Shown here: piece by piece, positions 1 to 64,000 of the stretch | How positions within the stretch are numbered: the first letter of the stretch is position 1 | How the letters are laid out: each line of letters begins with the position of its first letter | Assembly (NCBI RefSeq): GCF_019204005.1 | Contig: NZ_JAGSPA010000003.1 | Span: 310,001 to 374,000, forward strand | Direction: 5' to 3' | DNA length: 64,000 nt | Source: Pacificimonas pallii | Lineage (GTDB): Bacteria > Pseudomonadota > Alphaproteobacteria > Sphingomonadales > Sphingomonadaceae | Notes under the pieces: generated by a model | What the model was told of the DNA's origin: nothing | The model's database searches: none | Seen by the model: the letters and a program-made list of their open reading frames with translations, nothing else | Translations under genes and position numbers: made by a program

Positions 1-2222
1 CAGTCGCCGCGCAGGACAGCGCCGCCGCGTCCGGCGAGGCCGACGCATTACCCGGCTCGACCGATGACGAGATCGTCGTGACGGCCAGTCGGCGGAGGGA
101 AAAGCTGCAGGATGCGCCGCTCGCCATCAGCGTGATCGACAGCGAGGAATTCGTGAAATCCGGCCTGACCTCGCTGGATACGATCCTGAATTACACGCCG
201 GGCGCGCAGCTGGTCGGATCGGGCACGCCAGGCGAGGGTACGGTCATCCTGCGGGCGATCAGCCAGGAATCTCTCATTCCGGTCACGGCGATCTACGTCG
301 ATGACGTCGCCCTCACTTCTGCGACACCTTATGCGGATGCCGGTGAATATTTCCTCGACGGGTTATTGGGAGATCTTGAACGCGTCGAAATCATCAAAGG
401 CCCCCAGGGTACGCTTTACGGCGCCAGCGCCATGGGCGGTGTCGTCCGTTATACCACACGCGACCCCGCATTGGATCACGTGCGCGGCTCGGTCTCGGCC
501 GATGTCTCCACTCTGAAACGCGGGGCTGTTTCCCAATTCTATCGCGGAACTGTGAGCGCACCGGTCGTACAGGACAAAATCGGCGTGACCCTGAATGGGT
601 TCTGGCAGGACCAGCGCGGTTTTATAGACCGGCTCGACCCCGTTACGCTGGCCGTTGCGGAAAAGGACTATAACGCGTCCGAACGTTTCGGAGTGAACGC
701 AGCGGTCCTGTTGCAGATGACCGACCGCGCGCGCCTGAAGGTTACGGGAACGCATCAGAAAACCCGCATTCGCGGCGGCGCAGGCATTGAGCTCATCGCC
801 CCCAGCGCCGATGATCTCGACTTCACGATCGTCAATGGCCGGTATCAGTTCGCGGCCGCCGACCCCGGGCGCACGACCATCCGGCAAAGCAAGCTTGACG
901 GCGTGTTCAAATATGAATTCGATTGGGCGGAACTGACGTCTGTAACCGCCTACAGCAAAGCCGACAGGGACAGCCAGTACGATCAGGCAAACGAACCGGG
1001 CATTGCGGAGTTTGTCGATTTCCTGCTGGGCTCCCCCGCGGGTACGACCCAATCGGTTCCGACAGTCGCTTTCACGCAATCCGAACGTTTCTCGCAGGAA
1101 TTGCGGCTTGTTTCCAACAGCGGTGGTAAACTCGACTGGATTGTCGGTGCTTTCTTCGTCGCCGAGGACACCAGCAACATCACGTCCACCGCCGCCGAAC
1201 CGCAGGATGCGCTGCTCATCAGCGCCAGGCTGCCCGGGCAATATCGCGAGTCCGCCGTCTATGGTGACCTGACCTACTATATCACACCGGATTTCGACGT
1301 GACGGGCGGCGTCCGATATAGCGACAGCAGCTACGAGGCGGATTTCAACTTCGGGGGGCTGTTCCTCGATCCCGTGGATGATCGCTTCGGGACGGACGCG
1401 CAGGTCTTCACCTATTTGCTGAATGCGCGCTGGCGTCCCAGTACCGACCTCTCGCTATATGCGCGTGCCGCCAGCGGCTACCGCCCCGGCTATGTCAACA
1501 TTCCGCTGACAGATCCCGTCACGGGCCGCAGTTCCTCCGATTTCGTCAAGGCGGACAGCCTGTGGAGCTACGAAGTCGGCGCGAAAGGATCCCTCCTCGA
1601 TGGCGGCCTGAAATACGATCTGGCGCTCTGGTATGTGGACTGGACCGATTTTCAGGCGGAGGCGATCATCAACGCTGTGGGGACGACAACGAATAGCGAT
1701 GTCGACATGACGTCTCACGGGTTCGAACTTTCCCTGAATTCTTCCCTCACCGATCGGCTGAGCATCGCAGCGAGCCTTGCCTATGCCCAGGGCGAGCTTG
1801 ACGGCGATAGCGCCGAGCTTGGCGGTCTGAAAGGCGAGCGCACGCGGTTCATCCCGAAATGGACGGCATCGGCTCGCGCGAACTACGCGTATCAGCTCGC
1901 GAATCTCGACGGGCTCGCGACATTGGGCGCGCGCTATGTCGGGAACTATACGACTGTCTATCGGGGCGGTTTCAGCGACTCGCTGATGCAGCAGGTCGGG
2001 TTTGGCGAATTCCAATTCCCGATCGAGGATTACGCACTCGTCGACCTGAGTTCCAGCCTGACGAAGGGCAATCTGACCTTCACCGTCTATGCGACGAATG
2101 TGCTGGATAAATTCGCCTTCACCAGCGGATCGACCCTCGACACCGAAGAAGGGCCGATCGCCGGCTTTGGCAATGTGGCGGAACCACGCCGCATCGGTGC
2201 CTCCGTCGCCATCTCATTCTGA
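1..2222 (+). CDS. TonB-dependent outer membrane receptor, 5' end cut by the window
   Basis: Outer membrane beta-barrel importer powered by TonB. The open frame runs to the window edge. It begins with VAAQD, which looks like the end of a signal peptide, followed by an acidic stretch and the TonB box DDEIVVTASRR near positions 63-95. The plug follows (KLQDAPLAISVID, then the conserved VERVEI-type segment reading LERVEIIKGPQGTLYG) and then about 550 barrel residues ending in an aromatic F, as usual for outer membrane proteins. A GTG near 78 is not the real start because it lies inside the TonB box. The stop overlaps the next ATG (TGATG), so the downstream serine hydrolase is probably co-translated. 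The substrate cannot be read from the sequence. The family call is secure. Confidence 0.93.
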   Translation, partial: VAAQDSAAASGEADALPGSTDDEIVVTASRRREKLQDAPLAISVIDSEEFVKSGLTSLDTILNYTPGAQLVGSGTPGEGTVILRAISQESLIPVTAIYVDDVALTSATPYADAGEYFLDGLLGDLERVEIIKGPQGTLYGASAMGGVVRYTTRDPALDHVRGSVSADVSTLKRGAVSQFYRGTVSAPVVQDKIGVTLNGFWQDQRGFIDRLDPVTLAVAEKDYNASERFGVNAAVLLQMTDRARLKVTGTHQKTRIRGGAGIELIAPSADDLDFTIVNGRYQFAAADPGRTTIRQSKLDGVFKYEFDWAELTSVTAYSKADRDSQYDQANEPGIAEFVDFLLGSPAGTTQSVPTVAFTQSERFSQELRLVSNSGGKLDWIVGAFFVAEDTSNITSTAAEPQDALLISARLPGQYRESAVYGDLTYYITPDFDVTGGVRYSDSSYEADFNFGGLFLDPVDDRFGTDAQVFTYLLNARWRPSTDLSLYARAASGYRPGYVNIPLTDPVTGRSSSDFVKADSLWSYEVGAKGSLLDGGLKYDLALWYVDWTDFQAEAIINAVGTTTNSDVDMTSHGFELSLNSSLTDRLSIAASLAYAQGELDGDSAELGGLKGERTRFIPKWTASARANYAYQLANLDGLATLGARYVGNYTTVYRGGFSDSLMQQVGFGEFQFPIEDYALVDLSSSLTKGNLTFTVYATNVLDKFAFTSGSTLDTEEGPIAGFGNVAEPRRIGASVAISF

Positions 2223-2257
2223 TGCGCAGGGGGCAGCCTTTGCGCACGAGATATCCC

Positions 2258-3829
2258 ATGTGCAAAAGAATCCACCTCGTCATCGCCCTGGCGGCCATAA
2301 CGGTCGCCGCACCGGGCTTGGCCGAACCTCCTTCAGGGTTCGGGAGCCGCGTCGAGCGGCTCCGCCTGGACGCCGGTGTGCCCGGGATGGCGATCGCGAT
2401 TGTCGAAAATGGCAGGACATCGCTCGTCAAGGGGTGGGGCGTCCGCAAACAGGGGGACGCCTCCCCCGTGGATGCCGACACCATTTTCCCGACCGGTTCC
2501 ACTGCAAAGGCTTTCACCGCCACCGCTCTGGCAACACTCGTTGACGAAGGGCGATTGGACTGGGACGACAGGGTGATCGACCACATGCCCTGGTTCGCCA
2601 TGTATGACGCCTGGGTAACGCGCGAGATAACCGTTCGCGATCTTCTGGTTCACCGCAGCGGGCTGGGTCTGGGTGCGGGCGATCTGCTGTTCGTTCCGCG
2701 CAGCCGGCTGACACGCAGGCAGACGGTGGAACGCCTGCGATATCTCGAACCTGCCACCAGCTTCCGGTCGGCCTATGCCTATGACAATGTGCTCTACATC
2801 GTTGCCGGGCAATTGATCGAGGAGGTCACCGGCAAGACCTGGGAAAACTATATCGCGGACGCGGTGTTGAAACCTGCCGGTATGCGCACGGCAACGCCGT
2901 TAAGTGAGGTGCGCTTTGCGACCCGCAACCGCGCCTTTCCGCATGCCCGCAACCATGGAAAGCTTCGCGGCGACGGCCCGGTCAGCGTCCTCGATGAGCG
3001 CGACGAACTGGGCCATAGTTTCAGGCCTGCGGGCGGGCTGACGATGAGCGCGAACGATCTGGCGAAATGGCTGACGATCCAGCTTCAGCGCGGCGCATTG
3101 CCGGGCGGAGGGCGTCTGTTCAGCGAGCGGACCGCCGAGGACATGTGGACCCCCGTGGTCCCTATTCCGATTTCGAAACCGCCGGGCGAGCTGTCACCTC
3201 TTACGCCCGATTACAGCGCCTATGCGCTCGGCTGGGGTGTCAAGGACTATAAGGGCACCAAACTGATCTGGCACAGCGGCATGATCTTCGGGTTCATTGC
3301 CGTGGTCGTTCTGGTTCCGGAGCATGATTTTGGTTTTGCCATCGTCATGAATTCGGAAGATGAAGCGCTGCGCGGCGGGCTGAAATACGAACTGCTCGAC
3401 CATTATCTCGGTCACCCATTCATGGACTGGCCCGCCAGGTTTGCCAGCCTCGCCAGGGCGGAGCTTGACGGGCAACTCGGGAAGGTCGCATCCGACATCC
3501 CGGACAGGGCGCGGGTAGGTCCAACGCTGCCGCGTGCACATTATGCCTCGACCTATCGCGACAAATGGTATGGCGACGTCATCGTGACTGAGCGGGACCA
3601 GGGCCTTTGGATCGAGTTCGCGAATACGCCCGATATGGAAGGGCGCCTCGTCCATCATCAATATGACACCTTCAGGACGGAATTCACCGACCCCGCGATC
3701 GAAGAGGCTCTCGTGACATTCTCAATCAACGCCTCCGGGCAGATTTCCGGTGCCACGATGATCGCGGCATCGCCGGTCGCGGATTTCAGCTATGACTATC
3801 ATGACCTCGATCTTGTCCCTGTCCCATAA
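2258..3829 (+). CDS. Exported serine hydrolase of the class C beta-lactamase / D-aminopeptidase family
   Basis: Predicted periplasmic or secreted serine hydrolase of the penicillin-binding-protein fold. From the chosen start it has a signal peptide (MCKRIHLVIALAAITVAAPGLA). The three active-site motifs are present: S81-T-A-K84, Y175-D-N177 and H339-S-G. The roughly 100-residue C-terminal domain resembles DUF3471, which is common in this family. An ATG at 2222 overlaps the receptor stop (TGATG), but 2258 gives the better signal peptide. Class C beta-lactamase is possible, but most such receptor-linked proteins are peptidases or esterases of unknown substrate. I infer that it processes something related to the ligand of the upstream TonB receptor. 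Confidence 0.88.
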   Translation: MCKRIHLVIALAAITVAAPGLAEPPSGFGSRVERLRLDAGVPGMAIAIVENGRTSLVKGWGVRKQGDASPVDADTIFPTGSTAKAFTATALATLVDEGRLDWDDRVIDHMPWFAMYDAWVTREITVRDLLVHRSGLGLGAGDLLFVPRSRLTRRQTVERLRYLEPATSFRSAYAYDNVLYIVAGQLIEEVTGKTWENYIADAVLKPAGMRTATPLSEVRFATRNRAFPHARNHGKLRGDGPVSVLDERDELGHSFRPAGGLTMSANDLAKWLTIQLQRGALPGGGRLFSERTAEDMWTPVVPIPISKPPGELSPLTPDYSAYALGWGVKDYKGTKLIWHSGMIFGFIAVVVLVPEHDFGFAIVMNSEDEALRGGLKYELLDHYLGHPFMDWPARFASLARAELDGQLGKVASDIPDRARVGPTLPRAHYASTYRDKWYGDVIVTERDQGLWIEFANTPDMEGRLVHHQYDTFRTEFTDPAIEEALVTFSINASGQISGATMIAASPVADFSYDYHDLDLVPVP

Positions 3830-3853
3830 GGGCTGACATTAGGAAACATCCGA

Positions 3854-3880
3854 ACCCTGCCGCCTCCCGGCGGGCAGGGT
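3854..3880 (+). terminator. Hairpin after the serine hydrolase gene
   Basis: ACCCTGCC at 3854-3861 pairs with GGCAGGGT at 3873-3880, extended by imperfect pairing of GCC with GGC. It sits 25 bases after the stop codon. There is no T tract, so intrinsic termination is only suggested. Confidence 0.4.
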
Positions 3881-4107
3881 CCGCCGGCTGAACCGGGCGT
3901 GCCATGGCTCTCAAAGGCGCTGGCGGGACGTTGAAATTGGCGATGAGATGAGATTTGGAGGCGGCAAAGGCCAAACCGGAAAATCGTCAACCCCGCCGTG
4001 AATTTCGGATGTCTTCATCCCGCCACATATCGCATGCGATACGGCACTGGTCTGGTACGCATCCCCCGAGGCGATAGAATAAAAAGTCATCCAAAATAGA
4101 TGGATAT

Positions 4108-4245
4108 TTGGCAGACCGGGAGGCCGCAAACAGCCCGCGCGAGCCGCTTGTGTTCGCGCAGCGCAGGGGTCCTGAGCGTCTGGTGCCAGCGTTCGATCTT
4201 GCCCCAGGTCTGCCGGCGGGGAAACGGTGCGCCCCGCACATGATC
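4108..4245 (-). pseudogene. Decayed fragment of an IS3-type transposase (integrase core)
   Basis: Read on the minus strand from 4242, one frame gives HVRGAPF, then GKIERWHQTL (4174-4203), then unrelated residues. HVRGAPYHP..QGKIERWHQTLK is the well-known segment close to the last catalytic Glu of IS3-family transposases, so the match is unlikely to be chance. The intervening residues are out of register and the conserved continuation after QTL is lost. No start, no full frame and no terminal inverted repeats are visible, so this is a dead relic in the 610-base gap between the first two receptor units. Confidence 0.6.
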
Positions 4246-4439
4246 CACCTGCCGCGATCGCGGCGCGGGCTCTCGTATTTCACGCGAACGTCACGATTCA
4301 TTTCGTGAAGCGTCACCGATCCTCCCGCAAGCCGCAACACTAGCGCCTTAGGCCGCTCCTGAATCCGGGAGGGCCAGCGCGTCCCTTTCCGGTCACAGGG
4401 CGGCACATCCCGTGTCCGCGGAAAAGGGATCAGGATATC

Positions 4440-6965
4440 ATGAAGACACTGTTGCTTTCGGCTGCGCCCGCCGCGTTCATGGCGCTCCTTGCCGCGCCTG
4501 CCGCGGCGCAGGACGACATGCCCGCCGAGAACCAGGCGTCGACAGCCGCCGAGGACGATACCATCGTCGTGACCGGCTATGTCCTCCAAAATCGCAGCGC
4601 GATCGCGGCGAAGGAATCAGAGACGCGGATCGCCGACTTCCTCACCCAGGATGAGCTGGGCCGCCAACCCGATCTTAACGTCGCAGACAGCCTGCGTCGG
4701 CTTCCCGGCGTCGTTACCATCTTTGACGAGGATGAAGGCAGATATGTCGGCCTGCGCGGCCTCGACCAGCGCTACACGTTCATCTCCATCGATGGCGGTC
4801 TGATCGCCTCGACCGACCGGTCGGACCGCGACATCAATATCGAGTCGATCCCGCCCACCGCCGTGAAGCGGCTCGAAGTCTTCAAATCGATTACCCCGGA
4901 TCTGGACGGCCAGAGCGTTGGCGGGGTCATCAATCTGGTCACCCGCTCCGCCTTCGATGCGACTGGCCTTTATGCCGTCGCCAACGCGCAGCTGGGTATC
5001 CACGAAAGCATCGGTGATTTGCCGCAGAGCTTCGACAATCCCTCCTATCGGGTGGACGCGGCGCTCTCGAGCACGTTTGGGAACGGTGACTGGGGCTTTC
5101 TCATCGCCGGCACCTATTTCGACAAAAAGCGCGATCAGGGCCGGCCGATCCTGGGGAGCGGTGCCAACGACACCGGCGTGGTTGTCAATCAGGTGCTGCC
5201 GCTCGACTATTCCAACCAGATCGTCCGCTGGAACGTGCTCGGCAAGCTTGAATTCCAGCCCAGCGACGATGTCTATCTCGGTGTCACCGCCTCGCACTTT
5301 AATTATAAATATGACGAGGTGCGCTACCGCTTGGACATCTTCGAGCGCGACCTGTTCGCGCAGAATGCAAATGGCGGCCAGTTCGCCAGTGGCAGCGGGC
5401 GGACACGGTTCGATCGCTTTCCGCTTGAACAGCAGATCCAGAACCTCAACGCGCATCTCGACGTATTTCTGACCGAGCGCGGGCGATTGGAGCTGACCGC
5501 ATCCTATTCGAACGGCCTGCAGGAGCATCCATATCCCAACGCCTCATGGCAGACCGCGAATCTGCCGGGCTTCGGCTACACCTACGACCTCACCACCGAG
5601 AATATCGATAAGGAGCAATTGCCGACGGTCACGCTCAACGATTTCGGCGTGCTGTCGGACTATGACGCCTTCGTCTTCCGGGAATATTTCGATGGTTATT
5701 TCGAGAATGAGGAGGATGTTTTCGAAATGCAGGGCGATTACGCCTGGAACATGGACGGACCCGATGCCGGGCTCGGTTTCCAGATCGGTGCGAAGTACCG
5801 CTTGCTCGACAAGCGCCGATTCGATCGCTCCACCCGTTATACCCTGACCGATCCCGGCGGCACGCTTCCGCTTGCCGACTTCGTCGACCCGGCGATCTCG
5901 CCTTACACCGAGGCCTATCTACCCGGCCTCCTTTACCCGGTCATCGATGCCGATCGTTTCGATGCCTTTTTCACGGCCAATCCCGGCCTGTTTACCGGCA
6001 CCGACGCTTCCAACCTGCGCGCGTTCTATGACATCGAGGAGGAGGTCACCGCCGCCTATGGAATGATCGGCTTCAGCCAGGGTCGGCATCATTTTCTCGG
6101 CGGGGTGCGCTACGAGCGCACCGACGTCGACACGGCGGCCACGCTCAATGGAGGTCCGGACCGCGTGTTCCGCAGCCAGAGCTACGACCATTGGCTGCCG
6201 TCTGCGCTCTACACTTTCGATATCAGCCACCGGATGCGGCTCCGGGCTGGCTACGCCCAGGCGGTCGGACGGCCCAACCATCCCGAGCTGGCCGGCGCGG
6301 AGACCTTCGACGAGGCCAATCTGACCATCCGCCGCGCCAATCCCGGTCTTCGCCCGCGCGAATCGCAAAGCTTCGATGTCGCGTTCGATTTCTTCATCGA
6401 CGAGGGGCAATATCTCTCCGCTGCGGCGTTCCACAAGATCATCGACAATCAGATCTCGACCGACACCTTCGAGGAAGTGATCGGCGGCCAGACCTTCACG
6501 GTCACCCGGCCGATCAATATCGGCGAGGTGAAGGTCTCGGGGATTGAACTCTCCTACACCGACGATCGGTTCGACTTCCTGCCCGCGCCGTTCGACGGTC
6601 TGGGCATCGCGGCGAACTTCACCTATCTCGACGGCGAGAATGGGCCGGCACCGGGCGGCAATCTGCTCGCGCAGCCCGACTTTCTCGTCAACATTGCCGG
6701 GCTGTACACTTACGGCCCCTTCTCGGCGAAGCTGACCTATAATTATGTCGATGATCGGCCCACGAGCGAGACGCGGGCCGAATATCGCTATGAGCAGCTC
6801 GACGCGCAAATCCGCTTTCAGCTGACCGACAATTTCCAGCTACAGGCCGAAGCGCGCAATCTGCTCAACGAGCCGCGCAAGAACATCTTCACCGACACCG
6901 GACGCACGCGCGAAATCAACGATTTCGGCAACAGTTACTGGTTCGGCCTCGCCTACAGCTACTGA
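4440..6965 (+). CDS. TonB-dependent receptor, Caulobacter/Xanthomonas type
   Basis: Complete outer membrane importer of 841 residues. It has a signal peptide ending near residue 23 (AAPAAAQ), a TonB box at about 40-46 (DTIVVTGY), and a plug with ADSLRRLPGV and RGLDQRYTFISIDG, the signature seen in the large receptors of Caulobacter, Xanthomonas and sphingomonads. The barrel runs to a terminal aromatic (WFGLAYSY). A ribosome site lies just before the ATG. The metallophosphatase gene follows after 28 bases on the same strand, so the two are probably one transcript. I infer uptake of a phosphorylated compound or of the product of that enzyme; the ligand is not known. Confidence 0.93.
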   Translation: MKTLLLSAAPAAFMALLAAPAAAQDDMPAENQASTAAEDDTIVVTGYVLQNRSAIAAKESETRIADFLTQDELGRQPDLNVADSLRRLPGVVTIFDEDEGRYVGLRGLDQRYTFISIDGGLIASTDRSDRDINIESIPPTAVKRLEVFKSITPDLDGQSVGGVINLVTRSAFDATGLYAVANAQLGIHESIGDLPQSFDNPSYRVDAALSSTFGNGDWGFLIAGTYFDKKRDQGRPILGSGANDTGVVVNQVLPLDYSNQIVRWNVLGKLEFQPSDDVYLGVTASHFNYKYDEVRYRLDIFERDLFAQNANGGQFASGSGRTRFDRFPLEQQIQNLNAHLDVFLTERGRLELTASYSNGLQEHPYPNASWQTANLPGFGYTYDLTTENIDKEQLPTVTLNDFGVLSDYDAFVFREYFDGYFENEEDVFEMQGDYAWNMDGPDAGLGFQIGAKYRLLDKRRFDRSTRYTLTDPGGTLPLADFVDPAISPYTEAYLPGLLYPVIDADRFDAFFTANPGLFTGTDASNLRAFYDIEEEVTAAYGMIGFSQGRHHFLGGVRYERTDVDTAATLNGGPDRVFRSQSYDHWLPSALYTFDISHRMRLRAGYAQAVGRPNHPELAGAETFDEANLTIRRANPGLRPRESQSFDVAFDFFIDEGQYLSAAAFHKIIDNQISTDTFEEVIGGQTFTVTRPINIGEVKVSGIELSYTDDRFDFLPAPFDGLGIAANFTYLDGENGPAPGGNLLAQPDFLVNIAGLYTYGPFSAKLTYNYVDDRPTSETRAEYRYEQLDAQIRFQLTDNFQLQAEARNLLNEPRKNIFTDTGRTREINDFGNSYWFGLAYSY

Positions 6966-6993
6966 CCGCGCACCTGATTGATAGGAACGACCA

Positions 6994-7917
6994 ATGAAAC
7001 GCACCCTCGCCGCGCTGCTTGCCGCCGCCCTCACATATCCCGCCGCCGCCGAGCCCGTCCGCTTCGCGGTGTTCGGCGACATCCAGGAGGAAACCGCCGA
7101 AGGCCATGCCAAGGATCTGGCGCTTGCTGATCGCATCAACGCAGCGCAACCCGATTTCACCGTCTTCGTCGGCGACATCCAGGGCGGCGGCCCCTGCACC
7201 GACCGGCAGCGCGAAGAGGCCGCCGAGGTCTTTGCGCGTATTTCAGGGCCGCTCGTTTTCGTGCCCGGCGACAATGCTTGGACGGATTGCCGCCTGCCCG
7301 GCAAGGGCGATTTCGATCCGCTGGAACGGCTCGCAAAACTCAGGGACGATCTCGTGCCCGAAGGGCGCAGTCTGGGCCAGGCCCCCATGTCCCTCATCCA
7401 GCAGGAGGGCGAGTATCGCGAGAATGCCCGCTGGAACCGCGGCGAGGTCGTGTTCGTGACCCTGCACATGCCCGGCGGCAATAATGGCGTCTATCCCGAC
7501 CGCTATGCCTTTGAGGAATATGAGCGCCGCAACGCCGCGAATCTCGTTTGGCTCGCGGCCGCCTATGACGAGGTACGCCGCAGCGGCGCCAAAGGCCTCG
7601 TCGTGATGTTCCATGGCAATCCGGGTTGGGAGGACATCTATTGGCGCGCCAGCGCCTACAGGGACTTCAAGGATATGCTCGCCAATGAGGGCGAAGCGCT
7701 CGGCGTGCCAATCCTCGCGATCCATGGAGACACCCATCGCTTCACCGTCGACAAGCCGCTGGCCTTCAAGGACGGCAAAACCCGGGCCGATCACCTGATC
7801 CGCCTCGAAGTCTTCGGATCGCCCGAACGCGGTTTCGTGCTGGTAACTGCAGATTCCGGGAATCCCGAACTATATTCCTTCACACCGGTAGAGGTGGAGG
7901 GCCACCCGGCCCGTTAG
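6994..7917 (+). CDS. Exported calcineurin-like metallophosphoesterase
   Basis: Predicted binuclear-metal phosphoesterase of 307 residues with a signal peptide (MKRTLAALLAAALTYPAAA). The metal-binding motifs are in family order: FGDIQ (about 27-31), FVGDIQ (about 57-62), GDNAW (about 90-94), FHGNP (about 207-211) and HGDTHR (about 244-249). An AGGA ribosome site precedes the ATG. It is 28 bases downstream of the TonB receptor, which suggests periplasmic cleavage of a phosphate ester whose product or precursor the receptor imports. The substrate is unknown; phosphomonoester or nucleotide are both possible. Confidence 0.87.
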   Translation: MKRTLAALLAAALTYPAAAEPVRFAVFGDIQEETAEGHAKDLALADRINAAQPDFTVFVGDIQGGGPCTDRQREEAAEVFARISGPLVFVPGDNAWTDCRLPGKGDFDPLERLAKLRDDLVPEGRSLGQAPMSLIQQEGEYRENARWNRGEVVFVTLHMPGGNNGVYPDRYAFEEYERRNAANLVWLAAAYDEVRRSGAKGLVVMFHGNPGWEDIYWRASAYRDFKDMLANEGEALGVPILAIHGDTHRFTVDKPLAFKDGKTRADHLIRLEVFGSPERGFVLVTADSGNPELYSFTPVEVEGHPAR

Positions 7918-7923
7918 GCACCA

Positions 7924-7953
7924 GGCCTATCGGCGGAATTCCGCCGATGGGCC
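7924..7953 (+). terminator. Long perfect palindrome after the metallophosphatase gene
   Basis: 7929-7948 is a 20-base perfect palindrome with GAATTC at its centre, and pairing extends outward to 7924 and 7953 (GGCCT against GGGCC with one G-U pair). It lies 7 bases after the stop codon. No T run follows. It could act as a transcript-end or mRNA-stabilising hairpin. Confidence 0.5.
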
Positions 7954-8238
7954 GCCTTGCGGAACATCCGGCTGCTTATGGGATGGGACGCGGGAACGCG
8001 GTCACTTGGCACACGACCTTGAGTGGCGGGCACCGCCGCCAAGACTCCCGTAATTTCGGGACAGCCAGCAGATCCGCTTCGCATCCGCGGGATCAGGACT
8101 GTCCCCCGATTGCGGTGCCAGAGCGTAGCCACACTTTCCGGGGGTGAGCCAAGACGGGAACCCTGCCCCCGTCCAACCGCCATCGGATCCTGGCCTTTTC
8201 GCGAACCTACCCCTGGCAATCCCATGCGGATTCGGGAT
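7954..8238. other. Non-coding stretch between the phosphatase gene and tRNA-Met
   Basis: Only short overlapping frames without recognisable domains are present. I see no promoter, repeat or RNA structure that I can name. The tRNA on the minus strand reads into it, so some of it may be tRNA trailer. Confidence 0.4.
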
Positions 8239-8315
8239 TGGTAGCGGAGGAGGGACTCGAACCCCCGACACGTGGATTATGATTCCACTGCTCTAACCAG
8301 CTGAGCTACTCCGCC
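8239..8315 (-). tRNA. tRNA-Met (CAT), elongator type
   Basis: Complete 77-base cloverleaf on the minus strand. The acceptor GGCGGAG pairs with CTCCGCT, followed by A73 and an encoded CCA. The D arm is GCTC..GAGC, the anticodon stem GTGGA/TCCAC encloses the loop ATCATAA with anticodon CAT, and the T arm contains GTTCGAGTC. The first base pair is a G-U type pair rather than the C-A mismatch of initiator tRNA, which favours elongator Met. A CAT anticodon could also be tRNA-Ile2 with modified C34, but the body matches the elongator Met type. Confidence 0.95.
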
Positions 8316-8471
8316 CCATGCTCGGGCGTTGCCACCGAAGGCGCGCGATATAGGCGGCGTTGGCGAAGGGGTCAACGCTTTGCTGACTGGCGGACCGGCC
8401 GGTTTGATTACCCCCATTGATAGCCGCGACGCTCCCGCCTAAGCCGCCAAGCAGTGAGTGGAGGGAACACC

Positions 8472-9476
8472 ATGATCGGCAAATATCTCATCGGGCTTGC
8501 GGCACTGGCCGCGTCCCTCAGCGCGGAGGCACATGACGTGCACGAATGGACATTGGTAATTCACGGCGGCGCGGGCGTTCTGGAACGCTCGCAGATGACA
8601 GCTGAACGTGACGCGGCACAGCGCGCGGCGCTCACCGCAGCGCTGGAAGCAGGGCGGAAAATCCTGCGCGAAGGCGGGACGGCCCTCGACGCCGTGCAGG
8701 CGGCGATCATCATTCTGGAGGACGATCCCGGTTTCAACGCCGGCAAAGGCGCGGTCTTCAACGCCGCCGGTTCCATCGAACTCGACGCCGCCATCATGGA
8801 CGGCAGGACGCGCGATGCCGGTGCGGTCGCCGGCATCACCGCCACGAAAAACCCCATTGAGCTCGCACGCGCGGTCATGGAACAGAGCCCGCACGTCATG
8901 CTGCAAAGCGCCGGCGCGGACGAATTTTCGAAGCAAGTGGGTCTGGAACAGGTCCCCAACAGCTATTTCGAAACCGACGAACGCCGCCAGCAGCTCGAAA
9001 AGATGCGCGCGCGCGCCAAATCGGGGGAAAGCGGCGGTGTCTTCGATGTCGAGGTCAAATTCGGGACGGTCGGCGCCGTCGCCCGTGACCGCGACGGCAA
9101 TCTCGCCGCCGCCACGTCCACCGGCGGCCTGACGGGAAAACGCTTTGGCCGCGTTGGCGACACGCCCATTCTGGGCGCGGGCACCTATGCCGATAATGCG
9201 GGCTGCGCCGTGTCCGCGACCGGGGCCGGGGAATTCTACATCCGCGCCAATGTCGCTGCCGCCATTTGCGCGCGCATGCGCTATTTGAAGGAAGACGTGC
9301 AGGTTGCCGCCGACGCCGTGCAGGCGGACATGAAGTCTCTCGGCGGTTCGGGCGGCGTCATCGCCGTGGCCCCGGACGGCACGCCCGCTTACTCGTTCAA
9401 CACGCCCGGCATGTATCGCGGTATGGCCCTGTCCGACGGCACGCTGTCGACGGGTATCTATGGAGATGAACAGTAG
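8472..9476 (+). CDS. Isoaspartyl peptidase / L-asparaginase, exported Ntn hydrolase
   Basis: Type 2 asparaginase-like N-terminal-nucleophile hydrolase that cleaves isoaspartyl dipeptides and asparagine. Visible features are the N-terminal VIHGGAGV, then GNAGKGAVF-type residues (FNAGKGAVFN), and the autocleavage site FGTVGAV, where Thr becomes the nucleophile of the beta chain, followed by TSTGGLTGKR and GAGTYADN. From the ATG at 8472 there is a signal peptide (GLAALAASLSAEA), so the enzyme is probably periplasmic. GGAGGG at 8459-8464 is a good ribosome site for that ATG; a GTG at 8454 is in frame but lies upstream of it. The gene is single, with the next one 155 bases away. Confidence 0.9.
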   Translation: MIGKYLIGLAALAASLSAEAHDVHEWTLVIHGGAGVLERSQMTAERDAAQRAALTAALEAGRKILREGGTALDAVQAAIIILEDDPGFNAGKGAVFNAAGSIELDAAIMDGRTRDAGAVAGITATKNPIELARAVMEQSPHVMLQSAGADEFSKQVGLEQVPNSYFETDERRQQLEKMRARAKSGESGGVFDVEVKFGTVGAVARDRDGNLAAATSTGGLTGKRFGRVGDTPILGAGTYADNAGCAVSATGAGEFYIRANVAAAICARMRYLKEDVQVAADAVQADMKSLGGSGGVIAVAPDGTPAYSFNTPGMYRGMALSDGTLSTGIYGDEQ

Positions 9477-9516
9477 CGGCGGCGCCATCAAACCGCCAAG
9501 CCAGTCACCGAATCTC

Positions 9517-9597
9517 GTCATCCCGAGCGCAGCCCGGGGGACGCACCATCTCGATGCAGCGGTATCGTGCTTCCCCCCGGCTGCGCTCGGGATGATG
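9517..9597. repeat. Palindromic intergenic repeat with about 22-base arms
   Basis: CATCCCGAGCGCAGCCCGGG at 9519-9538 is matched in inverted form at 9573-9594, with one mismatch and a loop of about 32 bases. It fills most of the gap between the peptidase and the nitronate monooxygenase. This is the look of a REP-like or bacterial interspersed element. I cannot count copies in the genome from here. Confidence 0.7.
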
Positions 9598-9631
9598 GAA
9601 ATCTGATAGCGCATTTAGAAAGAGCATGCCC

Positions 9632-10570
9632 ATGACCCTGCCCGCCGTCCTTGAAGGCCGCCTGAAACTTCCGGTCATTGGCTCGCCGCTGTTCATCATT
9701 TCCAATCCCGACCTCGTGATCGCGCAGTGCAAGGCGGGCATTGTCGGTTCATTTCCCTCGCTCAATGCCCGGCCCATCGCGCAGTTCGAGGAATGGCTAC
9801 AGCGCCTGAACGCGGAACTCACCGAGGATGACGCGCCTTATGCCGTCAACCTGATCGTTCACAAATCCAACGACCGCCTCATGGCCGACCTCGACCTGTG
9901 CGTGAAGTATAAGGTCCCCCTCATCATAACGTCGCTCGGTGCGCGCACCGATGTGAACGAAGCCATCCATTCCTATGGCGGCATCGTCATGCACGATGTC
10001 ATCAACGACCGCTTTGCGCGCAAGGCGATCGAAAAGGGCGCCGACGGCCTGATTCCCGTGGCCGCCGGTGCGGGCGGACATGCCGGCACGCTCAGCCCCT
10101 TCGCGCTCATTCAGGAAATCCGCCAGTGGTTCGACGGTCCCGTCGCGCTATCGGGCTCGATCGCCACGGGCGACGCCGTCCTCGCCGCGCAGGCCATGGG
10201 GGCCGATCTTGGCTATATCGGCTCCGCCTTCATCGCGACGAAGGAGGCCAATGCCGACGAACGCTACAAGCAGATGATCGTCGACTCCAAGGCGGACGAC
10301 ATTCTCTATTCCAACCTCTTCACCGGCGTACATGGCAATTACCTCGCGCCGTCGGTCAAGAACGCGGGTATGGACATCGACAACCTGCCTGAGAGCGATC
10401 CGAGCGCGATGAACTTCGGCTCCGGCGGCAATCAGGATAAAAAGGCGTGGAAGGACATCTGGGGCTGCGGCCAGGGTATCGGCGCCATTGACGACATTCT
10501 TCCCGCTGGCGAACTCGTCGCGAAACTCATTCGGCAATATGAGGCCGCGCGGCGCAGGATTGCCGCCTGA
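9632..10570 (+). CDS. Nitronate monooxygenase (2-nitropropane dioxygenase family)
   Basis: FMN-dependent TIM-barrel enzyme that oxidises alkyl nitronates. It shows the N-terminal LPVIGSPLFIISNPDLV typical of the family, the flavin-phosphate loop AAGAGGHAGTLSPF (about 147-160) with the catalytic-type His, ALSGSIATGDAVLAA and YIGSAF. Length is 312 residues from the second ATG. AGAAAGAG at 9617-9624 sits 7 bases before the ATG at 9632 and too close to the one at 9626, so 9632 is preferred. It is probably cytosolic and detoxifying. It is a single gene. Confidence 0.88.
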   Translation: MTLPAVLEGRLKLPVIGSPLFIISNPDLVIAQCKAGIVGSFPSLNARPIAQFEEWLQRLNAELTEDDAPYAVNLIVHKSNDRLMADLDLCVKYKVPLIITSLGARTDVNEAIHSYGGIVMHDVINDRFARKAIEKGADGLIPVAAGAGGHAGTLSPFALIQEIRQWFDGPVALSGSIATGDAVLAAQAMGADLGYIGSAFIATKEANADERYKQMIVDSKADDILYSNLFTGVHGNYLAPSVKNAGMDIDNLPESDPSAMNFGSGGNQDKKAWKDIWGCGQGIGAIDDILPAGELVAKLIRQYEAARRRIAA

Positions 10571-10689
10571 TACCGGTATCTGCGATCGGCGCCCGGCATC
10601 CCGGTCCGGCATGGTTTCCGCGCGGCCTTAATGCTTCCGCAACCGGTTTCGTATATCTGCGGCGAACTGACAGACGTTACTGGAGGTCT

Positions 10690-11382
10690 ATGCCCGCTCC
10701 CGCGCCCCTGAATTCCCGGTGCCGACACGCGCCTGATTTCTGGTCGCTGGTCACGTCGACGCAGGAGTCTGCGCTTGCGGCACGCGCACCTCTGGTGGAC
10801 GTCGCCAATGGGCTGTGCCAGTCGCCAGAGGCGCTGGTCGCGGACACGATCTCCCTGTTCACCGTCCTGCACGGCGAAATGCCCAGCCTGATCGATCTTG
10901 TCGCCAGAAATACCAGCGGCCTGCGGGACGTTCTGGCGCCCGCCGTCGCTGCGTTTGAAAAAGATCGAAAATGGCTGGCGACCCTGTCGCGCGAAACCGG
11001 CGCACGCGTCGACCTCGCGGGGCTGACCGATGCCGAAACGGCAACGCGCGGGTTACGCGAAGCCATGCTGACGCTCGCGGGCTCCAGCCGCAATGGCTGC
11101 ACCACCGGGACGATCCTGGCCTTCCTGACCGAATGGCCGGGCCTCCGTAGCGCGCTCGACCTTGCCGGCACGCTCGCGCTTTCGGCACGCTGGCCAAGCC
11201 TGTCGGCGGAATGGCCGGCGACACCGCTCGCCATGATCACGAAAGTGGCCGAGCCGCTATATGATGACGATGCGACCGCCCGGGCGCTGGCGTTCGGAGC
11301 GCAGCAATTCTCGCTGATCCACGCACAGCTCTTCGATATCGTGCAAACCCGCACCGACGCGCGCAACGCCCGGGACGAATAA
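10690..11382 (+). CDS. Uncharacterised protein
   Basis: Not recognised. The 230-residue product is alpha-helical by composition, rich in Ala and Leu, with no signal peptide, no transmembrane segment and no metal or nucleotide motif. The ATG has a strong ribosome site (TGGAGGT at 10681-10687 region), which argues that the gene is real. It lies 119 bases after the nitronate monooxygenase and 89 before the MoxR ATPase on the same strand, so it could share transcription with either. No function is proposed. Confidence 0.65.
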   Translation: MPAPAPLNSRCRHAPDFWSLVTSTQESALAARAPLVDVANGLCQSPEALVADTISLFTVLHGEMPSLIDLVARNTSGLRDVLAPAVAAFEKDRKWLATLSRETGARVDLAGLTDAETATRGLREAMLTLAGSSRNGCTTGTILAFLTEWPGLRSALDLAGTLALSARWPSLSAEWPATPLAMITKVAEPLYDDDATARALAFGAQQFSLIHAQLFDIVQTRTDARNARDE

Positions 11383-11471
11383 GTCCCTCCCTATTGCTTT
11401 CGTGTGGGTTGAGGCGGCCCCCCGGCTCCCTTAGCTTGCCGGCTCATTCCAGCCACGACCGGGAACACCAT

Positions 11472-12317
11472 ATGCGCTTTGACGGCACCCAGGACTATGT
11501 CGCCACCGATGATCTGAAGATCGCGGTGAATGCCGCCGCCACCCTTCGCCGCCCGCTCCTGATCAAGGGGGAGCCGGGGACCGGCAAGACCGTCCTGGCC
11601 GCCGAGGTCGCCAAGGCCATGGGCGCGCCGCTCATTGAATGGCACATCAAATCCACGACCAAGGCGCAGCAGGGCCTCTACGAATATGACGCCGTCAGCC
11701 GCCTGCGTGACAGCCAGCTTGGCGACGAGCGCGTTCACGATATTTCGAACTACATCAAGCGCGGCAAATTGTGGGAGGCGTTCACGTCCAGGGAAACGCC
11801 GATCCTGCTCGTCGATGAGATCGACAAGGCCGACATCGAGTTCCCGAACGACCTGCTGCAGGAACTCGATCGCATGGAATTCTTCGTCTACGAAACCGGC
11901 GAGACGGTGAAGGCGGTCGAACGCCCGATCATCATCATCACCTCGAATAATGAAAAGGAACTGCCCGACGCGTTCCTGCGCCGCTGTTTCTTCCACTACA
12001 TCAAATTCCCCGACAGGCAGACGATGCGCGACATCATCGACGTCCACTTCCCCAAGATTCAAAAGGAACTGGTGAAGGAAGCCCTCGCCATTTTCTTCGA
12101 CATGCGCGAAGTCCCGGGCCTGAAAAAGAAGCCATCCACCAGCGAACTGCTCGACTGGCTGAAACTCCTTATGCACGAGGACCTGCCCTTAGAGGTCCTC
12201 CAGTCCCGCGACCCCAAAAAACTGATCCCGCCCCTCCACGGCGCGCTTCTCAAGAACGAGCAGGACATCATGCTGTTCGAGAAGCTCGCCTTCATCAATC
12301 GGCGCGAGGGGGGATGA
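11472..12317 (+). CDS. MoxR-type AAA+ ATPase
   Basis: AAA+ chaperone-like ATPase that usually works with a von Willebrand A (VWA) protein to mature enzymes or insert metals. Walker A is GEPGTGKT (33-40), Walker B LLVDEIDKAD (about 117-126), sensor 1 IIITSNNEKELPDAF and the arginine-finger region FLRRCFF follow. The ATG at 11472 begins the conserved MRFDGTQDYV; an upstream TTG at 11394 would add unrelated residues. Its usual partner, the VWA protein, is not adjacent but starts at 14203, with two minus-strand genes in between. Confidence 0.92.
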   Translation: MRFDGTQDYVATDDLKIAVNAAATLRRPLLIKGEPGTGKTVLAAEVAKAMGAPLIEWHIKSTTKAQQGLYEYDAVSRLRDSQLGDERVHDISNYIKRGKLWEAFTSRETPILLVDEIDKADIEFPNDLLQELDRMEFFVYETGETVKAVERPIIIITSNNEKELPDAFLRRCFFHYIKFPDRQTMRDIIDVHFPKIQKELVKEALAIFFDMREVPGLKKKPSTSELLDWLKLLMHEDLPLEVLQSRDPKKLIPPLHGALLKNEQDIMLFEKLAFINRREGG

Positions 12318-12324
12318 GCGGGAC

Positions 12325-13041
12325 CTATCGCAGCATCAGCCCGCCATCCATCGCCAGGCTCTGTCCGGTAACATAGCTCGCCCCCGGCCCCGCCAGGAAC
12401 GCGATGCATTCGGCGACCTCCTCCGGCGCGCCCCAGCGGCGCATGGGCACCGCCTTCAGCAGTTTTTTCTCGAACCCAGCATCCGCCCGCATGCCCGATG
12501 TCATGCGCGTTTCGATGAAGCCTGGCGCGACCATGTTCACGCGGATGCCGTCCGGCGCCCATTTGTCGGCCAGCGCGCGGGTCAGGCCCAATATCCCCGC
12601 CTTTGACGCCGTGTACGCCGGCGTTTCCTTCAAGGCGAGAAAACTGGACAGCGATCCGACATTGACGATGCTCCCGCGCGCCTTCGCCAGCGCCGGGCGC
12701 AGCAATGTGGACAGCTTCATAACGGCGGACAGATTGACCAGTATCACCTCCTCGAAGGCGTCCTGTTCATATTCATCCTGCCGCCCCATGCCGGCATTAT
12801 TGACGAGCGCATCCAGCGCATCGAACCGCGCGGCCAGCGCATCGATCTCGGCCTTGTCGGTCATCCGGCACTGCAAATAGGTCATGCCCGCCAAATCCTC
12901 GCCGTCATAGTCAGACGCCGCCGCGCGCGTGCCGGTGATCGTCACCTTCGCGCCCGCATCCCGAAACAGCGCCGCCGTCGCCTGCCCGATCCCCTGCGTG
13001 CCGCCCGTGACCAGCACCCGCTTTCCCTGCATCCAGCTCAT
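12325..13041 (-). CDS. Short-chain dehydrogenase/reductase
   Basis: NAD(P)-dependent oxidoreductase of the classical SDR family, 238 residues. It has the Rossmann glycine motif TGGTQGIG (12-19), NNAG (81-84), a catalytic Ser at about 130-132 and Y143-x3-K147 (YTASK), then PGFIETRMT and a C-terminal VTGQSLAMDGG. The substrate is unknown; FabG-like and sugar or alcohol dehydrogenases share this pattern. It is convergent with the MoxR gene (7-base gap) and in an unusual place between MoxR and its VWA partner. Confidence 0.9.
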   Translation of the reverse strand: MSWMQGKRVLVTGGTQGIGQATAALFRDAGAKVTITGTRAAASDYDGEDLAGMTYLQCRMTDKAEIDALAARFDALDALVNNAGMGRQDEYEQDAFEEVILVNLSAVMKLSTLLRPALAKARGSIVNVGSLSSFLALKETPAYTASKAGILGLTRALADKWAPDGIRVNMVAPGFIETRMTSGMRADAGFEKKLLKAVPMRRWGAPEEVAECIAFLAGPGASYVTGQSLAMDGGLMLR

Positions 13042-13212
13042 GCGCTCATTCCTCCATCAACGATCAGGTCCGCAGGGCCATCCAGCGGCTAAGCTCCGAC
13101 GACCAGAGCGGCATTCCCTGTGAAATCCATACTCATGAAACCGGTTTAGCGGACGCGGCGATGTTCCTCACCCGCTTCATTTGCGGGTCGGCGCGTTGCG
13201 CTCAAACAGACG

Positions 13213-13245
13213 GCGGGCGCGGATATCGGTGATATCCGCGCCCGC
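13213..13245 (-). terminator. Rho-independent terminator of the PEP-CTERM gene
   Basis: Perfect 15-base arms (13213-13227 and 13231-13245, GCGGGCGCGGATATC and its complement) enclose a 3-base loop. On the minus strand it starts 26 bases after the stop of the gene at 13272 and is followed by a T-containing TCTGTTTG. Confidence 0.8.
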
Positions 13246-13271
13246 GTCATGGTCTTCCATGGAACCGGAAA

Positions 13272-13991
13272 TCAGCCCCGGCGGCGACGCAGGGCCATGG
13301 CCATGATGCCAAGGCCCAGCAGACCAAGCGCGCCCGGTGCCGGAACCGGCCCCGGCGGGTCGATGATATCCCGCGTTTCGCCCGTGATGGTGACGACCGA
13401 GACGCCCGAATTGTTGAACCAGCCAAAGCCGTCCGAAGACCCCAGAAACAGCCGCGTCGCGCCGACCGGCACAAAGAACGTCTGCCGGTCGCCTGTGCCC
13501 AGCCCTGTCAGGCCATCACCGATATAGAAGATCTGATTGAGATCCGGCGTCAGGCTGAGAAACGCCAGGTCGCCGCCAAAATCGATCGGGTCCGGCGCCG
13601 GGTCCGTCGGCACGCCGCTTCCCACGAAGACCCCGACAAGTGCGTTAAAGGCGATATTCTGGGCACCCGATATCCCGGTGCCAGCACTTGGCCGCATGTC
13701 GGCGGTCCCTACCGCGCTATTGCCGTCCGCTGTCGGTGACGGCGCTCCGCCGCCAAAGTTGAACCCGCCAATCGCATCGAACTGCAGGAATTCCAGGCCG
13801 ACGACCGAGAATGGCGCTTCGGTGGGTGACTGCCCCGGGGCGGTGTCTCCAAGCGCGGTGGCGCCGTCCGGCTGGCCTGCAAGAAACGGATTATTGTCCC
13901 CTTCCACGTTGACAATCACGGGTCCGAACGGCGCCGCGAGCGCTGGCAGACTTATGCAGGCGGCAGCGGCGAGAGGCAGTAGACGATACAT
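13272..13991 (-). CDS. PEP-CTERM (VPxPA) sorting-domain protein
   Basis: Exported protein of 239 residues with a signal peptide (MYRLLPLAAAACISLPALA) and a C-terminal sorting signal: PGPVPAPGALGLLGLGIM, a hydrophobic segment and the basic tail ALRRRRG. This tripartite tail is recognised by exosortase, which cleaves and exports or anchors the protein at the cell envelope. The mature middle has low complexity in Gly, Asp and Pro and no known enzyme domain. AAGGAG precedes the ATG, and a strong terminator follows the gene. No exosortase gene is in the window. Confidence 0.85.
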   Translation of the reverse strand: MYRLLPLAAAACISLPALAAPFGPVIVNVEGDNNPFLAGQPDGATALGDTAPGQSPTEAPFSVVGLEFLQFDAIGGFNFGGGAPSPTADGNSAVGTADMRPSAGTGISGAQNIAFNALVGVFVGSGVPTDPAPDPIDFGGDLAFLSLTPDLNQIFYIGDGLTGLGTGDRQTFFVPVGATRLFLGSSDGFGWFNNSGVSVVTITGETRDIIDPPGPVPAPGALGLLGLGIMAMALRRRRG

Positions 13992-14202
13992 TTGCGAACT
14001 CCTTTTCCTATTGTTCGCAGCAGATCATGCATCTCTCGTGCCAAATGTCTTTCCATTTATTATTCAATGCCTTGGTCACTTTATCTGTCAGGTAAACTGT
14101 AAAGCCGGTCGACATTACGCCCAAGGTAATTCGGGTGGCCGATAATTGTCTCTCGCCTTCGCTAGGGTGACGCCCCTGCCCGCTCTTTCTATATCGGCGG
14201 CC

Positions 14203-15378
14203 ATGTTCCTGAACTTCTTCGACGAGCTTCGCGCCGCGCGCATTCCGGTCACGCTGAAAGAGCATCTGACATTGCTCGAGGCGCTGAAGGCCGATGTCAT
14301 CGACCGCCGGGTCGAGGACTTCTACTATCTGTCACGCTCCGCCTATGTGAAGGACGAGGCGATGCTGGACCGGTTCGACCAGGTCTTCGGCAAGGTTTTC
14401 CAGGGACTGGAAACCACCTATGAGGAGGAGACCGCCGAGATCCCCGAGGACTGGCTGCGCCAGCTCGCCGAGGCCGTCTTCGATGAGGAGGAAATGAAGG
14501 CCATCGAGGAAAAGGGCTTCGATGAGATCATGGAGGAACTGAAAAAGCGCCTCGAAGAACAGGAAAAACGCCATGAGGGCGGCAATAAGTGGATCGGCAC
14601 CGGCGGCAAGTCACCTTTCGGCAATGGCGGCTTCAATCCGGCCGGCGTGCGCATCGGCGGCAAGGGCGGCCAGCGAAAGGCCATCAAGGTCTGGGAAAAG
14701 CGCGAATTCAGGAATCTCGACGACGATGTCGAGCTTGGCACCCGCAATATCAAGATCGCGCTGCGCCGCCTGCGCCGGTTCGCCCGTGACGGCGCCGAGG
14801 ATGAACTCGACCTGCAATCCACAATTCGCGGCACGGCGAACAAGGGTTATCTCGACATCGTCATGCGGCCCGAACGCCGCAACGCCGTCAAGGTCCTCAT
14901 CTTCTTCGATATTGGCGGGTCCATGGACGGCCACATCAAAACCTGTGAGGAGCTGTTCAGCGCCGCGTCCAGCGAGTTCAAGAATATGGAATATTTTTAC
15001 TTCCACAACATGCCATATGAGGCGGTGTGGAAGGACAATGTTCGGCGCTGGTCCGAACGCGTGCCGATGTTCGACATCCTCCACAAATATCCGCACGATT
15101 ATAAGCTGATCTTCGTCGGCGACGCATCGATGAGCCCGTATGAAATCAATTATCCAGGCGGCAGTGTCGAACATTGGAACGAGGAACCCGGCGAGGTCTG
15201 GCTGCGCCGGATGACCGATGTCTATCACAGCGCCGTCTGGCTAAATCCGATCCCGGAAAAGCACTGGCAGTATGGCCAGTCCGTTCAGATGATCAGGACA
15301 CTGATGGAGGGCCGCATGTATCCGCTGACCCTTGGCGGCCTGGATGCGGCAATGCGGACGCTGACGCGCAGCGTCTGA
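14203..15378 (+). CDS. VWA-domain protein of the CoxE type, MoxR partner
   Basis: Partner of MoxR ATPases. The N-terminal helical half (MFLNFFDELRAARIPV) is typical of CoxE-like proteins, followed by a charged Glu/Lys stretch (about 95-135), a Gly-rich linker (GTGGKSPFGNGGF) and a C-terminal VWA domain with a metal-ion site FFDIGGSMD (D236 onwards), the DxGxS variant seen in this family. A longer frame from 14146 is possible but the conserved start is 14203. The MoxR gene lies about 1.9 kb upstream, separated by two opposite-strand genes. The gene overlaps the next one (TGATG). Confidence 0.88.
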   Translation: MFLNFFDELRAARIPVTLKEHLTLLEALKADVIDRRVEDFYYLSRSAYVKDEAMLDRFDQVFGKVFQGLETTYEEETAEIPEDWLRQLAEAVFDEEEMKAIEEKGFDEIMEELKKRLEEQEKRHEGGNKWIGTGGKSPFGNGGFNPAGVRIGGKGGQRKAIKVWEKREFRNLDDDVELGTRNIKIALRRLRRFARDGAEDELDLQSTIRGTANKGYLDIVMRPERRNAVKVLIFFDIGGSMDGHIKTCEELFSAASSEFKNMEYFYFHNMPYEAVWKDNVRRWSERVPMFDILHKYPHDYKLIFVGDASMSPYEINYPGGSVEHWNEEPGEVWLRRMTDVYHSAVWLNPIPEKHWQYGQSVQMIRTLMEGRMYPLTLGGLDAAMRTLTRSV

Positions 15379-15896
15379 TGATGAACGTCCGCGCTGCCCG
15401 CGCCGATGAAATCGAGGCCTGCCGGGAAATCCAGCGGCGCTCCGGCGAGGTCTTTCTCGACACGGTCCACGCCCATGTCGCCGATCATGAACCGGACGAG
15501 CCAGCCATTCTGCGCGCTGCGCTGGCGGAAGGCCTGTTATGGGTCGCAGCGGAAGCTGACAACGCGCCCGTCGGTCAGTTAATGGCGACGGCGCGCGCCA
15601 GCGGCCTCGTCATCGCGCAGCTGGACGTTCTTCCCGAACATCACCGCCGGGGCATCGGCCATATGCTTATCGAGGCGGCAGAGGCCGAAGCGCGGCGGCG
15701 CGGCCTTTCGCAGATATGGCTCCGCACATTTCGCGACATTCCCTGGAATGCGCCCTATTATGAACGTCTTGGATTTCAGGCCCTGGATACGCAGGACCCC
15801 GATGCGTTGGATCCGGCGACGGCCGCGCATGAACGCGGCATTGGGCTCGACCCCGCCGGGCGGGTCACGATGCGCAAGAGACTTGTAACGCGCTAG
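15378..15896 (+). CDS. GNAT-family N-acetyltransferase
   Basis: Acetyl-CoA-dependent transferase of 172 residues. The family core is visible: [20 protein letters not shown] is motif A with the acetyl-CoA pyrophosphate loop RRGIG, followed by [16 protein letters not shown] and the motif B segment [13 protein letters not shown]. The ATG at 15378 overlaps the VWA stop (TGATG), and a second ATG follows at 15381. The acceptor substrate is unknown. The stop codon overlaps that of the convergent MCP gene (shared CTAG). Confidence 0.87.
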
Positions 15897-17326
15897 GCCG
15901 GATATCCGACTTCGATATTCCCCCAGCGTCTGCCGCGAAAGACGAGCGGTACGGAAATGGCGATCATCGTCTTTGAAAGTCGCCCTTCGCCAAAATCCAT
16001 CCGATAGGCGCAAATCGTGAAATCATTGTCGTTGCTCGACAGCGCGCGCTTGTCAGTCGCTGTGAAATAAATCCGGCGGTTGCGGCAGTTCTTGCCGTCC
16101 CAGACCGGATCCCCGCGCGGCGTACTGGAATATTTGGTCATGTGCGATGGCAGATATCCGTTCAGATCGCAGCAGCTACAGATCACCAGCTTCTCATGCT
16201 TATCGACAAGCTGGTCGAAAAGAGGGCGCATATGATCGTCCGCAAAGGGGGTGAATTTGGTCGTATACTGTTCAGGGTTGCTGCCAGGCTGAAGCACATA
16301 ATCCGTATCGAAGAGCTCTTCCTCGGTAAGCGTTCCTGCCTGCAGCGCACGCTCGACGACTTCCCGCACCTGATCGCGGCCTTCCGTCGCGATGGCCAGA
16401 AACGATCTGTCCGCGGTTTCGACATTTGTATGGCTAAGGTCGTTGAACATGCCATTCGCCATATCGTCGAGCCTGTCCAGGCGGCCGGATACACCGCTGA
16501 GTTCCTCGCCGTTGCGCCGCGCGTCTGCGGCGAAGTCCGTCAGCGCGCCGTTCACCTGCTCGACCGATGCACTGATCATCTGGGTGCCGCGCGCAATCTC
16601 CTCACTTTGCTCATCAACATTCTGGACCAGAGAGGCAACATCGGCGATCGTATGTTTCAGTTCCGAAAATTCCCGCCGTGTCGCGTCTCCGCGTTTTGTC
16701 CCCTGCTGAACGTCATCGGTAACGCTCTTGGCCTCTTCAGCCAGCGATTCCACCGTACGCGCAATTTCCGTCGTGGCGGCGCGGGTCTCATAAGCCAGCT
16801 TCTTCACTTCCCCCGCAACGACGGCGAACCCGCGCCCGGATTCTCCGGCACGCGCCGCTTCGATTGTCGCGTTCAAGGCCAGCATGTTGGTTTTACTGGC
16901 AATGGCCTCGATGCTGCGCGCTACGTTCTGCACCTGCGCCATGGCCGATGCGAAGCCGTTCATGCGCTCGCCAAGGTCCGTTACAATGTTGATGAGTTCA
17001 TCGACGGAACCGACCGCATTCCTGATCGTGCCCTGCCCGGCCTCCAGTCGCTGCCGCGCCTTTTCGGAAAGATCCCGCGCCTCTCCGGTTGCCAGCGCAA
17101 CGGCGGACTGGTCGCTCTTCAGCGACGCGGTGACCTTCGCAAGTTCGTCCAGCGTACCAAGATGCGTCGCTATCCGCCGCGCGACGTCGGTGACATATAC
17201 TGCAGATTCGCCGCACTCGACAGCGAAAGCGCCGCAGTCGCGCGCGACCTTGCGAACAAGTTCCTGATCGTCATGCTCGAGCCTGTTTTGCACCGTCACT
17301 CCAATCACTCTGTAGTGTCGGTCCAT
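15893..17326 (-). CDS. Soluble methyl-accepting chemotaxis protein with a C-terminal sensor region
   Basis: Chemoreceptor of 477 residues without any transmembrane helix, so cytoplasmic. The signalling hairpin tip is present around residues 138-170 ([33 protein letters not shown]). The sensing part follows the signalling helices: from about 350 a segment contains [29 protein letters not shown] and a final [11 protein letters not shown], resembling the C-terminal domain of certain PAS- or Cache-type soluble receptors. The Cys cluster could bind metal or haem; this is only a guess. It closes the chemotaxis locus, 114 bases after the 95-residue gene. Confidence 0.88.
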
Positions 17327-17440
17327 AGCTGGGCATGGTAAACAATTACTTTACCTGCGTCGGCGCGGCGGCCTTGCCCGTACCGATGATGTCATGGCGC
17401 GCCGGTATCGCCCAGTTGCGGACAAACCGAACAGCGGACC

Positions 17441-17728
17441 TCAGCCGACGCCGACCGCGCCGCGCAATCGTTCCGCCATATCCGCCAGGGTCACGGATTC
17501 CAGGCTTTGCTCGGGCTCTTCCAGCGTTTTCAGCAAGTCCGCTACGATAAGGAGCATTTGGGTAACCTGATCGATTTTCTGTATGCTGACCAAATGCCTG
17601 CGCAGGGTTTCTTCATCCGCACCCAGATCATAGGCAAGATCGGCGAGCAGGCGCGACGCGATGCCAAGCTCATCCGCCAGAGCCTCCGGCAGCGAAATCG
17701 GCTTTCTGACCAGTTCGACCACACTCAT
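17441..17728 (-). CDS. Uncharacterised 95-residue protein of the chemotaxis locus
   Basis: Not recognised. The protein is predicted helical and acidic, with a patch LRRHLVSIQKIDQVTQMLL that resembles the amphipathic helix of a helical bundle. It has no signal peptide. Its ATG overlaps the stop of the preceding cheB-like gene (ATGA, 17725-17728), so translation is coupled and a role in the chemotaxis pathway is likely. A phosphatase or adaptor helper would fit the place, since no cheZ is seen, but the sequence gives no direct support. Confidence 0.7.
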   Translation of the reverse strand: MSVVELVRKPISLPEALADELGIASRLLADLAYDLGADEETLRRHLVSIQKIDQVTQMLLIVADLLKTLEEPEQSLESVTLADMAERLRGAVGVG

Positions 17729-18723
17729 TTAGAACAGGCTTTCAAGACATTTGATGCGAAATCTTCCTGTGCGACGACTTGCGATGCCATGCCGCGGCTG
17801 AAGCTATAGGTGCCTTGCTCGCCGGGTGAATAGCTATAGCCGCCATTCTTGCGGATCGCCTTGATACCGCCCCCGCCATCCTCGGTTTCGTCCATCAGCA
17901 GGACACCGATCGACTCCTTGCCGGCGGCCTTGGCGGCAGACGCGAACAGCAGGGAAATCGAGGGACGCTCTCCGGCGATGGGATCGCGCGCCATCAGCCT
18001 CAGTTTTCCTTCGGGCCATTTGTCGACGATCAGGTGCTGTTCGCCCTCCGGCGCGAAATAGATGGTGCCCTGTTCAATGGCCATATTGTCCTCGGCCAGC
18101 ACAACCTTCGGTGCGACCTGCTCCGCAAGCTTCTCGACCATGTTTGCCACCAGGCCCGGACCAAGATGCTGGACCACCAACGTGGGAGGGCAGTTGTCGG
18201 GAAAGGTTGCGAACATGTCGAAGAGGGAGGCCGTGCTTGACGCATCGCCGCCAATCGCCAGCAGGCGCCCGTTCCAGTCGATTGGCGTGATGGTGGCAGC
18301 CTCGGTACCGCGCGCCGTCAGTTGCATACCCTTGGCGGATTTGATTCGTTTGCCCAGCTTTGTGATGATCGCGTCGAGTTCCTGCGATGTGGCCACGCGC
18401 GGCTTCGGAAAACAGTCGATCGCACCGAGGCGGAGCGCCTCGATGGAATCGGCTGCCCCTTCTGTTGTCCGCGTGGAGAACATGATGACCGGCATGGGCT
18501 TGGTCTCCATGATCTCGGCCAGATATTCGATGCCGCTCATACCTGGCATCTCGACGTCGAGCGTCATTACGTCGGGATCCAGCGACTCCACCATTTCCTT
18601 TGCTTTTGCCGCACCCTCGGCAAGCCCAACGACCTTCACGTCTGGAATTTGCTCGAGAGCATTTGTGATGAGTGCCCGCATGGTGAGCGAATCATCGACG
18701 ACGAGAACTCTTGTTTGGGTCAC
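17725..18723 (-). CDS. CheB-like response regulator with an altered catalytic site
   Basis: Second CheB homologue of the locus. The receiver domain is intact: D10-D11, the phosphorylation site D56 (TLDVEMPGMSG) and a Lys in CFPKP. In the methylesterase domain the nucleophile loop, canonically IGASTGG, reads IGGDASST (157-164), so the catalytic Ser position holds D160. The His (VQHLGPG, H186) and Asp (DETEDGG, D282) remain, but the TGMGxDG loop is changed to MDETEDG. The protein is probably not an ordinary methylesterase. The start is the GTG at 18723 (GTGACCCAAACA) with AAAGGAT before it; a longer frame to 18783 overlaps cheW. Confidence 0.85.
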   Translation of the reverse strand: MTQTRVLVVDDSLTMRALITNALEQIPDVKVVGLAEGAAKAKEMVESLDPDVMTLDVEMPGMSGIEYLAEIMETKPMPVIMFSTRTTEGAADSIEALRLGAIDCFPKPRVATSQELDAIITKLGKRIKSAKGMQLTARGTEAATITPIDWNGRLLAIGGDASSTASLFDMFATFPDNCPPTLVVQHLGPGLVANMVEKLAEQVAPKVVLAEDNMAIEQGTIYFAPEGEQHLIVDKWPEGKLRLMARDPIAGERPSISLLFASAAKAAGKESIGVLLMDETEDGGGGIKAIRKNGGYSYSPGEQGTYSFSRGMASQVVAQEDFASNVLKACSK

Positions 18724-18748
18724 GAATACTATCCTTTGAAAACAATTC

Positions 18749-19189
18749 TTACGCTGCGTCGGACAGCGGTACTTGCTCGACAAGGCGGTCGAGGGCGAGG
18801 ATCAGGATCATGCGTTGATCGATGGTCGCCATGCCATCCAGGAAGCGCGAGGCCTCCGCCACGCCCATCTCGGGCACTGGCTGCATGTCCTCCGTCGACA
18901 CGGTCACGATGTCGTTCACCGCATCGACGATAATGCCCTGAAGCTGTTCGCCCATTCGCACGACAATGATCACGTGACGGGCGGACGGGTCGGTAACGCC
19001 CCAGCCGAGCCGCGACCTGAGATCGAGGACCGGAAGCACCACGCCGCGCAAATTCACGACGCCGCGGACATGGGCCGGCACATTGGGTAGCGGTGTGGCG
19101 GGCGACCATGCGCGAATCTCGCGGATTTCCATGATGTCGATCCCCAGAACCTGGTCACCGAGTTGAAAAGTGATGAGCTGACGGGACAT
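18749..19189 (-). CDS. cheW: CheW coupling protein
   Basis: Adaptor linking receptors to CheA. The SH3-like CheW fold is recognisable from LITFQLGDQVLGIDIMEIRE, PNVPAHVRGVVNLRG (about 35-50), VLPVLDLRSRLG and GIIVDAVNDIV. From the ATG at 19189 it is 146 residues with GAGGAG 9 bases upstream. An in-frame ATG at 19213 lies one base after the cheY stop but has no ribosome site. It sits between cheY and the altered cheB in the minus-strand chain. Confidence 0.93.
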   Translation of the reverse strand: MSRQLITFQLGDQVLGIDIMEIREIRAWSPATPLPNVPAHVRGVVNLRGVVLPVLDLRSRLGWGVTDPSARHVIIVVRMGEQLQGIIVDAVNDIVTVSTEDMQPVPEMGVAEASRFLDGMATIDQRMILILALDRLVEQVPLSDAA

Positions 19190-19214
19190 AGCGGAAGTCT
19201 CCTCGATGGACATG

Positions 19215-19577
19215 TTAATGGAGTACGCGGCGAATGGCCGCCGCGAGTTTTTCGGGATTGAACGGTTTCACGATCCAGCCCGTCGCCCCGGCTTCACGCG
19301 CGCGCTGTTTCTTTTCGTCAGAGCTTTCCGTGGTCAGGACGAGAATGGGCAGGTTGCGCCGACCCTGACTACGGACGTTCTCGATCAGACCGAAGCCATC
19401 CATGCGCGGCATGTTGATGTCGGTGATGAGAAGGTCTGGCTCTGTCCCGCCGAGGGTTTCGAGCGCATGCACGCCGTCCTCGGCCTCGACAACGCTGTAG
19501 CCAAGATCGGTAAGCGAAACGCGCAGCAGCATCCGCATGCTGGGCGAGTCGTCTACAGTCAGAATTGTCTTCGACAT
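19215..19577 (-). CDS. cheY: CheY-type single-domain response regulator
   Basis: Receiver-only protein (120 residues) that carries the phosphoryl signal from CheA. It shows TVDDSPSMRM with the acidic pair, the acceptor D in LLITDINMPRMDG, T in LTTESS and K in IVKPFNPEKL. The ATG at 19577 begins the conserved MSKTILTVDD and is preceded by GGAG. A longer frame starts at 19610, overlapping the cheD stop (TGATG), and also has a plausible ribosome site, so the start is not certain. Confidence 0.93.
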   Translation of the reverse strand: MSKTILTVDDSPSMRMLLRVSLTDLGYSVVEAEDGVHALETLGGTEPDLLITDINMPRMDGFGLIENVRSQGRRNLPILVLTTESSDEKKQRAREAGATGWIVKPFNPEKLAAAIRRVLH

Positions 19578-19609
19578 TGGTAAAGGCTCCCTCGGTGCAA
19601 TATCGGTCA

Positions 19610-20161
19610 TCAGAAGAACTCCACATCGCCGTGGGTGTCAGCAACAGGCGTTGGCCTCGGCGCGATGACGGCGGGTGCGATCGTTGTATTTGCCACGGTG
19701 CGGCATCGTGCGAGCCCTAGGGCCGGACGGAACTCGACGCGGCGTGCCGCCGTCCCTCCCGTATCTTCCCCCACAAGAGGAATGCGCTCGTTGCGAAGAA
19801 AATTATGGGCAAACGCAATATTGTCATTGCCAATGTCGCCGAACGCGCTCCGCATCGTCGCGCCGCCGAAAATCCGTGCCTTCAGGTTGCGCCGGGATGC
19901 GCCCATGGCAAACATGGCGTTGATCAGCACTTCCATCGCGTAAACGCCGTAGCGTTTCAGGGACGTCTCGTCGGTCGCCTTGCCCCGCGCGAGGAGGTAG
20001 TGGTTAATCCCACCCACGCGCGCAACCGGATCATAGAAGCAGGCCGCGATGCAGCTGCCCAGAACCGTTGTCAGAATCAGGTCTTCTTCGTTGCTGACCT
20101 GCGAATCGCCCTGGGCGACGGTCAGTCGGCGCAAGCCGTCCCGGCGTGATCCATCGCTCAT
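19610..20161 (-). CDS. cheD: CheD chemoreceptor glutamine deamidase
   Basis: Deamidates receptor glutamines to glutamates and can influence CheC-type phosphatases. The catalytic Cys is C37 in TTVLGSCIAAC and the His is H54 in GGINHYLL, with the family segment YGVYAMEVLINAM and KARIFGGATM downstream. It has a Pro/Arg-rich C-terminal tail (APAVIAPRPTPVAD). The ATG at 20161 overlaps the cheB stop (ATGA). It is 183 residues, normal for the family. Confidence 0.92.
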   Translation of the reverse strand: MSDGSRRDGLRRLTVAQGDSQVSNEEDLILTTVLGSCIAACFYDPVARVGGINHYLLARGKATDETSLKRYGVYAMEVLINAMFAMGASRRNLKARIFGGATMRSAFGDIGNDNIAFAHNFLRNERIPLVGEDTGGTAARRVEFRPALGLARCRTVANTTIAPAVIAPRPTPVADTHGDVEFF

Positions 20162-21198
20162 GCCGCGCACTCCTTCAGAAGGCGCCGTGCGATCCCGCGC
20201 AGGGGCGATTGTTCAGCGACGGCACCTATCTGAAAGGCGGCCGCCGGCATTCCGTAAACCACGCTCGTGGCTTCATCCTGACCGACGGTAAAGGCCCCTT
20301 GCTCACGCATCGCCTTCATGCCTTCGGCCCCGTCTTCTCCCATTCCCGTCAGGATCGCGCCAACGGCGTCTTCGCCGGCGACGCGGGCAACCGTGTGAAA
20401 CAGCCGATCGACGGAGGGCCGGTGGCCCTTGACCTTCTCGGCGGCAACCAGGCGGCAGTAACGGCGTCCACGTCCACCGCCAATTTCCAGATGTTGCTTG
20501 CCGCCGGGCGCCAGAAAGACCTTGCCGGGTTCCAGTATCGCGCCCGGACGCGCCTCCTGCACATGCGGCGCCGACAGCCTGTCAAGGCGGGCGGCAAAAC
20601 TGGACGTGAAGTTCGCCGACATGTGCTGGACGATGACCGTCGGCGGGCAGTTGGCGGGGAAATCGCTCAACAGCGCGATCAGCGCCTCTACACCGCCCGT
20701 CGATGCGCCGACCGCGATCAGGCTATTGGCGCGCGGTATATAGGTGGGCACTCGGCGAATACGTGCGGCAGCACCCGCGGACGGCGTTTTCAGCCATTTC
20801 ATCTTGGCGGCGGCACGCACAAGGTCCGCCAGCGCGGCATCTCCGTGCCCGTGTGTTCGCTGGTGGATTTTCAGCCGCTTCTTGTCGAAACAGTCAAACG
20901 CGCCCAGCTCCAGCGCGGCCACCGTCACGTCCGCGCCGCGCGCCGTGTGCGAGGATACCATCACGACCGGCGTCGGACGCAGCCGCATGAGCCGCTCCAG
21001 GAAATCGAGTCCGGACATGCCGGGCATTTCGATATCGAGCGTTACGACATCGGGGTCGAATTCCTTGATCTTCGCCCGCGCCTCGTCACCGTCGCTGGCC
21101 ATGCCGACGACTTCGATCTCCGGGTCATCCGCGAGTTCACGTGCGATGATGGCCTGCATCGACCTTGAATCGTCGACGATAAGTGTGCGTACCGTCAT
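20158..21198 (-). CDS. cheB: CheB protein-glutamate methylesterase, canonical
   Basis: Removes receptor methyl groups and deamidates glutamines after phosphorylation by CheA. The receiver domain has D9-D10, the acceptor D55 (TLDIEMPGMSG) and a K in CFDKK. The C-terminal esterase keeps the full triad: S166 in VGASTGG, H192 in VQHMSANF and D288 in TGMGEDGAEG. It overlaps cheR upstream and cheD downstream by ATGA. This is the working copy; compare the altered paralogue at 17725-18723. Confidence 0.94.
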   Translation of the reverse strand: MTVRTLIVDDSRSMQAIIARELADDPEIEVVGMASDGDEARAKIKEFDPDVVTLDIEMPGMSGLDFLERLMRLRPTPVVMVSSHTARGADVTVAALELGAFDCFDKKRLKIHQRTHGHGDAALADLVRAAAKMKWLKTPSAGAAARIRRVPTYIPRANSLIAVGASTGGVEALIALLSDFPANCPPTVIVQHMSANFTSSFAARLDRLSAPHVQEARPGAILEPGKVFLAPGGKQHLEIGGGRGRRYCRLVAAEKVKGHRPSVDRLFHTVARVAGEDAVGAILTGMGEDGAEGMKAMREQGAFTVGQDEATSVVYGMPAAAFQIGAVAEQSPLRGIARRLLKECAA

Positions 21199-22058
21199 GC
21201 CGCCACCTTCTGATAGGATGTCCGGCCGATACAGCGGAAGCGGTCTTCCAGACTAGGCGCCAGCCTTTCGGAATGTCCGATGTAGAGCATGCCGCCAACT
21301 TCCAGCGCATCCGCCAGCCGGGTCTGCAATTTCGTCTTCGTCGGCTGATCGAAATAAATCATGACGTTGCGACAGAAGATCGTGTCGAATTTGCCCTTCA
21401 TCGGCCACTTGCCGAGCAGGTTCAGCGACCGGAAGGAAATGGCGTCGCGAAGGACAGGGTCGACTTGAAGAACACCGTCCTTTTCCTGGATCCACGACGA
21501 GCGGAGCGGTCTGGGGACCTTGCTCAGTGTCTCCTCGGAATAGCAGGCCCGCTTGGCCGCAGCCAGGATTTCGCTGGAAATGTCGGTGGCAAGGACGCGA
21601 AAATCTTTCCGCAGCAATTTGCTCGCGGCGGTGCGATCCGCACCGAGCGCCGACATGAGCCAGGTATAGGGTTCTTCACCGGATGAGCAGGCGGCAGACC
21701 ACAGGCGTACGCGGCCACCATTGTTAAGACGTTCTACAAGGCCGGGCCAGATCCGTTCGGAGAAGTCCTCGAAATGATGGCTTTCCCGAAAGAAGCTCGT
21801 GTGATTGGTCGTCAGGGAATCAATCATGCGCTTGCGTTCGCGCTCATCCCGGCCGATCAGTTCAATATATTCCGAAATGGTCGCCAGATTGCAGGCGCGG
21901 ACGCGCGGCGCCAACCGGCGATACACAAGCTGCGCCTTCTCGGCGGGCAGCAGGATGCCAACCTCGTCATATACCATCGTTGAGATTGCGCGATGATCTT
22001 CGGCGCGATAGCCGAACTCTCGCTCGCGCGGGGCGGATGTCATTGCAAGTGCGGTCAT
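21195..22058 (-). CDS. cheR: CheR chemoreceptor methyltransferase
   Basis: SAM-dependent methylation of receptor glutamates. It has the N-terminal helical domain, LTTNHTSFFRESHHF, the SAM motif LWSAACSSGEEPYT (about 118-131), TDISSEIL and FDTIFCRNVMIYFD (about 222-235). The length of 287 is typical. The ATG overlaps the cheA stop (ATGA, 22055-22058) and the gene's own stop overlaps cheB. The mcp at 24718 ends in DWSEF, a likely CheR-docking tail. Confidence 0.94.
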   Translation of the reverse strand: MTALAMTSAPREREFGYRAEDHRAISTMVYDEVGILLPAEKAQLVYRRLAPRVRACNLATISEYIELIGRDERERKRMIDSLTTNHTSFFRESHHFEDFSERIWPGLVERLNNGGRVRLWSAACSSGEEPYTWLMSALGADRTAASKLLRKDFRVLATDISSEILAAAKRACYSEETLSKVPRPLRSSWIQEKDGVLQVDPVLRDAISFRSLNLLGKWPMKGKFDTIFCRNVMIYFDQPTKTKLQTRLADALEVGGMLYIGHSERLAPSLEDRFRCIGRTSYQKVAA

Positions 22059-24391
22059 GCGGCTTCTGCCAGAGTTGCCCGCGCACCGTTCCGGCGGTTC
22101 GCGGTAAGGGTTTCCACATCGACGATCAGCGCCACCTGGCCGTCGCCCAGAATGGTCGCGCCGGCTACGCCCTCAATGGCCTGATAGTTCGCTTCGAGGC
22201 TTTTCACGACGACCTGTCGCTGGTCCTGAATGGCGTCGACAAGCAGGGCTGCCTGGCCCTGATCACCGTCGACCACGATCAGCACGCCCCGCGCCGGATT
22301 GCGTTCAGCCTTGGCGATGCCAAGATGATCGGCGATCGGCAGGACGGGCACATAGGCGCCGCGGACGTCGAGTAATATTCCGTCATTGCCAACGCGCTTC
22401 AGCATGTCTTCCGTCGGCCGGAGACTCTCAATGATATGATTGAGCGGTATCACAAAGGTTTCCGCGCCGACGGTAACGATCATGCCGTCAAGCACCGCCA
22501 GCGTCAGCGGCAGGCTGAGTGAAAAGCTCGATCCCTCGCCGTGACGCGACTGGATACCGATGCGGCCGCCAAGTGCCTGAATGTTCTTGCGCACGACGTC
22601 CATGCCGACCCCGCGGCCGGATACGTTCGACACCGTGCCCGCGGTCGAAAAGCCGGGCGCGAAGATAAGATTGTCGATCTCCTCATCGCTCAGCGTGGCA
22701 TCGGGCATGATGATTTCCCGTTCGACGGCCTTTTCCCGTACCCGGGCGCGATTAATGCCTCTGCCATCATCGGTGACGGTAATCACGATGCGGCCTGACT
22801 GATGCGCCGCGGTCAGCCGGACGATGCCTTCCTCCGCCTTTCCGGCGGCCAGACGCTCTTCCGGTGTCTCCAGACCGTGATCGACGGCGTTACGGATAAG
22901 GTGCGTCAGCGGCTCTCCCAGGCGTTCGACCACGGTCTTGTCGACTTCGGTCATCTCGCCTTCCATCTCCAGGCGAACGCGCTTGCCGGTCTCGCTTTCC
23001 AGTTCGCGCACAATGCGCGGGACCCTGCTGAAAACCACCTTCATCGGCTGCGCGCGGATCGCCATCGTCGATTCCTGCAGCTCACGGGTCAGATGTTCCA
23101 GGTCGTTAACCTCGGAATTGTCTTCCAGTTGATGCCGCGACATGCGCTGGGCGAGCATCGACTGCGTAATCACCAGTTCGCCGACCAGGTTGACGAGGCG
23201 ATCGAGCTTGTCGAGGTCGACGCGAATGGTCTGCGCCACGACGGACGCCGCAGGCTTCGGCTTGGCCGGGGCTGCCGGTGCCGCCGGGGCCGGCGGCGCG
23301 ACATTCTTGACCGGAGCCGGGGTCGCCTTCTCCGCCTGGGGAGCGGCGGCGGGCGGGGCTGGGGTGGCTGCCGCCTGGGGGACGGCGGCGGGAGCGGGCG
23401 AAACGCTATCTTTCTCGGGCGCGGCAGGTTCGGCGGCGGCCGCTGGAGAACTGACGGGCTTGGGTGCCTCCGAACTCTCCGCGGGAGCCGCCTTTTTAAG
23501 CGGCGCACCCGCACTCGCCCGTTCCAACGTGACTTCGCAGTCCACGGTGAATTCATATATGGCGCGAATGTCTTCCTCAGCGACGTCCCCCGGTACCGTC
23601 AGCGCATAGGTGAAATACGCGCATTCCGCGTCCATGTCGTCAAGTGAGGGCAGAGCGGCGCGGTCGCACTCATCGACCACCGCGCCAAGGGCAACCAGTT
23701 CGCGGACCAGGAGCAGGGGTTCGGCGGCGTTCTGAAACGCATTTGCGACCGGGTGGTAAACCAGTTTCCAGTCCGGCGGACTATCGTCTGTCGATGTCGC
23801 CGCGTCTTCCGGCGCTGACACGTCGGAAGGCGCCTTGGCCTCATTGTCGGCGTCATTGTCAGCGTCGCCCTCATCGAGCATGCCCATGAGGTCGTCATAA
23901 TCGTCGCCCGAAGCCTCCGAGCCCGCCGTATCGCCGGATACCTCCTCCTGTTCCTCTGGCGCAGGAGCGGTCTCCGCCGGTGCTGGCGTTTCCTCCACGG
24001 CGGCCGCGGACGCATCCCCTTCCGCAGCGGACAGAAGCTTCTCGAGCATCGCTTCATCCGCTGGTGTTTCACTCCCGTCGCGTGCGGCAGCGACATGATC
24101 GGTAAGCATGTCAAATGCCCCGATCACCACGTCGAGCAGATCTGGCGTCAGCTCGAGCGAGCCATTGCGGATCAGGTCGAGAAGCGTTTCATATTGGTGT
24201 GTATAGGCCTGTAGGGCTTCATATCCGAACGCGCCCGCACCGCCCTTGATCGAGTGAACGCAGCGGAATACGCTGTTGATCGTCTCCGGGTCCTGGTCGC
24301 CATCGCGCAGGGTTGCGAAATTGACCTCCATACCGGCAAGGCCTTCTTCGCACTCCTGAAAGAATATCTGCTGAATTTCATCGACGTCCAT
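22055..24391 (-). CDS. cheA: CheA chemotaxis histidine kinase
   Basis: Central kinase of the locus. The domains in order are an Hpt domain with H46 in RCVHSIKGGAGAFGY; an acidic linker (about 130-200); a P2-like segment (about 205-290); a long Ala/Pro linker (about 300-390); dimerisation helices (LDKLDRLVNLVGELVITQSM); the ATPase with N box HLIRNAVDHGLE, G1 DDGRGI and G2 GRGVGMDV; and a C-terminal CheW-like domain. The length of 778 is slightly long for the family because of the linker. The next gene, cheR, overlaps its stop. Confidence 0.95.
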   Translation of the reverse strand: MDVDEIQQIFFQECEEGLAGMEVNFATLRDGDQDPETINSVFRCVHSIKGGAGAFGYEALQAYTHQYETLLDLIRNGSLELTPDLLDVVIGAFDMLTDHVAAARDGSETPADEAMLEKLLSAAEGDASAAAVEETPAPAETAPAPEEQEEVSGDTAGSEASGDDYDDLMGMLDEGDADNDADNEAKAPSDVSAPEDAATSTDDSPPDWKLVYHPVANAFQNAAEPLLLVRELVALGAVVDECDRAALPSLDDMDAECAYFTYALTVPGDVAEEDIRAIYEFTVDCEVTLERASAGAPLKKAAPAESSEAPKPVSSPAAAAEPAAPEKDSVSPAPAAVPQAAATPAPPAAAPQAEKATPAPVKNVAPPAPAAPAAPAKPKPAASVVAQTIRVDLDKLDRLVNLVGELVITQSMLAQRMSRHQLEDNSEVNDLEHLTRELQESTMAIRAQPMKVVFSRVPRIVRELESETGKRVRLEMEGEMTEVDKTVVERLGEPLTHLIRNAVDHGLETPEERLAAGKAEEGIVRLTAAHQSGRIVITVTDDGRGINRARVREKAVEREIIMPDATLSDEEIDNLIFAPGFSTAGTVSNVSGRGVGMDVVRKNIQALGGRIGIQSRHGEGSSFSLSLPLTLAVLDGMIVTVGAETFVIPLNHIIESLRPTEDMLKRVGNDGILLDVRGAYVPVLPIADHLGIAKAERNPARGVLIVVDGDQGQAALLVDAIQDQRQVVVKSLEANYQAIEGVAGATILGDGQVALIVDVETLTANRRNGARATLAEAA

Positions 24392-24407
24392 CTGTATCGC
24401 CTCCGAT

Positions 24408-24671
24408 TCAAGCTTTGAGGAGCGTGTCGAGACCCACGAGCCTCGTCATCTCGGTAAGTGCGGCACTGGGGTTCAGAATGCGGAAGTCCAGACTTGCGCT
24501 ATAGGCGGCGGCCTCCGCCGCAGCGAGCACCTGCAGACATGCCTGTCCGACACTTTCAACCGCGCTGCCATCCAGTGCCAGCGGCTGCTGGTCGGTGACC
24601 GATTTGCGAAGCGCGGCACGCAGCGGCGCGGCGGCCGTCGTGTCGAGGACAGTGTCAAGGGCTAACGTCAT
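24408..24671 (-). CDS. STAS-domain protein of the chemotaxis locus
   Basis: Small (87 residues) anti-sigma-factor-antagonist-like domain. The pattern LDTVLDTTAAAPLRAAL, LALDGSAVESVGQACLQVL and TEMTRLVGLDTLL matches STAS proteins; the Ser in DGSAVESVGQ stands where the phospho-acceptor lies in SpoIIAA-type proteins. The ATG at 24671 has GGAG 8 bases before it. It lies between the mcp and cheA, with gaps of 46 and 16 bases. STAS genes occur in several chemotaxis operons and their role there is unclear. Confidence 0.82.
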   Translation of the reverse strand: MTLALDTVLDTTAAAPLRAALRKSVTDQQPLALDGSAVESVGQACLQVLAAAEAAAYSASLDFRILNPSAALTEMTRLVGLDTLLKA

Positions 24672-24717
24672 GATAAAACTCCAGTGCCTTGGATGGGGAA
24701 GATGGGGCATGCGCCGG

Positions 24718-26202
24718 TCAGAATTCCGACCAGTCATCCTCCACGTCAGCGACTGCCACGGCAGCGCCCCCTCCCCCCGCGCCCTGACGGCGACTGTTCA
24801 TCGCGATCTCGCGGCCTGCCTTGGCGGCATGCGCCTGTAGACGATGGACTTCTGTTTTCTGCGGCGGTGCTTCAGCCTTTTGCGGCGGGGCCGTAAGCTT
24901 CTGCGGCGGTGCCTTCGGTTCCACCCCGCCGCCCAGCTTGAAGCGCGCGATCTGTTTGGCGAGGTCGGCCGCCTCGTCGGCCAGGCTGCGCGCGGCGGCG
25001 GTCGCCTCTTCGACCATCGCGGCATTTTGCTGAGTGACGCCGTCCATCTCGTTGACGGCGGTGTTGACCTGCTGCAGGCCCGTGGACTGCTGGTCGGCCG
25101 ACGCGGCGATCGTTCCGACCACGGTGCTGATCTCACCGATCCGCTCGATGATCCTTTGCAGCGCCTTTCCGGTCTCGCTGACCAGACCCACGCCCGTCTC
25201 GACCTGTTCAGTCGACGCCATGATCTTCGATTTCACGTCCTTCGCGGCATCGGCGGAACGCTGCGCCAGGGCTCTGACTTCCGATGCCACCACGGCGAAG
25301 CCCTTACCGGCGTCACCAGCGCGCGCCGCCTCGACCCCCGCGTTCAAAGCCAGAAGGTTCGTCTGGAAGGCGATGCCGTCAATGACGGCGATGATCTCGC
25401 CGATCTCGGCGGACGATCGTTCGATTCCATGCATCGCTTCCACCGCGCGGCTGACGACTTCGCCCGACTGTTCGGCCTCGCTGCGGGTTTCGGTAACTAC
25501 CTTGTTCGCGCGATTGGCGCCGCTTGCCGTTTCACGGACAGTGCCGGTGATCTCGTCCATTGCCGCAGCGGTCTGTTCAAGGCTGGCGGCCTGCTGTTCG
25601 GTCCGCAGTGACAGATCATCGGAGGCCTGGCGGATATCATTGGCACCGCTGCTGATGCCGTTCGTCGATTCACGGACGGCCTTGAGGACTTCACTCACGG
25701 CGTCCATCGCACGATTATAGTCGACGCGCAGCCGCTCATAATCAGCGGAGAAGGGCTCCTCGATACGGAAGCTGACATCGCTGGTCGCAAGCTTGGAAAG
25801 GCCGGTACCAAGCGCAGCGACAGCGCGTGCCTGAAGGGCCGCGGATTCCTGTAAGGCGAGACCATTTTCGCGGAATACCGTCATCGCTTTCGTCATGCGT
25901 CCGACGCAATCCGAAAATTCGGTATGAATAATCGGCGTTTTATAGTCGCCATTCGCCAGCGCCTCCATGCGGACGACGGTTCCGACATAGGGATCGCAGA
26001 TCATCTTCTTCGATGCGACACCGACCAGGACGGTCGTGATCAGCGCCAATGCCGCGCCGCCAATCAGCAGCGCGGGTGAGCCCGTTCCCGCCACCGCGAG
26101 CCACGTCGTGATGAGCGATACAGTCGCCAGCGTTGAATATGTCGCTCCCAGCACATCAAATTTACGACGAATAGGCGCATGGGCGCGAAACCAGTTGATC
26201 AT
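24718..26202 (-). CDS. Methyl-accepting chemotaxis protein with a C-terminal docking pentapeptide
   Basis: Membrane-linked receptor of 494 residues. Two hydrophobic segments lie near residues 22-68, without a large periplasmic loop. They are followed by a HAMP-like region (VVRMEALANGDYKTPI) and the signalling hairpin (GIAFQTNLLALNAGVEAARA, GFAVVASEVRALAQR). The C terminus has PPQK repeats and ends DDWSEF, an xWxxF tail like those that tether CheR and CheB. The ATG at 26202 has AGGGGAT before it; a longer frame to 26262 is not needed. It is the first gene of the locus. Confidence 0.92.
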   Translation of the reverse strand: MINWFRAHAPIRRKFDVLGATYSTLATVSLITTWLAVAGTGSPALLIGGAALALITTVLVGVASKKMICDPYVGTVVRMEALANGDYKTPIIHTEFSDCVGRMTKAMTVFRENGLALQESAALQARAVAALGTGLSKLATSDVSFRIEEPFSADYERLRVDYNRAMDAVSEVLKAVRESTNGISSGANDIRQASDDLSLRTEQQAASLEQTAAAMDEITGTVRETASGANRANKVVTETRSEAEQSGEVVSRAVEAMHGIERSSAEIGEIIAVIDGIAFQTNLLALNAGVEAARAGDAGKGFAVVASEVRALAQRSADAAKDVKSKIMASTEQVETGVGLVSETGKALQRIIERIGEISTVVGTIAASADQQSTGLQQVNTAVNEMDGVTQQNAAMVEEATAAARSLADEAADLAKQIARFKLGGGVEPKAPPQKLTAPPQKAEAPPQKTEVHRLQAHAAKAGREIAMNSRRQGAGGGGAAVAVADVEDDWSEF

Positions 26203-26884
26203 GAAGCTATCCCCTAAATCCATTCGATCGACCGCGCCCGCCTCCTGGTTGCGTACGAGCATCGATCGATGATGTAGGTAGATAAAAATCTATAATGGAC
26301 CATTAATGATCAGTTTGATTTCCATTATGGACCGGATATTTACAGGTCCTAAGGTTTCATCCGGCGCTCCAGATGACGAACCGCAGTGGCGTTCCCGCCT
26401 TGCTGACGGGGCTTATGTATATGAAAAATTTCAATAAACGAATTTTCGAATCCTGGCGGCGGCATGGCGGCGAAGACGCGCGCCGAATTGCGCGTGACGT
26501 CATGCGGCCATCACGCACCGGCCCTGCAATCCCGCCCGCATTCCGCCCCCAGCGAGAAGGGTAAGGGACGAGGGTAAGGACAGGGCACTTACTCACCAAA
26601 CCGCTGCACAAATTACGAAATTAAAATCGTATCAATCACGAATAAACACACAGAAACAGATCTTTTTCAAGAAAATATCCAGGAAATATGCAGGTATCAC
26701 GTGTACTCATATTACGTTTCTTTATCATAACGAAATATGAGATCCCGCGCAGAGACCAGTTCAGGCCCGCGCGGCGGATTTCGCCGACGAAGGGGCACGT
26801 GCGGAGAAGGCTGCCACATTGCGCACCGGGTGCGCCCGTCACTCGGCCGTCCCGGCCTCGCCGCCGCTTACACGAATATCCGCT
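26203..26884. other. 682-base intergenic region upstream of the chemotaxis locus
   Basis: No gene is supportable here: the short minus-strand frame at 26636-26842 has no domain and no ribosome site. It must hold the promoter of the minus-strand chemotaxis locus. Operator-like words occur at 26292-26333. The part around 26620-26750 is AT-rich compared with its surroundings. Confidence 0.5.
26292..26333. promoter_or_regulatory. Possible operator upstream of the chemotaxis locus
   Basis: TAATGGACCATTA at 26294-26306 is a perfect 13-base palindrome around its central A. A related word, ATTATGGACC, recurs at 26324-26333, exactly 32 bases from ATAATGGACC at 26292, close to three helical turns. It lies about 90-130 bases upstream of the mcp start. 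The regulator is not known. Confidence 0.35.
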
Positions 26885-27727
26885 TCACGCGATCAGTCCA
26901 GGGCCGGTCGCGGCGCCTTCATAGGCGATCAGAAGATCGCTTCTTCGCGGACAGTGAATCTGCGCCGCGCCATCTATATACAATACTTCGCCGCTCTCGG
27001 CGCGAACGTCCTCCGCTTCGGCGGTTCCCGAAATCACGGTCAGCCAGACCGGCCGCCCCGTCTCCGGCGATATCGTCCGCGTGCCGTCGCAGGCGAGCCT
27101 TTCCACGACGAATTTGCGGCCTTCGCAAAGCACGGTCCGGCCCGGTGCCGCCTCCCGCGACATATCCTCGATTTCGAAAGGCCGCGCGTCCGATACGGCC
27201 ACGCCCGCATCCAGATGCAGTTCGCGCGGGCGACCATAATCATACAGGCGGTAGGTCAAATCGACATTCTGCTGGACCTCGATCAGTGTAACGCCCGGCC
27301 CGATCGCGTGCACCGTGCCTGCCGGTGAATAGATGAACTGCCCGGGGATCGCCGGTTTCCAGTCGACCAGCCCTTCGATGCTGCCGTCCAGCGCCGCGGC
27401 GCGCAGCTCGTCGGCGGACAGCTTTTTCACTGTCCCGATCCCGACCGTCGCCCCCGGCTTCGCGTCCAGGATCAGCCACGCCTCTTCCTTGCCGCGCTTA
27501 TGTCCGGCGGCCTGTGCCGCTGCATCGTCCGGATGCACCTGCACCGACAGTTTTTCGCTTGTGAACAGATATTTGACCAGCAATTCGGCATCGCTGCCGT
27601 CAGGCATCTGATACCATATCTCGCCCAGCTTTTCACCCGAGGCGGGCACGTCCGGAAAATAGGGTTCCAGGTCGCGGCGTCCCCAGACCTTATCGACCCG
27701 GTGCGTGATCAATTTGGTGACCGACAT
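26885..27727 (-). CDS. Class I mannose-6-phosphate isomerase
   Basis: Zinc-dependent interconversion of mannose-6-phosphate and fructose-6-phosphate. The cupin metal ligands are in SVQVHPDD (about 61-68), GKEEAWLIL (about 79-87) and the PAGTVHAIG segment (about 135-143), as in the small bacterial class I enzymes. The length of 280 is shorter than E. coli ManA but normal for this subgroup. The gene is single and divergent from the extensin-like gene. Confidence 0.9.
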   Translation of the reverse strand: MSVTKLITHRVDKVWGRRDLEPYFPDVPASGEKLGEIWYQMPDGSDAELLVKYLFTSEKLSVQVHPDDAAAQAAGHKRGKEEAWLILDAKPGATVGIGTVKKLSADELRAAALDGSIEGLVDWKPAIPGQFIYSPAGTVHAIGPGVTLIEVQQNVDLTYRLYDYGRPRELHLDAGVAVSDARPFEIEDMSREAAPGRTVLCEGRKFVVERLACDGTRTISPETGRPVWLTVISGTAEAEDVRAESGEVLYIDGAAQIHCPRRSDLLIAYEGAATGPGLIA

Positions 27728-27967
27728 CTACATTCCTTCAAATTTCGAAAAACCTGTTACGCGCGGGGCGTAGCAGGAAACTCTGACCGATTCATTGCGC
27801 GTCTTTCCCGGTATATGGAAAATCTCGGCCAGACCGACAAACCGCCCGGCCATGCCCCGCGGCAGGACCTTTTGCACGGCAAGCTCGTCCACTTCTTTTT
27901 TGCCTGCTCATGCCTGCGGCCTCAACACGCTGGCCCCCTTCGCCGCCTCCTTCTAGAAGCCAGGCTG

Positions 27968-28669
27968 ATGACAAAGCTCCTGACCGCGCTCACGCTTCTT
28001 GCCGGGATTATTTTCGCAGGCTGGCAGGCGCGTCTCTATGCCGAGCGTGAATTTCCGCAGGAACTGCCGTGGACCCCGCTCGTGCTCGAACAGCCGGTCG
28101 GCGCGGCAACGAAATTCAAGATCGCACAGCTCAGCGGCGACAAGCCCGCATGCCTGGCCCTTTTCGAGGGCAGCACGCTCAGCATTACCGCCCTGGATGA
28201 TAGAGACACGGCGCCGAATTGCGGCTTCGTCGACGCCGTCGCGCTCGGTCAGATGAGCGCATCCTACACGCCCGGAACGGTGCGCCTGGCATGTCCGCTC
28301 GCTGCGGCGCTCGCGATATGGGAAGTCAATGCGCTGCAACCCACCGCCGAACGTACGCTCGGAAGCCGCATCGTCGGCATCGACCATTATGGCACCTATA
28401 GCTGCCGCCGGATGTATGGCGCCTCGACCGGTCGATGGTCGAAACATGCCACGGCGGAGGCAATCGACATCGCAGGCTTCCGCACCGCGGACGGCCGCCG
28501 CATCACCCTTGCCCGCGACTGGGGTACGGATTCAGATGCGGGCGCATTTCTGGAGGCCATCCGCACAGAGGGCTGCGATATCGTCGGCACCGTGCTCGGT
28601 CCCGATTACAACGCGGCCCATGCGGATCATTTCCACTTGCAGGCAGGCGCAATCGGCACCTGCCGCTAG
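27968..28669 (+). CDS. Extensin-like protein, secreted
   Basis: Protein of the extensin-like C-terminal family (PF06904), of 233 residues. It has an N-terminal membrane anchor or signal (LLTALTLLAGIIFAGW). The family part includes LACPLAAALAIWE, HYGTYSCRRMYG, SKHATAEAIDIAGF and the C-terminal HADHFHL. The SxHxxxxAxD and HxDHFH patterns resemble zinc ligands of M15-type peptidoglycan peptidases, so a wall-active role is possible. The ATG at 27968 follows a long frame that is open from 27500 but without supporting sequence. Confidence 0.82.
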   Translation: MTKLLTALTLLAGIIFAGWQARLYAEREFPQELPWTPLVLEQPVGAATKFKIAQLSGDKPACLALFEGSTLSITALDDRDTAPNCGFVDAVALGQMSASYTPGTVRLACPLAAALAIWEVNALQPTAERTLGSRIVGIDHYGTYSCRRMYGASTGRWSKHATAEAIDIAGFRTADGRRITLARDWGTDSDAGAFLEAIRTEGCDIVGTVLGPDYNAAHADHFHLQAGAIGTCR

Positions 28670-28825
28670 TCAGGCGTTGGTATTGGGCGCCGGTTTTTTC
28701 TTGTCGCCTTCCGGCATGATTTCAGAAGGGGTGTCACTGGCGGGAAACGTCCCCTTCAAACCCTCTTCCAATTGCTTCTCGTCGGTGTCGAGCGCCTTCT
28801 GCCCGCCGTCAGTTTTCGAACCCAT
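28670..28825 (-). CDS. Small FPASD-motif protein
   Basis: 51-residue protein: MGSKTDGGQKALDTDEKQLE, then EGLKGTFPASDTPSE. The FPASDP-like core recurs in many small proteobacterial proteins of unknown role. GAGGAGAG lies 8 bases before the ATG at 28825, which strongly supports translation. It is convergent with the extensin-like gene, whose stop codon abuts it. Confidence 0.72.
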   Translation of the reverse strand: MGSKTDGGQKALDTDEKQLEEGLKGTFPASDTPSEIMPEGDKKKPAPNTNA

Positions 28826-28950
28826 GACAACTCTCCTCATTTCTGTTCTGACTAGTGAACGGCCCGGCGCGCGTCGCGTTCCGGCAACGGATGCCCGGAC
28901 CCTTGCCATTACTGTCATATATCACTAACTCACTTGGCAAGGAGATGATC

Positions 28951-29751
28951 ATGTCCAAGAGCGAAGACAAGGCCGCCCGCCGGTTGGAAAAGGCCCAGCG
29001 CAAGCTGGAAAAGGCCAAGCGGAAGCTCGCCGAGGCTGAATCGCGCCGCACGGCCAAGGCCACGCAGACCGAAGCGGACGCAGCGGCGGAAACGGCGGCA
29101 AGCGAGATCGAAGCTGAGGCCGCGCGCATGGAAGCGGCGGCAGCGAGGATCGAGGCCGAAGCCGAAGCGGAAGCCGAAAATATGGACACGCCGCTGGCTG
29201 CGTCGGGGAAACTCGTCGTGGCCGAGGGCGGCGCCAGTTCGACGTTCACCCTGTCGCCGGAAATTGCCGAACGCCTGAAATGGGCTGGCAAGGGCTGGCA
29301 GAAGAAGGCCGAGGCCGCGATGGCGCTCTGGCTCGACGAAGCGAGCGTCGTGATCCGCAAGGACGGCCTCGATGGCCTGTCCGCGAACATGAAGGGAAAG
29401 GCGGAAGCCGTGAAGGCCCGCGCCCGCGACGGCAAAACCGAGGAAAAAATCGAAAATCTGGTCAAGACCGCGATGAGCACGGTTGGACGCGACATCGCAC
29501 AGGCGGCCCTCGGTGCCGCCTTCGCCGCGTTCGGTGACCCCAATGCCCGCCGGTCACCAGGCGACACTGACATGGCAGACGACAAGCCCGAGGCCAGCGC
29601 CGAGCCCGACGTAACACCGGCCCAGGCAGCGCCGGAAAAGAAGCCCGTGACAGGGGCACGGACAAAACCCGCAAAACCCGCAACATCGTCCCGCAGCCGC
29701 AAACCCGCCCGCGGCCAGGCCGCCGCCAGGCGCAAGCCAAAAACCAAATAA
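28951..29751 (+). CDS. Uncharacterised coiled-coil protein with a basic tail
   Basis: Not recognised. 266 residues: the N-terminal 75 form a charged coiled coil (EKAQRKLEKAKRKLAEAE); the middle is a short globular part (STFTLSPEIAERLKWAGKGWQ); the C terminus is Ala/Pro/Lys-rich and ends in ARRKPKTK, like histone H1-type DNA-binding tails. AAGGAG precedes the ATG at 28951, and an in-frame ATG at 28945 is too close to that site. DNA or envelope association is guessed only from composition. Confidence 0.65.
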   Translation: MSKSEDKAARRLEKAQRKLEKAKRKLAEAESRRTAKATQTEADAAAETAASEIEAEAARMEAAAARIEAEAEAEAENMDTPLAASGKLVVAEGGASSTFTLSPEIAERLKWAGKGWQKKAEAAMALWLDEASVVIRKDGLDGLSANMKGKAEAVKARARDGKTEEKIENLVKTAMSTVGRDIAQAALGAAFAAFGDPNARRSPGDTDMADDKPEASAEPDVTPAQAAPEKKPVTGARTKPAKPATSSRSRKPARGQAAARRKPKTK

Positions 29752-29802
29752 GATCTTCCGGCTGAATTCGCCCCTTGCGCACGGCATGGCGCCGGGTGCA
29801 CC

Positions 29803-30408
29803 TTGGCGCACGTGGAATTGATCGAACTTCTCGGCCTTGCGGGCAGCGTCAGCCTGCTGTCCGGCTGGCGGCTTTATCTGACGGTGCTTGTCACCGGGAT
29901 GGCCATGCGCCTCGGCTGGATCGAACTGCCGCAGCAGTTGCAGATGATTTCCGCGCTCGCCAATCCGTGGGTGCTCGGCATCGCGGCCATTGGCACGCTC
30001 GCGGAATTTTTCGCTGACAAGGTCGCATGGCTCGACAGCATATGGGACGGCCTGCACGCTATTATCCGTCCGCTTGGCGGCGCGCTCCTTGCGCTTGCCA
30101 TCGTCGATCCCGGCGATCCCGCGTGGCAGGTCATCGCCTTTCTCCTCGGCGGCGGCGCGGCCTTTGCCAGTCACAGCGCGAAAGCGACGACCCGCGCCGC
30201 CGTGAATATGAGCCCGGAGCCGGTCAGCAACATCGTCGTCTCCACGGGCGAAGACATCGCGACGGGCGGGCTGCTATTGCTCGCCTTTGCCAACCCAATT
30301 GCCGCTGCTGTCATCGCGCTGGCGATGATCGCGTTCATGTCGTGGATCTTGTGGCGCGCCTCACGCTGGGTCCGCCGCATTTCGGGCCGCGGGGACACGT
30401 CCGGATAA
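29803..30408 (+). CDS. DUF4126 membrane protein
   Basis: Integral membrane protein of about 200 residues with several hydrophobic segments, matching the DUF4126 pattern: SGWRLYLTVLVTGMA, ANPWVLGIAAIGTLAEFFADK, and SHSAKATTRAAVNMSPEP followed by NIVVSTGED and two more helices. Function is unknown. The start is uncertain: TTG at 29803 or GTG at 29812, neither with a clear ribosome site. It is convergent with the next gene, with stop codons abutting. Confidence 0.82.
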   Translation: MAHVELIELLGLAGSVSLLSGWRLYLTVLVTGMAMRLGWIELPQQLQMISALANPWVLGIAAIGTLAEFFADKVAWLDSIWDGLHAIIRPLGGALLALAIVDPGDPAWQVIAFLLGGGAAFASHSAKATTRAAVNMSPEPVSNIVVSTGEDIATGGLLLLAFANPIAAAVIALAMIAFMSWILWRASRWVRRISGRGDTSG

Positions 30409-30738
30409 TCAGCCGGTTTCGGTCACGGCTTCCAGCGCATCTCCGGCGTCATCAGCGGCGATCACCACCGCCTGCTGGCTCTCGCGGTCCTCGGGCGAAC
30501 ACGCCTCGACGCAGGCACTGCCCTGCTCCGCCCCGGCGAGCGCGGCCTCGTATTTTGGCGATACCGCTCCGCAGCACGGATCGAAGAAGAAATCCAGCAT
30601 CGCCTGCCCGTAACCTTCACGCGCGCGGGCGAAAGTTTCCCGCTGCCGTGCGGAATAGCGCCCATTTTGCGACAGGTCGTATAGCCCGCCGCGAAATGCG
30701 CGCGCGGCCAGCAGGACATCTTCGGCGGCAATCGTCAT
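30409..30738 (-). CDS. Uncharacterised small protein
   Basis: 109 residues, not recognised. It is helical, with FFFDPCCGAVSP and GSACVEACSPED, four Cys in two pairs. The ATG at 30738 begins 2 bases after the stop of the upstream lipoprotein gene, so the two form an operon. A longer frame to 30756 would overlap that gene. No signal peptide is seen. Confidence 0.68.
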   Translation of the reverse strand: MTIAAEDVLLAARAFRGGLYDLSQNGRYSARQRETFARAREGYGQAMLDFFFDPCCGAVSPKYEAALAGAEQGSACVEACSPEDRESQQAVVIAADDAGDALEAVTETG

Positions 30739-30740
30739 CG

Positions 30741-31775
30741 CTAAAATCCTTTCCATGCGGACACCGCATCCACGATCAGATCGAGCGCCGTGCCGATGCG
30801 CTGACGCGACAGCATGGCCGCCTGCGCCGCATCGTCCCGCGACGGCGCCATTAACTGCCGCCCCAGCGCATCATTGGCCTGCTGAAGCTCATCCAGCGCC
30901 TTGGCGACGCTCAGGGCCATTTCTCCGGCACGCTCGGCGCGCAGCGCGGCGCCGCGAACCATCGTGACCAGCGATTGCCGCTCCTCGAACGACAGCGCCG
31001 CGCGCTCGTTCCGGTACGCCCGCTGGAGGCTCGTGACGATGCTCTGATCCGCACCTTCGCCGGCGATCATCTCCCACATCCGGAGCTGGCGTTTCAACCG
31101 CGCGAAGGTCTCGCCCATCGCGGCACCGCGCTCGGCATAGAGCCGCCGCGCATCCCTTACCTGCCTCCGCTCGCGCTGAAGGTCGCGCAGCAGCGCGATC
31201 AGGTTCGCGGCCGTCTCTACCTGATCGGACGACAGCCGTCCCGCGACACGGATTTTGGTCAATCCAATCGCGGCGGCATGCGCCTCTGCCCTGGTCGCAA
31301 GGTCGATGGCATCCGCAATATCCGCCGCGATATCCGCGTTCGGCTGCTCCGCGATCTTCGCCATGGCACCGCCATAGGCTGCGATCGCCGCGATCAGATC
31401 GACCGTAGGCTGCACGGCGTCGGCGGGAAACGCGCCGAAATCGAGCGCTTTCACCTCATACCCCGCAGGCACGTCGCCGCCGCCGCCCCAGCACAGCGGG
31501 ACATCCGTCTTGCCGATGGCCGCCCCGGTCGGCACCAGGATCATCAGCGGATTGACCGGTTCACAGCTCAGGTCGCTCGCGACCAGCGTCACGAACGCCT
31601 GCTGCCGCCGCGCCTCGATCTGGCGCAGCGCATCGCGCGAGACATCGGCGACAATGCCCGCGCGCGTGCCGACCGTACTGGCACTTTCGATGCGCAGTGC
31701 ATTCATCCCGCATGCCTGCAAGCTCATGGCGGCGAGCGCGACCGCAGCGGCGCGTGTGATGACGGGCCGTCTCAT
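30741..31775 (-). CDS. Uncharacterised lipoprotein with long helices
   Basis: 344 residues. It has a lipoprotein signal with the lipobox LQAC (about residues 18-21), MRRPVITRAAAVALAAMSLQ. The mature part is mainly alpha-helical and Ala/Arg-rich, including DLQRERRQVRDARRLYAERG, with no enzyme motif. AAAGGAGACG is a good ribosome site for the ATG at 31775. It is probably anchored in the outer or inner membrane. It is followed by the 109-residue gene in a 2-base-gap operon. Function is not known. Confidence 0.68.
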   Translation of the reverse strand: MRRPVITRAAAVALAAMSLQACGMNALRIESASTVGTRAGIVADVSRDALRQIEARRQQAFVTLVASDLSCEPVNPLMILVPTGAAIGKTDVPLCWGGGGDVPAGYEVKALDFGAFPADAVQPTVDLIAAIAAYGGAMAKIAEQPNADIAADIADAIDLATRAEAHAAAIGLTKIRVAGRLSSDQVETAANLIALLRDLQRERRQVRDARRLYAERGAAMGETFARLKRQLRMWEMIAGEGADQSIVTSLQRAYRNERAALSFEERQSLVTMVRGAALRAERAGEMALSVAKALDELQQANDALGRQLMAPSRDDAAQAAMLSRQRIGTALDLIVDAVSAWKGF

Positions 31776-31929
31776 TTCCGTCTCCTTTATCGCCATGAAC
31801 CCTACACCAAGCCGCACCGACCGGCCAGTGGGCGGCGGTTCTGGGCATATCCCCCGCTGCATTCGACGAACCGGCAACCCCATTCGACAAACAGCACGCG
31901 CGCACGATATTTTCTGCTAAACATCGGCG

Positions 31930-33033
31930 ATGAATCTCAAGTTCCAGAATCTGCAACCGGACGCGCGCGCCGCGCTGTTTTCGATCACGTTCTTCTGGGC
32001 GTTCTATTTCGCGATTACGACGCTCCGGTCTTTTGTCTCGGACTATCCCGACCCCATGTTGATGATACCCCGCCGCGCGGGCGTCGTTCTCGTCGGCGCG
32101 GCCATCACATGGATCATATTTCTCGTCTTGCGGCCCTTTGAAAAGCAGACGCTCAGCGTGCGCATGGCCGCGCATTTCCTCGCCGCGATCCCCGCCGCCG
32201 CTGCTTACGGCGCGGTCAATCACTTCTTCTTCTACATCCTCTCGCCGCTGCCAATGCTCGGCGAGCCCGGCGAGGGCAAGATGAAAGGGATCAACGCGGC
32301 GCACATGATCCTGGAATCGGCGATCAGCTGGTACTGGTTCTTTTCCGCCTGGGCCGCCTTCTACCTCGCCTTGCGGTACGCGGCGGAGGTCCGCACCGCC
32401 GAGCGCCGCGCCGCCGCCTGGCGTACGGAGGCACAGAGCGCGCAGCTGCGCGCACTTCGCTATCAGGTAAATCCGCATTTTCTGTTCAACACGCTGAACA
32501 GCATCTCCACCATGATCCTGAAGAAACGCAATGTGGAGGCGGAGCAGATGGTGCTCAATCTCTCCACCTTCCTGCGCACCAGCCTGTCCGGCGATCCCGA
32601 AACGCTCGTCCCCCTTTCCGAGGAGGTCGAGCAGCAGCGCCTCTATCTCGATGTCGAGCGCGTGCGCTTCCGCGATCGCCTGAATGTCGAGATCAATGTC
32701 GCACCCGATGCGGGCCGGTCTTTCGTACCGCCGATGATCCTGCAGCCGATCATAGAGAATGCCGTCAAATATGCCGTCAGTCCGGCGAAGACCCGCGTCA
32801 CGATCAGGTTGAAGGCCCTCCGCGTCGGTGATCGCCTGCACATCCGCATTGCCGATGACGGCCCCGGCGTTCCGCCACCGTTCGAAAGCGGCCTCGGCAC
32901 CGGTCTTGCCAATGTGCGCGATCGCATCCGCACGCATTTCGGCAATGACGCGACATTTTCAGCCGGACCGGGGGAAAATGGCGGCTTCGTCGTAGACATG
33001 TCATGGATACCGGGGCGCAGATACGTACCATGA
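31930..33033 (+). CDS. LytS-type sensor histidine kinase
   Basis: Membrane histidine kinase (367 residues) of the His_kinase/LytS class. About four hydrophobic helices lie in residues 15-160, then the phosphorylation motif NPHFLFNTLNSIS with H183, and the ATPase segments PPMILQPIIENAVKYA and ADDGPGVP, GTGLANVRDRI. Its stop overlaps the start of the LytTR regulator (ATGA at 33030-33033). The signal sensed is unknown. Confidence 0.92.
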   Translation: MNLKFQNLQPDARAALFSITFFWAFYFAITTLRSFVSDYPDPMLMIPRRAGVVLVGAAITWIIFLVLRPFEKQTLSVRMAAHFLAAIPAAAAYGAVNHFFFYILSPLPMLGEPGEGKMKGINAAHMILESAISWYWFFSAWAAFYLALRYAAEVRTAERRAAAWRTEAQSAQLRALRYQVNPHFLFNTLNSISTMILKKRNVEAEQMVLNLSTFLRTSLSGDPETLVPLSEEVEQQRLYLDVERVRFRDRLNVEINVAPDAGRSFVPPMILQPIIENAVKYAVSPAKTRVTIRLKALRVGDRLHIRIADDGPGVPPPFESGLGTGLANVRDRIRTHFGNDATFSAGPGENGGFVVDMSWIPGRRYVP

Positions 33034-33779
33034 ATGCGGACAGCGGCAGGCTCCGCGCGGTTATTGTGGATGATGAGGCCATGGCGGTCGAACGAATGGA
33101 GCTTCTGCTGTCGCGCATGGACTTTGTGGACTGCATTGGCACTGCCGAGGATGGGGAGGCGGCGCTGGCGCTGCTGGCCGAGACGAAACCGGACTTCGTC
33201 ATTCTGGATATCAACATGCCCGGCCTGACCGGCGTCGATGTCGCGGAAGCCCTGACCGCGGAGGATGATCCGCCTGCGATCATCTTTGCCACCGCTTATG
33301 ATGAACACGCCATTCGCGCTTTCGAACTGGCCGCCGTCGACTATCTTCTGAAGCCGGTCAGCATTCCGCGTCTGCAACAGGCCGTCGAGCGCGTGCGCGC
33401 GCGCCAACCGGCAAAGCCCGCTTCGTCCATGTCCACGGATGGCAAGCGCTACATCACCGAATTCTGGGTCAGGCACCGCGCCGACATGGTGCGCATCGAT
33501 GTCGATCAAATCGACCATATCGAGGCGGAGCGCGATTACATGCGCCTGCATACCGCGCATGGCAGCCATCTGATCCACGAAACCGCCAAACGTCTCGAAC
33601 GACGTCTGAACCCGGAACATTTTATCCGCACCCACCGCAGCCACATCTTCCGGCGCGCGGCCATTGAGCGGCTGGAGAATGAGGGTTTTGGAACGTGGAG
33701 TGTCCGCGTCAGCGGGCGAGAGCCGGTCCGTGTCGGCCGCACCTATCTCGCAGGCCTGAAAGCCGCGATGAAGGCCTGA
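33030..33779 (+). CDS. LytTR-type response regulator
   Basis: Partner of the kinase before it. The receiver domain has DDEAMAVERM and acceptor D60 in FVILDINMPGLTG, with K in LLKPVSIPR. The DNA-binding LytTR domain follows (RIDVDQIDHIEAERDYMRLH, FIRTHRSHIFRR). The ATG at 33030 overlaps the kinase stop; an earlier ATG at 33003 would overlap it by 31 bases. Targets are unknown, but neighbouring envelope genes are candidates. Confidence 0.92.
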   Translation: MNADSGRLRAVIVDDEAMAVERMELLLSRMDFVDCIGTAEDGEAALALLAETKPDFVILDINMPGLTGVDVAEALTAEDDPPAIIFATAYDEHAIRAFELAAVDYLLKPVSIPRLQQAVERVRARQPAKPASSMSTDGKRYITEFWVRHRADMVRIDVDQIDHIEAERDYMRLHTAHGSHLIHETAKRLERRLNPEHFIRTHRSHIFRRAAIERLENEGFGTWSVRVSGREPVRVGRTYLAGLKAAMKA

Positions 33780-33952
33780 TCCTTTTCGTCAGGACGGAAC
33801 CGACGTGATCGGCCGCCATATCTGCGCGCCCGGATCTGACGTCCACAAGAACGAAGCGGCCCCGGGACGTGACACCGGAACCGCTTCGCCCTGAAACCGC
33901 GCGCCTATGGGTGTGCGCCAGGGCGCGCGGAAAGCAATATAATCTCTCTCGG

Positions 33953-34318
33953 TCAGTTATTGGCGACCACGGAAATAGAGGCATTGGCCAGCTGGGTATC
34001 CTGCTGCAGCCGGGCCAGCTGCGCCATGCCATCGGCCTTCGCCTCCCGGGCGCAGCGATTGGCGATCATCCGCTCTTGCAGTTGCCGGGCCTGTCTTACC
34101 TCGCAAACCGCGTTTGCAGCGCGCTGGATACGATTTTCGATGGCGGCGACATCGGCCGGTGTTGAAAGCTGGCTGGGCATAATATTCAGCGTTTTCACCG
34201 GAACGGCGCGGTCACCAGTCACGACGTATTCATTGTCAGCGGCGAGTGCGGGCGAAGCCGCCAGACCAAATGCTGTCGCAGCGACGGCGAACATGCGGGG
34301 GAAGCGGGTGATGGTCAT
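33953..34318 (-). CDS. UrcA-family protein
   Basis: Small exported protein of 121 residues with a signal peptide (MFAVAATAFGLAASPALA). The mature part has the UrcA pattern: LSTPADVAAIENRIQRAA, then a Cys in AVCEVR and a second Cys in ANRCAREA, which probably form a disulphide. This family is common in sphingomonads and its function is unknown. No partner gene is evident. Confidence 0.75.
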   Translation of the reverse strand: MTITRFPRMFAVAATAFGLAASPALAADNEYVVTGDRAVPVKTLNIMPSQLSTPADVAAIENRIQRAANAVCEVRQARQLQERMIANRCAREAKADGMAQLARLQQDTQLANASISVVANN

Positions 34319-34621
34319 GTCTATATCCTCAGATTTCTATCGTTGCGGCGGTACGGGGGGGGCACCGCCTGCGGGGTGTCGGTAGGGGGCAAGTTTCGTT
34401 TTGCGGGGACTGCCCCGCTGCCGACACATGAAGAGGTACCGGACCCGCCGTTCCGATGCGCGCGCAACTCTAGGAACGCGCATGACCCTTCGACGAGGGG
34501 GGCAGGCCTTCGACAAACGACATGCTGGCTTCGACGGGGGCAGTTTCGGTCACGGCCGACCGCACATGTCACATGAGAAAATCGGCAGGGAAACAGTCAG
34601 ATAAGCCCGGAACGTCGCAGA
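34319..34621. other. 303-base gap before the RND pump gene end
   Basis: G-runs and short frames only. I see no supportable gene, repeat or terminator. It lies between the starts/ends of two minus-strand genes and must hold the promoter of the UrcA-family gene. Confidence 0.4.
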
Positions 34622-37600
34622 TTACTCGGCCGGTTCGGCTTCCTTGTCCTGCAATTGACGCCGCAGCTTTCGCGTCACGGCCAGCGGCGATCCCGTGCCG
34701 CGGCACAGCAGGTAGTAAAAGGCGGGGATGACGATCAGCGTCAGCAGCGTGGATATGCCCACGCCCCAGACGATCACCGTGCCGATTGCGGATCGTGCAC
34801 CGGCCCCGGCACCGGTCGCCAGCATCAGCGGCATCGCCCCGGCAACTGTCGCGATGCTGGTCATCAGCACTGGCCGCAGGCGGCGGCGGGCGGATTCCAG
34901 AATCGCGGCGAGAAACTCCTCGCCCTCGTCACGCAGCTGGTTTGCGAACTCGACGATCAGAATGCCGTTCTTCGCCGCCAGCCCGACCAGCATGATCAGC
35001 CCGATCTGGCTGTAAAGGTTCAGGGTTCCGCCCATGACGGTCAGGCCCAGCATACCGCCGCCGACCGCCAAAGGTACGCTCAGGACAATCACCAGCGGAC
35101 TGACGAAACTTTCGAACTGCGCGGCAAGTACCAGATAAACCAGAAATATCGTCATTCCCAGCACGAACCAGATTGATCCGCCCGTTTGCCGCAAAGCTCT
35201 CGACTCGCCTTCATAGCCGATCGCGGCAACCTCTGGCAGCGTCGCGGCTTCATCTTCGAGGAAGGTCAGGGCTTCGCCCAGCGACGTGCCGGGTGCCAGT
35301 GTTCCGGACAGCTTGATGGCGCGCAGCTTGTTGAACCGGTTCAGTTCTCCCGCCTCCGCACGCGTATCGGTTGTCACCAGCGCGGACAGGGGAACGACGC
35401 CGCCTTCCCGCGCGCGCACGTAGACACCGCGCAGATCGTCCGCCGTTACGCGGTCTTCCGGCTCCGCCTGCACGATCACATCATATTCTTCGCCGCGGTC
35501 CGTATAGGTACCGACCCGGCGCGACCCCATCATGGTTTCCAGCGTCCGGCCGATATCCTGCACCGACACGCCAAGATCGGCGGCGCGGACGGTATCGACG
35601 TTGACGACAAGCTGCGGGCGCGTCTCTTCATAATCGGCCTCCAGCGTCGCAATGCCTGGAAACCCATCCGCCGCCACGAACAGCGCGTCGCGCGCGCGGG
35701 CCAGTTCTTCATAGGTGTCACCCGCAATGACAAACTCGATCGCTTCACCGCCGCGTCCGCCGATGGTACGGCCGCCGCTGACGAAGACCCGCGCCTGGGG
35801 ATAGGGTGCAAAGGACTTGTTGATTTCCATCACGGCATCGGCGGTGGTCATGTCCCTTTTGTCCCAGTCCTTCAGGAACATGATGATCCGGCCGCTGGAA
35901 AAATCACCCGACGGTCCGAAACTGGCGGGCGCCCGCAGCAGGACGCGCCGCGCCGGAATGGCGGGATCGACCTCGTCCGCATCGACCATGGGCATCAGAA
36001 TGTCCTGCGCATCCTCCATCGTCCTCAGCAGCCGCTCGAACCCCGCGCCTTCCGCGATATTGATGCTGCCGAACATGAAGCCGGTATCCTCGAGAGGGGC
36101 GACCTCGCTTTCCAGTGTGGCGATAGAGAAACCAGCGATCAGGAACGCGCCGCCAAGCGCCACACCGCCGACAATCAGCGGCTTTTTCACCAGCCGCGAA
36201 AGCAGACTTTCATAGCGGCCCGACGCACGTTCGAAATTCCGGTCGACGGCATGTGTAAGCCGCGTCGCACCGCCGCCCTTTTTCAAAAGCTTGGAACACA
36301 TAACCGGGATCAGGGTCAGCGCGACGAACGTGCTGATCGATACCGACACGATCATGGTGATGGCCAGTTCGCGAAACAACAGTCCGGTATTCCCGGGCAG
36401 GAACATGACCGGCACGAACACCGCGATCACGACCAGGGTCGTCGCGACCACCGCAAAACCGACTTGCCGCGCGCCGGCATAGGCGCTCACCAGCCGGCTC
36501 TCCCCGCGCTCGATGCGGCTATAGATATTCTCCAGCACCACGATCGCGTCATCGACAACCAGGCCGATCGCCATCACCAGCGCCAGCAGCGTCAGCAGAT
36601 TGATCGAAAGTCCGAGCGCCCACAGCGCGAAGAAACTGCCGATCAACGAAATCGGCACCGTGACCGCCGGAATGATCGTCGCCCGAACGGAACCAAGAAA
36701 CAGATAGATGACCACCACCACCAGCAGCGCGGCAATCGCCAGCGTCTCCCAGACATTTTCGATGGCCTTCGCGATAAAGACGCTGCTGTCATAGCTGACA
36801 TACAGCCCCACGCCTGCGGGGAGCAGCGGCCGCACCTCTTCGATCCGCTCCTTCACCGCAAGCGCCACCGCCAGGGTATTCGCCCCCGACTGTCGAACGA
36901 TACCCAGCCCTACGCCGGGCTTGGCGTTCGAACGGAAGTAGGAATAGACATTTTCCGGGCCGAGTTCGACACGCGCGACGTCACCCAGCCGCAGCAGCGA
37001 TCCATCACCGCCGCGCCTGATGACCAGCGCCTTGAAATCGTCAACATCGCCATATGCGCGCGATACACGGACGGTCAGATTGAGGTCGTCCGATTCCACC
37101 CGGCCTGCAGGCAATTCGACATTCTCGCGCCGCAGGACGGTCTCGATATCTCCGGGCGTCAGGCGGTACGCGGCAAGCGCTTCGCGGTCCAGCCAGATCC
37201 GGATGGCGGGACGCTCGCCGCCGCCGCCGCGCACGCGCGCGACACCATCTATGCTGGAAAACCTGTCGATCAGCACGCGGTCGACATAGTCCGCCAGCCA
37301 TAAGGGGTCTCGCCCTTCGCCCGTCAGGTTCAGCCACATGATCGGGCGGGCGTCGGAATCGACCTTGTTCACTTCCGGCGGATCGGCTTCCTCCGGCAGA
37401 TTATCGAGCGCGCCCGAAACCCGGTCACGCACATCATTGGCGGCATTGTCGACATTGCGCGATGGCGAAAATTCGATGGAAACATCCGACTGCCCATCGC
37501 GTGAGGACGAACGAATGGTATCGATCCCCTCGATCCCGGCAATGCGGTCCTCGATCAGCTGCGTGATCTGCGATTCGACGACCGCCGCCGCGGCACCAGG

Positions 37601-37753
37601 ATAACGTACGTCGACAGACACGATCGGCGGTTCGATCGAGGGATATTCCCGCACCGGCAACTGCATGAACCCGGCAATTCCGGCGATCACCAGCAACAGG
37701 CTCAGCACCACGGCAAAGACGGGCCGTTTTACCGAGACGTCTGAGATCATCAT
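34622..37753 (-). CDS. RND-family efflux pump inner membrane subunit
   Basis: Proton-driven AcrB-like transporter of 1043 residues with 12 membrane helices in two repeats. It starts MMISDVSVKRPVFAVVLSLL, as the family does. The proton-relay acidic pair is in IGLVVDDAIVVLENIY and the Lys in GLAAKNGILIVEFANQ. The porter segments MQLPVREYPSIEPPIV and KVDSDARPIMWLNL are family-like. Its ATG overlaps the adaptor stop (ATGA). The substrate range is unknown. No outer membrane channel gene is next to it. Confidence 0.94.
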   Translation of the reverse strand: MMISDVSVKRPVFAVVLSLLLVIAGIAGFMQLPVREYPSIEPPIVSVDVRYPGAAAAVVESQITQLIEDRIAGIEGIDTIRSSSRDGQSDVSIEFSPSRNVDNAANDVRDRVSGALDNLPEEADPPEVNKVDSDARPIMWLNLTGEGRDPLWLADYVDRVLIDRFSSIDGVARVRGGGGERPAIRIWLDREALAAYRLTPGDIETVLRRENVELPAGRVESDDLNLTVRVSRAYGDVDDFKALVIRRGGDGSLLRLGDVARVELGPENVYSYFRSNAKPGVGLGIVRQSGANTLAVALAVKERIEEVRPLLPAGVGLYVSYDSSVFIAKAIENVWETLAIAALLVVVVIYLFLGSVRATIIPAVTVPISLIGSFFALWALGLSINLLTLLALVMAIGLVVDDAIVVLENIYSRIERGESRLVSAYAGARQVGFAVVATTLVVIAVFVPVMFLPGNTGLLFRELAITMIVSVSISTFVALTLIPVMCSKLLKKGGGATRLTHAVDRNFERASGRYESLLSRLVKKPLIVGGVALGGAFLIAGFSIATLESEVAPLEDTGFMFGSINIAEGAGFERLLRTMEDAQDILMPMVDADEVDPAIPARRVLLRAPASFGPSGDFSSGRIIMFLKDWDKRDMTTADAVMEINKSFAPYPQARVFVSGGRTIGGRGGEAIEFVIAGDTYEELARARDALFVAADGFPGIATLEADYEETRPQLVVNVDTVRAADLGVSVQDIGRTLETMMGSRRVGTYTDRGEEYDVIVQAEPEDRVTADDLRGVYVRAREGGVVPLSALVTTDTRAEAGELNRFNKLRAIKLSGTLAPGTSLGEALTFLEDEAATLPEVAAIGYEGESRALRQTGGSIWFVLGMTIFLVYLVLAAQFESFVSPLVIVLSVPLAVGGGMLGLTVMGGTLNLYSQIGLIMLVGLAAKNGILIVEFANQLRDEGEEFLAAILESARRRLRPVLMTSIATVAGAMPLMLATGAGAGARSAIGTVIVWGVGISTLLTLIVIPAFYYLLCRGTGSPLAVTRKLRRQLQDKEAEPAE

Positions 37754-38859
37754 GGGGCGGCGCTCGCGGGACCATTTGCGCCCGGGCTGCCGCCGCGTCC
37801 GCCGGGTGGCTCTTTTTCGGGAAAGACCGGCTGCACCGGCGCGTCGTCACGCACTTTGACGGTTCCGTCGACGATGATCGTATCGCCTTTTTCCACGCCG
37901 CTGCGGATCTCGACAAATCCGCCTTTGCGCATCCCGGTTTCGATCGCCGTCCGCCGTGCCACCGGCACCCCGTCCTCGCCATCCTCGACACGAAAGACAA
38001 AGCTGCGGTCGCCCTGCGACACAAGAGCGGTTTCCGGCACGGCCAGTGACGTGCGCGATCCCGAAACAATCTCCACCGACAGCAGCATGCCCGGGCGCAG
38101 TCGCCGATCGGGATTGGGAATGTTCGCCCTGACCGTCACGCTGCGCGACAGCGGATCGACCAAGGGCTCGATACCGTCCACATCGCCGCGAAAAACATCG
38201 TCGGGATATGCCGCCGCGCGGGCCTCTATCGACTGGCCCACCTCGATGGCGCTCAGGAAGCTTTCGGGGACCGTAAAATCCAGGTTGATCGACGAGATGT
38301 CGCTGACCGTGGCAATGGGCGAACCGGCGCTGATCACCGCCCCCGCCGAAATCGTCCTGAGCCCGATGACACCGTCAAAGGGCGCGCGGACGACGCGGTC
38401 GTCGATCTGCGACCTGACGGCATTCGCATCGGCCCGCGCGGAATCCCGCAACGCCTGCTGCGCTTCGACGCTCGCCCGCGTCGCGAAACCGCGCTCCTGC
38501 AATTCCCGCAGCCTATCCAGCTGCTGTCCCGCTTCGCGCGCTCGTGCCTGGATCGCGGCAAGGTCCGCCGTCTCTTCACTACGCGACAGCTGCGCGATGA
38601 TCGCCCCGCGCCGCACTTCCGCGCCGTCGGTGAAATTTATCCGCTCGATCCGCTCGGTAACGGGTGCGGTCAGGACCGTCTGCTCCTTGGCATAGGCCGT
38701 GCCCACCGCTTCGATGGATTCCGAGAACGCGGTCTCGGTGACATGCCCGCCCACCGCCGTCGGTGCCCTGTCCTCTCGTCCGCCGCCGCCGCCATCGCCG
38801 CACGATGACAGGGCGGTGAGCGCCGCGATCAGTACGGCAGGGCGAAAGAATTGGTTCAT
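37750..38859 (-). CDS. RND efflux periplasmic adaptor (membrane fusion protein)
   Basis: Adaptor for the pump that follows, of 369 residues. It has a lipobox in TALSSCGDGGGGG near residue 20, so it is a lipoprotein. Lipoyl/barrel-sandwich and helical hairpin parts are seen: AVGTAYAKEQTVLTAPVTER, ATRASVEAQQALRDSARA and APFDGVIGLRTISAGAVI. The C-terminal third carries the MFP beta-barrel (VDPLSRSVTVRANIPN). Transcription order is adaptor then pump. Confidence 0.92.
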   Translation of the reverse strand: MNQFFRPAVLIAALTALSSCGDGGGGGREDRAPTAVGGHVTETAFSESIEAVGTAYAKEQTVLTAPVTERIERINFTDGAEVRRGAIIAQLSRSEETADLAAIQARAREAGQQLDRLRELQERGFATRASVEAQQALRDSARADANAVRSQIDDRVVRAPFDGVIGLRTISAGAVISAGSPIATVSDISSINLDFTVPESFLSAIEVGQSIEARAAAYPDDVFRGDVDGIEPLVDPLSRSVTVRANIPNPDRRLRPGMLLSVEIVSGSRTSLAVPETALVSQGDRSFVFRVEDGEDGVPVARRTAIETGMRKGGFVEIRSGVEKGDTIIVDGTVKVRDDAPVQPVFPEKEPPGGRGGSPGANGPASAAP

Positions 38860-39102
38860 CGATCACCATTGGCCGACGTAGAGCCTGCCGCGCAAGCTGG
38901 AAATGTGCGGCAAATGCGGTCGATCGGGCGCGCCGGCCAATGACCTTGCCAGGAAAAGAACCGCGGCCTTTGGCCTCGGCGGCGGGGTCCGCACGGGCGG
39001 CGACATCATGATGCCCGCATTTACGGCAAAAAGCGTGGCGGCGAGCCGCACCGGAATATGCTCAAAAGCGCGGATTGCCGCGGTTTCAGTCACCGCCCGG
39101 CG

Positions 39103-40776
39103 CTATATGTCCTGCGTCCGCATATCCTCCGCGGCCTTGCGCATGTCGTCGGCGCCCTCGCACATGCCTTCGGCGCCTTCGATCAGGTCCTTACCGGCCT
39201 GGATCAGGTCTTCATGGGTCACCGTCTCGCCGCGCTTCGCCTGTTTGGCGATGATGCGCTCGCGAAAGGCGCGGTCGTCGCGCATCTGTCTGCCCTTGGC
39301 CGCCATCTTGTCGGCACCGCGCTCCATCTTGTCCGCACCGCGCAGCATCCCTTCGGCGCCGCGCGCCATGGCGGCGCGCGCGCTTTCTTCCGCGCGGGCA
39401 ACCGCCGCTTCGATACGTGCCTCATTCCGTTCCATGGCGACAGCGCTCGCCTTCAGGACCCGCACATCGACATCGGCCATCATACGTTCGACGTCGGCCG
39501 CGACGGATTTCATCTCACGCGCGACGTCGGCCATGGCCGCTTCCATTTCACGGTCGACGTCCCTTATCTCTCGCGAATCCTCCGCCGCATCGTGCGGACC
39601 GTTTTTTGCTGCCGCTGGCGACGCCGCCGCTTGCATGGCGGCCGTGACGACGGGCGTCGCGGGGGCAGGCGGAGGCGCAGGAGCGACCGGCACATCGATA
39701 GGCGCAGGCGGCGCTTGCGGCGCGACGGGCGCAGGCGGCGGCACCTGCTTTATCACCGGCACCGGCGCTGCGGGCGGCACGGGCGCCGCCGCCTCGAACT
39801 GCAATGCCGCCACCGGCCCGGCAATCGCCAGCGAGATCAGTGCGGCACCGGCAATAACGGCGCCCCGCGCCGGACGCGCATCACGACCGGACAGCAGCGC
39901 CGACAGGCGCCCTTCCAAATGCGCGGACCCCGCGCCATTGGCCACATACAGGCCTTTCACATCGCGCGCCGCATTCAGCAGCGCCTGGGCATAATCCGTG
40001 CGCTTCATTCCATTGATGGCCATGTCGTCCGCAGCCTCCTCTTGGCTCGCTTCCAGGTCGCGATCGACAATCCAGACGAGCGGGTTGAACCAGAACAGGG
40101 CACGCACGGCTTTCGACAACAGCCGCAGTGCGAAATCATGATGCGCGACGTGCGCCATTTCGTGACGCAGGATCGCCGCCGCATCGTCGGGGCGGGCAAG
40201 CGCCGCCCGGTCGATCAGCACCACCGGATGGCGGACGCCAAAGCTGATCGGCGGGCAGTCTTCCGCCGCGCACAGCAGGCGCACCGGCCGTTTCAGCCCC
40301 AGCTCGGCGCGCACGCGGCGGAACATCGCGCTCCAGTGCGCATCCGTCACCGCGCGCGCCGCGCCCGCCTTCGACCGCAGCACCATCAGGCCAACCGCCA
40401 GCCGCCCCGCCAGCGCCGCAAGTCCCGCCAGATACAGCGCCAGCAGCAGCGGTACGACCCGGATCACCGCTTCTTCCCTCACCGGCACGGGCTCGCCAAA
40501 ACTGTGCATATCCACCGCCCTCAGGTCCGGGTTTGCCGCGGGCAGCGTGATCGGCGCCAGCACCGCGTCCGCGTTCACCGGCCCGGCATGCGCGATCGTC
40601 ACCGCGGGCAGCAGCGCCGCCAGCACGGGCAGCGCCGCGACCAGGCCCATCGTGATGGCCGCCATCGCCGCGCGTTCCCGCGGCGCGCCGTTCCTCAGCA
40701 GCCGCAGCCCTGCCATGCCCAGCGCGGCGATGATCAGCGATTTCCAGCCCAGCTCGAAAATAAGGTCCAGCATCAT
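39103..40776 (-). CDS. BlaR1-like M56 metallopeptidase without a lactam-sensor domain
   Basis: Membrane protease that normally inactivates the BlaI repressor. Membrane helices lie near the N terminus and at about 105-130, the zinc site is H205-EMA-H209 with a downstream acidic pair (EASQEEAAD, about 242-250), and another helix follows (AGAALISLAIAGPVAAL). Instead of the penicillin-binding sensor of BlaR1, the C terminus is a Pro-rich linker followed by about 150 residues of helical repeats with GA(E/D)xMxx units (GAEGMLRGADKMERGADKM). It overlaps the blaI-like gene by ATGA. Confidence 0.88.
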   Translation of the reverse strand: MMLDLIFELGWKSLIIAALGMAGLRLLRNGAPRERAAMAAITMGLVAALPVLAALLPAVTIAHAGPVNADAVLAPITLPAANPDLRAVDMHSFGEPVPVREEAVIRVVPLLLALYLAGLAALAGRLAVGLMVLRSKAGAARAVTDAHWSAMFRRVRAELGLKRPVRLLCAAEDCPPISFGVRHPVVLIDRAALARPDDAAAILRHEMAHVAHHDFALRLLSKAVRALFWFNPLVWIVDRDLEASQEEAADDMAINGMKRTDYAQALLNAARDVKGLYVANGAGSAHLEGRLSALLSGRDARPARGAVIAGAALISLAIAGPVAALQFEAAAPVPPAAPVPVIKQVPPPAPVAPQAPPAPIDVPVAPAPPPAPATPVVTAAMQAAASPAAAKNGPHDAAEDSREIRDVDREMEAAMADVAREMKSVAADVERMMADVDVRVLKASAVAMERNEARIEAAVARAEESARAAMARGAEGMLRGADKMERGADKMAAKGRQMRDDRAFRERIIAKQAKRGETVTHEDLIQAGKDLIEGAEGMCEGADDMRKAAEDMRTQDI

Positions 40777-41177
40777 CCCGCCTCCCGCTTCTGCCGGTCG
40801 ATCATGTCCTGCAGCTTGTCGATATCATCGGCGGACAGGTCGCGGCTCATCCCCAGCAGCGCCGTCGCCGCCGCCGCGGCCGATCCGCCGAAAAAAGTCG
40901 ATATCATGGATTTCAGCGCCCCTTCGCGCAGCTCGGCCTTCTGCGGCACGGGGGCATAGACGATGGACGGCCCGGACGCGCCGCCGGACGGCGCCCTGCG
41001 CTCGATCACCCCCCGCCCCTCCAGCCGCGCCAGCAGCGCCCGCACGGCGGAATAGGACGGCGGGTCCCGCATCCCCTCCAGCAGCTCCCCGGCCGTCGCC
41101 TGACCCGCCGTCACCAGCAACTCGAACACCTCCCGCTCCCGCCGCGGCAGGGACAATATCAAGGACGACTCGGACAT
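40773..41177 (-). CDS. BlaI/MecI-type repressor
   Basis: Winged-helix repressor of 134 residues. LSLPRREREVFELLVTAG and the recognition part YSAVRALLARLEGRGVIERR match BlaI/MecI/CopY proteins, followed by dimerisation helices. It is translationally coupled to the M56 protease gene (ATGA). Two tandem palindromes just upstream are likely binding sites, so the operon is probably self-repressed until the protease acts. The inducing signal is unknown. Confidence 0.92.
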   Translation of the reverse strand: MSESSLILSLPRREREVFELLVTAGQATAGELLEGMRDPPSYSAVRALLARLEGRGVIERRAPSGGASGPSIVYAPVPQKAELREGALKSMISTFFGGSAAAAATALLGMSRDLSADDIDKLQDMIDRQKREAG

Positions 41178-41188
41178 TCGGACTCTCC

Positions 41189-41221
41189 TGCTACACCTGT
41201 AGCAATGCTACGATTGTAGCA
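41189..41221 (-). promoter_or_regulatory. Two tandem BlaI-type operators
   Basis: TGCTACACCTGTAGCA at 41189-41204 and TGCTACGATTGTAGCA at 41206-41221 are perfect inverted repeats of the same half-site TGCTAC with 4-base centres, 17 bases apart. They start 12 bases upstream of the repressor ATG (41177). TACA/TGTA-type dyads are the known target of BlaI-family repressors. They also lie 51 bases before the methyltransferase gene on the other strand and may affect it. Confidence 0.8.
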
Positions 41222-41271
41222 GGGAGTCAAGTGCGTCTTCTTAAAAGTACGCGACTTGGCTCGATTTACAG

Positions 41272-42933
41272 GTGACATCTATAGCGCTGTTGCAGCACAA
41301 GCGGGGCGGCACATGTCGACAATGGGAAGGGTTAACCATCAACACGCTTCATTACGGCGACAATCTCCACGTCCTGCGCGAACACATAGCGGATGAGAGC
41401 GTGGACCTAGTCTATCTCGACCCGCCGTTCAATTCGAACGCCAATTACAACATTCTGTTTCGCAGCCCCGAAGGCGCGCAGTCGGAAAGCCAGATCGAAG
41501 CGTTCGAGGATACATGGCACTGGAACGACAGCGCGGAAGACGCCTTTGACGAGGTGATGAAGAGCGGCAATACCGACGCCTTCACCTTGCTGCGCGCGAT
41601 GCGCGACTTCCTCGGCGAGAACGACATGATGGCCTATCTCGCCATGATGGCGGTGCGGCTGATCGAACTGCACCGGGCACTGAAGCCGACCGGTTCGCTC
41701 TATCTCCACTGCGACCCGACCGCGAGCCATTACCTCAAGCTGCTGCTGGATGGGGTGTTTGGGGCGACGAACTATCGAAATGAGATTGTCTGGAAGCGCA
41801 CCAGTGCTCACGGAGATGCTAGTGTTTCTTATGGCGATGTGACTGACACAATACTTTATTACTCTAAGGGCGATAAGCCCATCTGGAACCGTCAGTTTAT
41901 GCCTCTCTCGGAAGCGCATGTCGAAGCGAAATATGCGAATGTTGATGACGAGGGTCGAAGGTTCACGACCCGGGATCTTCGGAGCCCCAGTCCAAGGCCA
42001 AACCTCACATACACGTACAAAGGTTATGAGCCTCACCCAAATGGCTGGTCGATCTCGAAAAAATTAATGGCGGAATACGATGCCAAAGGCTTGATATACT
42101 ACCCAAAGAAGGAAGGTGGACGTCTTCGTCTGAAGATATTCTTGGATGAGCGCGAGGGAAGGCCACTCCAAAACCTTTGGGAGGATATCCCTCCGATCAA
42201 TTCTCGCGCCCAAGAACGCCTCGGCTACCCCACCCAAAAGCCCCTCGCCCTGCTTGAGCGTATCATCGCCGCGTCCTCCAACGAGGGCGATGTTGTGCTC
42301 GACCCGTTCTGCGGTTGCGGCACGGCGGTGCATGCGGCGCAGAAACTGGGTCGTAACTGGATCGGGATCGACGTCACCCACCTTGCCATCGGCCTAATCG
42401 AGAAGCGCATGAGCGAAGCGTTCCCCGGCCTTGAGTTCGAAGTGAAGGGTCGTCCGCAATCGCTTGCCTCTGCTGAAGACCTCGCCAAGCGCGACAAGCA
42501 CCAGTTCGAACTATGGGCTCTCAGCGTCGTCGATGCCGATCCGTGGAAGGGCGGACGCAAGGGGCCTGATGGTGGAATCGACGGCATCATCTGGTTCAAG
42601 CCCGACGGAAAGAAGACCGAAAAGGCAATCGTTGAAGTCAAGGGCGGCAAAACCGGGGTAAAAGACGTCGGTCGCCTCGCTCAGGTTATGGAACGGGAGG
42701 GGGCCAAGATCGGCGTCCTTCTCACGGCGCAGCTGCCCACGCGAACGATGGAACGGGACGCCGCGGCGGTCGGCGTTTGGGAAAACGAATATACCGGCCG
42801 CAAGCACGCGCGCCTTCAAATTCTGACGCTGGCCGAACTCTTCCAGAACAAGCGGCCCGACATCCCATGGGTAGACACCTCCACCCGCAAAAAAGCCAAG
42901 CGCGAAGAAACGAAACAAGACAAGCTGCTTTAG
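41272..42933 (+). CDS. DNA methyltransferase fused to a restriction-nuclease-like domain
   Basis: N4-cytosine or N6-adenine DNA methyltransferase with motif order beta: DPPF (50-53) first, then a target-recognition segment, then the SAM motif DPFCGCGTA (344-352). After about residue 410 a PD-(D/E)XK-like nuclease domain follows: D437 in GGIDG and E455-V-K457 in VEVKGG, like Mrr catalytic domains. The target-recognition region is unusually low in GC (see findings). The start is uncertain: the GTG at 41272 is in frame, but the conserved start MNTLxYGDNL of the family would correspond to ATC at 41338, which has GGAAGGG upstream. Single gene; a separate restriction gene is absent. Confidence 0.86.
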   Translation: MTSIALLQHKRGGTCRQWEGLTINTLHYGDNLHVLREHIADESVDLVYLDPPFNSNANYNILFRSPEGAQSESQIEAFEDTWHWNDSAEDAFDEVMKSGNTDAFTLLRAMRDFLGENDMMAYLAMMAVRLIELHRALKPTGSLYLHCDPTASHYLKLLLDGVFGATNYRNEIVWKRTSAHGDASVSYGDVTDTILYYSKGDKPIWNRQFMPLSEAHVEAKYANVDDEGRRFTTRDLRSPSPRPNLTYTYKGYEPHPNGWSISKKLMAEYDAKGLIYYPKKEGGRLRLKIFLDEREGRPLQNLWEDIPPINSRAQERLGYPTQKPLALLERIIAASSNEGDVVLDPFCGCGTAVHAAQKLGRNWIGIDVTHLAIGLIEKRMSEAFPGLEFEVKGRPQSLASAEDLAKRDKHQFELWALSVVDADPWKGGRKGPDGGIDGIIWFKPDGKKTEKAIVEVKGGKTGVKDVGRLAQVMEREGAKIGVLLTAQLPTRTMERDAAAVGVWENEYTGRKHARLQILTLAELFQNKRPDIPWVDTSTRKKAKREETKQDKLL

Positions 42934-42949
42934 GTGCAGCTAGCGCGCG

Positions 42950-42972
42950 GTGGGGACTTCCATTTCCCCCAC
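42950..42972 (+). terminator. Hairpin after the methyltransferase gene
   Basis: GTGGGG at 42950-42955 pairs with CCCCAC at 42967-42972 around an 11-base loop, 16 bases after the stop. There is no T tract; termination is only suggested. Confidence 0.4.
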
Positions 42973-43114
42973 ATTGCACTCCACCCGCTCAACGCAGGCG
43001 TGTTACGGCCGGAAGATTCACCGCGTCGCACGCGCCGCAACTGTCCTGCAACATTCCGTACCCGGCGCGCAAGGCGGCGCGCGGGGCGGTGACAGGCCTG
43101 GGTCTATCGGCGTC

Positions 43115-43858
43115 TTACTTCATCAACACCCGGATCTCCGCCGGGGGATCGTCGGTGCGCAGCCAGCCGGTGACGGAAAAGCGCTGGCCCTTGGCAAAGG
43201 GGGCGACGACGCCGACGGCATGCGGGGTCGGTACGGCGAACAGGCTCAGCACATTGAACTTCGGGCGAAACGCGGCGGTCACGTCGCGCCGCTCGTCAAA
43301 GAAATTCAGATAACCGCCCCAGTCGCTGCCCCAGTCCTCGGTAAAGCCAAAGACATAGGCGGCGACGCGGCGGTCCTTTGACTTGCTGTCGTCGTGCCAG
43401 GTCAGGAAATGACCCGGCTGAAACAGGGTCGCCTGCGCATCCGCCCACTGGATGTCGTCATTGCCGGTGACGTTCCTGACGAATTTCAAAAAAGGAGCGC
43501 TGTTGATGAACGCGAAAAACCCGGCCATCGGCGCCTCCTTCCCCAGCCGTGTGGCAGCCTCCAGCATGGGAAAGAAATTATAGAGGAACTGAAACCCCCG
43601 CGCCGCGCCCTGGTGCACCCGCGCCAGCATTTGCCGCTGCGTTTCCGGCGGCATCCGCTGCAACGCGTCGGGGCTGATCTGGTGGACGGCCTCCCCCTCG
43701 TTGAAACACAGCCCCCAGGGCAATGACCACAGGGCCTTTTGTGCCGCCTTGGCGGCGTGCGCGTCCAGGATTTCGGGAACCTGGATATAGCGTTTTGCCG
43801 AAAAATCGGCGGCCAGCGCCGACATGTCGGACCGTTCGCCAAGCTTGAATTCGCCCAA
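43115..43858 (-). CDS. 2-oxoglutarate/Fe(II)-dependent oxygenase
   Basis: Non-haem iron dioxygenase of the prolyl-4-hydroxylase-like type, of about 247 residues. The iron ligands are H and D in TWHDDSKSKDRR and H in VPTPHAVGVV, with the 2-oxoglutarate-binding Arg in RFSVTGWLR. The start is uncertain: TTG at 43858 has AGGAG 7 bases before it, an ATG lies at 43825 (MSALAADFSAK), and an upstream TTG is at 43876. It is divergent from the sulfotransferase-like gene, with a short shared control region. The substrate (free amino acid or protein) is unknown. Confidence 0.82.
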   Translation of the reverse strand: MGEFKLGERSDMSALAADFSAKRYIQVPEILDAHAAKAAQKALWSLPWGLCFNEGEAVHQISPDALQRMPPETQRQMLARVHQGAARGFQFLYNFFPMLEAATRLGKEAPMAGFFAFINSAPFLKFVRNVTGNDDIQWADAQATLFQPGHFLTWHDDSKSKDRRVAAYVFGFTEDWGSDWGGYLNFFDERRDVTAAFRPKFNVLSLFAVPTPHAVGVVAPFAKGQRFSVTGWLRTDDPPAEIRVLMK

Positions 43859-43917
43859 GGTTCCGCTCCTGCACAATCGCTTTGATCTGGGGATGGCCAG
43901 CCCTTAACAGGAGGATG

Positions 43918-44925
43918 ATGGCCGAACCAGCAGAACAGCTTTCCGACCCCGACTGGTTTCCCTATCGCTATGATTTCAATCAGCAGCGGATACTGTTTCT
44001 GAAGGTTCCGCTGGCTGCGCGGCAGGCACGCACCTTTCTCGCCGACACGACCCTCGCGGAAAACGCGCCGTCGGCCTGGTTACCCATTTCAGCGATGGCA
44101 GCAACCGCTGGCGATCCACCGGCCACGCACTTCATCTTCCATAGTGCCTTCTGCCGGTCGACATTGATGGTGAAGGCGCTCGACCGGGCGGGCGGCGCGC
44201 GCGGGCTGAGCGAACCGGCGTTGATGAACGATCTGGCGCAGGAGGTGCGCGCACGTGGCGGGTCCGGCACGGTGACCCCTTTGCTGTCGTCGCTGGCGGC
44301 CGCGTTCCCGGGCGACGGACCGATGGTGATCAAGCCGTCCAATCACGCCAATCAGGCCGCGCCGCATCTGCTGCGCGCGGCCCCGGGGGCAAAGGCGGTG
44401 CTCCTCTACGCCCCGCTCAACGATTTCCTGTTTTCGGTCGTGAAGAAGGGGCTGGCGGGCCGTGTCTGGGCGCGGCGCCTTTATGCCGAGCTCAGCGTCT
44501 ACGTGCCGCTTGAACTTGGCCTCGATGGTGCCGGACTGTTTCAGCTTTCCGATTATCACATCGCCGGTCTGGCGTGGCTGCTGCACCAGCAGCATTTCGC
44601 TTCCCTCATGGCGCAGTCCGGAAAAGAGCGGTTTCTGATCGTCGATTCCGCCGATTTCAATGCCCATCGCGGCGAGACGCTGGCCGCCGTCGCGCGCCAC
44701 TTCGACCTGCCCCTCGACGCGGACGCCGCGCGGGCGCTTGGCGACAGCGATGTTTTCCGCAGCCATGCGAAGGAAAGCGGCGATTACGCGGCGCGTGTCG
44801 ACGCCGAAAAGGCGCATGCCAAAAGCCCGCTGCTGGAGGAAGAGATCGCCGGTGCCGCCGACTGGACAATGCGGATTGCCGCGCAATTGCCGCCGACAAT
44901 TCCGCTGCCCCCGCATTCCGTCTAG
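43918..44925 (+). CDS. Sulfotransferase-like P-loop protein
   Basis: 335 residues. The segment HFIFHSAFCRSTLMVKALD resembles the 5'-phosphosulfate loop of bacterial sulfotransferases (FCRSTLM-type), and KPSNHANQ with a Ser/Asn-containing core resembles the 3'-phosphate site. The rest is not clearly alignable. AGGAGG (43909-43914) is directly upstream; 43918 is preferred over ATG at 43915. It is divergent from the 2OG oxygenase gene. Possible function: sulfation of a metabolite or peptide, not established. Confidence 0.65.
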   Translation: MAEPAEQLSDPDWFPYRYDFNQQRILFLKVPLAARQARTFLADTTLAENAPSAWLPISAMAATAGDPPATHFIFHSAFCRSTLMVKALDRAGGARGLSEPALMNDLAQEVRARGGSGTVTPLLSSLAAAFPGDGPMVIKPSNHANQAAPHLLRAAPGAKAVLLYAPLNDFLFSVVKKGLAGRVWARRLYAELSVYVPLELGLDGAGLFQLSDYHIAGLAWLLHQQHFASLMAQSGKERFLIVDSADFNAHRGETLAAVARHFDLPLDADAARALGDSDVFRSHAKESGDYAARVDAEKAHAKSPLLEEEIAGAADWTMRIAAQLPPTIPLPPHSV

Positions 44926-45022
44926 CGATCGTGCGACACCCCGCACCTTGCGCGCGGGGCGGTGATCGCCCACCTCGCCCTCTTCCCAGAATCCTTTCCC
45001 TGCGCTAACGCCCTCCGCAGAA

Positions 45023-45037
45023 GAACAAACCGGAAAC
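45023..45037 (+). promoter_or_regulatory. Near-match LexA box before uvrA
   Basis: GAAC (45023-45026), 7 bases, AAAC (45034-45037): 7 of 8 positions match the alphaproteobacterial SOS box GAAC-N7-GAAC. It is 10 bases from the uvrA ATG, and uvrA is a known LexA target in this class. Binding is not proven. Confidence 0.4.
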
Positions 45038-45046
45038 TAAACCTTT

Positions 45047-48000
45047 ATGGCCCTCACCACGATTTCCGTCCGCGGCGCGCGCGAACATAATCTGAAGGAC
45101 GTGAATATCGATCTGCCGCGCGATGCGCTTGTCGTGATGACCGGCCTGTCGGGCAGCGGTAAATCCTCGCTCGCGTTCGATACGATCTATGCCGAGGGCC
45201 AGCGGCGCTATGTCGAGTCGCTCAGCGCCTATGCGCGCCAGTTCCTGGAGCTGATGCAGAAGCCCGATGTGGACCATATTGAGGGGCTCAGCCCCGCCAT
45301 CTCCATCGAGCAGAAGACCACCAGCAAGAACCCCCGCTCCACCGTCGCCACGGTCACCGAAATCTACGACTATATGCGCCTTTTATGGGCACGCGTCGGC
45401 ATTCCCTATTCGCCCGCCACCGGCCTCCCCATCGAGACGCAGCAGGTCAGCCAGATGGTCGACCGTATCATGTCCTTGCCCGAAGGGACGCGCCTTCTCC
45501 TCCTCGCCCCCGTCGTGCGCGGGCGCAAGGGCGAGTACAGGAAGGAATTCGCCGAATGGCAGGCCGCCGGGTTCCAGCGCATCAAGGTCGACGGCGAGAT
45601 CCACGCCATTGAGGACGCGCCGAAACTCGACAAGAAATTCAAGCACGACATCGAAATCGTGGTCGACCGCATCGTCGTGAAACCGGGCATCGAATCCCGC
45701 CTGGCCGACAGTTTCGAAACCGCGCTCGCCCTTGCCGAGGGCCTGGCCGTCGCCGAACTGGTCGATCCTTCCCCTCTCCCCGCTGGGGAGAGGCCGGGAG
45801 AGGGAGACAATTCCGCCGCGAAAACCAAGTCCGGTAAGAAGGGCAAAACCTCGCCCCCTCCCTCCAGCTCTCTCCCCGGCGGGGAGAGAGGGCAGAACAG
45901 CATCCTCTTCTCCCAGAAATTCGCCTGCCCGGTTTCCGGGTTCACCATTCCCGAAATCGAACCGCGCCTGTTCTCTTTCAACTCGCCGCAGGGGGCATGC
46001 CCGGCGTGCGACGGGATTGGTGAGAAGCTCTATTTCGATCCCGACCTGATCGTCCCCAATACGAAGCTCAGCCTGCAAAAGGGTGCCGTCGTCCCCTGGG
46101 CCAAGTCACAGCCGCCCAGCCCCTATTACATGCAGGTGCTCCGCTCCGTCGCCAAGGCGGGCAAGTTCGCCCTTTCCACTCCGTGGGAAGAGCTGCCCGC
46201 CGCGGCGCAGGACATAATCCTGCACGGCACGAAGGGCAAGGCCATCACCCTCACCTTCGAGGATGGCCGCAAGTCCTACAACGTCAGGAAACCGTTCGAG
46301 GGCGTCATCCACAATCTCCAGCGCCGCTACGCCTCCACCGAAAGCCAGTGGATGCGCGACGAGCTGGCGAAATTCCAGTCCGCCGCCAATTGCGAGGTGT
46401 GCGACGGCGCCCGCCTCCGCCCCGAGGCGCTGGCCGTCAAGCTCGCCGGCGACCAGATCAGCGACATCTCCCGCCTCCCCGTGGACCAGGCCTATGAATG
46501 GGCCAAGACCCTCCCCGAACGCCTGACGGACCAGCAGAATGAAATCGCCGGCCGCGTCCTGAAAGAGATCGTCGAGCGCCTCGGCTTCCTCGACAATGTC
46601 GGCCTCGACTATCTGAACCTCGACCGCAAGTCCGGCACGCTGTCGGGCGGCGAGGCGCAGCGCATCCGTCTGGCGTCACAGATCGGCAGCGGCCTGTCGG
46701 GCGTCCTCTACGTCCTCGACGAGCCCAGTATCGGCCTGCACCAGCGCGACAATGACCGCCTGCTCGTCACCCTCAAGCGCCTGCGCGACCTCGGCAACAC
46801 CGTCATTGTCGTCGAACATGATGAGGACGCCATCCGCGCCGCCGATCACATCGTCGATATCGGCCCCGGCGCGGGCGTGCATGGCGGCCGCATCATCGGC
46901 AGCGGCTCGCTGGAGGACATCCTGGCCAATGAGGAGTCGCTGACCGGCGCCTATCTTTCCGGCCGCATGTCCGTCCCCGTCCCGAAAAAGCGCCGCAAGG
47001 GCAATGGCAAGTCCCTGCGCCTGACGGGCGCGACCGCCAACAATCTTCAGTCCGTCGATGCGAAGATCCCGCTCGGCACCTTTACCTGCGTCACCGGCGT
47101 TTCGGGCTCCGGCAAGTCCAGCATGGTCATCGACACGCTCTACCCCGCCGCCGCCCGCACATTGAATGGCGCGCGCATCCCGGTCGGCCCGCACAAGATG
47201 CTGAAGGGCCTGGAGCATCTCGACAAGGTCATCGACATCGACCAGTCGCCCATCGGGCGTACGCCGCGCAGCAACCCCGCCACCTATACCGGCGCGTTCA
47301 CCTCCATCCGCGACTGGTTCGCCGGCCTGCCGGAATCGAAAACGCGCGGCTACAAGCCCGGCCGCTTCTCCTTCAACGTGAAGGGCGGCCGCTGCGAGGC
47401 GTGCAAGGGCGACGGCGTCATCAAGATCGAAATGCACTTCCTGCCCGACGTCTACGTCACCTGCGACGTCTGCAAGGGGCAGCGCTACAACCGCGAGACG
47501 CTGGAGGTAAAATGGAAGGGCATGTCCATCGCCGATGTGCTCGACATGACCGTGGAGGACGCCCACAGCGCCTTCGCCGCCGTCCCGCCCATCCGCGATA
47601 AAATGGCGATGCTGGAGGAGGTCGGCCTCGGCTATGTCAAGGTCGGCCAGCAGGCGACCACCCTCAGTGGCGGCGAGGCCCAGCGCGTGAAACTCGCGAA
47701 AGAACTCTCCAAACGCGCCACCGGCCGCACCCTCTACATCCTCGACGAGCCCACCACCGGCCTGCATTTCGAAGACGTCCGCAAACTCCTCGAAGTCCTC
47801 CACGCCCTCGTCGAACAGGGCAACAGCATCATCGTCATCGAACATAATCTGGAAGTCATCAAGACAGCGGACCACGTCATCGATTTAGGGCCGGAGGGCG
47901 GCAATGGCGGCGGAACGGTTGTCGCGAGCGGGACGCCGGAGAAGGTGGCAAGGTCGGAGGGGAGTTATACGGGACGGTATTTGAGGCCTTTGCTTGGGAT

Positions 48001-48055
48001 GGTTTCGCCCGAGTCGTCAAAGGCTGCACCAGAAGTGTCGAAGATGCCGGCCTGA
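45047..48055 (+). CDS. uvrA: UvrABC system protein A with an in-frame insertion
   Basis: DNA-damage-recognition ATPase of nucleotide excision repair, of 1002 residues compared with about 940-970 usually. The two ABC modules are intact: Walker [10 protein letters not shown] (33-41) and GVSGSGKSS (about 684), signatures LSGGEAQR (about 532 and 873). The zinc modules include CEACKGDG and CDVCKGQRY; the first zinc site reads CPVSG instead of CPxCG, a change seen in alphaproteobacterial UvrA. Residues about 242-283 are an insertion made of palindromic repeat. Uncertainty about gene identity is very low. Confidence 0.97.
45773..45890. repeat. Palindromic repeat pair embedded in uvrA
   Basis: CCTCTCCCC/GGGGAGAGG at 45773-45781 and 45785-45793 and CTCTCTCCCC/GGGGAGAGAG at 45868-45877 and 45881-45890 are two perfect hairpins, each with a 3-base loop. 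Translated in frame they give [13 protein letters not shown] and [11 protein letters not shown]. This is an intergenic-type palindromic repeat inside a coding region, as with the Rickettsia palindromic elements. Confidence 0.8.
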
Positions 48056-48429
48056 AGTATCTTTCAAAGCAAATTATACAAACTTGATACACCACGATGG
48101 AGTGTCGTATAATAACTTCGCAATAAATATTCAATATGTGAAAATAATAAAATATGAACACTTGTATTTTTAATCATAATATTCCTTAGGGAAATTTTTT
48201 GTTTTAAAAAATCTGCAATATTAAAAATAGTTACTTTAACTGATTTTCATTACATTTTATTAAACTCGTTCTATATTTTTTATATTTCAAATATTATTTA
48301 TAAATGAATAAATTAATTGGATTTATCATTATATTTTCGTTTCTGATGCGTAATATCATTTGAAATTATTCAATTCGTGAATATACGCAATACCCATCCA
48401 AATTTGATTCTTTAATTCGAGGTAGCACT
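48056..48429. other. AT-rich intergenic segment
   Basis: Very AT-rich compared with its neighbours. It follows the uvrA stop and leads to the acidic HExxH gene, for which GAGGT at about 48419-48423 is a ribosome site. No gene or clear terminator is visible. The composition marks a sharp border, consistent with acquired DNA. Confidence 0.6.
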
Positions 48430-49434
48430 ATGTTTGAGTTTATTGAAGCACAACTCATTATTTTTGAGGGTAGTAGTTCATCACTTATTCAAGTTCCAAA
48501 AATTCATAATAGCGATTTAACACAGATTAGCATGGAATCGCGCTCTGATTCGAATATTAGTGATGCGTCCGCGCTGATAGATGTGCTTGTCGAAGGTGAT
48601 GCGGATCCTTTGCCTTCTGTCGATTTTGATTTGATGGGTGCGACGATTCTATCGCGGGGGCTCAGTCCAACCGATCCGGTAGGTTTACTAAAAGACCTGG
48701 GGTTTGGCGATATTGATGCTCTTTATGGTCAGAATGGCGAAGACCGGGAGGAGTCTGAAGAAGGCGAGGAAGACGAGATCATAGTCATTGGCGAGCGAGA
48801 AGATGATAATGACATTGGCGATGATCCACATGGAGACGAAGAGGAAGAACAAGATAATTACGGCGATACGGATGATGAGGCCGACGAGGGTAATGAGGAT
48901 CCCGGCAATGAAGGTCGAGAAGACAGCGACAGCCATGATGTGGCCGTTAACATCCCGAATCCTACGCAGACTGAGCAGGCCGCAATTGATAAGCTGAAAG
49001 CTGATATCTTGAAGGTTGGCGCTGCGATCAATGCGCTTGCGTCAAATGCTCAGATTACCCTTGGCGATGGCACGGTTGTGACCGGTGCCGAGCTGAAAGC
49101 CGCGTGGGCGAACACCGACTTCACGGTGAACCCTGCCCAATATAATGGATATGCAAATAGATCAGGCCGGGGCGAAGCCGACTTCAATGGAGGCAATCCC
49201 GAAATTAGTCTGAATATCGATGTAATCCAAGCGTACCAAGCGCATCAAGGGGGTGGCAATTATCTGATCCTGCATGAACTTGGTCACTTCAGTGAGAACA
49301 ACAATAATTACTTATCAGAAACTGAAGCCAACGATGTCGCCCGTGCGATAGCGGCGACCGCTGGACTTTCAACTTATGCACTAGCAACGTATAGTACAGG
49401 CTCTCCTCTGACCTTCACGACGCCGGGCGGGTAG
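48430..49434 (+). CDS. Acidic protein with a metallopeptidase HExxH motif
   Basis: Not recognised as a family. 334 residues, no signal peptide. Residues about 100-170 are extremely acidic (runs of E, D, G) and contain DEIIVIGERED, which looks like a TonB-box type motif. The second half has YLILHELGHFSEN with H282-E283-LGH286, and SETEAND about 12 residues on, which would fit a gluzincin-type zinc site. GC is lower than the surrounding genes. After the stop, the +2 frame continues as GSGTRGSGSDGGGGSP to 49495, so the C terminus may have been shortened by a frameshift. Confidence 0.6.
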   Translation: MFEFIEAQLIIFEGSSSSLIQVPKIHNSDLTQISMESRSDSNISDASALIDVLVEGDADPLPSVDFDLMGATILSRGLSPTDPVGLLKDLGFGDIDALYGQNGEDREESEEGEEDEIIVIGEREDDNDIGDDPHGDEEEEQDNYGDTDDEADEGNEDPGNEGREDSDSHDVAVNIPNPTQTEQAAIDKLKADILKVGAAINALASNAQITLGDGTVVTGAELKAAWANTDFTVNPAQYNGYANRSGRGEADFNGGNPEISLNIDVIQAYQAHQGGGNYLILHELGHFSENNNNYLSETEANDVARAIAATAGLSTYALATYSTGSPLTFTTPGG

Positions 49435-49530
49435 TGGCACTAGAGGCTCCGGTAGCGACGGTGGCGGCGGCAGCCCGAACGTAAGTCGCTGCTAATCGGC
49501 TAATATAAAAGACGGTAGGAACAAGAGATC

Positions 49531-50250
49531 ATGACAATATCGATGAAGATGAGGCTTGTTTTTCGGTCCCCTGCCGTCTTTGTGGCCGCCATGATGATCG
49601 GTGCCTGTGCGGCCGATAATCCGGAAACGTCCACGCCTCGCATAAGCGCTGCGCCCTCGTCAGTGGCGATCATGTGCGCGGAAGGGGCGAACGGCCTTTC
49701 GATCAGTGACGGCGACCCTGCGCAGGCTAGTGCCAGCCTTAATATATCTCCGGACCGTCTTGGCGAGCTTGAGATATTCAGGGTCGAGCGCGTCAGCGGT
49801 TCGTGCGCGCACCTGGTTCACGACGCGATGCCGGGTCAGATACTGCTTAGTGACGGGAATTATTACGCAAGCCGTAATGGCGAGGTTGTTGCACGCGACG
49901 ACGCGTCGATCCTCTTTGACGCCAAAGGTATAGACAGCGTCGCCTTGCGTGAATGGGACCAGCGTCGCTTTGTCGACGGCGCCAGTTACGGGGTCAAGTC
50001 AACGGGTAGTGGCAGCAGCCGTCTTTACGTGGGTGTATGGTCGGATTCGACACGCTCGGCCATCGGCACCTTCATGGCCTCGTCCGACGGAACGGCGACC
50101 GCGCCCGTTCTTCTGCTGGCGTCCGATCTGCCGATCAGGGGCGTGTCCTATTTTCCAGATCCGGATACCCGGAGCGGCTTGCTATCCGTCGTGCAAGAGC
50201 AACCTGATCGGACGGCACACATTATTGCCTTTCGCTGGCAGCACGATTGA
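49531..50250 (+). CDS. Uncharacterised lipoprotein
   Basis: 239 residues with a lipobox in MMIGACAAD (about residues 23-27). The mature part carries no recognised domain; DGNYYASRNGEVV and SGSSRLYVGVWSDSTRSAIG suggest a beta-rich fold. The start ATG at 49531 is preceded by AAGAGA. It is close after the acidic HExxH gene, and may have been acquired with it, although its GC is closer to the chromosome average. Confidence 0.62.
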   Translation: MTISMKMRLVFRSPAVFVAAMMIGACAADNPETSTPRISAAPSSVAIMCAEGANGLSISDGDPAQASASLNISPDRLGELEIFRVERVSGSCAHLVHDAMPGQILLSDGNYYASRNGEVVARDDASILFDAKGIDSVALREWDQRRFVDGASYGVKSTGSGSSRLYVGVWSDSTRSAIGTFMASSDGTATAPVLLLASDLPIRGVSYFPDPDTRSGLLSVVQEQPDRTAHIIAFRWQHD

Positions 50251-50301
50251 CCTGCCCTCCAGGCGTGCAATCGAAATTGCGGGGAAATCGCGGGGAAAAT
50301 T

Positions 50302-50337
50302 GAAATTTCGGGGACACTAGAAATTTCGGGGACACTA
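50302..50337 (+). repeat. Two tandem 18-base repeats
   Basis: GAAATTTCGGGGACACTA occurs at 50302-50319 and again at 50320-50337. The preceding bases (GGGGAAATCGCGGGGAAAATT) look like weaker copies. It lies between the lipoprotein and the DUF2383 gene. Similar words accompany REP-associated transposases in my memory of other genomes, but no transposase is here. Confidence 0.6.
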
Positions 50338-50466
50338 TACATAATTAACACGAGGCGCATGTACCGCTTTAACCTATGATAACATAAACTTTTCACACAT
50401 CTCGCCGGACCCAAATTCACCGCCGCACGTTCCTTCTGTACCGAACAGACAAAAGGAGCATCCCCC

Positions 50467-50898
50467 ATGTCCAGTACCGTTCTCCAAACCCTGACCGACA
50501 CCGCCATTGACAGCCTGAAGGGCTATGAACTGGCCGCCGAGCGCGCCAAATCTCCGGAACTGAAGCAGGTGCTGGTCGATCAGGCCGCGAAGCGCCGCGC
50601 CACGGTCGAAATGCTGAAGACGGAAGTTGCGCGCCAGGGTGGCACGCTGACCACCGAGGGCACCGTCACCGGCGACCTGCACCGCATCTGGACGAAGGTC
50701 GCCGACCTGTTCCAGTCGGGCGATGCCGTCGCGGCTGAATCCGTCGAGGAGGGCGAGGATTATATCAGTCAGAAATTCTGGCACGCCCTCGACAAGGGCG
50801 ACCTCGACCCGGCCGTGCGTCCCACCGTGCAGGCCGCCTATGACGAGATCAGCGCGGGCGAACGCCTGACCGACCGTCTTGAGAAATATTACGACTGA
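50467..50898 (+). CDS. DUF2383 four-helix-bundle protein (PA2169 family)
   Basis: 143-residue ferritin-like helical protein: TDTAIDSLKGYELAAERAKS, LKQVLVDQAAKRRATVEMLK and EDYISQKFWHAL are the family pattern. It is probably a stress-related cytosolic protein; function is not established. AAAAGGAG precedes the ATG by 8 bases. No operon partner. Confidence 0.88.
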   Translation: MSSTVLQTLTDTAIDSLKGYELAAERAKSPELKQVLVDQAAKRRATVEMLKTEVARQGGTLTTEGTVTGDLHRIWTKVADLFQSGDAVAAESVEEGEDYISQKFWHALDKGDLDPAVRPTVQAAYDEISAGERLTDRLEKYYD

Positions 50899-51010
50899 TC
50901 ACCGCATATCCATACTGCAATCCGCGCCGCTGTGTCCCCAAGGGGGCGCAGCGGCGTTTGCATGTGGAAGGAAGAGAAAAAGATCAGCGACATCATCCTC
51001 TATTTTCCCC

Positions 51011-51505
51011 TTAATCCCGATCTACCTCCGCGAATGCCCGCTTCTCAATCTGCTGTTCGACAGCTGCACGAATCCGCTCATAAAATGCTGACGGGAACGC
51101 CCCGATAATCGGCGTGCGTTCGCCGACGCGTTCAACGGGCCGGATGTCCGGTCCCGGCCATGTGAAAATGTTAAGCTCATTGGGCACGACCCAACATCGC
51201 TCCGCATCCAGGCCCGCAGGGCCTTTCAGGCGGGCTGGAACTTCGATGGCGCTGGATCTGTCGTCCGGAGTCTGCGTCGTAATCGGCGCAACGAACAGCC
51301 GGGCCTTATCATCATTGCCTGTCAGCGCGACGATGACCGCAACCGGCCGGTCCTTGCGACCTTCCTCAATGCCCTTTTCATATTCGTATCGCCAAAGATA
51401 GGAATATGAGAGTGTTTCACCCGGCTCCGGTGTCGGCCATGAGGTCGTCGAGCGCGCGGCTGGCCTTGCCGGGTTTCGCGGTTTTGATGGCGTGGATTTC
51501 GTCAT
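51011..51505 (-). CDS. PemK/MazF-like toxin (putative)
   Basis: 164 residues as read from the ATG at 51505, but the family-like part starts later (LSYSYLWRYEYEKGIEEGRK, RPVAVIVALTGND, FVAPITTQTP, ERCWVVPNELNIF). The pattern resembles PemK-type toxins of toxin-antitoxin pairs. The first 30 residues overlap the antitoxin gene and may not be translated. It lies directly downstream of the antitoxin, with the usual overlap. Confidence 0.6.
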   Translation of the reverse strand: MTKSTPSKPRNPARPAARSTTSWPTPEPGETLSYSYLWRYEYEKGIEEGRKDRPVAVIVALTGNDDKARLFVAPITTQTPDDRSSAIEVPARLKGPAGLDAERCWVVPNELNIFTWPGPDIRPVERVGERTPIIGAFPSAFYERIRAAVEQQIEKRAFAEVDRD

Positions 51506-51707
51506 CGGTCAGGTCTTTCACATATTTGACCTGGCGGTCCCGGCGTTTCAGGCGTTCATATTCCGACAGCGAGATCATCACGACCCGCGTCGTCCCATGC
51601 CGCTGGATACCCACCGGACGCAGCATCGCTTCGTCCGTGTAAAATCCAAAGCGGCTAGACACCTGTTTCGCCGCGACCTCCAGAAGATTGTCGTTCGTTA
51701 CCTTCAT
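51417..51707 (-). CDS. Phd/YefM-like antitoxin (putative)
   Basis: 96 residues. The core RHGTTRVVMISLSEYERLKRR matches Phd-type antitoxins, which bind DNA at the N terminus and the toxin at the C terminus. ATG at 51707 starts MKVTNDNLLEVAAK; an upstream ATG at 51719 is also in frame. The 3' end overlaps the toxin frame by 89 bases. Confidence 0.62.
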   Translation of the reverse strand: MKVTNDNLLEVAAKQVSSRFGFYTDEAMLRPVGIQRHGTTRVVMISLSEYERLKRRDRQVKYVKDLTDDEIHAIKTAKPGKASRALDDLMADTGAG

Positions 51708-52110
51708 GATATGGCCCACCCAGAACCGTTACAAAAGAGAGAAAAGACGGATAAGCACTGTTTTATTGATAATCAATCTTTTCTCACTTTCACCTTTAAC
51801 GATGATTTGGATCAATCCCATCTTGATCGCCATATTCGTGAAGAAGCACCAGGTGATCATGATGCAAAGACTCCCAAACCTGGCTGATGCTGACTGGCCC
51901 GGTTGGCGGATCGGCTGCATTAAATTCGCTGCCATTCTCGCTTGGCCACCGCGCCGGGCCGACTGGGTAGCTTTCTTTCGCCCCCCCCTTTGATGCCATG
52001 TGCCGAATAGGATAATTCGACACCGACATCCCGTTTTCTCCTTGCAAAATAGGATTTTCCCTGTCTTTTGATACGGCCTTTCCGATTTTCGATCCAAGGG
52101 GGGCAATGCC
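51708..52110. other. 403-base gap before the HTH gene
   Basis: No supportable gene. Frames on the minus strand (51729-52112, 51796-52191) lack ribosome sites and domains. It should contain the antitoxin promoter (minus) and that of the plus-strand HTH gene, which has an A+G-rich ribosome site (CAAGGGGGGC) before 52111. Confidence 0.4.
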
Positions 52111-52884
52111 ATGATTCACAGCGACCAGACGACGCCGTTCGTCAATCCACCACACGCGCCGCACGGCGAAACGAGCGTCGGCGTCTTTCACGGCGACTTG
52201 GGCGATACCGTATCTCCGGATTTCATATTTGCGGAGGGCACGGCGCCAAACACCGCCCGACCGGACAGCGCCGGTTCACACCCCGCGCCGCATGACACCG
52301 CCGATCCCGCGCCGGATCAGGCGGTGACGCAGGCCAGTGCCGCCGCGCCGGAGCGTCTGCACGATCCCGTATCCGCGCCCAGCGACTGGTGCCCCTTGCC
52401 CCGCGATCATCCGCGCCGCTGGACGGCGGAGCGCCAGCGCCTGTTCATCGAAACGCTGGCGGAAACCGGCATCGTCAGCCGCGCCGCCGACCGCGCGGGG
52501 ATGAGCCGGGAAAGCGCGTACCAGCTGCGCCGCCGCACCGACCGCGCCGATTTCCGTGACGCCTGGGATGCGGCCACCGACATTGCCGGCCAGATGCTGC
52601 AGGAAATCGCCTTTGACCGCGTGCTGAACGGGGCCATCGAAACCCGCTATGACGCGGACGGTGAAGTGACCGGTTACACCAGGCGCATCAACGACCGCCT
52701 GCTGATGTTCATGCTCACGCATCACCGTCCGGCGGTCTATGGCAATATGTCGGGCGCGCAGCCCTATGACGCCTGGGCCCTTGCCGAGGCCCGCAAGGAA
52801 AAACTGCCCGCGCTCCTCAACGGCTTCCACCGCCGCGAGCAGCGTAATCGGCTGGCGGCGGGCAGGCAAAGCCAGCGCCGGTGA
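52111..52884 (+). CDS. Uncharacterised protein with a helix-turn-helix
   Basis: 257 residues. The N-terminal 95 are disordered and Pro/Ala-rich. From about 100, RWTAERQRLFIETLAETGIV, SRAADRAGMSRESAYQLRRR and DFRDAWDAAT look like a helix-turn-helix of the kind seen in small terminase subunits and related phage or chromosomal proteins. No phage genes are nearby. The function is open. Confidence 0.6.
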   Translation: MIHSDQTTPFVNPPHAPHGETSVGVFHGDLGDTVSPDFIFAEGTAPNTARPDSAGSHPAPHDTADPAPDQAVTQASAAAPERLHDPVSAPSDWCPLPRDHPRRWTAERQRLFIETLAETGIVSRAADRAGMSRESAYQLRRRTDRADFRDAWDAATDIAGQMLQEIAFDRVLNGAIETRYDADGEVTGYTRRINDRLLMFMLTHHRPAVYGNMSGAQPYDAWALAEARKEKLPALLNGFHRREQRNRLAAGRQSQRR

Positions 52885-52888
52885 CGTA

Positions 52889-52932
52889 GTGTGAAGCTGG
52901 TGTGAAGCTGGTGTGAAGCTGGTGTGAAGCTG
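52889..52932 (+). repeat. Four tandem copies of an 11-base repeat
   Basis: GTGTGAAGCTG is repeated exactly at 52889, 52900, 52911 and 52922. It is non-coding: it starts 4 bases after the HTH gene stop. The copies are identical, so the array may vary between strains. Confidence 0.9.
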
Positions 52933-53000
52933 GCGCGGGGAATGGGAGGGAGGAAGGAGCGATGCGATCCACGCCCATGAACGCCCCGCCCCCGCTCCTC

Positions 53001-53609
53001 TTATCCCGCTTCAATATCCCGCGCGGCCTTGTCCAGGATGTCGGCAATCCGCCGCGCCTCGTTGCGGTCGGCTTTCTGTTCCCACATGCGCAGTTTCAGC
53101 GCCGCGCCCAAATTCATCATGGCGCGGCCAATGGGCGCGTTGTCGGTGGCCCAGCCGGCGCCGCCGTCCTTCGCCGCGTCCAGCCGGGCCAGGATGTCGT
53201 CCGCTTCGCCGCGGCGTTCTTCCAGGTGCATGCGGCCCTTGTCGGTGATCGCATAGAGTTTGCGGCTGCCATCCGCCTGCTCCTCCGCCAGGCCCATATC
53301 GGCCAGCAGGGTCAAAGACGGGTAGACGATGCCTGGGCTTGGCGCATAACTGCCGCCCGTCCGCGCCTCGATCGCCTCGATCAGGGCATAGCCGTGCAGC
53401 GCCTCATTTTCGATCAGCGTCAGCAGCAGCAGCGGCAATTCCCCCTGCTTCAGCATGCGCCCGCCGCTGCCCCGTCCACGTCCACGTCCACGGCCGCTCC
53501 CATAGCCACGCTCGCCCATGTTCATGCCGAATTCCTTCAGCCACGGCGCGAAGGCTTCCCATTTCGCATGGCGGTGATGGCGTCCATAACGGTGATGATG
53601 ACCGAACAT
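53001..53609 (-). CDS. PadR-family transcriptional regulator
   Basis: 202 residues. The N terminus is His/Arg/Gly-rich (HHHRYGRHHRHAK, GRGRGRGRG), then the winged-helix: LPLLLLTLIENEALHGYALIE and PSPGIVYPSLTLLADMGLAEE, with a C-terminal helix for dimerisation. The His-rich N terminus could bind metal. GGAG precedes the ATG by 8 bases. Palindrome at 53642-53653 upstream may be its operator. Confidence 0.88.
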   Translation of the reverse strand: MFGHHHRYGRHHRHAKWEAFAPWLKEFGMNMGERGYGSGRGRGRGRGSGGRMLKQGELPLLLLTLIENEALHGYALIEAIEARTGGSYAPSPGIVYPSLTLLADMGLAEEQADGSRKLYAITDKGRMHLEERRGEADDILARLDAAKDGGAGWATDNAPIGRAMMNLGAALKLRMWEQKADRNEARRIADILDKAARDIEAG

Positions 53610-53641
53610 AAGATAATCTCCGATGAGTCTTCGATATGATT

Positions 53642-53653
53642 AAGATATATCTT
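53642..53653. promoter_or_regulatory. Palindrome upstream of the PadR-type gene
   Basis: AAGATATATCTT, a perfect 12-base palindrome, lies 33 bases upstream of the regulator start. PadR regulators often bind AT-rich dyads before their own gene. The region around it is AT-rich. Confidence 0.4.
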
Positions 53654-54052
53654 TTTACCGCGATGGCAATCCCTTTCCGGCACATCGCGTCCCGGTGTCG
53701 GGCACCGCCGCGGCCTGACCGGATGCCACTGGCAAACGGCCCGCCTCGAATTGAATTCGGCGATGATGGGAAGGTGACAGCCCGCGACGGTTCGTCTTCA
53801 AGTCCGCCCCGCCACGAACTGCCGTGCCGGTCCTTGGCCTGTCCGGCGCCATTGCGCAATGCCTGGCGAAGCGGTCATGACACCTGGCGCGGCTATCGAA
53901 GCGGCCCGCTCTCCATATTGACACATGCGAAGCGTAGTCGGGTCAGCATACCCTTTCGACTGCCGCGTCTTGGCGGATGACCGGGTTCATGCAAGTGCTG
54001 CGTCCGCGCCGCCGATCATATCGCTCAAGACGAACAAGGATGTTCATACGCC
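53654..54052. other. Intergenic region between divergent PadR and phosphoesterase genes
   Basis: About 400 bases without a supportable gene. Frames on both strands are shadows without domains. It must contain the promoters of both divergent genes. Confidence 0.4.
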
Positions 54053-55279
54053 ATGCCATTTCACCGCCTCGCCGCCAGCCTCGCGATGATCGTCGCGGTA
54101 TCCGCCTGTTCCGACACCGGCGTCGAACCTGCGGGCACGCAAACCGGGGTAACGATAGCTGTAAAGGATCCGATCCGTGTCGCCGTTTTCAACGCTTCGC
54201 TTTACCGTGATGAACCCGGCGCCTTGGCACGGGATCTGGCGGGCGGCGAAAATCCTCAGGCGCTCGCCATTGCGGAAATCATCCAGCGGGTCGATCCCGA
54301 CATCCTGCTCATCAATGAATTTGACTATGATGCGGGCGGAAACGCCCTCTCTCTGTTTCGGGAACAATATCTCGCTGCGTCGCAAGGCACAGCCGCCGCG
54401 ATCCATTTTACCGACAGCTTCATCGCGCCGTCGAACACCGGCATCGATTCCGGCTTCGACCTTGACAAGGACAGCACGCTTGGCGGGCCTGCCGATGCGT
54501 GGGGCTTTGGACGTCATCCTGGTCAATACGGCATGGCCATATTGTCGAAATACGACATCGACGAAGATGCGGTTCGCAGCTTCCAGAAGTTTCGCTGGGC
54601 CGACATGCCGGACAATTTGATCCCGCGCCCCTTTTATGATGGCGAGGTCGCGGCGGCGCTGCGCCTGTCGTCGAAGACCCACATCGACGTCCCGATCATT
54701 GTCGGTGGTGAAACAATCCACATCCTCGCCAGCCACCCGACGCCCCCCGGCTTTGACGGAGAGGAGGACCGCAATGGTCGCCGCAATTATGATGAGATCC
54801 GCATGTTTGCCGATTACATCACGCCCGGTGCGGCTTCGTATCTTTACGACGACAATGGCATATATGGCGGACTGGCAAAGGGCGCTCGTTTCGTGATCAT
54901 GGGTGACCTGAATGCGGATCCCGCCGACGGTGGTTCCAGGCCGGGCGCGATCGGCCAGCTTCTTGACAACCCTTTGGTCGATACCCGGTTTACGCCAGGG
55001 TCAGAGGGGGCATGCGAGGCAGCGCAGGCACAGGGCGGCGTCAATATCGATCACCAGACACCCTGCCGCACCGATACCGCCGACTTCGATGAGCGTTTCA
55101 CAGGCAATCTGCGGGTGGATTACGTCCTGCCCTCGGTCAGCGGGCTTCGGATCAAAGATGGTGGTGTGTTCTGGCCGCATAGCTCCGACCGGCTATCGCG
55201 GCTTACCGGAACGGCCGAGAATCCGCGCCCCAGCTCCGATCATCATCTCGTCTGGCTGGATTTACATATCGTCCCATAG
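54053..55279 (+). CDS. Exported endonuclease/exonuclease/phosphatase-family protein (lipoprotein)
   Basis: 408 residues. A lipobox lies in AVSAC near residue 19. Catalytic EEP motifs are in order: INEFD, GQYGMAILSKY, LASHPTPPGFDG, MGDLNADP and SSDHHLVW, consistent with a DNase I-like metal-dependent phosphoesterase. Substrates may be nucleic acids, lipids or small phosphoesters. It is not next to a receptor gene, unlike other hydrolases in the window. Confidence 0.88.
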   Translation: MPFHRLAASLAMIVAVSACSDTGVEPAGTQTGVTIAVKDPIRVAVFNASLYRDEPGALARDLAGGENPQALAIAEIIQRVDPDILLINEFDYDAGGNALSLFREQYLAASQGTAAAIHFTDSFIAPSNTGIDSGFDLDKDSTLGGPADAWGFGRHPGQYGMAILSKYDIDEDAVRSFQKFRWADMPDNLIPRPFYDGEVAAALRLSSKTHIDVPIIVGGETIHILASHPTPPGFDGEEDRNGRRNYDEIRMFADYITPGAASYLYDDNGIYGGLAKGARFVIMGDLNADPADGGSRPGAIGQLLDNPLVDTRFTPGSEGACEAAQAQGGVNIDHQTPCRTDTADFDERFTGNLRVDYVLPSVSGLRIKDGGVFWPHSSDRLSRLTGTAENPRPSSDHHLVWLDLHIVP

Positions 55280-55303
55280 CTGCAACCGGCGGCGCTTTGG
55301 CAA

Positions 55304-55352
55304 CCAAAGGGTTCGTCATGCACCAGGCGGCGTACCCTTTTGGTCTCTTTTC
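55304..55352 (+). terminator. Terminator of the exported phosphoesterase gene
   Basis: CCAAAGGGT at 55304-55312 pairs with ACCCTTTTGG at 55334-55343 (one bulge) and is followed by TCTCTTTT. It lies 24 bases after the stop. Confidence 0.6.
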
Positions 55353-55359
55353 CAGGCCG

Positions 55360-56283
55360 CTACTGCGCCGACCGGCCGAGCCGTACCAGCATGTCCTTCA
55401 AATCCGCGCGTTCGCTTTCCGATAAGGGCCCGAGCGCGCGCGCTTCGGCCTGACGCGCCGCGTTGGAAATATCGTGTAAAACGTCGCGGCCTGCATCCGT
55501 CACCCGCAGCATGCCCGCTTGCCGGTGCAGCAGGCCCCGGTCCACCAGAGCATTGGCCGCCGCTTCGACAATGGTTGTATCGTCTCCCAGAATTGCCGCC
55601 ATTGCGGAAAGGTTCTGGTCGTCCTCCAGCGCCAGTGCCGACAGCAGTCCGTGACCGGTTTCCCCCAGTTCATGCCGGTCGAGTGCCGCACCAACCTCGG
55701 CATAAAGACGAGCGTGCGCCGTCCCCAGAAGATTGCCTAGAAACGCTTTGCTCAGGCTGTAATCCGCTTTCTCCTCGTCAGCGGACAGCGCATCCGCCAT
55801 GCGCGCCGCCAGCGCGTAATCGCCGCCATGATAGATCAGCGGCGATGTCGTGCGGCGCGCGAAACCGATCACTTCACCGACAAAAATAATATGGTCACCG
55901 CCCTCATATTGATGTGCGGTCCGGCACTGGAACCGTGCACCGAAATCTTCCAGCAACGGAATATTCGCCGGCCCGCGGGATAGCGTCAGCCCCTCGAACC
56001 GGTCCACATCGCGGCTGGCGAAGCGGTTGGACAGCGCCTGCTGCTCCGATGACAAGATATGGACGGCAAAATATTCCGCCGCCTGAAATGCGGGAAGGCT
56101 GCTCGACGCCCGTGCCAGGCTCCAGAGGATCATTGGCGGATCAAGCGATACGGAATTGAAGCTGTTCGCCGTCAGTCCGACATCATTGCCGTCCGGTGCC
56201 ACGGTGGTCACCACGGTAACGCCGGTCGCAAAGCTGCTCAACGCATTGCGAAATTCCCTGGGATCGAACGCCTGCACTGTCAT
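55360..56283 (-). CDS. Flavin reductase with a MarR-like C-terminal domain
   Basis: The first 160 residues are a flavin reductase-like domain (FDPREFRNALSSFATGVTVV, GLTANSFNSVSLDPPMI, FAVHILSS). The C-terminal half (DRHELGETGHGLLSALALED onward, VDRGLLHRQAG) looks like a MarR-type winged helix. The same arrangement is known in the reductase of p-hydroxyphenylacetate 3-hydroxylase, where the tail binds the aromatic ligand and controls activity. ATG at 56283 has AGGA before it; a longer frame starts at 56334. No oxygenase partner is beside it. Confidence 0.82.
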   Translation of the reverse strand: MTVQAFDPREFRNALSSFATGVTVVTTVAPDGNDVGLTANSFNSVSLDPPMILWSLARASSSLPAFQAAEYFAVHILSSEQQALSNRFASRDVDRFEGLTLSRGPANIPLLEDFGARFQCRTAHQYEGGDHIIFVGEVIGFARRTTSPLIYHGGDYALAARMADALSADEEKADYSLSKAFLGNLLGTAHARLYAEVGAALDRHELGETGHGLLSALALEDDQNLSAMAAILGDDTTIVEAAANALVDRGLLHRQAGMLRVTDAGRDVLHDISNAARQAEARALGPLSESERADLKDMLVRLGRSAQ

Positions 56284-56348
56284 CCTTGTCCTGCCGGTTG
56301 CGTCCTCGCTGGCATGTTCAACATTCGATTGCATAGGCCCGAACGCGC

Positions 56349-58334
56349 TTATTCGAACTCCATGATGATCTCGTCGACCGCCAGGCTTTGACCTTCCTCG
56401 GCCTTTACGGATAGCACTGTCCCGGATTTTTCCGCGCGCAGGATGTTCTCCATCTTCATGGCCTCGACGACGGCGAGCGCCTGACCGGCCTCGACCTTGT
56501 CACCCTCGCCGACTTTCAGGCTGACCACCAGTCCGGGCATCGGGCACAGCAGGTATCTCGACATGTCAGGCGCGATCTTCTCGATCATGTGCGCCGACAG
56601 CTCAAAGATACGCGGCGAAAGGACGCGAACATCATGGCGACTGCCGCCAATCCCCATTCGATCGCCAACGGGTTGCCGTTCGATCTCGATCGCGACCGGT
56701 TCACCGCCAAGCGAACCACTGAATAGCTGATCGCCGGGCTGCCAGCCGCTCGTCAGGCTCAGCGTCCGTTCGCCAATCACGATGTCCCACTCCGGCGCGG
56801 CACCGGAAATGGACACGGCAACAGCATCGTCATCCACCACGACGACCCAGTCATCACCATATTCCGCGCCGCCGTTCAGCTGGCCGGAGATGCCGGCGGC
56901 CCGTGCCGTCCGGCTCGACTGCATGGCGGCGGCGGCGGCGATGATCTGTTCGCGCTGGACGTCGGTCAGCGGCGCACCTTCGAATCCGTCGGGATATTCC
57001 TCGGCGATGAAGCCTGTCGTGATGTCGCCTGACAGGAAACGCGGGTGCTGCATGACCGCGCTCAGAAAATCGATATTGTGACCGATCCCGCGCACGACAT
57101 AGCTACCCAGCGCGAGAAGCTGGCGCGCGGCCGCCTCTTCACGGGTCGGTGCCCATGTCACCAGCTTGGCGATCATCGGGTCATAGAACATCGAAATCTC
57201 GCTGCCCTCGACCACGCCGGTATCGACGCGAACCTCACGCTCGCGCTCTTCCGGGGGGCGGTATGTGGTCAGGCGGCCGATCGACGGCAGGAAACCGCGA
57301 TAGGGGTCCTCCGCGTAGACACGGGATTCGATCGCCCATCCGTCCAGCTTCACATCGTCCTGCTTCAGGGAAAGCTCTTCCCCCGCGGCTACACGGATCA
57401 TCTGCTCGACCAGATCCAGCCCCGTAATCAGTTCCGTGACCGGGTGTTCCACCTGCAGGCGCGTATTCATTTCCAGAAAATAAAAGCCGCGGTCACTGCC
57501 CGCGATGAACTCGACCGTACCGGCGGACGTGTAACCGACCGCCTTCGCCAGCTCGACGGCCTGTTCGCCCATGGCCTTGCGCATTTCCGGCGTGACGAAG
57601 GGCGATGGCGCTTCTTCGATGACCTTCTGGTGGCGGCGCTGGATCGAGCATTCACGCTCACCGAGATAAATCACATTGCCGTGCTTGTCGCCCAGCACCT
57701 GGATTTCAATATGGCGCGGATCTTCGACGAATTTTTCGATGAACACACGGTCATCGCCAAAGCTGTTCAGCCCTTCGGATTTTGTCGCCGGGAAGCCTTC
57801 GCGCACTTCAGCCTCGCTATAGGCCAGCCGCATGCCCTTGCCGCCGCCGCCAGCTGACGCTTTCATCATCACCGGATAGCCGATCTCGGTGGCGATCCTG
57901 ACCGCGTGGTCGGTATCCTCGATCTCGCCGACAAATCCGGGCACGACGGAGACCCCCGCCTCGCGCGCCAGCTTCTTGGATTCGATCTTGTCGCCCATGG
58001 CGGCGATGGCATTTGGCGGCGGGCCAATGAAAATAATGCCGGCATCTTCACAGGCCTGAACAAAGCTCGCGCGTTCGCTCAGAAAACCATACCCCGGATG
58101 GACGGCATCGGCGCCGGTATCCTTGCACGCCTGGATGATCCTGTCGGCCAGCAGGTATGACTCGCTGGCGGCCGAGGGGCCGATATGGACCGCCTCATCC
58201 GCCATGCGCACATGCAGCGAGGCAGCATCGGCATCCGAATATACCGCTACCGTCCCGATGCCCATCAGGCGGGCCGTCTTGATCACGCGGCAGGCGATTT
58301 CGCCGCGATTGGCAATCAGGATTTTCTTCAGCAC
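56349..58334 (-). CDS. Acyl-CoA carboxylase alpha chain (biotin carboxylase + biotin carrier), propionyl-CoA type
   Basis: 661 residues. Biotin carboxylase domain from the start (ILIANRGEIACRVIKTAR, GGGGKGMR ATP loop, EMNTRLQVEHPVTE), a BT-like linker domain at about 500-590, and the biotin carrier tail with K627 in EAMKMEN. This order is that of propionyl- or 3-methylcrotonyl-CoA carboxylase alpha chains; the beta subunit gene is not in the window. The following flavin reductase gene may be co-transcribed. Confidence 0.93.
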   Translation of the reverse strand: MLKKILIANRGEIACRVIKTARLMGIGTVAVYSDADAASLHVRMADEAVHIGPSAASESYLLADRIIQACKDTGADAVHPGYGFLSERASFVQACEDAGIIFIGPPPNAIAAMGDKIESKKLAREAGVSVVPGFVGEIEDTDHAVRIATEIGYPVMMKASAGGGGKGMRLAYSEAEVREGFPATKSEGLNSFGDDRVFIEKFVEDPRHIEIQVLGDKHGNVIYLGERECSIQRRHQKVIEEAPSPFVTPEMRKAMGEQAVELAKAVGYTSAGTVEFIAGSDRGFYFLEMNTRLQVEHPVTELITGLDLVEQMIRVAAGEELSLKQDDVKLDGWAIESRVYAEDPYRGFLPSIGRLTTYRPPEEREREVRVDTGVVEGSEISMFYDPMIAKLVTWAPTREEAAARQLLALGSYVVRGIGHNIDFLSAVMQHPRFLSGDITTGFIAEEYPDGFEGAPLTDVQREQIIAAAAAMQSSRTARAAGISGQLNGGAEYGDDWVVVVDDDAVAVSISGAAPEWDIVIGERTLSLTSGWQPGDQLFSGSLGGEPVAIEIERQPVGDRMGIGGSRHDVRVLSPRIFELSAHMIEKIAPDMSRYLLCPMPGLVVSLKVGEGDKVEAGQALAVVEAMKMENILRAEKSGTVLSVKAEEGQSLAVDEIIMEFE

Positions 58335-58420
58335 CCGGACGGTCTCCCTTAAATTTTATATTGTTTGTCGCGGCGCACGCCGGTCAGGTCAATGAACACT
58401 TATCCAGACAGACAGGCCTG

Positions 58421-59839
58421 TCAGCGTCCCAGCAGCCCCATCAGGGTCCGGCCCATCTCATTCTGGTGAAGATATCTGCCGCGTCCGCGTGTCTGCCCAT
58501 CCCGCGACCGCACCACGTCCACCTCGTCCGCCTGTTCGATCAGCTGTTCCGCGCCTTTGCCCCGAACAAAGAACGGCACCAGCTGGCTGGAATGCGAGCC
58601 CGACCACCATTTATGGCCGGGAAGCGCACCCGCACCGCGGTTGGTCACCGGCTGGTACGGGTGATCCGCATCGGGACCGAACAGCATGTGGTCATGGTCG
58701 GCTGTGACGATAACCAGCGTATTGTCCCAGTTCGCGAGGGTTGCCGGATCGTCAAGCCATGCCGACACGACGCGGACGGCGTTGTTGAAGTCGACATATT
58801 CCTCAATCGCGCTGCCGAGGATGTTGGCATGCATCGACCAGTCGACCGCACCGCCCTCGATCGACAGGAAAAACCCCTGCTGGCGGTCCAGATGGGTCAG
58901 CGCGCCTTGAGTGAGTTCGGTCAGCGTGGGAACGGTTTCGATCAGCCCGGTCTGTCCCGGCGCATAGGTCGCGCGATCGAGTTCCGGATCTGTCCAGCGC
59001 CGTGCCTGCAATGTTGCCATGACCTTCGCCACGACCATGATGCGTTCATCGCCGCCAAAGGTCGACATATCCTGCACCTCCGCGCGGTCCTGCACGAGCT
59101 TCCAGCCGAACGACCCGTCCTTCACGGCGGCCCAGTCTTCCTTCGAGATATATTCGTAGCGCCTGTCGTCATCGGCATCGGCCGCCACCAGCTGCGCGCG
59201 ATGATCATGGTCCGGGCTGCCGCCGCCAGCGATGAGGTCGAGCGTATCCGAGGTCAGCATCTCATGGGCGATTTCATTATAATTGCCGCGCGCGATGTTA
59301 TGCGCGCCGCCGCCAGAAGCAGGCGTGGCGTGATTGAAGGGCACGCTGCTGATCGTGCCGGTCATGCGCCCACTCGCTTTGGCGGTTTCGGCAAGAGACG
59401 TGACCGCCTGTTGCTCGCCATCGACATTCACCGCGCCATTATATGTGCGTACGCCGGTCATCATTGCGGACATCGTGCCTGCGCTGTCTGGATAGCTGCA
59501 GCGGTGCCATTCATAGCCAACATAACCGGCGGCATATTCGTCGGCGCATTTGGACTGGCCCGCCATCGGCCGTGTGTCCCACGCCTTCTCGCTCGTGTAG
59601 ATCAGGCTGTCATCCTGGCCAGCGCCCTTCCCGTCCCGGCGCAGGGCATAGGTCGCCATTGCCGCGCGCTGCCATTCCGGGCCGTCCGCAACCAGGCGAG
59701 CGCCCAGCCAGTAGCGCGTCGAGGCCAGCATGTTATAGCCCGCGCCGTCGGCGATCATAACAATGACATTCTTTGGCCTATGATCGGCCGCCGCCGCGGG
59801 CGCCGCCAGAATTACGAGCGGGAATATCCATTTCAGCAT
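58421..59839 (-). CDS. Alkaline phosphatase, exported
   Basis: 472 residues, signal peptide (MLKWIFPLVILAAPAAAA). Active-site motifs: D31 in VIVMIADGAG, the nucleophile S119 in PDSAGTMS, HATPASGGGAH and VTADHDHMLF, with a further GHKWWSGSHSS. Phosphomonoesterase of the PhoA superfamily, periplasmic. Its start overlaps the stop of the TonB receptor (TGATG), so both are coupled. Expected to release phosphate or a dephosphorylated product near the receptor. Confidence 0.92.
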   Translation of the reverse strand: MLKWIFPLVILAAPAAAADHRPKNVIVMIADGAGYNMLASTRYWLGARLVADGPEWQRAAMATYALRRDGKGAGQDDSLIYTSEKAWDTRPMAGQSKCADEYAAGYVGYEWHRCSYPDSAGTMSAMMTGVRTYNGAVNVDGEQQAVTSLAETAKASGRMTGTISSVPFNHATPASGGGAHNIARGNYNEIAHEMLTSDTLDLIAGGGSPDHDHRAQLVAADADDDRRYEYISKEDWAAVKDGSFGWKLVQDRAEVQDMSTFGGDERIMVVAKVMATLQARRWTDPELDRATYAPGQTGLIETVPTLTELTQGALTHLDRQQGFFLSIEGGAVDWSMHANILGSAIEEYVDFNNAVRVVSAWLDDPATLANWDNTLVIVTADHDHMLFGPDADHPYQPVTNRGAGALPGHKWWSGSHSSQLVPFFVRGKGAEQLIEQADEVDVVRSRDGQTRGRGRYLHQNEMGRTLMGLLGR

Positions 59840-62019
59840 CAGAATTTCCTTCGTGCGCGGAATGTCCAGGTGCGCGGCTGGCCCAGATATGCATAGCCAA
59901 GAGCACCGCTGTCCACATAGGTTTCGTCAAGGCAATTGTCGCATTCGATGGAGACGATCCACCAGTCATCGTCCGTGCGGAGCGACAGACCCGCATCGAC
60001 CAGAACCCGCGCATCGGCGCGCTGAACGCCGTCCGTGGTGAAGAAGAGAAAATTGCGATGGTCGATTTCCATATCGCCGCGATATGTGAAGCCGATGGAG
60101 GGGGTAATGAAGCTCTCCGCTTTCGCGACATACCAGTCATAGGATATGCCGCCGCTGGCTGTCAGGTCCGGTGCCAGAACCGGAACGATCGCCTCATCAC
60201 GATCGTCGGCGTCCAGCATATCGTCATCATATTCGGCATTCTGCCACCCGAACGTCCCGTACAGGTTCAGGTTCGGCAAGGGCTGGGCGGTGATTTCCGC
60301 CTCCGCGCCATAATTGCTGAAATCGAACGGTCCGCTTTCGAAACCACGGTCCGCCGGGCGCGGCCCATCGATGCTAACATCCGAAGCCTCCAGGTAAAAA
60401 CCCGTCAGCCTGAGGTTCAGCCCGCCACCGAACAATCCCGTCTCGATCCCGCCTTCATAACTCCAGCGCTTTGACGGTGCCAATAATGGCGCGGATGAAC
60501 TGAACCGGGCCTCGCGCCGGTCAATGGCGGATGCAAAACCGCGCCTGACCGAGGCGAACAAAGCCGCTTCCGGCCCCAGACCCAGTCGGCCGGAGAGGTA
60601 GCCGGTGAGAATACCGTCCGACAATTCCGTCAGCGGCGTATTGAAAGGCGGCGGCACCGGGAGCGGCGTATCCGCGCAGACCTCGCAGGGGCCCAGCAGA
60701 CCGCGCGCCTGAAAATCGGCATCCTCGTCCGCGTAGCGCAGACCGAATGACAATGACGCATCGTCCCCGATATAATCCAGTCCGGCATAGGCCGCCCGGC
60801 CCCGCAATCTGGCATCATAAGCGCGGTCGGACTGCAGATATCTGGTCTCGTCCCCGTCTATGAACAAAGTGAACAGGTTCGCGATTTCGCCCCGCGCCTT
60901 CCGTTCGTAGAGCGCGGCGCCGATGGTCCAGCCGAGACGGTCGGATATTTTCCCCGACAGGCGGATATCCTGGCTCACCTCTGTCAGGCTTTCATCGGCG
61001 ATGCGGACATTGCCGCCAAAGGCGAAGGCGTCTTCGGGCGGCAGCGGACGGCCGGGAACTGGCGTCGTGCGTCCATCTCCGAAATCGATCGCCGACTCAT
61101 GGTCCGTGTCCACGAACCCGGTGACCAGCGACAGCGCGATGGTCTCGCCGCGCCATTCGAAGTCCGATGTCAGCAGCATGGTGTTCGCTTCATTGCCAAG
61201 GCCCAGCCGGGACTTGTCACCGGAGACACCGGCGCCGCCAAAGGGATTCAGGCGGTCGGGCTGGACTGCCGTAAAGCCGGTCGTCGCAAAGCGGTCGTCG
61301 CACCTGTCGCCGCAATCAAATGACAGCAGGTTCAGCGTCTCGTCGTGCATCACGGCAGCGCCAATGTGCCAGTCGATGCTGTCCGAGGGCGAAATCCGCA
61401 CGGCCATGCGCCCGCCCCAGCGGTCCTGACCATTGGGATCTTCACCAGTCGTCAGGTTCCGGACGGGGCCGTCCGACGTTTCGTAATACCCGCCGAACGT
61501 CACGCCAAACGCCTTGTTCGCAGAGATCGCATCCAGTGATCCCCGAAAGCCAAGGCGGTCGAATTCGCCGTAGAGCCCCTCGAACCGGCCCCGCGTTTTC
61601 GTGCCCGGGCGGCGCAGGCGGACATGCACGCCGCCATCCGCGGCGGGACGCGCATGTGTCAGCGGCATCGCCCCGCGTGCGACAGCGATTTCGTCGGCGT
61701 GGAACAGACCGACATGATTGGCCTCGATCCTGTCCAGCCGAACCCCGTCCACATATGTACCGACATCCCGCAGTCCGCGAATCGTATAGACGTTGCCGGA
61801 TCCAAAGCCCGGCATGGTCACAGCCGCAGCATTGGGCACATGGCGCAGAATTTCCTGCGGGTCCTGCAAATAGCGCACTTCGCGCAGATCCTCGTCAAAG
61901 ACGGTCACCGCGGGATTGGTGTTTACCGGCGGCAATTCAGTGTTTTCCGCCTGCTGCGCCAGCGCGGCGGAAGCCTGCGCAGAGGCGCAAATGAAAAGCA
62001 ATGTGCGAAGACGTATCAT
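59839..62019 (-). CDS. TonB-dependent receptor coupled to alkaline phosphatase
   Basis: 726 residues from the ATG at 62019 (signal peptide MIRLRTLLFICASAQASAALA; AGGAT upstream). Plug segments: DPQEILRHVPNAAAV, GSGNVYTIRGL and YVDGVRLDRIEANH. The barrel ends with an aromatic residue (FRARRKF). The TonB box is not obvious. A longer frame to 62079 has no signal. It is the first gene of a unit with alkaline phosphatase, divergent from ygfZ. Confidence 0.92.
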   Translation of the reverse strand: MIRLRTLLFICASAQASAALAQQAENTELPPVNTNPAVTVFDEDLREVRYLQDPQEILRHVPNAAAVTMPGFGSGNVYTIRGLRDVGTYVDGVRLDRIEANHVGLFHADEIAVARGAMPLTHARPAADGGVHVRLRRPGTKTRGRFEGLYGEFDRLGFRGSLDAISANKAFGVTFGGYYETSDGPVRNLTTGEDPNGQDRWGGRMAVRISPSDSIDWHIGAAVMHDETLNLLSFDCGDRCDDRFATTGFTAVQPDRLNPFGGAGVSGDKSRLGLGNEANTMLLTSDFEWRGETIALSLVTGFVDTDHESAIDFGDGRTTPVPGRPLPPEDAFAFGGNVRIADESLTEVSQDIRLSGKISDRLGWTIGAALYERKARGEIANLFTLFIDGDETRYLQSDRAYDARLRGRAAYAGLDYIGDDASLSFGLRYADEDADFQARGLLGPCEVCADTPLPVPPPFNTPLTELSDGILTGYLSGRLGLGPEAALFASVRRGFASAIDRREARFSSSAPLLAPSKRWSYEGGIETGLFGGGLNLRLTGFYLEASDVSIDGPRPADRGFESGPFDFSNYGAEAEITAQPLPNLNLYGTFGWQNAEYDDDMLDADDRDEAIVPVLAPDLTASGGISYDWYVAKAESFITPSIGFTYRGDMEIDHRNFLFFTTDGVQRADARVLVDAGLSLRTDDDWWIVSIECDNCLDETYVDSGALGYAYLGQPRTWTFRARRKF

Positions 62020-62131
62020 GCTGATCCTGTGGTGCAGATGGGGGTCTGCTCCTGATACCCGAATGGCATAATGACACAAGGCCCGCGCCGCGCCCTTTCC
62101 ATTGTCCGCCGCAATGCGCTAGCCTGCCGCC

Positions 62132-62959
62132 ATGCTTGTTCATCTGTCCGATCGTAAAGTCATGCGCTTGCATGCTCCGGAAGGCGCGGAGGGTTCGCTT
62201 GCCGCGTTTCTGAACGGGCTTGTCACCACGGACGTCACAAAGGTCACGTCCGGGCATAGCCTCTGGGCCGGACTGCTGAGCGCTCAGGGCAAATATCTGG
62301 CGGACATGTTCATATTCGCGGGCGGTCAGGGCGGCGTCGGCGAGGAGTTGCTGCTCGACCTGCCAGCCCAGCGCTATGACGCGGCAATGGCGGCCCTGAA
62401 ACGGTACCGGTTGCGGCAAAAGATCGATATTGGCGACAGCCGCCAGCAGATGTTTGCGGGCTGGGGCGACCCGCTGCTGGTCAGACCCGACGATCCGCGC
62501 AGTCCCGCCCTTGGGAAACGCTGGCACGCCGCTGTCGAGACGGTGACAGGCGAACTGGCGGATTATCACGCGCACCGGATTGCCACGGGCATTCCGGACA
62601 GCGTCGATTTCGAGGCGGACAGGCTCATGTGGCTTGAATCGGGCGCCGACCTTCTGAACGGCGTCGATTTCACCAAAGGCTGCTTCGTCGGACAGGAAAA
62701 CACCGCGCGTATGAATTATCGCGGCAAGGTCCGGAAACGGATCCTGCCCGTGACGCTTTCCGGCGCGCCCGAAGATGAAACGGAAATTGTCGCCCAAGGG
62801 AAAGCCGCCGGAACGTTGACGAGCGCCGCCGAAGTGGATGGCGAATGGCTCGGCATGGCGCATCTGCGGCTGGAAATGTCGGACGCGCCGCTGACACTTG
62901 GCGATCACGATGTTGACGTGCGCTGGCCGGACTGGCTGCCGCGAGAGGGGAAAGGCTAG
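62132..62959 (+). CDS. Folate-binding YgfZ/CAF17-type protein
   Basis: 275 residues of the GcvT-like fold. The signature KGCFVGQENTARMNYRGKVRKR (about 183-204) corresponds to the KGCYxGQE motif of YgfZ/CAF17 proteins, which assist iron-sulfur enzyme maturation with tetrahydrofolate. The N-terminal LVHLSDRKVMRLHAPEGAE is also typical. The next small gene is 2 bases downstream, so they are co-transcribed. Confidence 0.9.
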   Translation: MLVHLSDRKVMRLHAPEGAEGSLAAFLNGLVTTDVTKVTSGHSLWAGLLSAQGKYLADMFIFAGGQGGVGEELLLDLPAQRYDAAMAALKRYRLRQKIDIGDSRQQMFAGWGDPLLVRPDDPRSPALGKRWHAAVETVTGELADYHAHRIATGIPDSVDFEADRLMWLESGADLLNGVDFTKGCFVGQENTARMNYRGKVRKRILPVTLSGAPEDETEIVAQGKAAGTLTSAAEVDGEWLGMAHLRLEMSDAPLTLGDHDVDVRWPDWLPREGKG

Positions 62960-62961
62960 AC

Positions 62962-63243
62962 ATGGATGGCGTTCTCTACGCCTTCGCCATTTTCGGCGCC
63001 GGATTCGGCTTTGGCGTCTGGTGGACAAAGCGGGGGCAGGTTCCCGCGGACCCGGAGGCGGCAGCGCGTGCCGCCGCGCAGATGCGTACGGAGGACCGGC
63101 TGCATGTCTCGACGCTTATCAAGGAGGGCAGGAAAATCGACGCGATCAGGGAAGTCCGCAGCCGCACGCGCTGTGGTTTGAAAGAAGCGAAGGAAATCGC
63201 CGACCATCTGGAAGCCAGCGACCCGGCGACCGGCATTGGCTAG
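62962..63243 (+). CDS. Small membrane protein with an L7/L12-like C-terminal segment
   Basis: 93 residues. One N-terminal membrane helix (YAFAIFGAGFGFGVWW), then a segment KIDAIREVRSRTRCGLKEAKEIADHLE resembling the C-terminal domain of ribosomal protein L7/L12. Such L7/L12-CTD-like small proteins are frequent in bacteria; function is unknown. It is 2 bases after ygfZ. Confidence 0.75.
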   Translation: MDGVLYAFAIFGAGFGFGVWWTKRGQVPADPEAAARAAAQMRTEDRLHVSTLIKEGRKIDAIREVRSRTRCGLKEAKEIADHLEASDPATGIG

Positions 63244-63340
63244 AAAGAAACCCGATCCGCTAAAGGACAAGCGCCTGGTCACCGTATTGGGGACGATGAT
63301 CGTCGTCATGGTGGCGTTTTTCGTGATGATCACCTGGTAG
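63236..63340 (+). CDS. Possible 34-residue membrane protein
   Basis: TTG start at 63236, overlapping the preceding stop. It encodes MARKKPDPLKDKR followed by the hydrophobic LVTVLGTMIVVMVAFFVMIT and W, then stop. A basic N terminus before one helix is typical of real small membrane proteins. No clear ribosome site; evidence is composition and position in the operon. Confidence 0.4.
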   Translation: MARKKPDPLKDKRLVTVLGTMIVVMVAFFVMITW

Positions 63341-63370
63341 TCATTGGCGGCGCGATATCGCCGCATATCT

Positions 63371-63410
63371 GGAACCCGTCATTCCAGCAAAAGCCGGGAT
63401 AACGGGTTCC
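63371..63410. terminator. Bidirectional hairpin between convergent genes
   Basis: GGAACCCGT at 63371-63379 is complementary to ACGGGTTCC at 63402-63410. The inner part pairs imperfectly. It lies between the small membrane protein and the acyl-CoA dehydrogenase, which are convergent. Confidence 0.6.
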
Positions 63411-63423
63411 GGGGGCGGCGCCC

Positions 63424-64000
63424 CTAGCCGTCCATGGCGCGCAGCATCTGCTTCGCGATGACCAGCTGCTGGATCTGCGTGGTCCCCTCGTAAATGCGGT
63501 AGAGGCGGGCGTCGCGGAAGAAGCGCTCGGCGTCATATTCCTTCAGATAGCCTGCGCCGCCGTAGATCTGCACGACTCGGTCGACGACGCGGCCGCACAT
63601 TTCCGACGCGAACATCTTGGCGCAGCTCGCTTCCAGCGTGACGCGCGCGCCGGTGTCCGCCTTTGCGCAGGCGTCGCGGATCATGCATTCGGCGGCGTAG
63701 ATTTCCGCCTTCGAATCGGCCAGCATCGCCTGGATAAGCTGGAAGCCCGCAATGGGCTCGCCGAACGCCTTGCGCTCCGTTGCGTATTTCAGGCCGCTGT
63801 CGAGTGCGCGCGCGGCATAGGCGGCGGAGCAGGCGGCGATAGAAAGACGTCCATTGTCAAGGCTTTGCATGGCGGTTTGAAACCCGCGCCCCTCTTCACG
63901 GCCCAAAAGGCAGTCGGCGGGAATGCGCGCTTCCTCCATGATGACATCGGCGATCTGCGCACCGGTCTGGCCCATCTTTTCATCCGGTGCACCAATGGTG
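63424..64000 (-). CDS. Acyl-CoA dehydrogenase, C-terminal part (start outside the window)
   Basis: Flavin-dependent fatty acyl-CoA oxidation. The frame is open to the window edge. The visible C-terminal part includes MGQTGAQIADVIMEEARIP, ERKAFGEPIAGFQLIQAML, VDRVVQIYGGAGYLKEYDAE and the ending RDARLYRIYEGTTQIQ, with the family FRDARIxxIYEGTxxIQ motif. The catalytic base position is in the YEGTTQIQ region. The missing N-terminal part lies beyond 64000. Confidence 0.92.
   Translation of the reverse strand, partial: TIGAPDEKMGQTGAQIADVIMEEARIPADCLLGREEGRGFQTAMQSLDNGRLSIAACSAAYAARALDSGLKYATERKAFGEPIAGFQLIQAMLADSKAEIYAAECMIRDACAKADTGARVTLEASCAKMFASEMCGRVVDRVVQIYGGAGYLKEYDAERFFRDARLYRIYEGTTQIQQLVIAKQMLRAMDG

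Follow-up and report, generated by a model that had tools for sequence, protein, structure and literature searches.

CheB2, encoded within a 64,000-nucleotide stretch of the Pacificimonas pallii genome (the window), is almost certainly a conserved pseudoenzyme. Judged from its sequence and those of its relatives, it would represent an old duplicate of the chemotaxis methylesterase CheB, located within the family's main che operon, with a receiver domain that CheA should be able to phosphorylate and a methylesterase/deamidase chemistry that appears to be permanently lost. The first-pass annotation took CheB2 for a lone odd paralogue of the canonical CheB (termed CheB1). Instead it is a member of an old, family-wide clade, of which 67 distinct orthologous sequences (termed B2) were collected. 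Table 1 lists the features of the locus.

Table 1. Features of the che locus in the window (positions are those of the window).
Feature	Position	Strand	Remarks
Second MCP-signal protein, downstream of the CheT-like gene	15893..17326	-	no obvious membrane segment by eye
Small open reading frame, CheT-like	17441..17728	-	95 aa; 4-bp (ATGA) overlap with cheB2 stop; DxxxQ motif
cheB2 (pseudo-CheB), receiver + CheB methylesterase domain predicted to be catalytically dead	17725..18723	-	332 aa, GTG start
D282 codon GAT, catalytic Asp position	17878..17880	-	kept in 66/67 orthologues
H186 codon CAT, catalytic His position	18166..18168	-	kept here, lost in 54/67 orthologues
D160 codon GAT, catalytic Ser position	18244..18246	-	alignment
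D56 codon, receiver phospho-acceptor Asp	18556..18558	-	invariant in 67 orthologues
cheW	18749..19213	-	PF01584
cheY, single receiver domain	19215..19610	-	PF00072
cheD	19610..20170	-	PF03975
cheB1, canonical CheB with S166, H192, D289	20158..21198	-	Pfam, NF001965, alignment
cheR	21195..22058	-	PF01739, PF03705
cheA	22055..24391	-	Hpt, H-kinase_dim, HATPase_c and CheW domains
STAS-domain protein, CheS-like by position	24408..24737	-	domain match
MCP	24718..26262	-	PF00015; C-terminus DDWSEF

The cheB2 reading frame begins with the GTG at 18723, in agreement with the starts of its orthologues, and ends with a TGA stop. The translated sequence displays an N-terminal receiver (PF00072, 76.9 bits) with its phosphorylation residues and a C-terminal CheB domain (PF01339, CheB_methylest, 92.7 bits with a cut-off of 24; canonical CheB scores 199.2). 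With the NCBIfam CheB model NF001965 (curated cut-off 293), canonical CheB is above the cut-off (390.5 bits) and CheB2 is below it (240.6 bits). CheB2 thus shares with CheB the domain order, the receiver residues, the predicted fold and a location in the che operon, but it differs in the NF001965 score, in the Ser-His-Asp triad, where the catalytic Ser is replaced by Asp, and in the loss of the TGMG loop. An AlphaFold2 model of CheB2, based on 47 sequences, has a mean pLDDT of 90 and a pTM of 0.86, and the PDB entry that it matches best is that of full-length CheB (6ymz, TM 0.88). The fold is predicted to be intact, with the proviso that the model may merely inherit the CheB fold from homologues.

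An alignment with the solved CheB structures 6ymz and 1a2o is ungapped around the active site. It places D160 opposite the catalytic Ser, with no Ser at the nucleophile position, and H186 and D282 opposite the catalytic His and Asp. This confirms the replacement proposed from the window alone, and the reading of the TGMGxDG loop as MDETEDG also holds. The catalytic cleft has diverged, as have the TGMG and YGMP loops. For canonical CheB, S166 and H192 were correctly assigned; the third residue of its triad, however, is D289 and not D288.

A shift of the nucleophile to S162 or S163 (in DASST) was considered and rejected. The ungapped alignment leaves no room for it, the model has a strand at positions 154–160 followed by a helix at 161–172, so that residue 160 takes the place of the Ser, and in close orthologues position 160 stays acidic whereas 162–163 are variable. 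Among named relatives, the closest (Sphingomonas sp. Leaf32, S. endophytica and Sphingomonas sp. 8AM) likewise have Asp at the equivalent of position 160. This rules out a sequencing error or chance, as does the occurrence of Ser and His together in 0 of 67 B2 sequences and in all 38 of the canonical partners examined (termed B1), where the catalytic Asp is kept as well.

The triad is broken in each of the 67 B2 sequences, in one of two ways. In a branch of 15 that includes the window (the acidic branch), Ser is changed to Asp (13 sequences) or Glu (2), and His is kept in 13, the other two having Gln or Asn. The remaining 52 have all lost His, mostly to Gln, with Arg, Pro, Ala, Asp and others also found; 37 of these still have the Ser. 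The catalytic Asp is retained in all B2 sequences except one, that of Sphingomonas beigongshangi (locus L107, positions 7989–9038), which shows an apparent frame shift near its C-terminus that makes this region unreadable. Apart from this possible frame shift, the B2 reading frames are open and full-length in the orthologues examined.

The receiver is the constant part of the protein. The phosphorylation residues D10, D11, D56, S83 and K107 are identical in 67/67 B2, which bears out the earlier opinion that this domain looks functional. Two further receiver residues, E70 and P106, are found in 50/50 B2 and are rare in B1. The suggestion that CheB2 senses phosphorylation and does not hydrolyse methyl esters is therefore strongly supported by the invariant receiver together with the universally broken triad. 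One B1 sequence (L089, genome G038, positions 10679–11707) combines an intact esterase with a degraded receiver, which reads ENS, lacks the matching Ser and is changed at the Lys position. The B2 of the same genome has an intact receiver and a dead esterase, and the two may represent a complementary split of CheB functions.

In a tree of 96 CheB sequences, B2 forms one side of a branch with an SH-aLRT support of 100. It is divided into the acidic branch (support 100) and the rest (support 96). The relationships within B1 and within B2 broadly agree. The simplest reading, by parsimony, would be one duplication before these genera split, followed by loss of Ser in one branch and loss of His in the other. 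B2 thus appears to have been inactivated at least two times independently.

Over 703 genome pairs, the mean identity is 0.64 for the B2 receiver and 0.42 for the B2 effector domain, compared with 0.62 and 0.56 for the B1 receiver and effector. In all 703 pairs the receiver is the better conserved of the two B2 domains. Nevertheless, purifying selection is seen in both B2 domains. The dN/dS values of the effector in close pairs, obtained by a simple counting method, are 0.12 (G001/G209), 0.11 (G322/G365) and 0.19 (G001/G314). The low identity and low dN/dS together indicate that the effector was remodelled but is not neutral. As the effector is kept under purifying selection despite at least two inactivations, CheB2 is a conserved pseudo-CheB and not a pseudogene.

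B2 was sought in 400 genomes of the family, in 250 genomes from the order and in the GTDB genome collection. All 67 distinct sequences fall within the Sphingomonadaceae, and Sphingomonas, Novosphingobium and Chakrabartia are among the named carriers. In the profile search across the order (250 genomes), members of other families gave only scores typical of ordinary CheB/B1; the few extra-family loci of B1-like score that were inspected have both Ser and His. CheB sequences of other families and phyla from the GTDB collection scan likewise display canonical Ser and His motifs. Among the 400 family genomes, B2 is absent from three other genomes of the genus of the window, and its distribution is therefore patchy.

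B1 and B2 are found in one locus in 38 genomes. In 26 of these (the window and 25 relatives) B2 is on the same strand, 1412–1583 bp downstream of B1, and the order is MCP-STAS-cheA-cheR-cheB1-cheD-cheY-cheW-cheB2 followed by a CheT-like open reading frame; in one genome cheY and cheD have changed places. In the other 12, which include Novosphingobium-like loci, B2 is nearby on the opposite strand. B2 is unlinked to B1 in some genomes. In one genus (g33; loci L071, L074, L076, L077, L079 and L081) a cheY-cheB2-cheT-like trio is found with no cheA, cheR, cheB1 or cheW in the neighbourhood. In another (g25; L061, L063, L064 and L060) the neighbours of cheB2 and a CheT-like open reading frame are a globin-like MCP and a divergent CheA, and the canonical CheB of the same genome lies elsewhere.

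The 95-aa open reading frame that overlaps the end of cheB2 has the invariant residues D53 and Q57, i.e. the DxxxQ motif of the CheZ/CheT phosphatases. It is predicted to form a helical hairpin (pTM 0.56), and a fold search with this model gave no significant PDB match. As a small helical DxxxQ protein at the end of a che operon it resembles CheT, and it is a candidate CheT/CheZ-like phosphatase. Related DxxxQ open reading frames were found in che clusters across the Alphaproteobacteria. A role as a B2-specific partner was rejected, since CheT-like open reading frames also follow che clusters that are without B2; it is thus a component of the operon and not a dedicated partner.

Several other properties of the genome are of interest. 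The C-terminus of the operon MCP, DDWSEF, resembles the C-terminal pentapeptide that tethers CheR/CheB. The genome also encodes a second CheA. The possibility that the organism is without flagella was ruled out by the presence of FlhA, in addition to which there is a second, partial FHIPEP-like match. FliM was not found in this genome with Pfam PF02154; FliM scores are weak in several related genomes, which may point to a highly divergent switch protein.

How CheB2 acts is less certain than the loss of its chemistry. The favoured reading, which is given about an even chance, is that it acts by way of its receiver, as a competitor for CheA docking and phosphoryl groups, a phosphate sink or a relay. 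CheA would phosphorylate the receiver, and CheB2 would vie with CheY and CheB1 both to dock on CheA and to obtain phosphoryl groups. Acting as a sink for phosphate or as an intermediate in phosphotransfer, and perhaps returning phosphoryl groups to CheA, it would set the amounts of CheY~P and CheB1~P. The effector domain, although dead, may have been retained to serve the receiver as a folded lid or a binding module, tuning its lifetime and partners.

This role is favoured because the receiver is constant while the catalytic cleft was lost in lineage-specific ways, a pattern that phosphotransfer fits at least as well as regulation or sequestration of CheB1. An intact receiver encoded together with its cognate CheA is also what a phosphate-sink regulator of the CheY1 type displays. 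That B2 follows cheW in most relatives and has a candidate phosphatase next to it is in accordance with this role. On the other hand, were the receiver all that matters, loss of the effector would be expected somewhere, yet the orthologues examined have it at full length (L107, with its possible frame shift, aside). In addition, some B2 are remote from cheA or have a divergent CheA as neighbour, and a CheY and a candidate CheT-like phosphatase are present in the operon anyway, the latter also where B2 is not.

There are precedents for the favoured role. CheY1 of Sinorhizobium meliloti is a phosphate sink (PMC2924250). CheB2 of Rhodobacter sphaeroides has been proposed, by modelling from measured kinetics, to relay phosphoryl groups between kinases (PMC2924250). 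It is chemically the same role as proposed here; the R. sphaeroides protein is an active methylesterase, and its authors note that this activity confounds a direct test of phosphorelay (PMC2924250), whereas CheB2 of the window is predicted to be dead. The S. meliloti CheY1/CheS/CheT system is likewise alphaproteobacterial, its operon includes STAS and DxxxQ proteins, and it has a receiver in addition to the motor CheY (PMC2924250, PMC12654446). There, CheT is a DXXXQ phosphatase and CheS is a STAS protein that helps CheA to distinguish two CheYs (2025 review, PMC12654446). CheY1 is a lone receiver domain, while the extra receiver here carries a dead CheB domain.

CheV, a CheW-receiver fusion, similarly has a phosphorylatable receiver on a non-enzymatic chemotaxis domain; the partner domain is CheW in CheV and a dead esterase in CheB2.

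A possible but rather doubtful alternative, which develops the earlier idea of a sequestering partner, is that CheB2 is a binding antagonist. Phosphorylated CheB2 would open as CheB does and occupy the receptor methylation helices, the pentapeptides, CheD, CheR or CheB1, so that methyl groups are shielded or the true CheB is sequestered, both without catalysis. In its favour, the effector keeps its predicted fold under purifying selection, retains the catalytic Asp position almost throughout and has gained W150 and G152 at its start, which are fixed in B2 but rare in B1; the pentapeptide-like end of the operon MCP also fits. The cleft and its TGMG and YGMP loops have diverged, however, the effector is the faster-evolving half of B2, and B2 is not always linked to B1.

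It is unlikely that CheB2~P has a separate output, i.e. that a re-purposed CheB fold binds some other target, such as the motor, a second kinase or another pathway. The persistence of the g33 trio apart from cheA, cheR, cheB and cheW, the unusual surroundings of B2 in g25 and the second CheA in the genome of the window are consistent with this, but B2 is usually inside a complete che operon, after cheW.

A change of chemistry confined to the acidic branch is very improbable. Here Asp-His-Asp would be the triad of a working hydrolase with an Asp nucleophile, and if this were true a CheB would have been turned into a different hydrolase controlled by a chemotaxis receiver. The acidic residue in 15/15 members and the His in 13/15 agree with it, but two members have Gln or Asn in place of His, the TGMG loop is lost, and the sister branch is entirely without His. 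That B2 is a decaying pseudogene without function, as loss of the active site and a fast-evolving effector could suggest, is hardly credible and already contradicted by the open, full-length frames (the possible L107 frame shift aside), the invariant receiver site, purifying selection in both domains and conserved synteny.

A search of the open-access literature yielded no description of an inactive or degenerate CheB clade. CheB has a double role, demethylation of receptors and the drawing of phosphoryl groups from CheA, and the two are hard to separate. The B2 clade represents a natural separation-of-function variant beside an active CheB, selected through the diversification of the family, and through it the non-catalytic role of CheB can be tested. 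Annotation pipelines are likely to miscall B2 proteins as methylesterases, and thus to inflate the counts of CheB in the Sphingomonadaceae.
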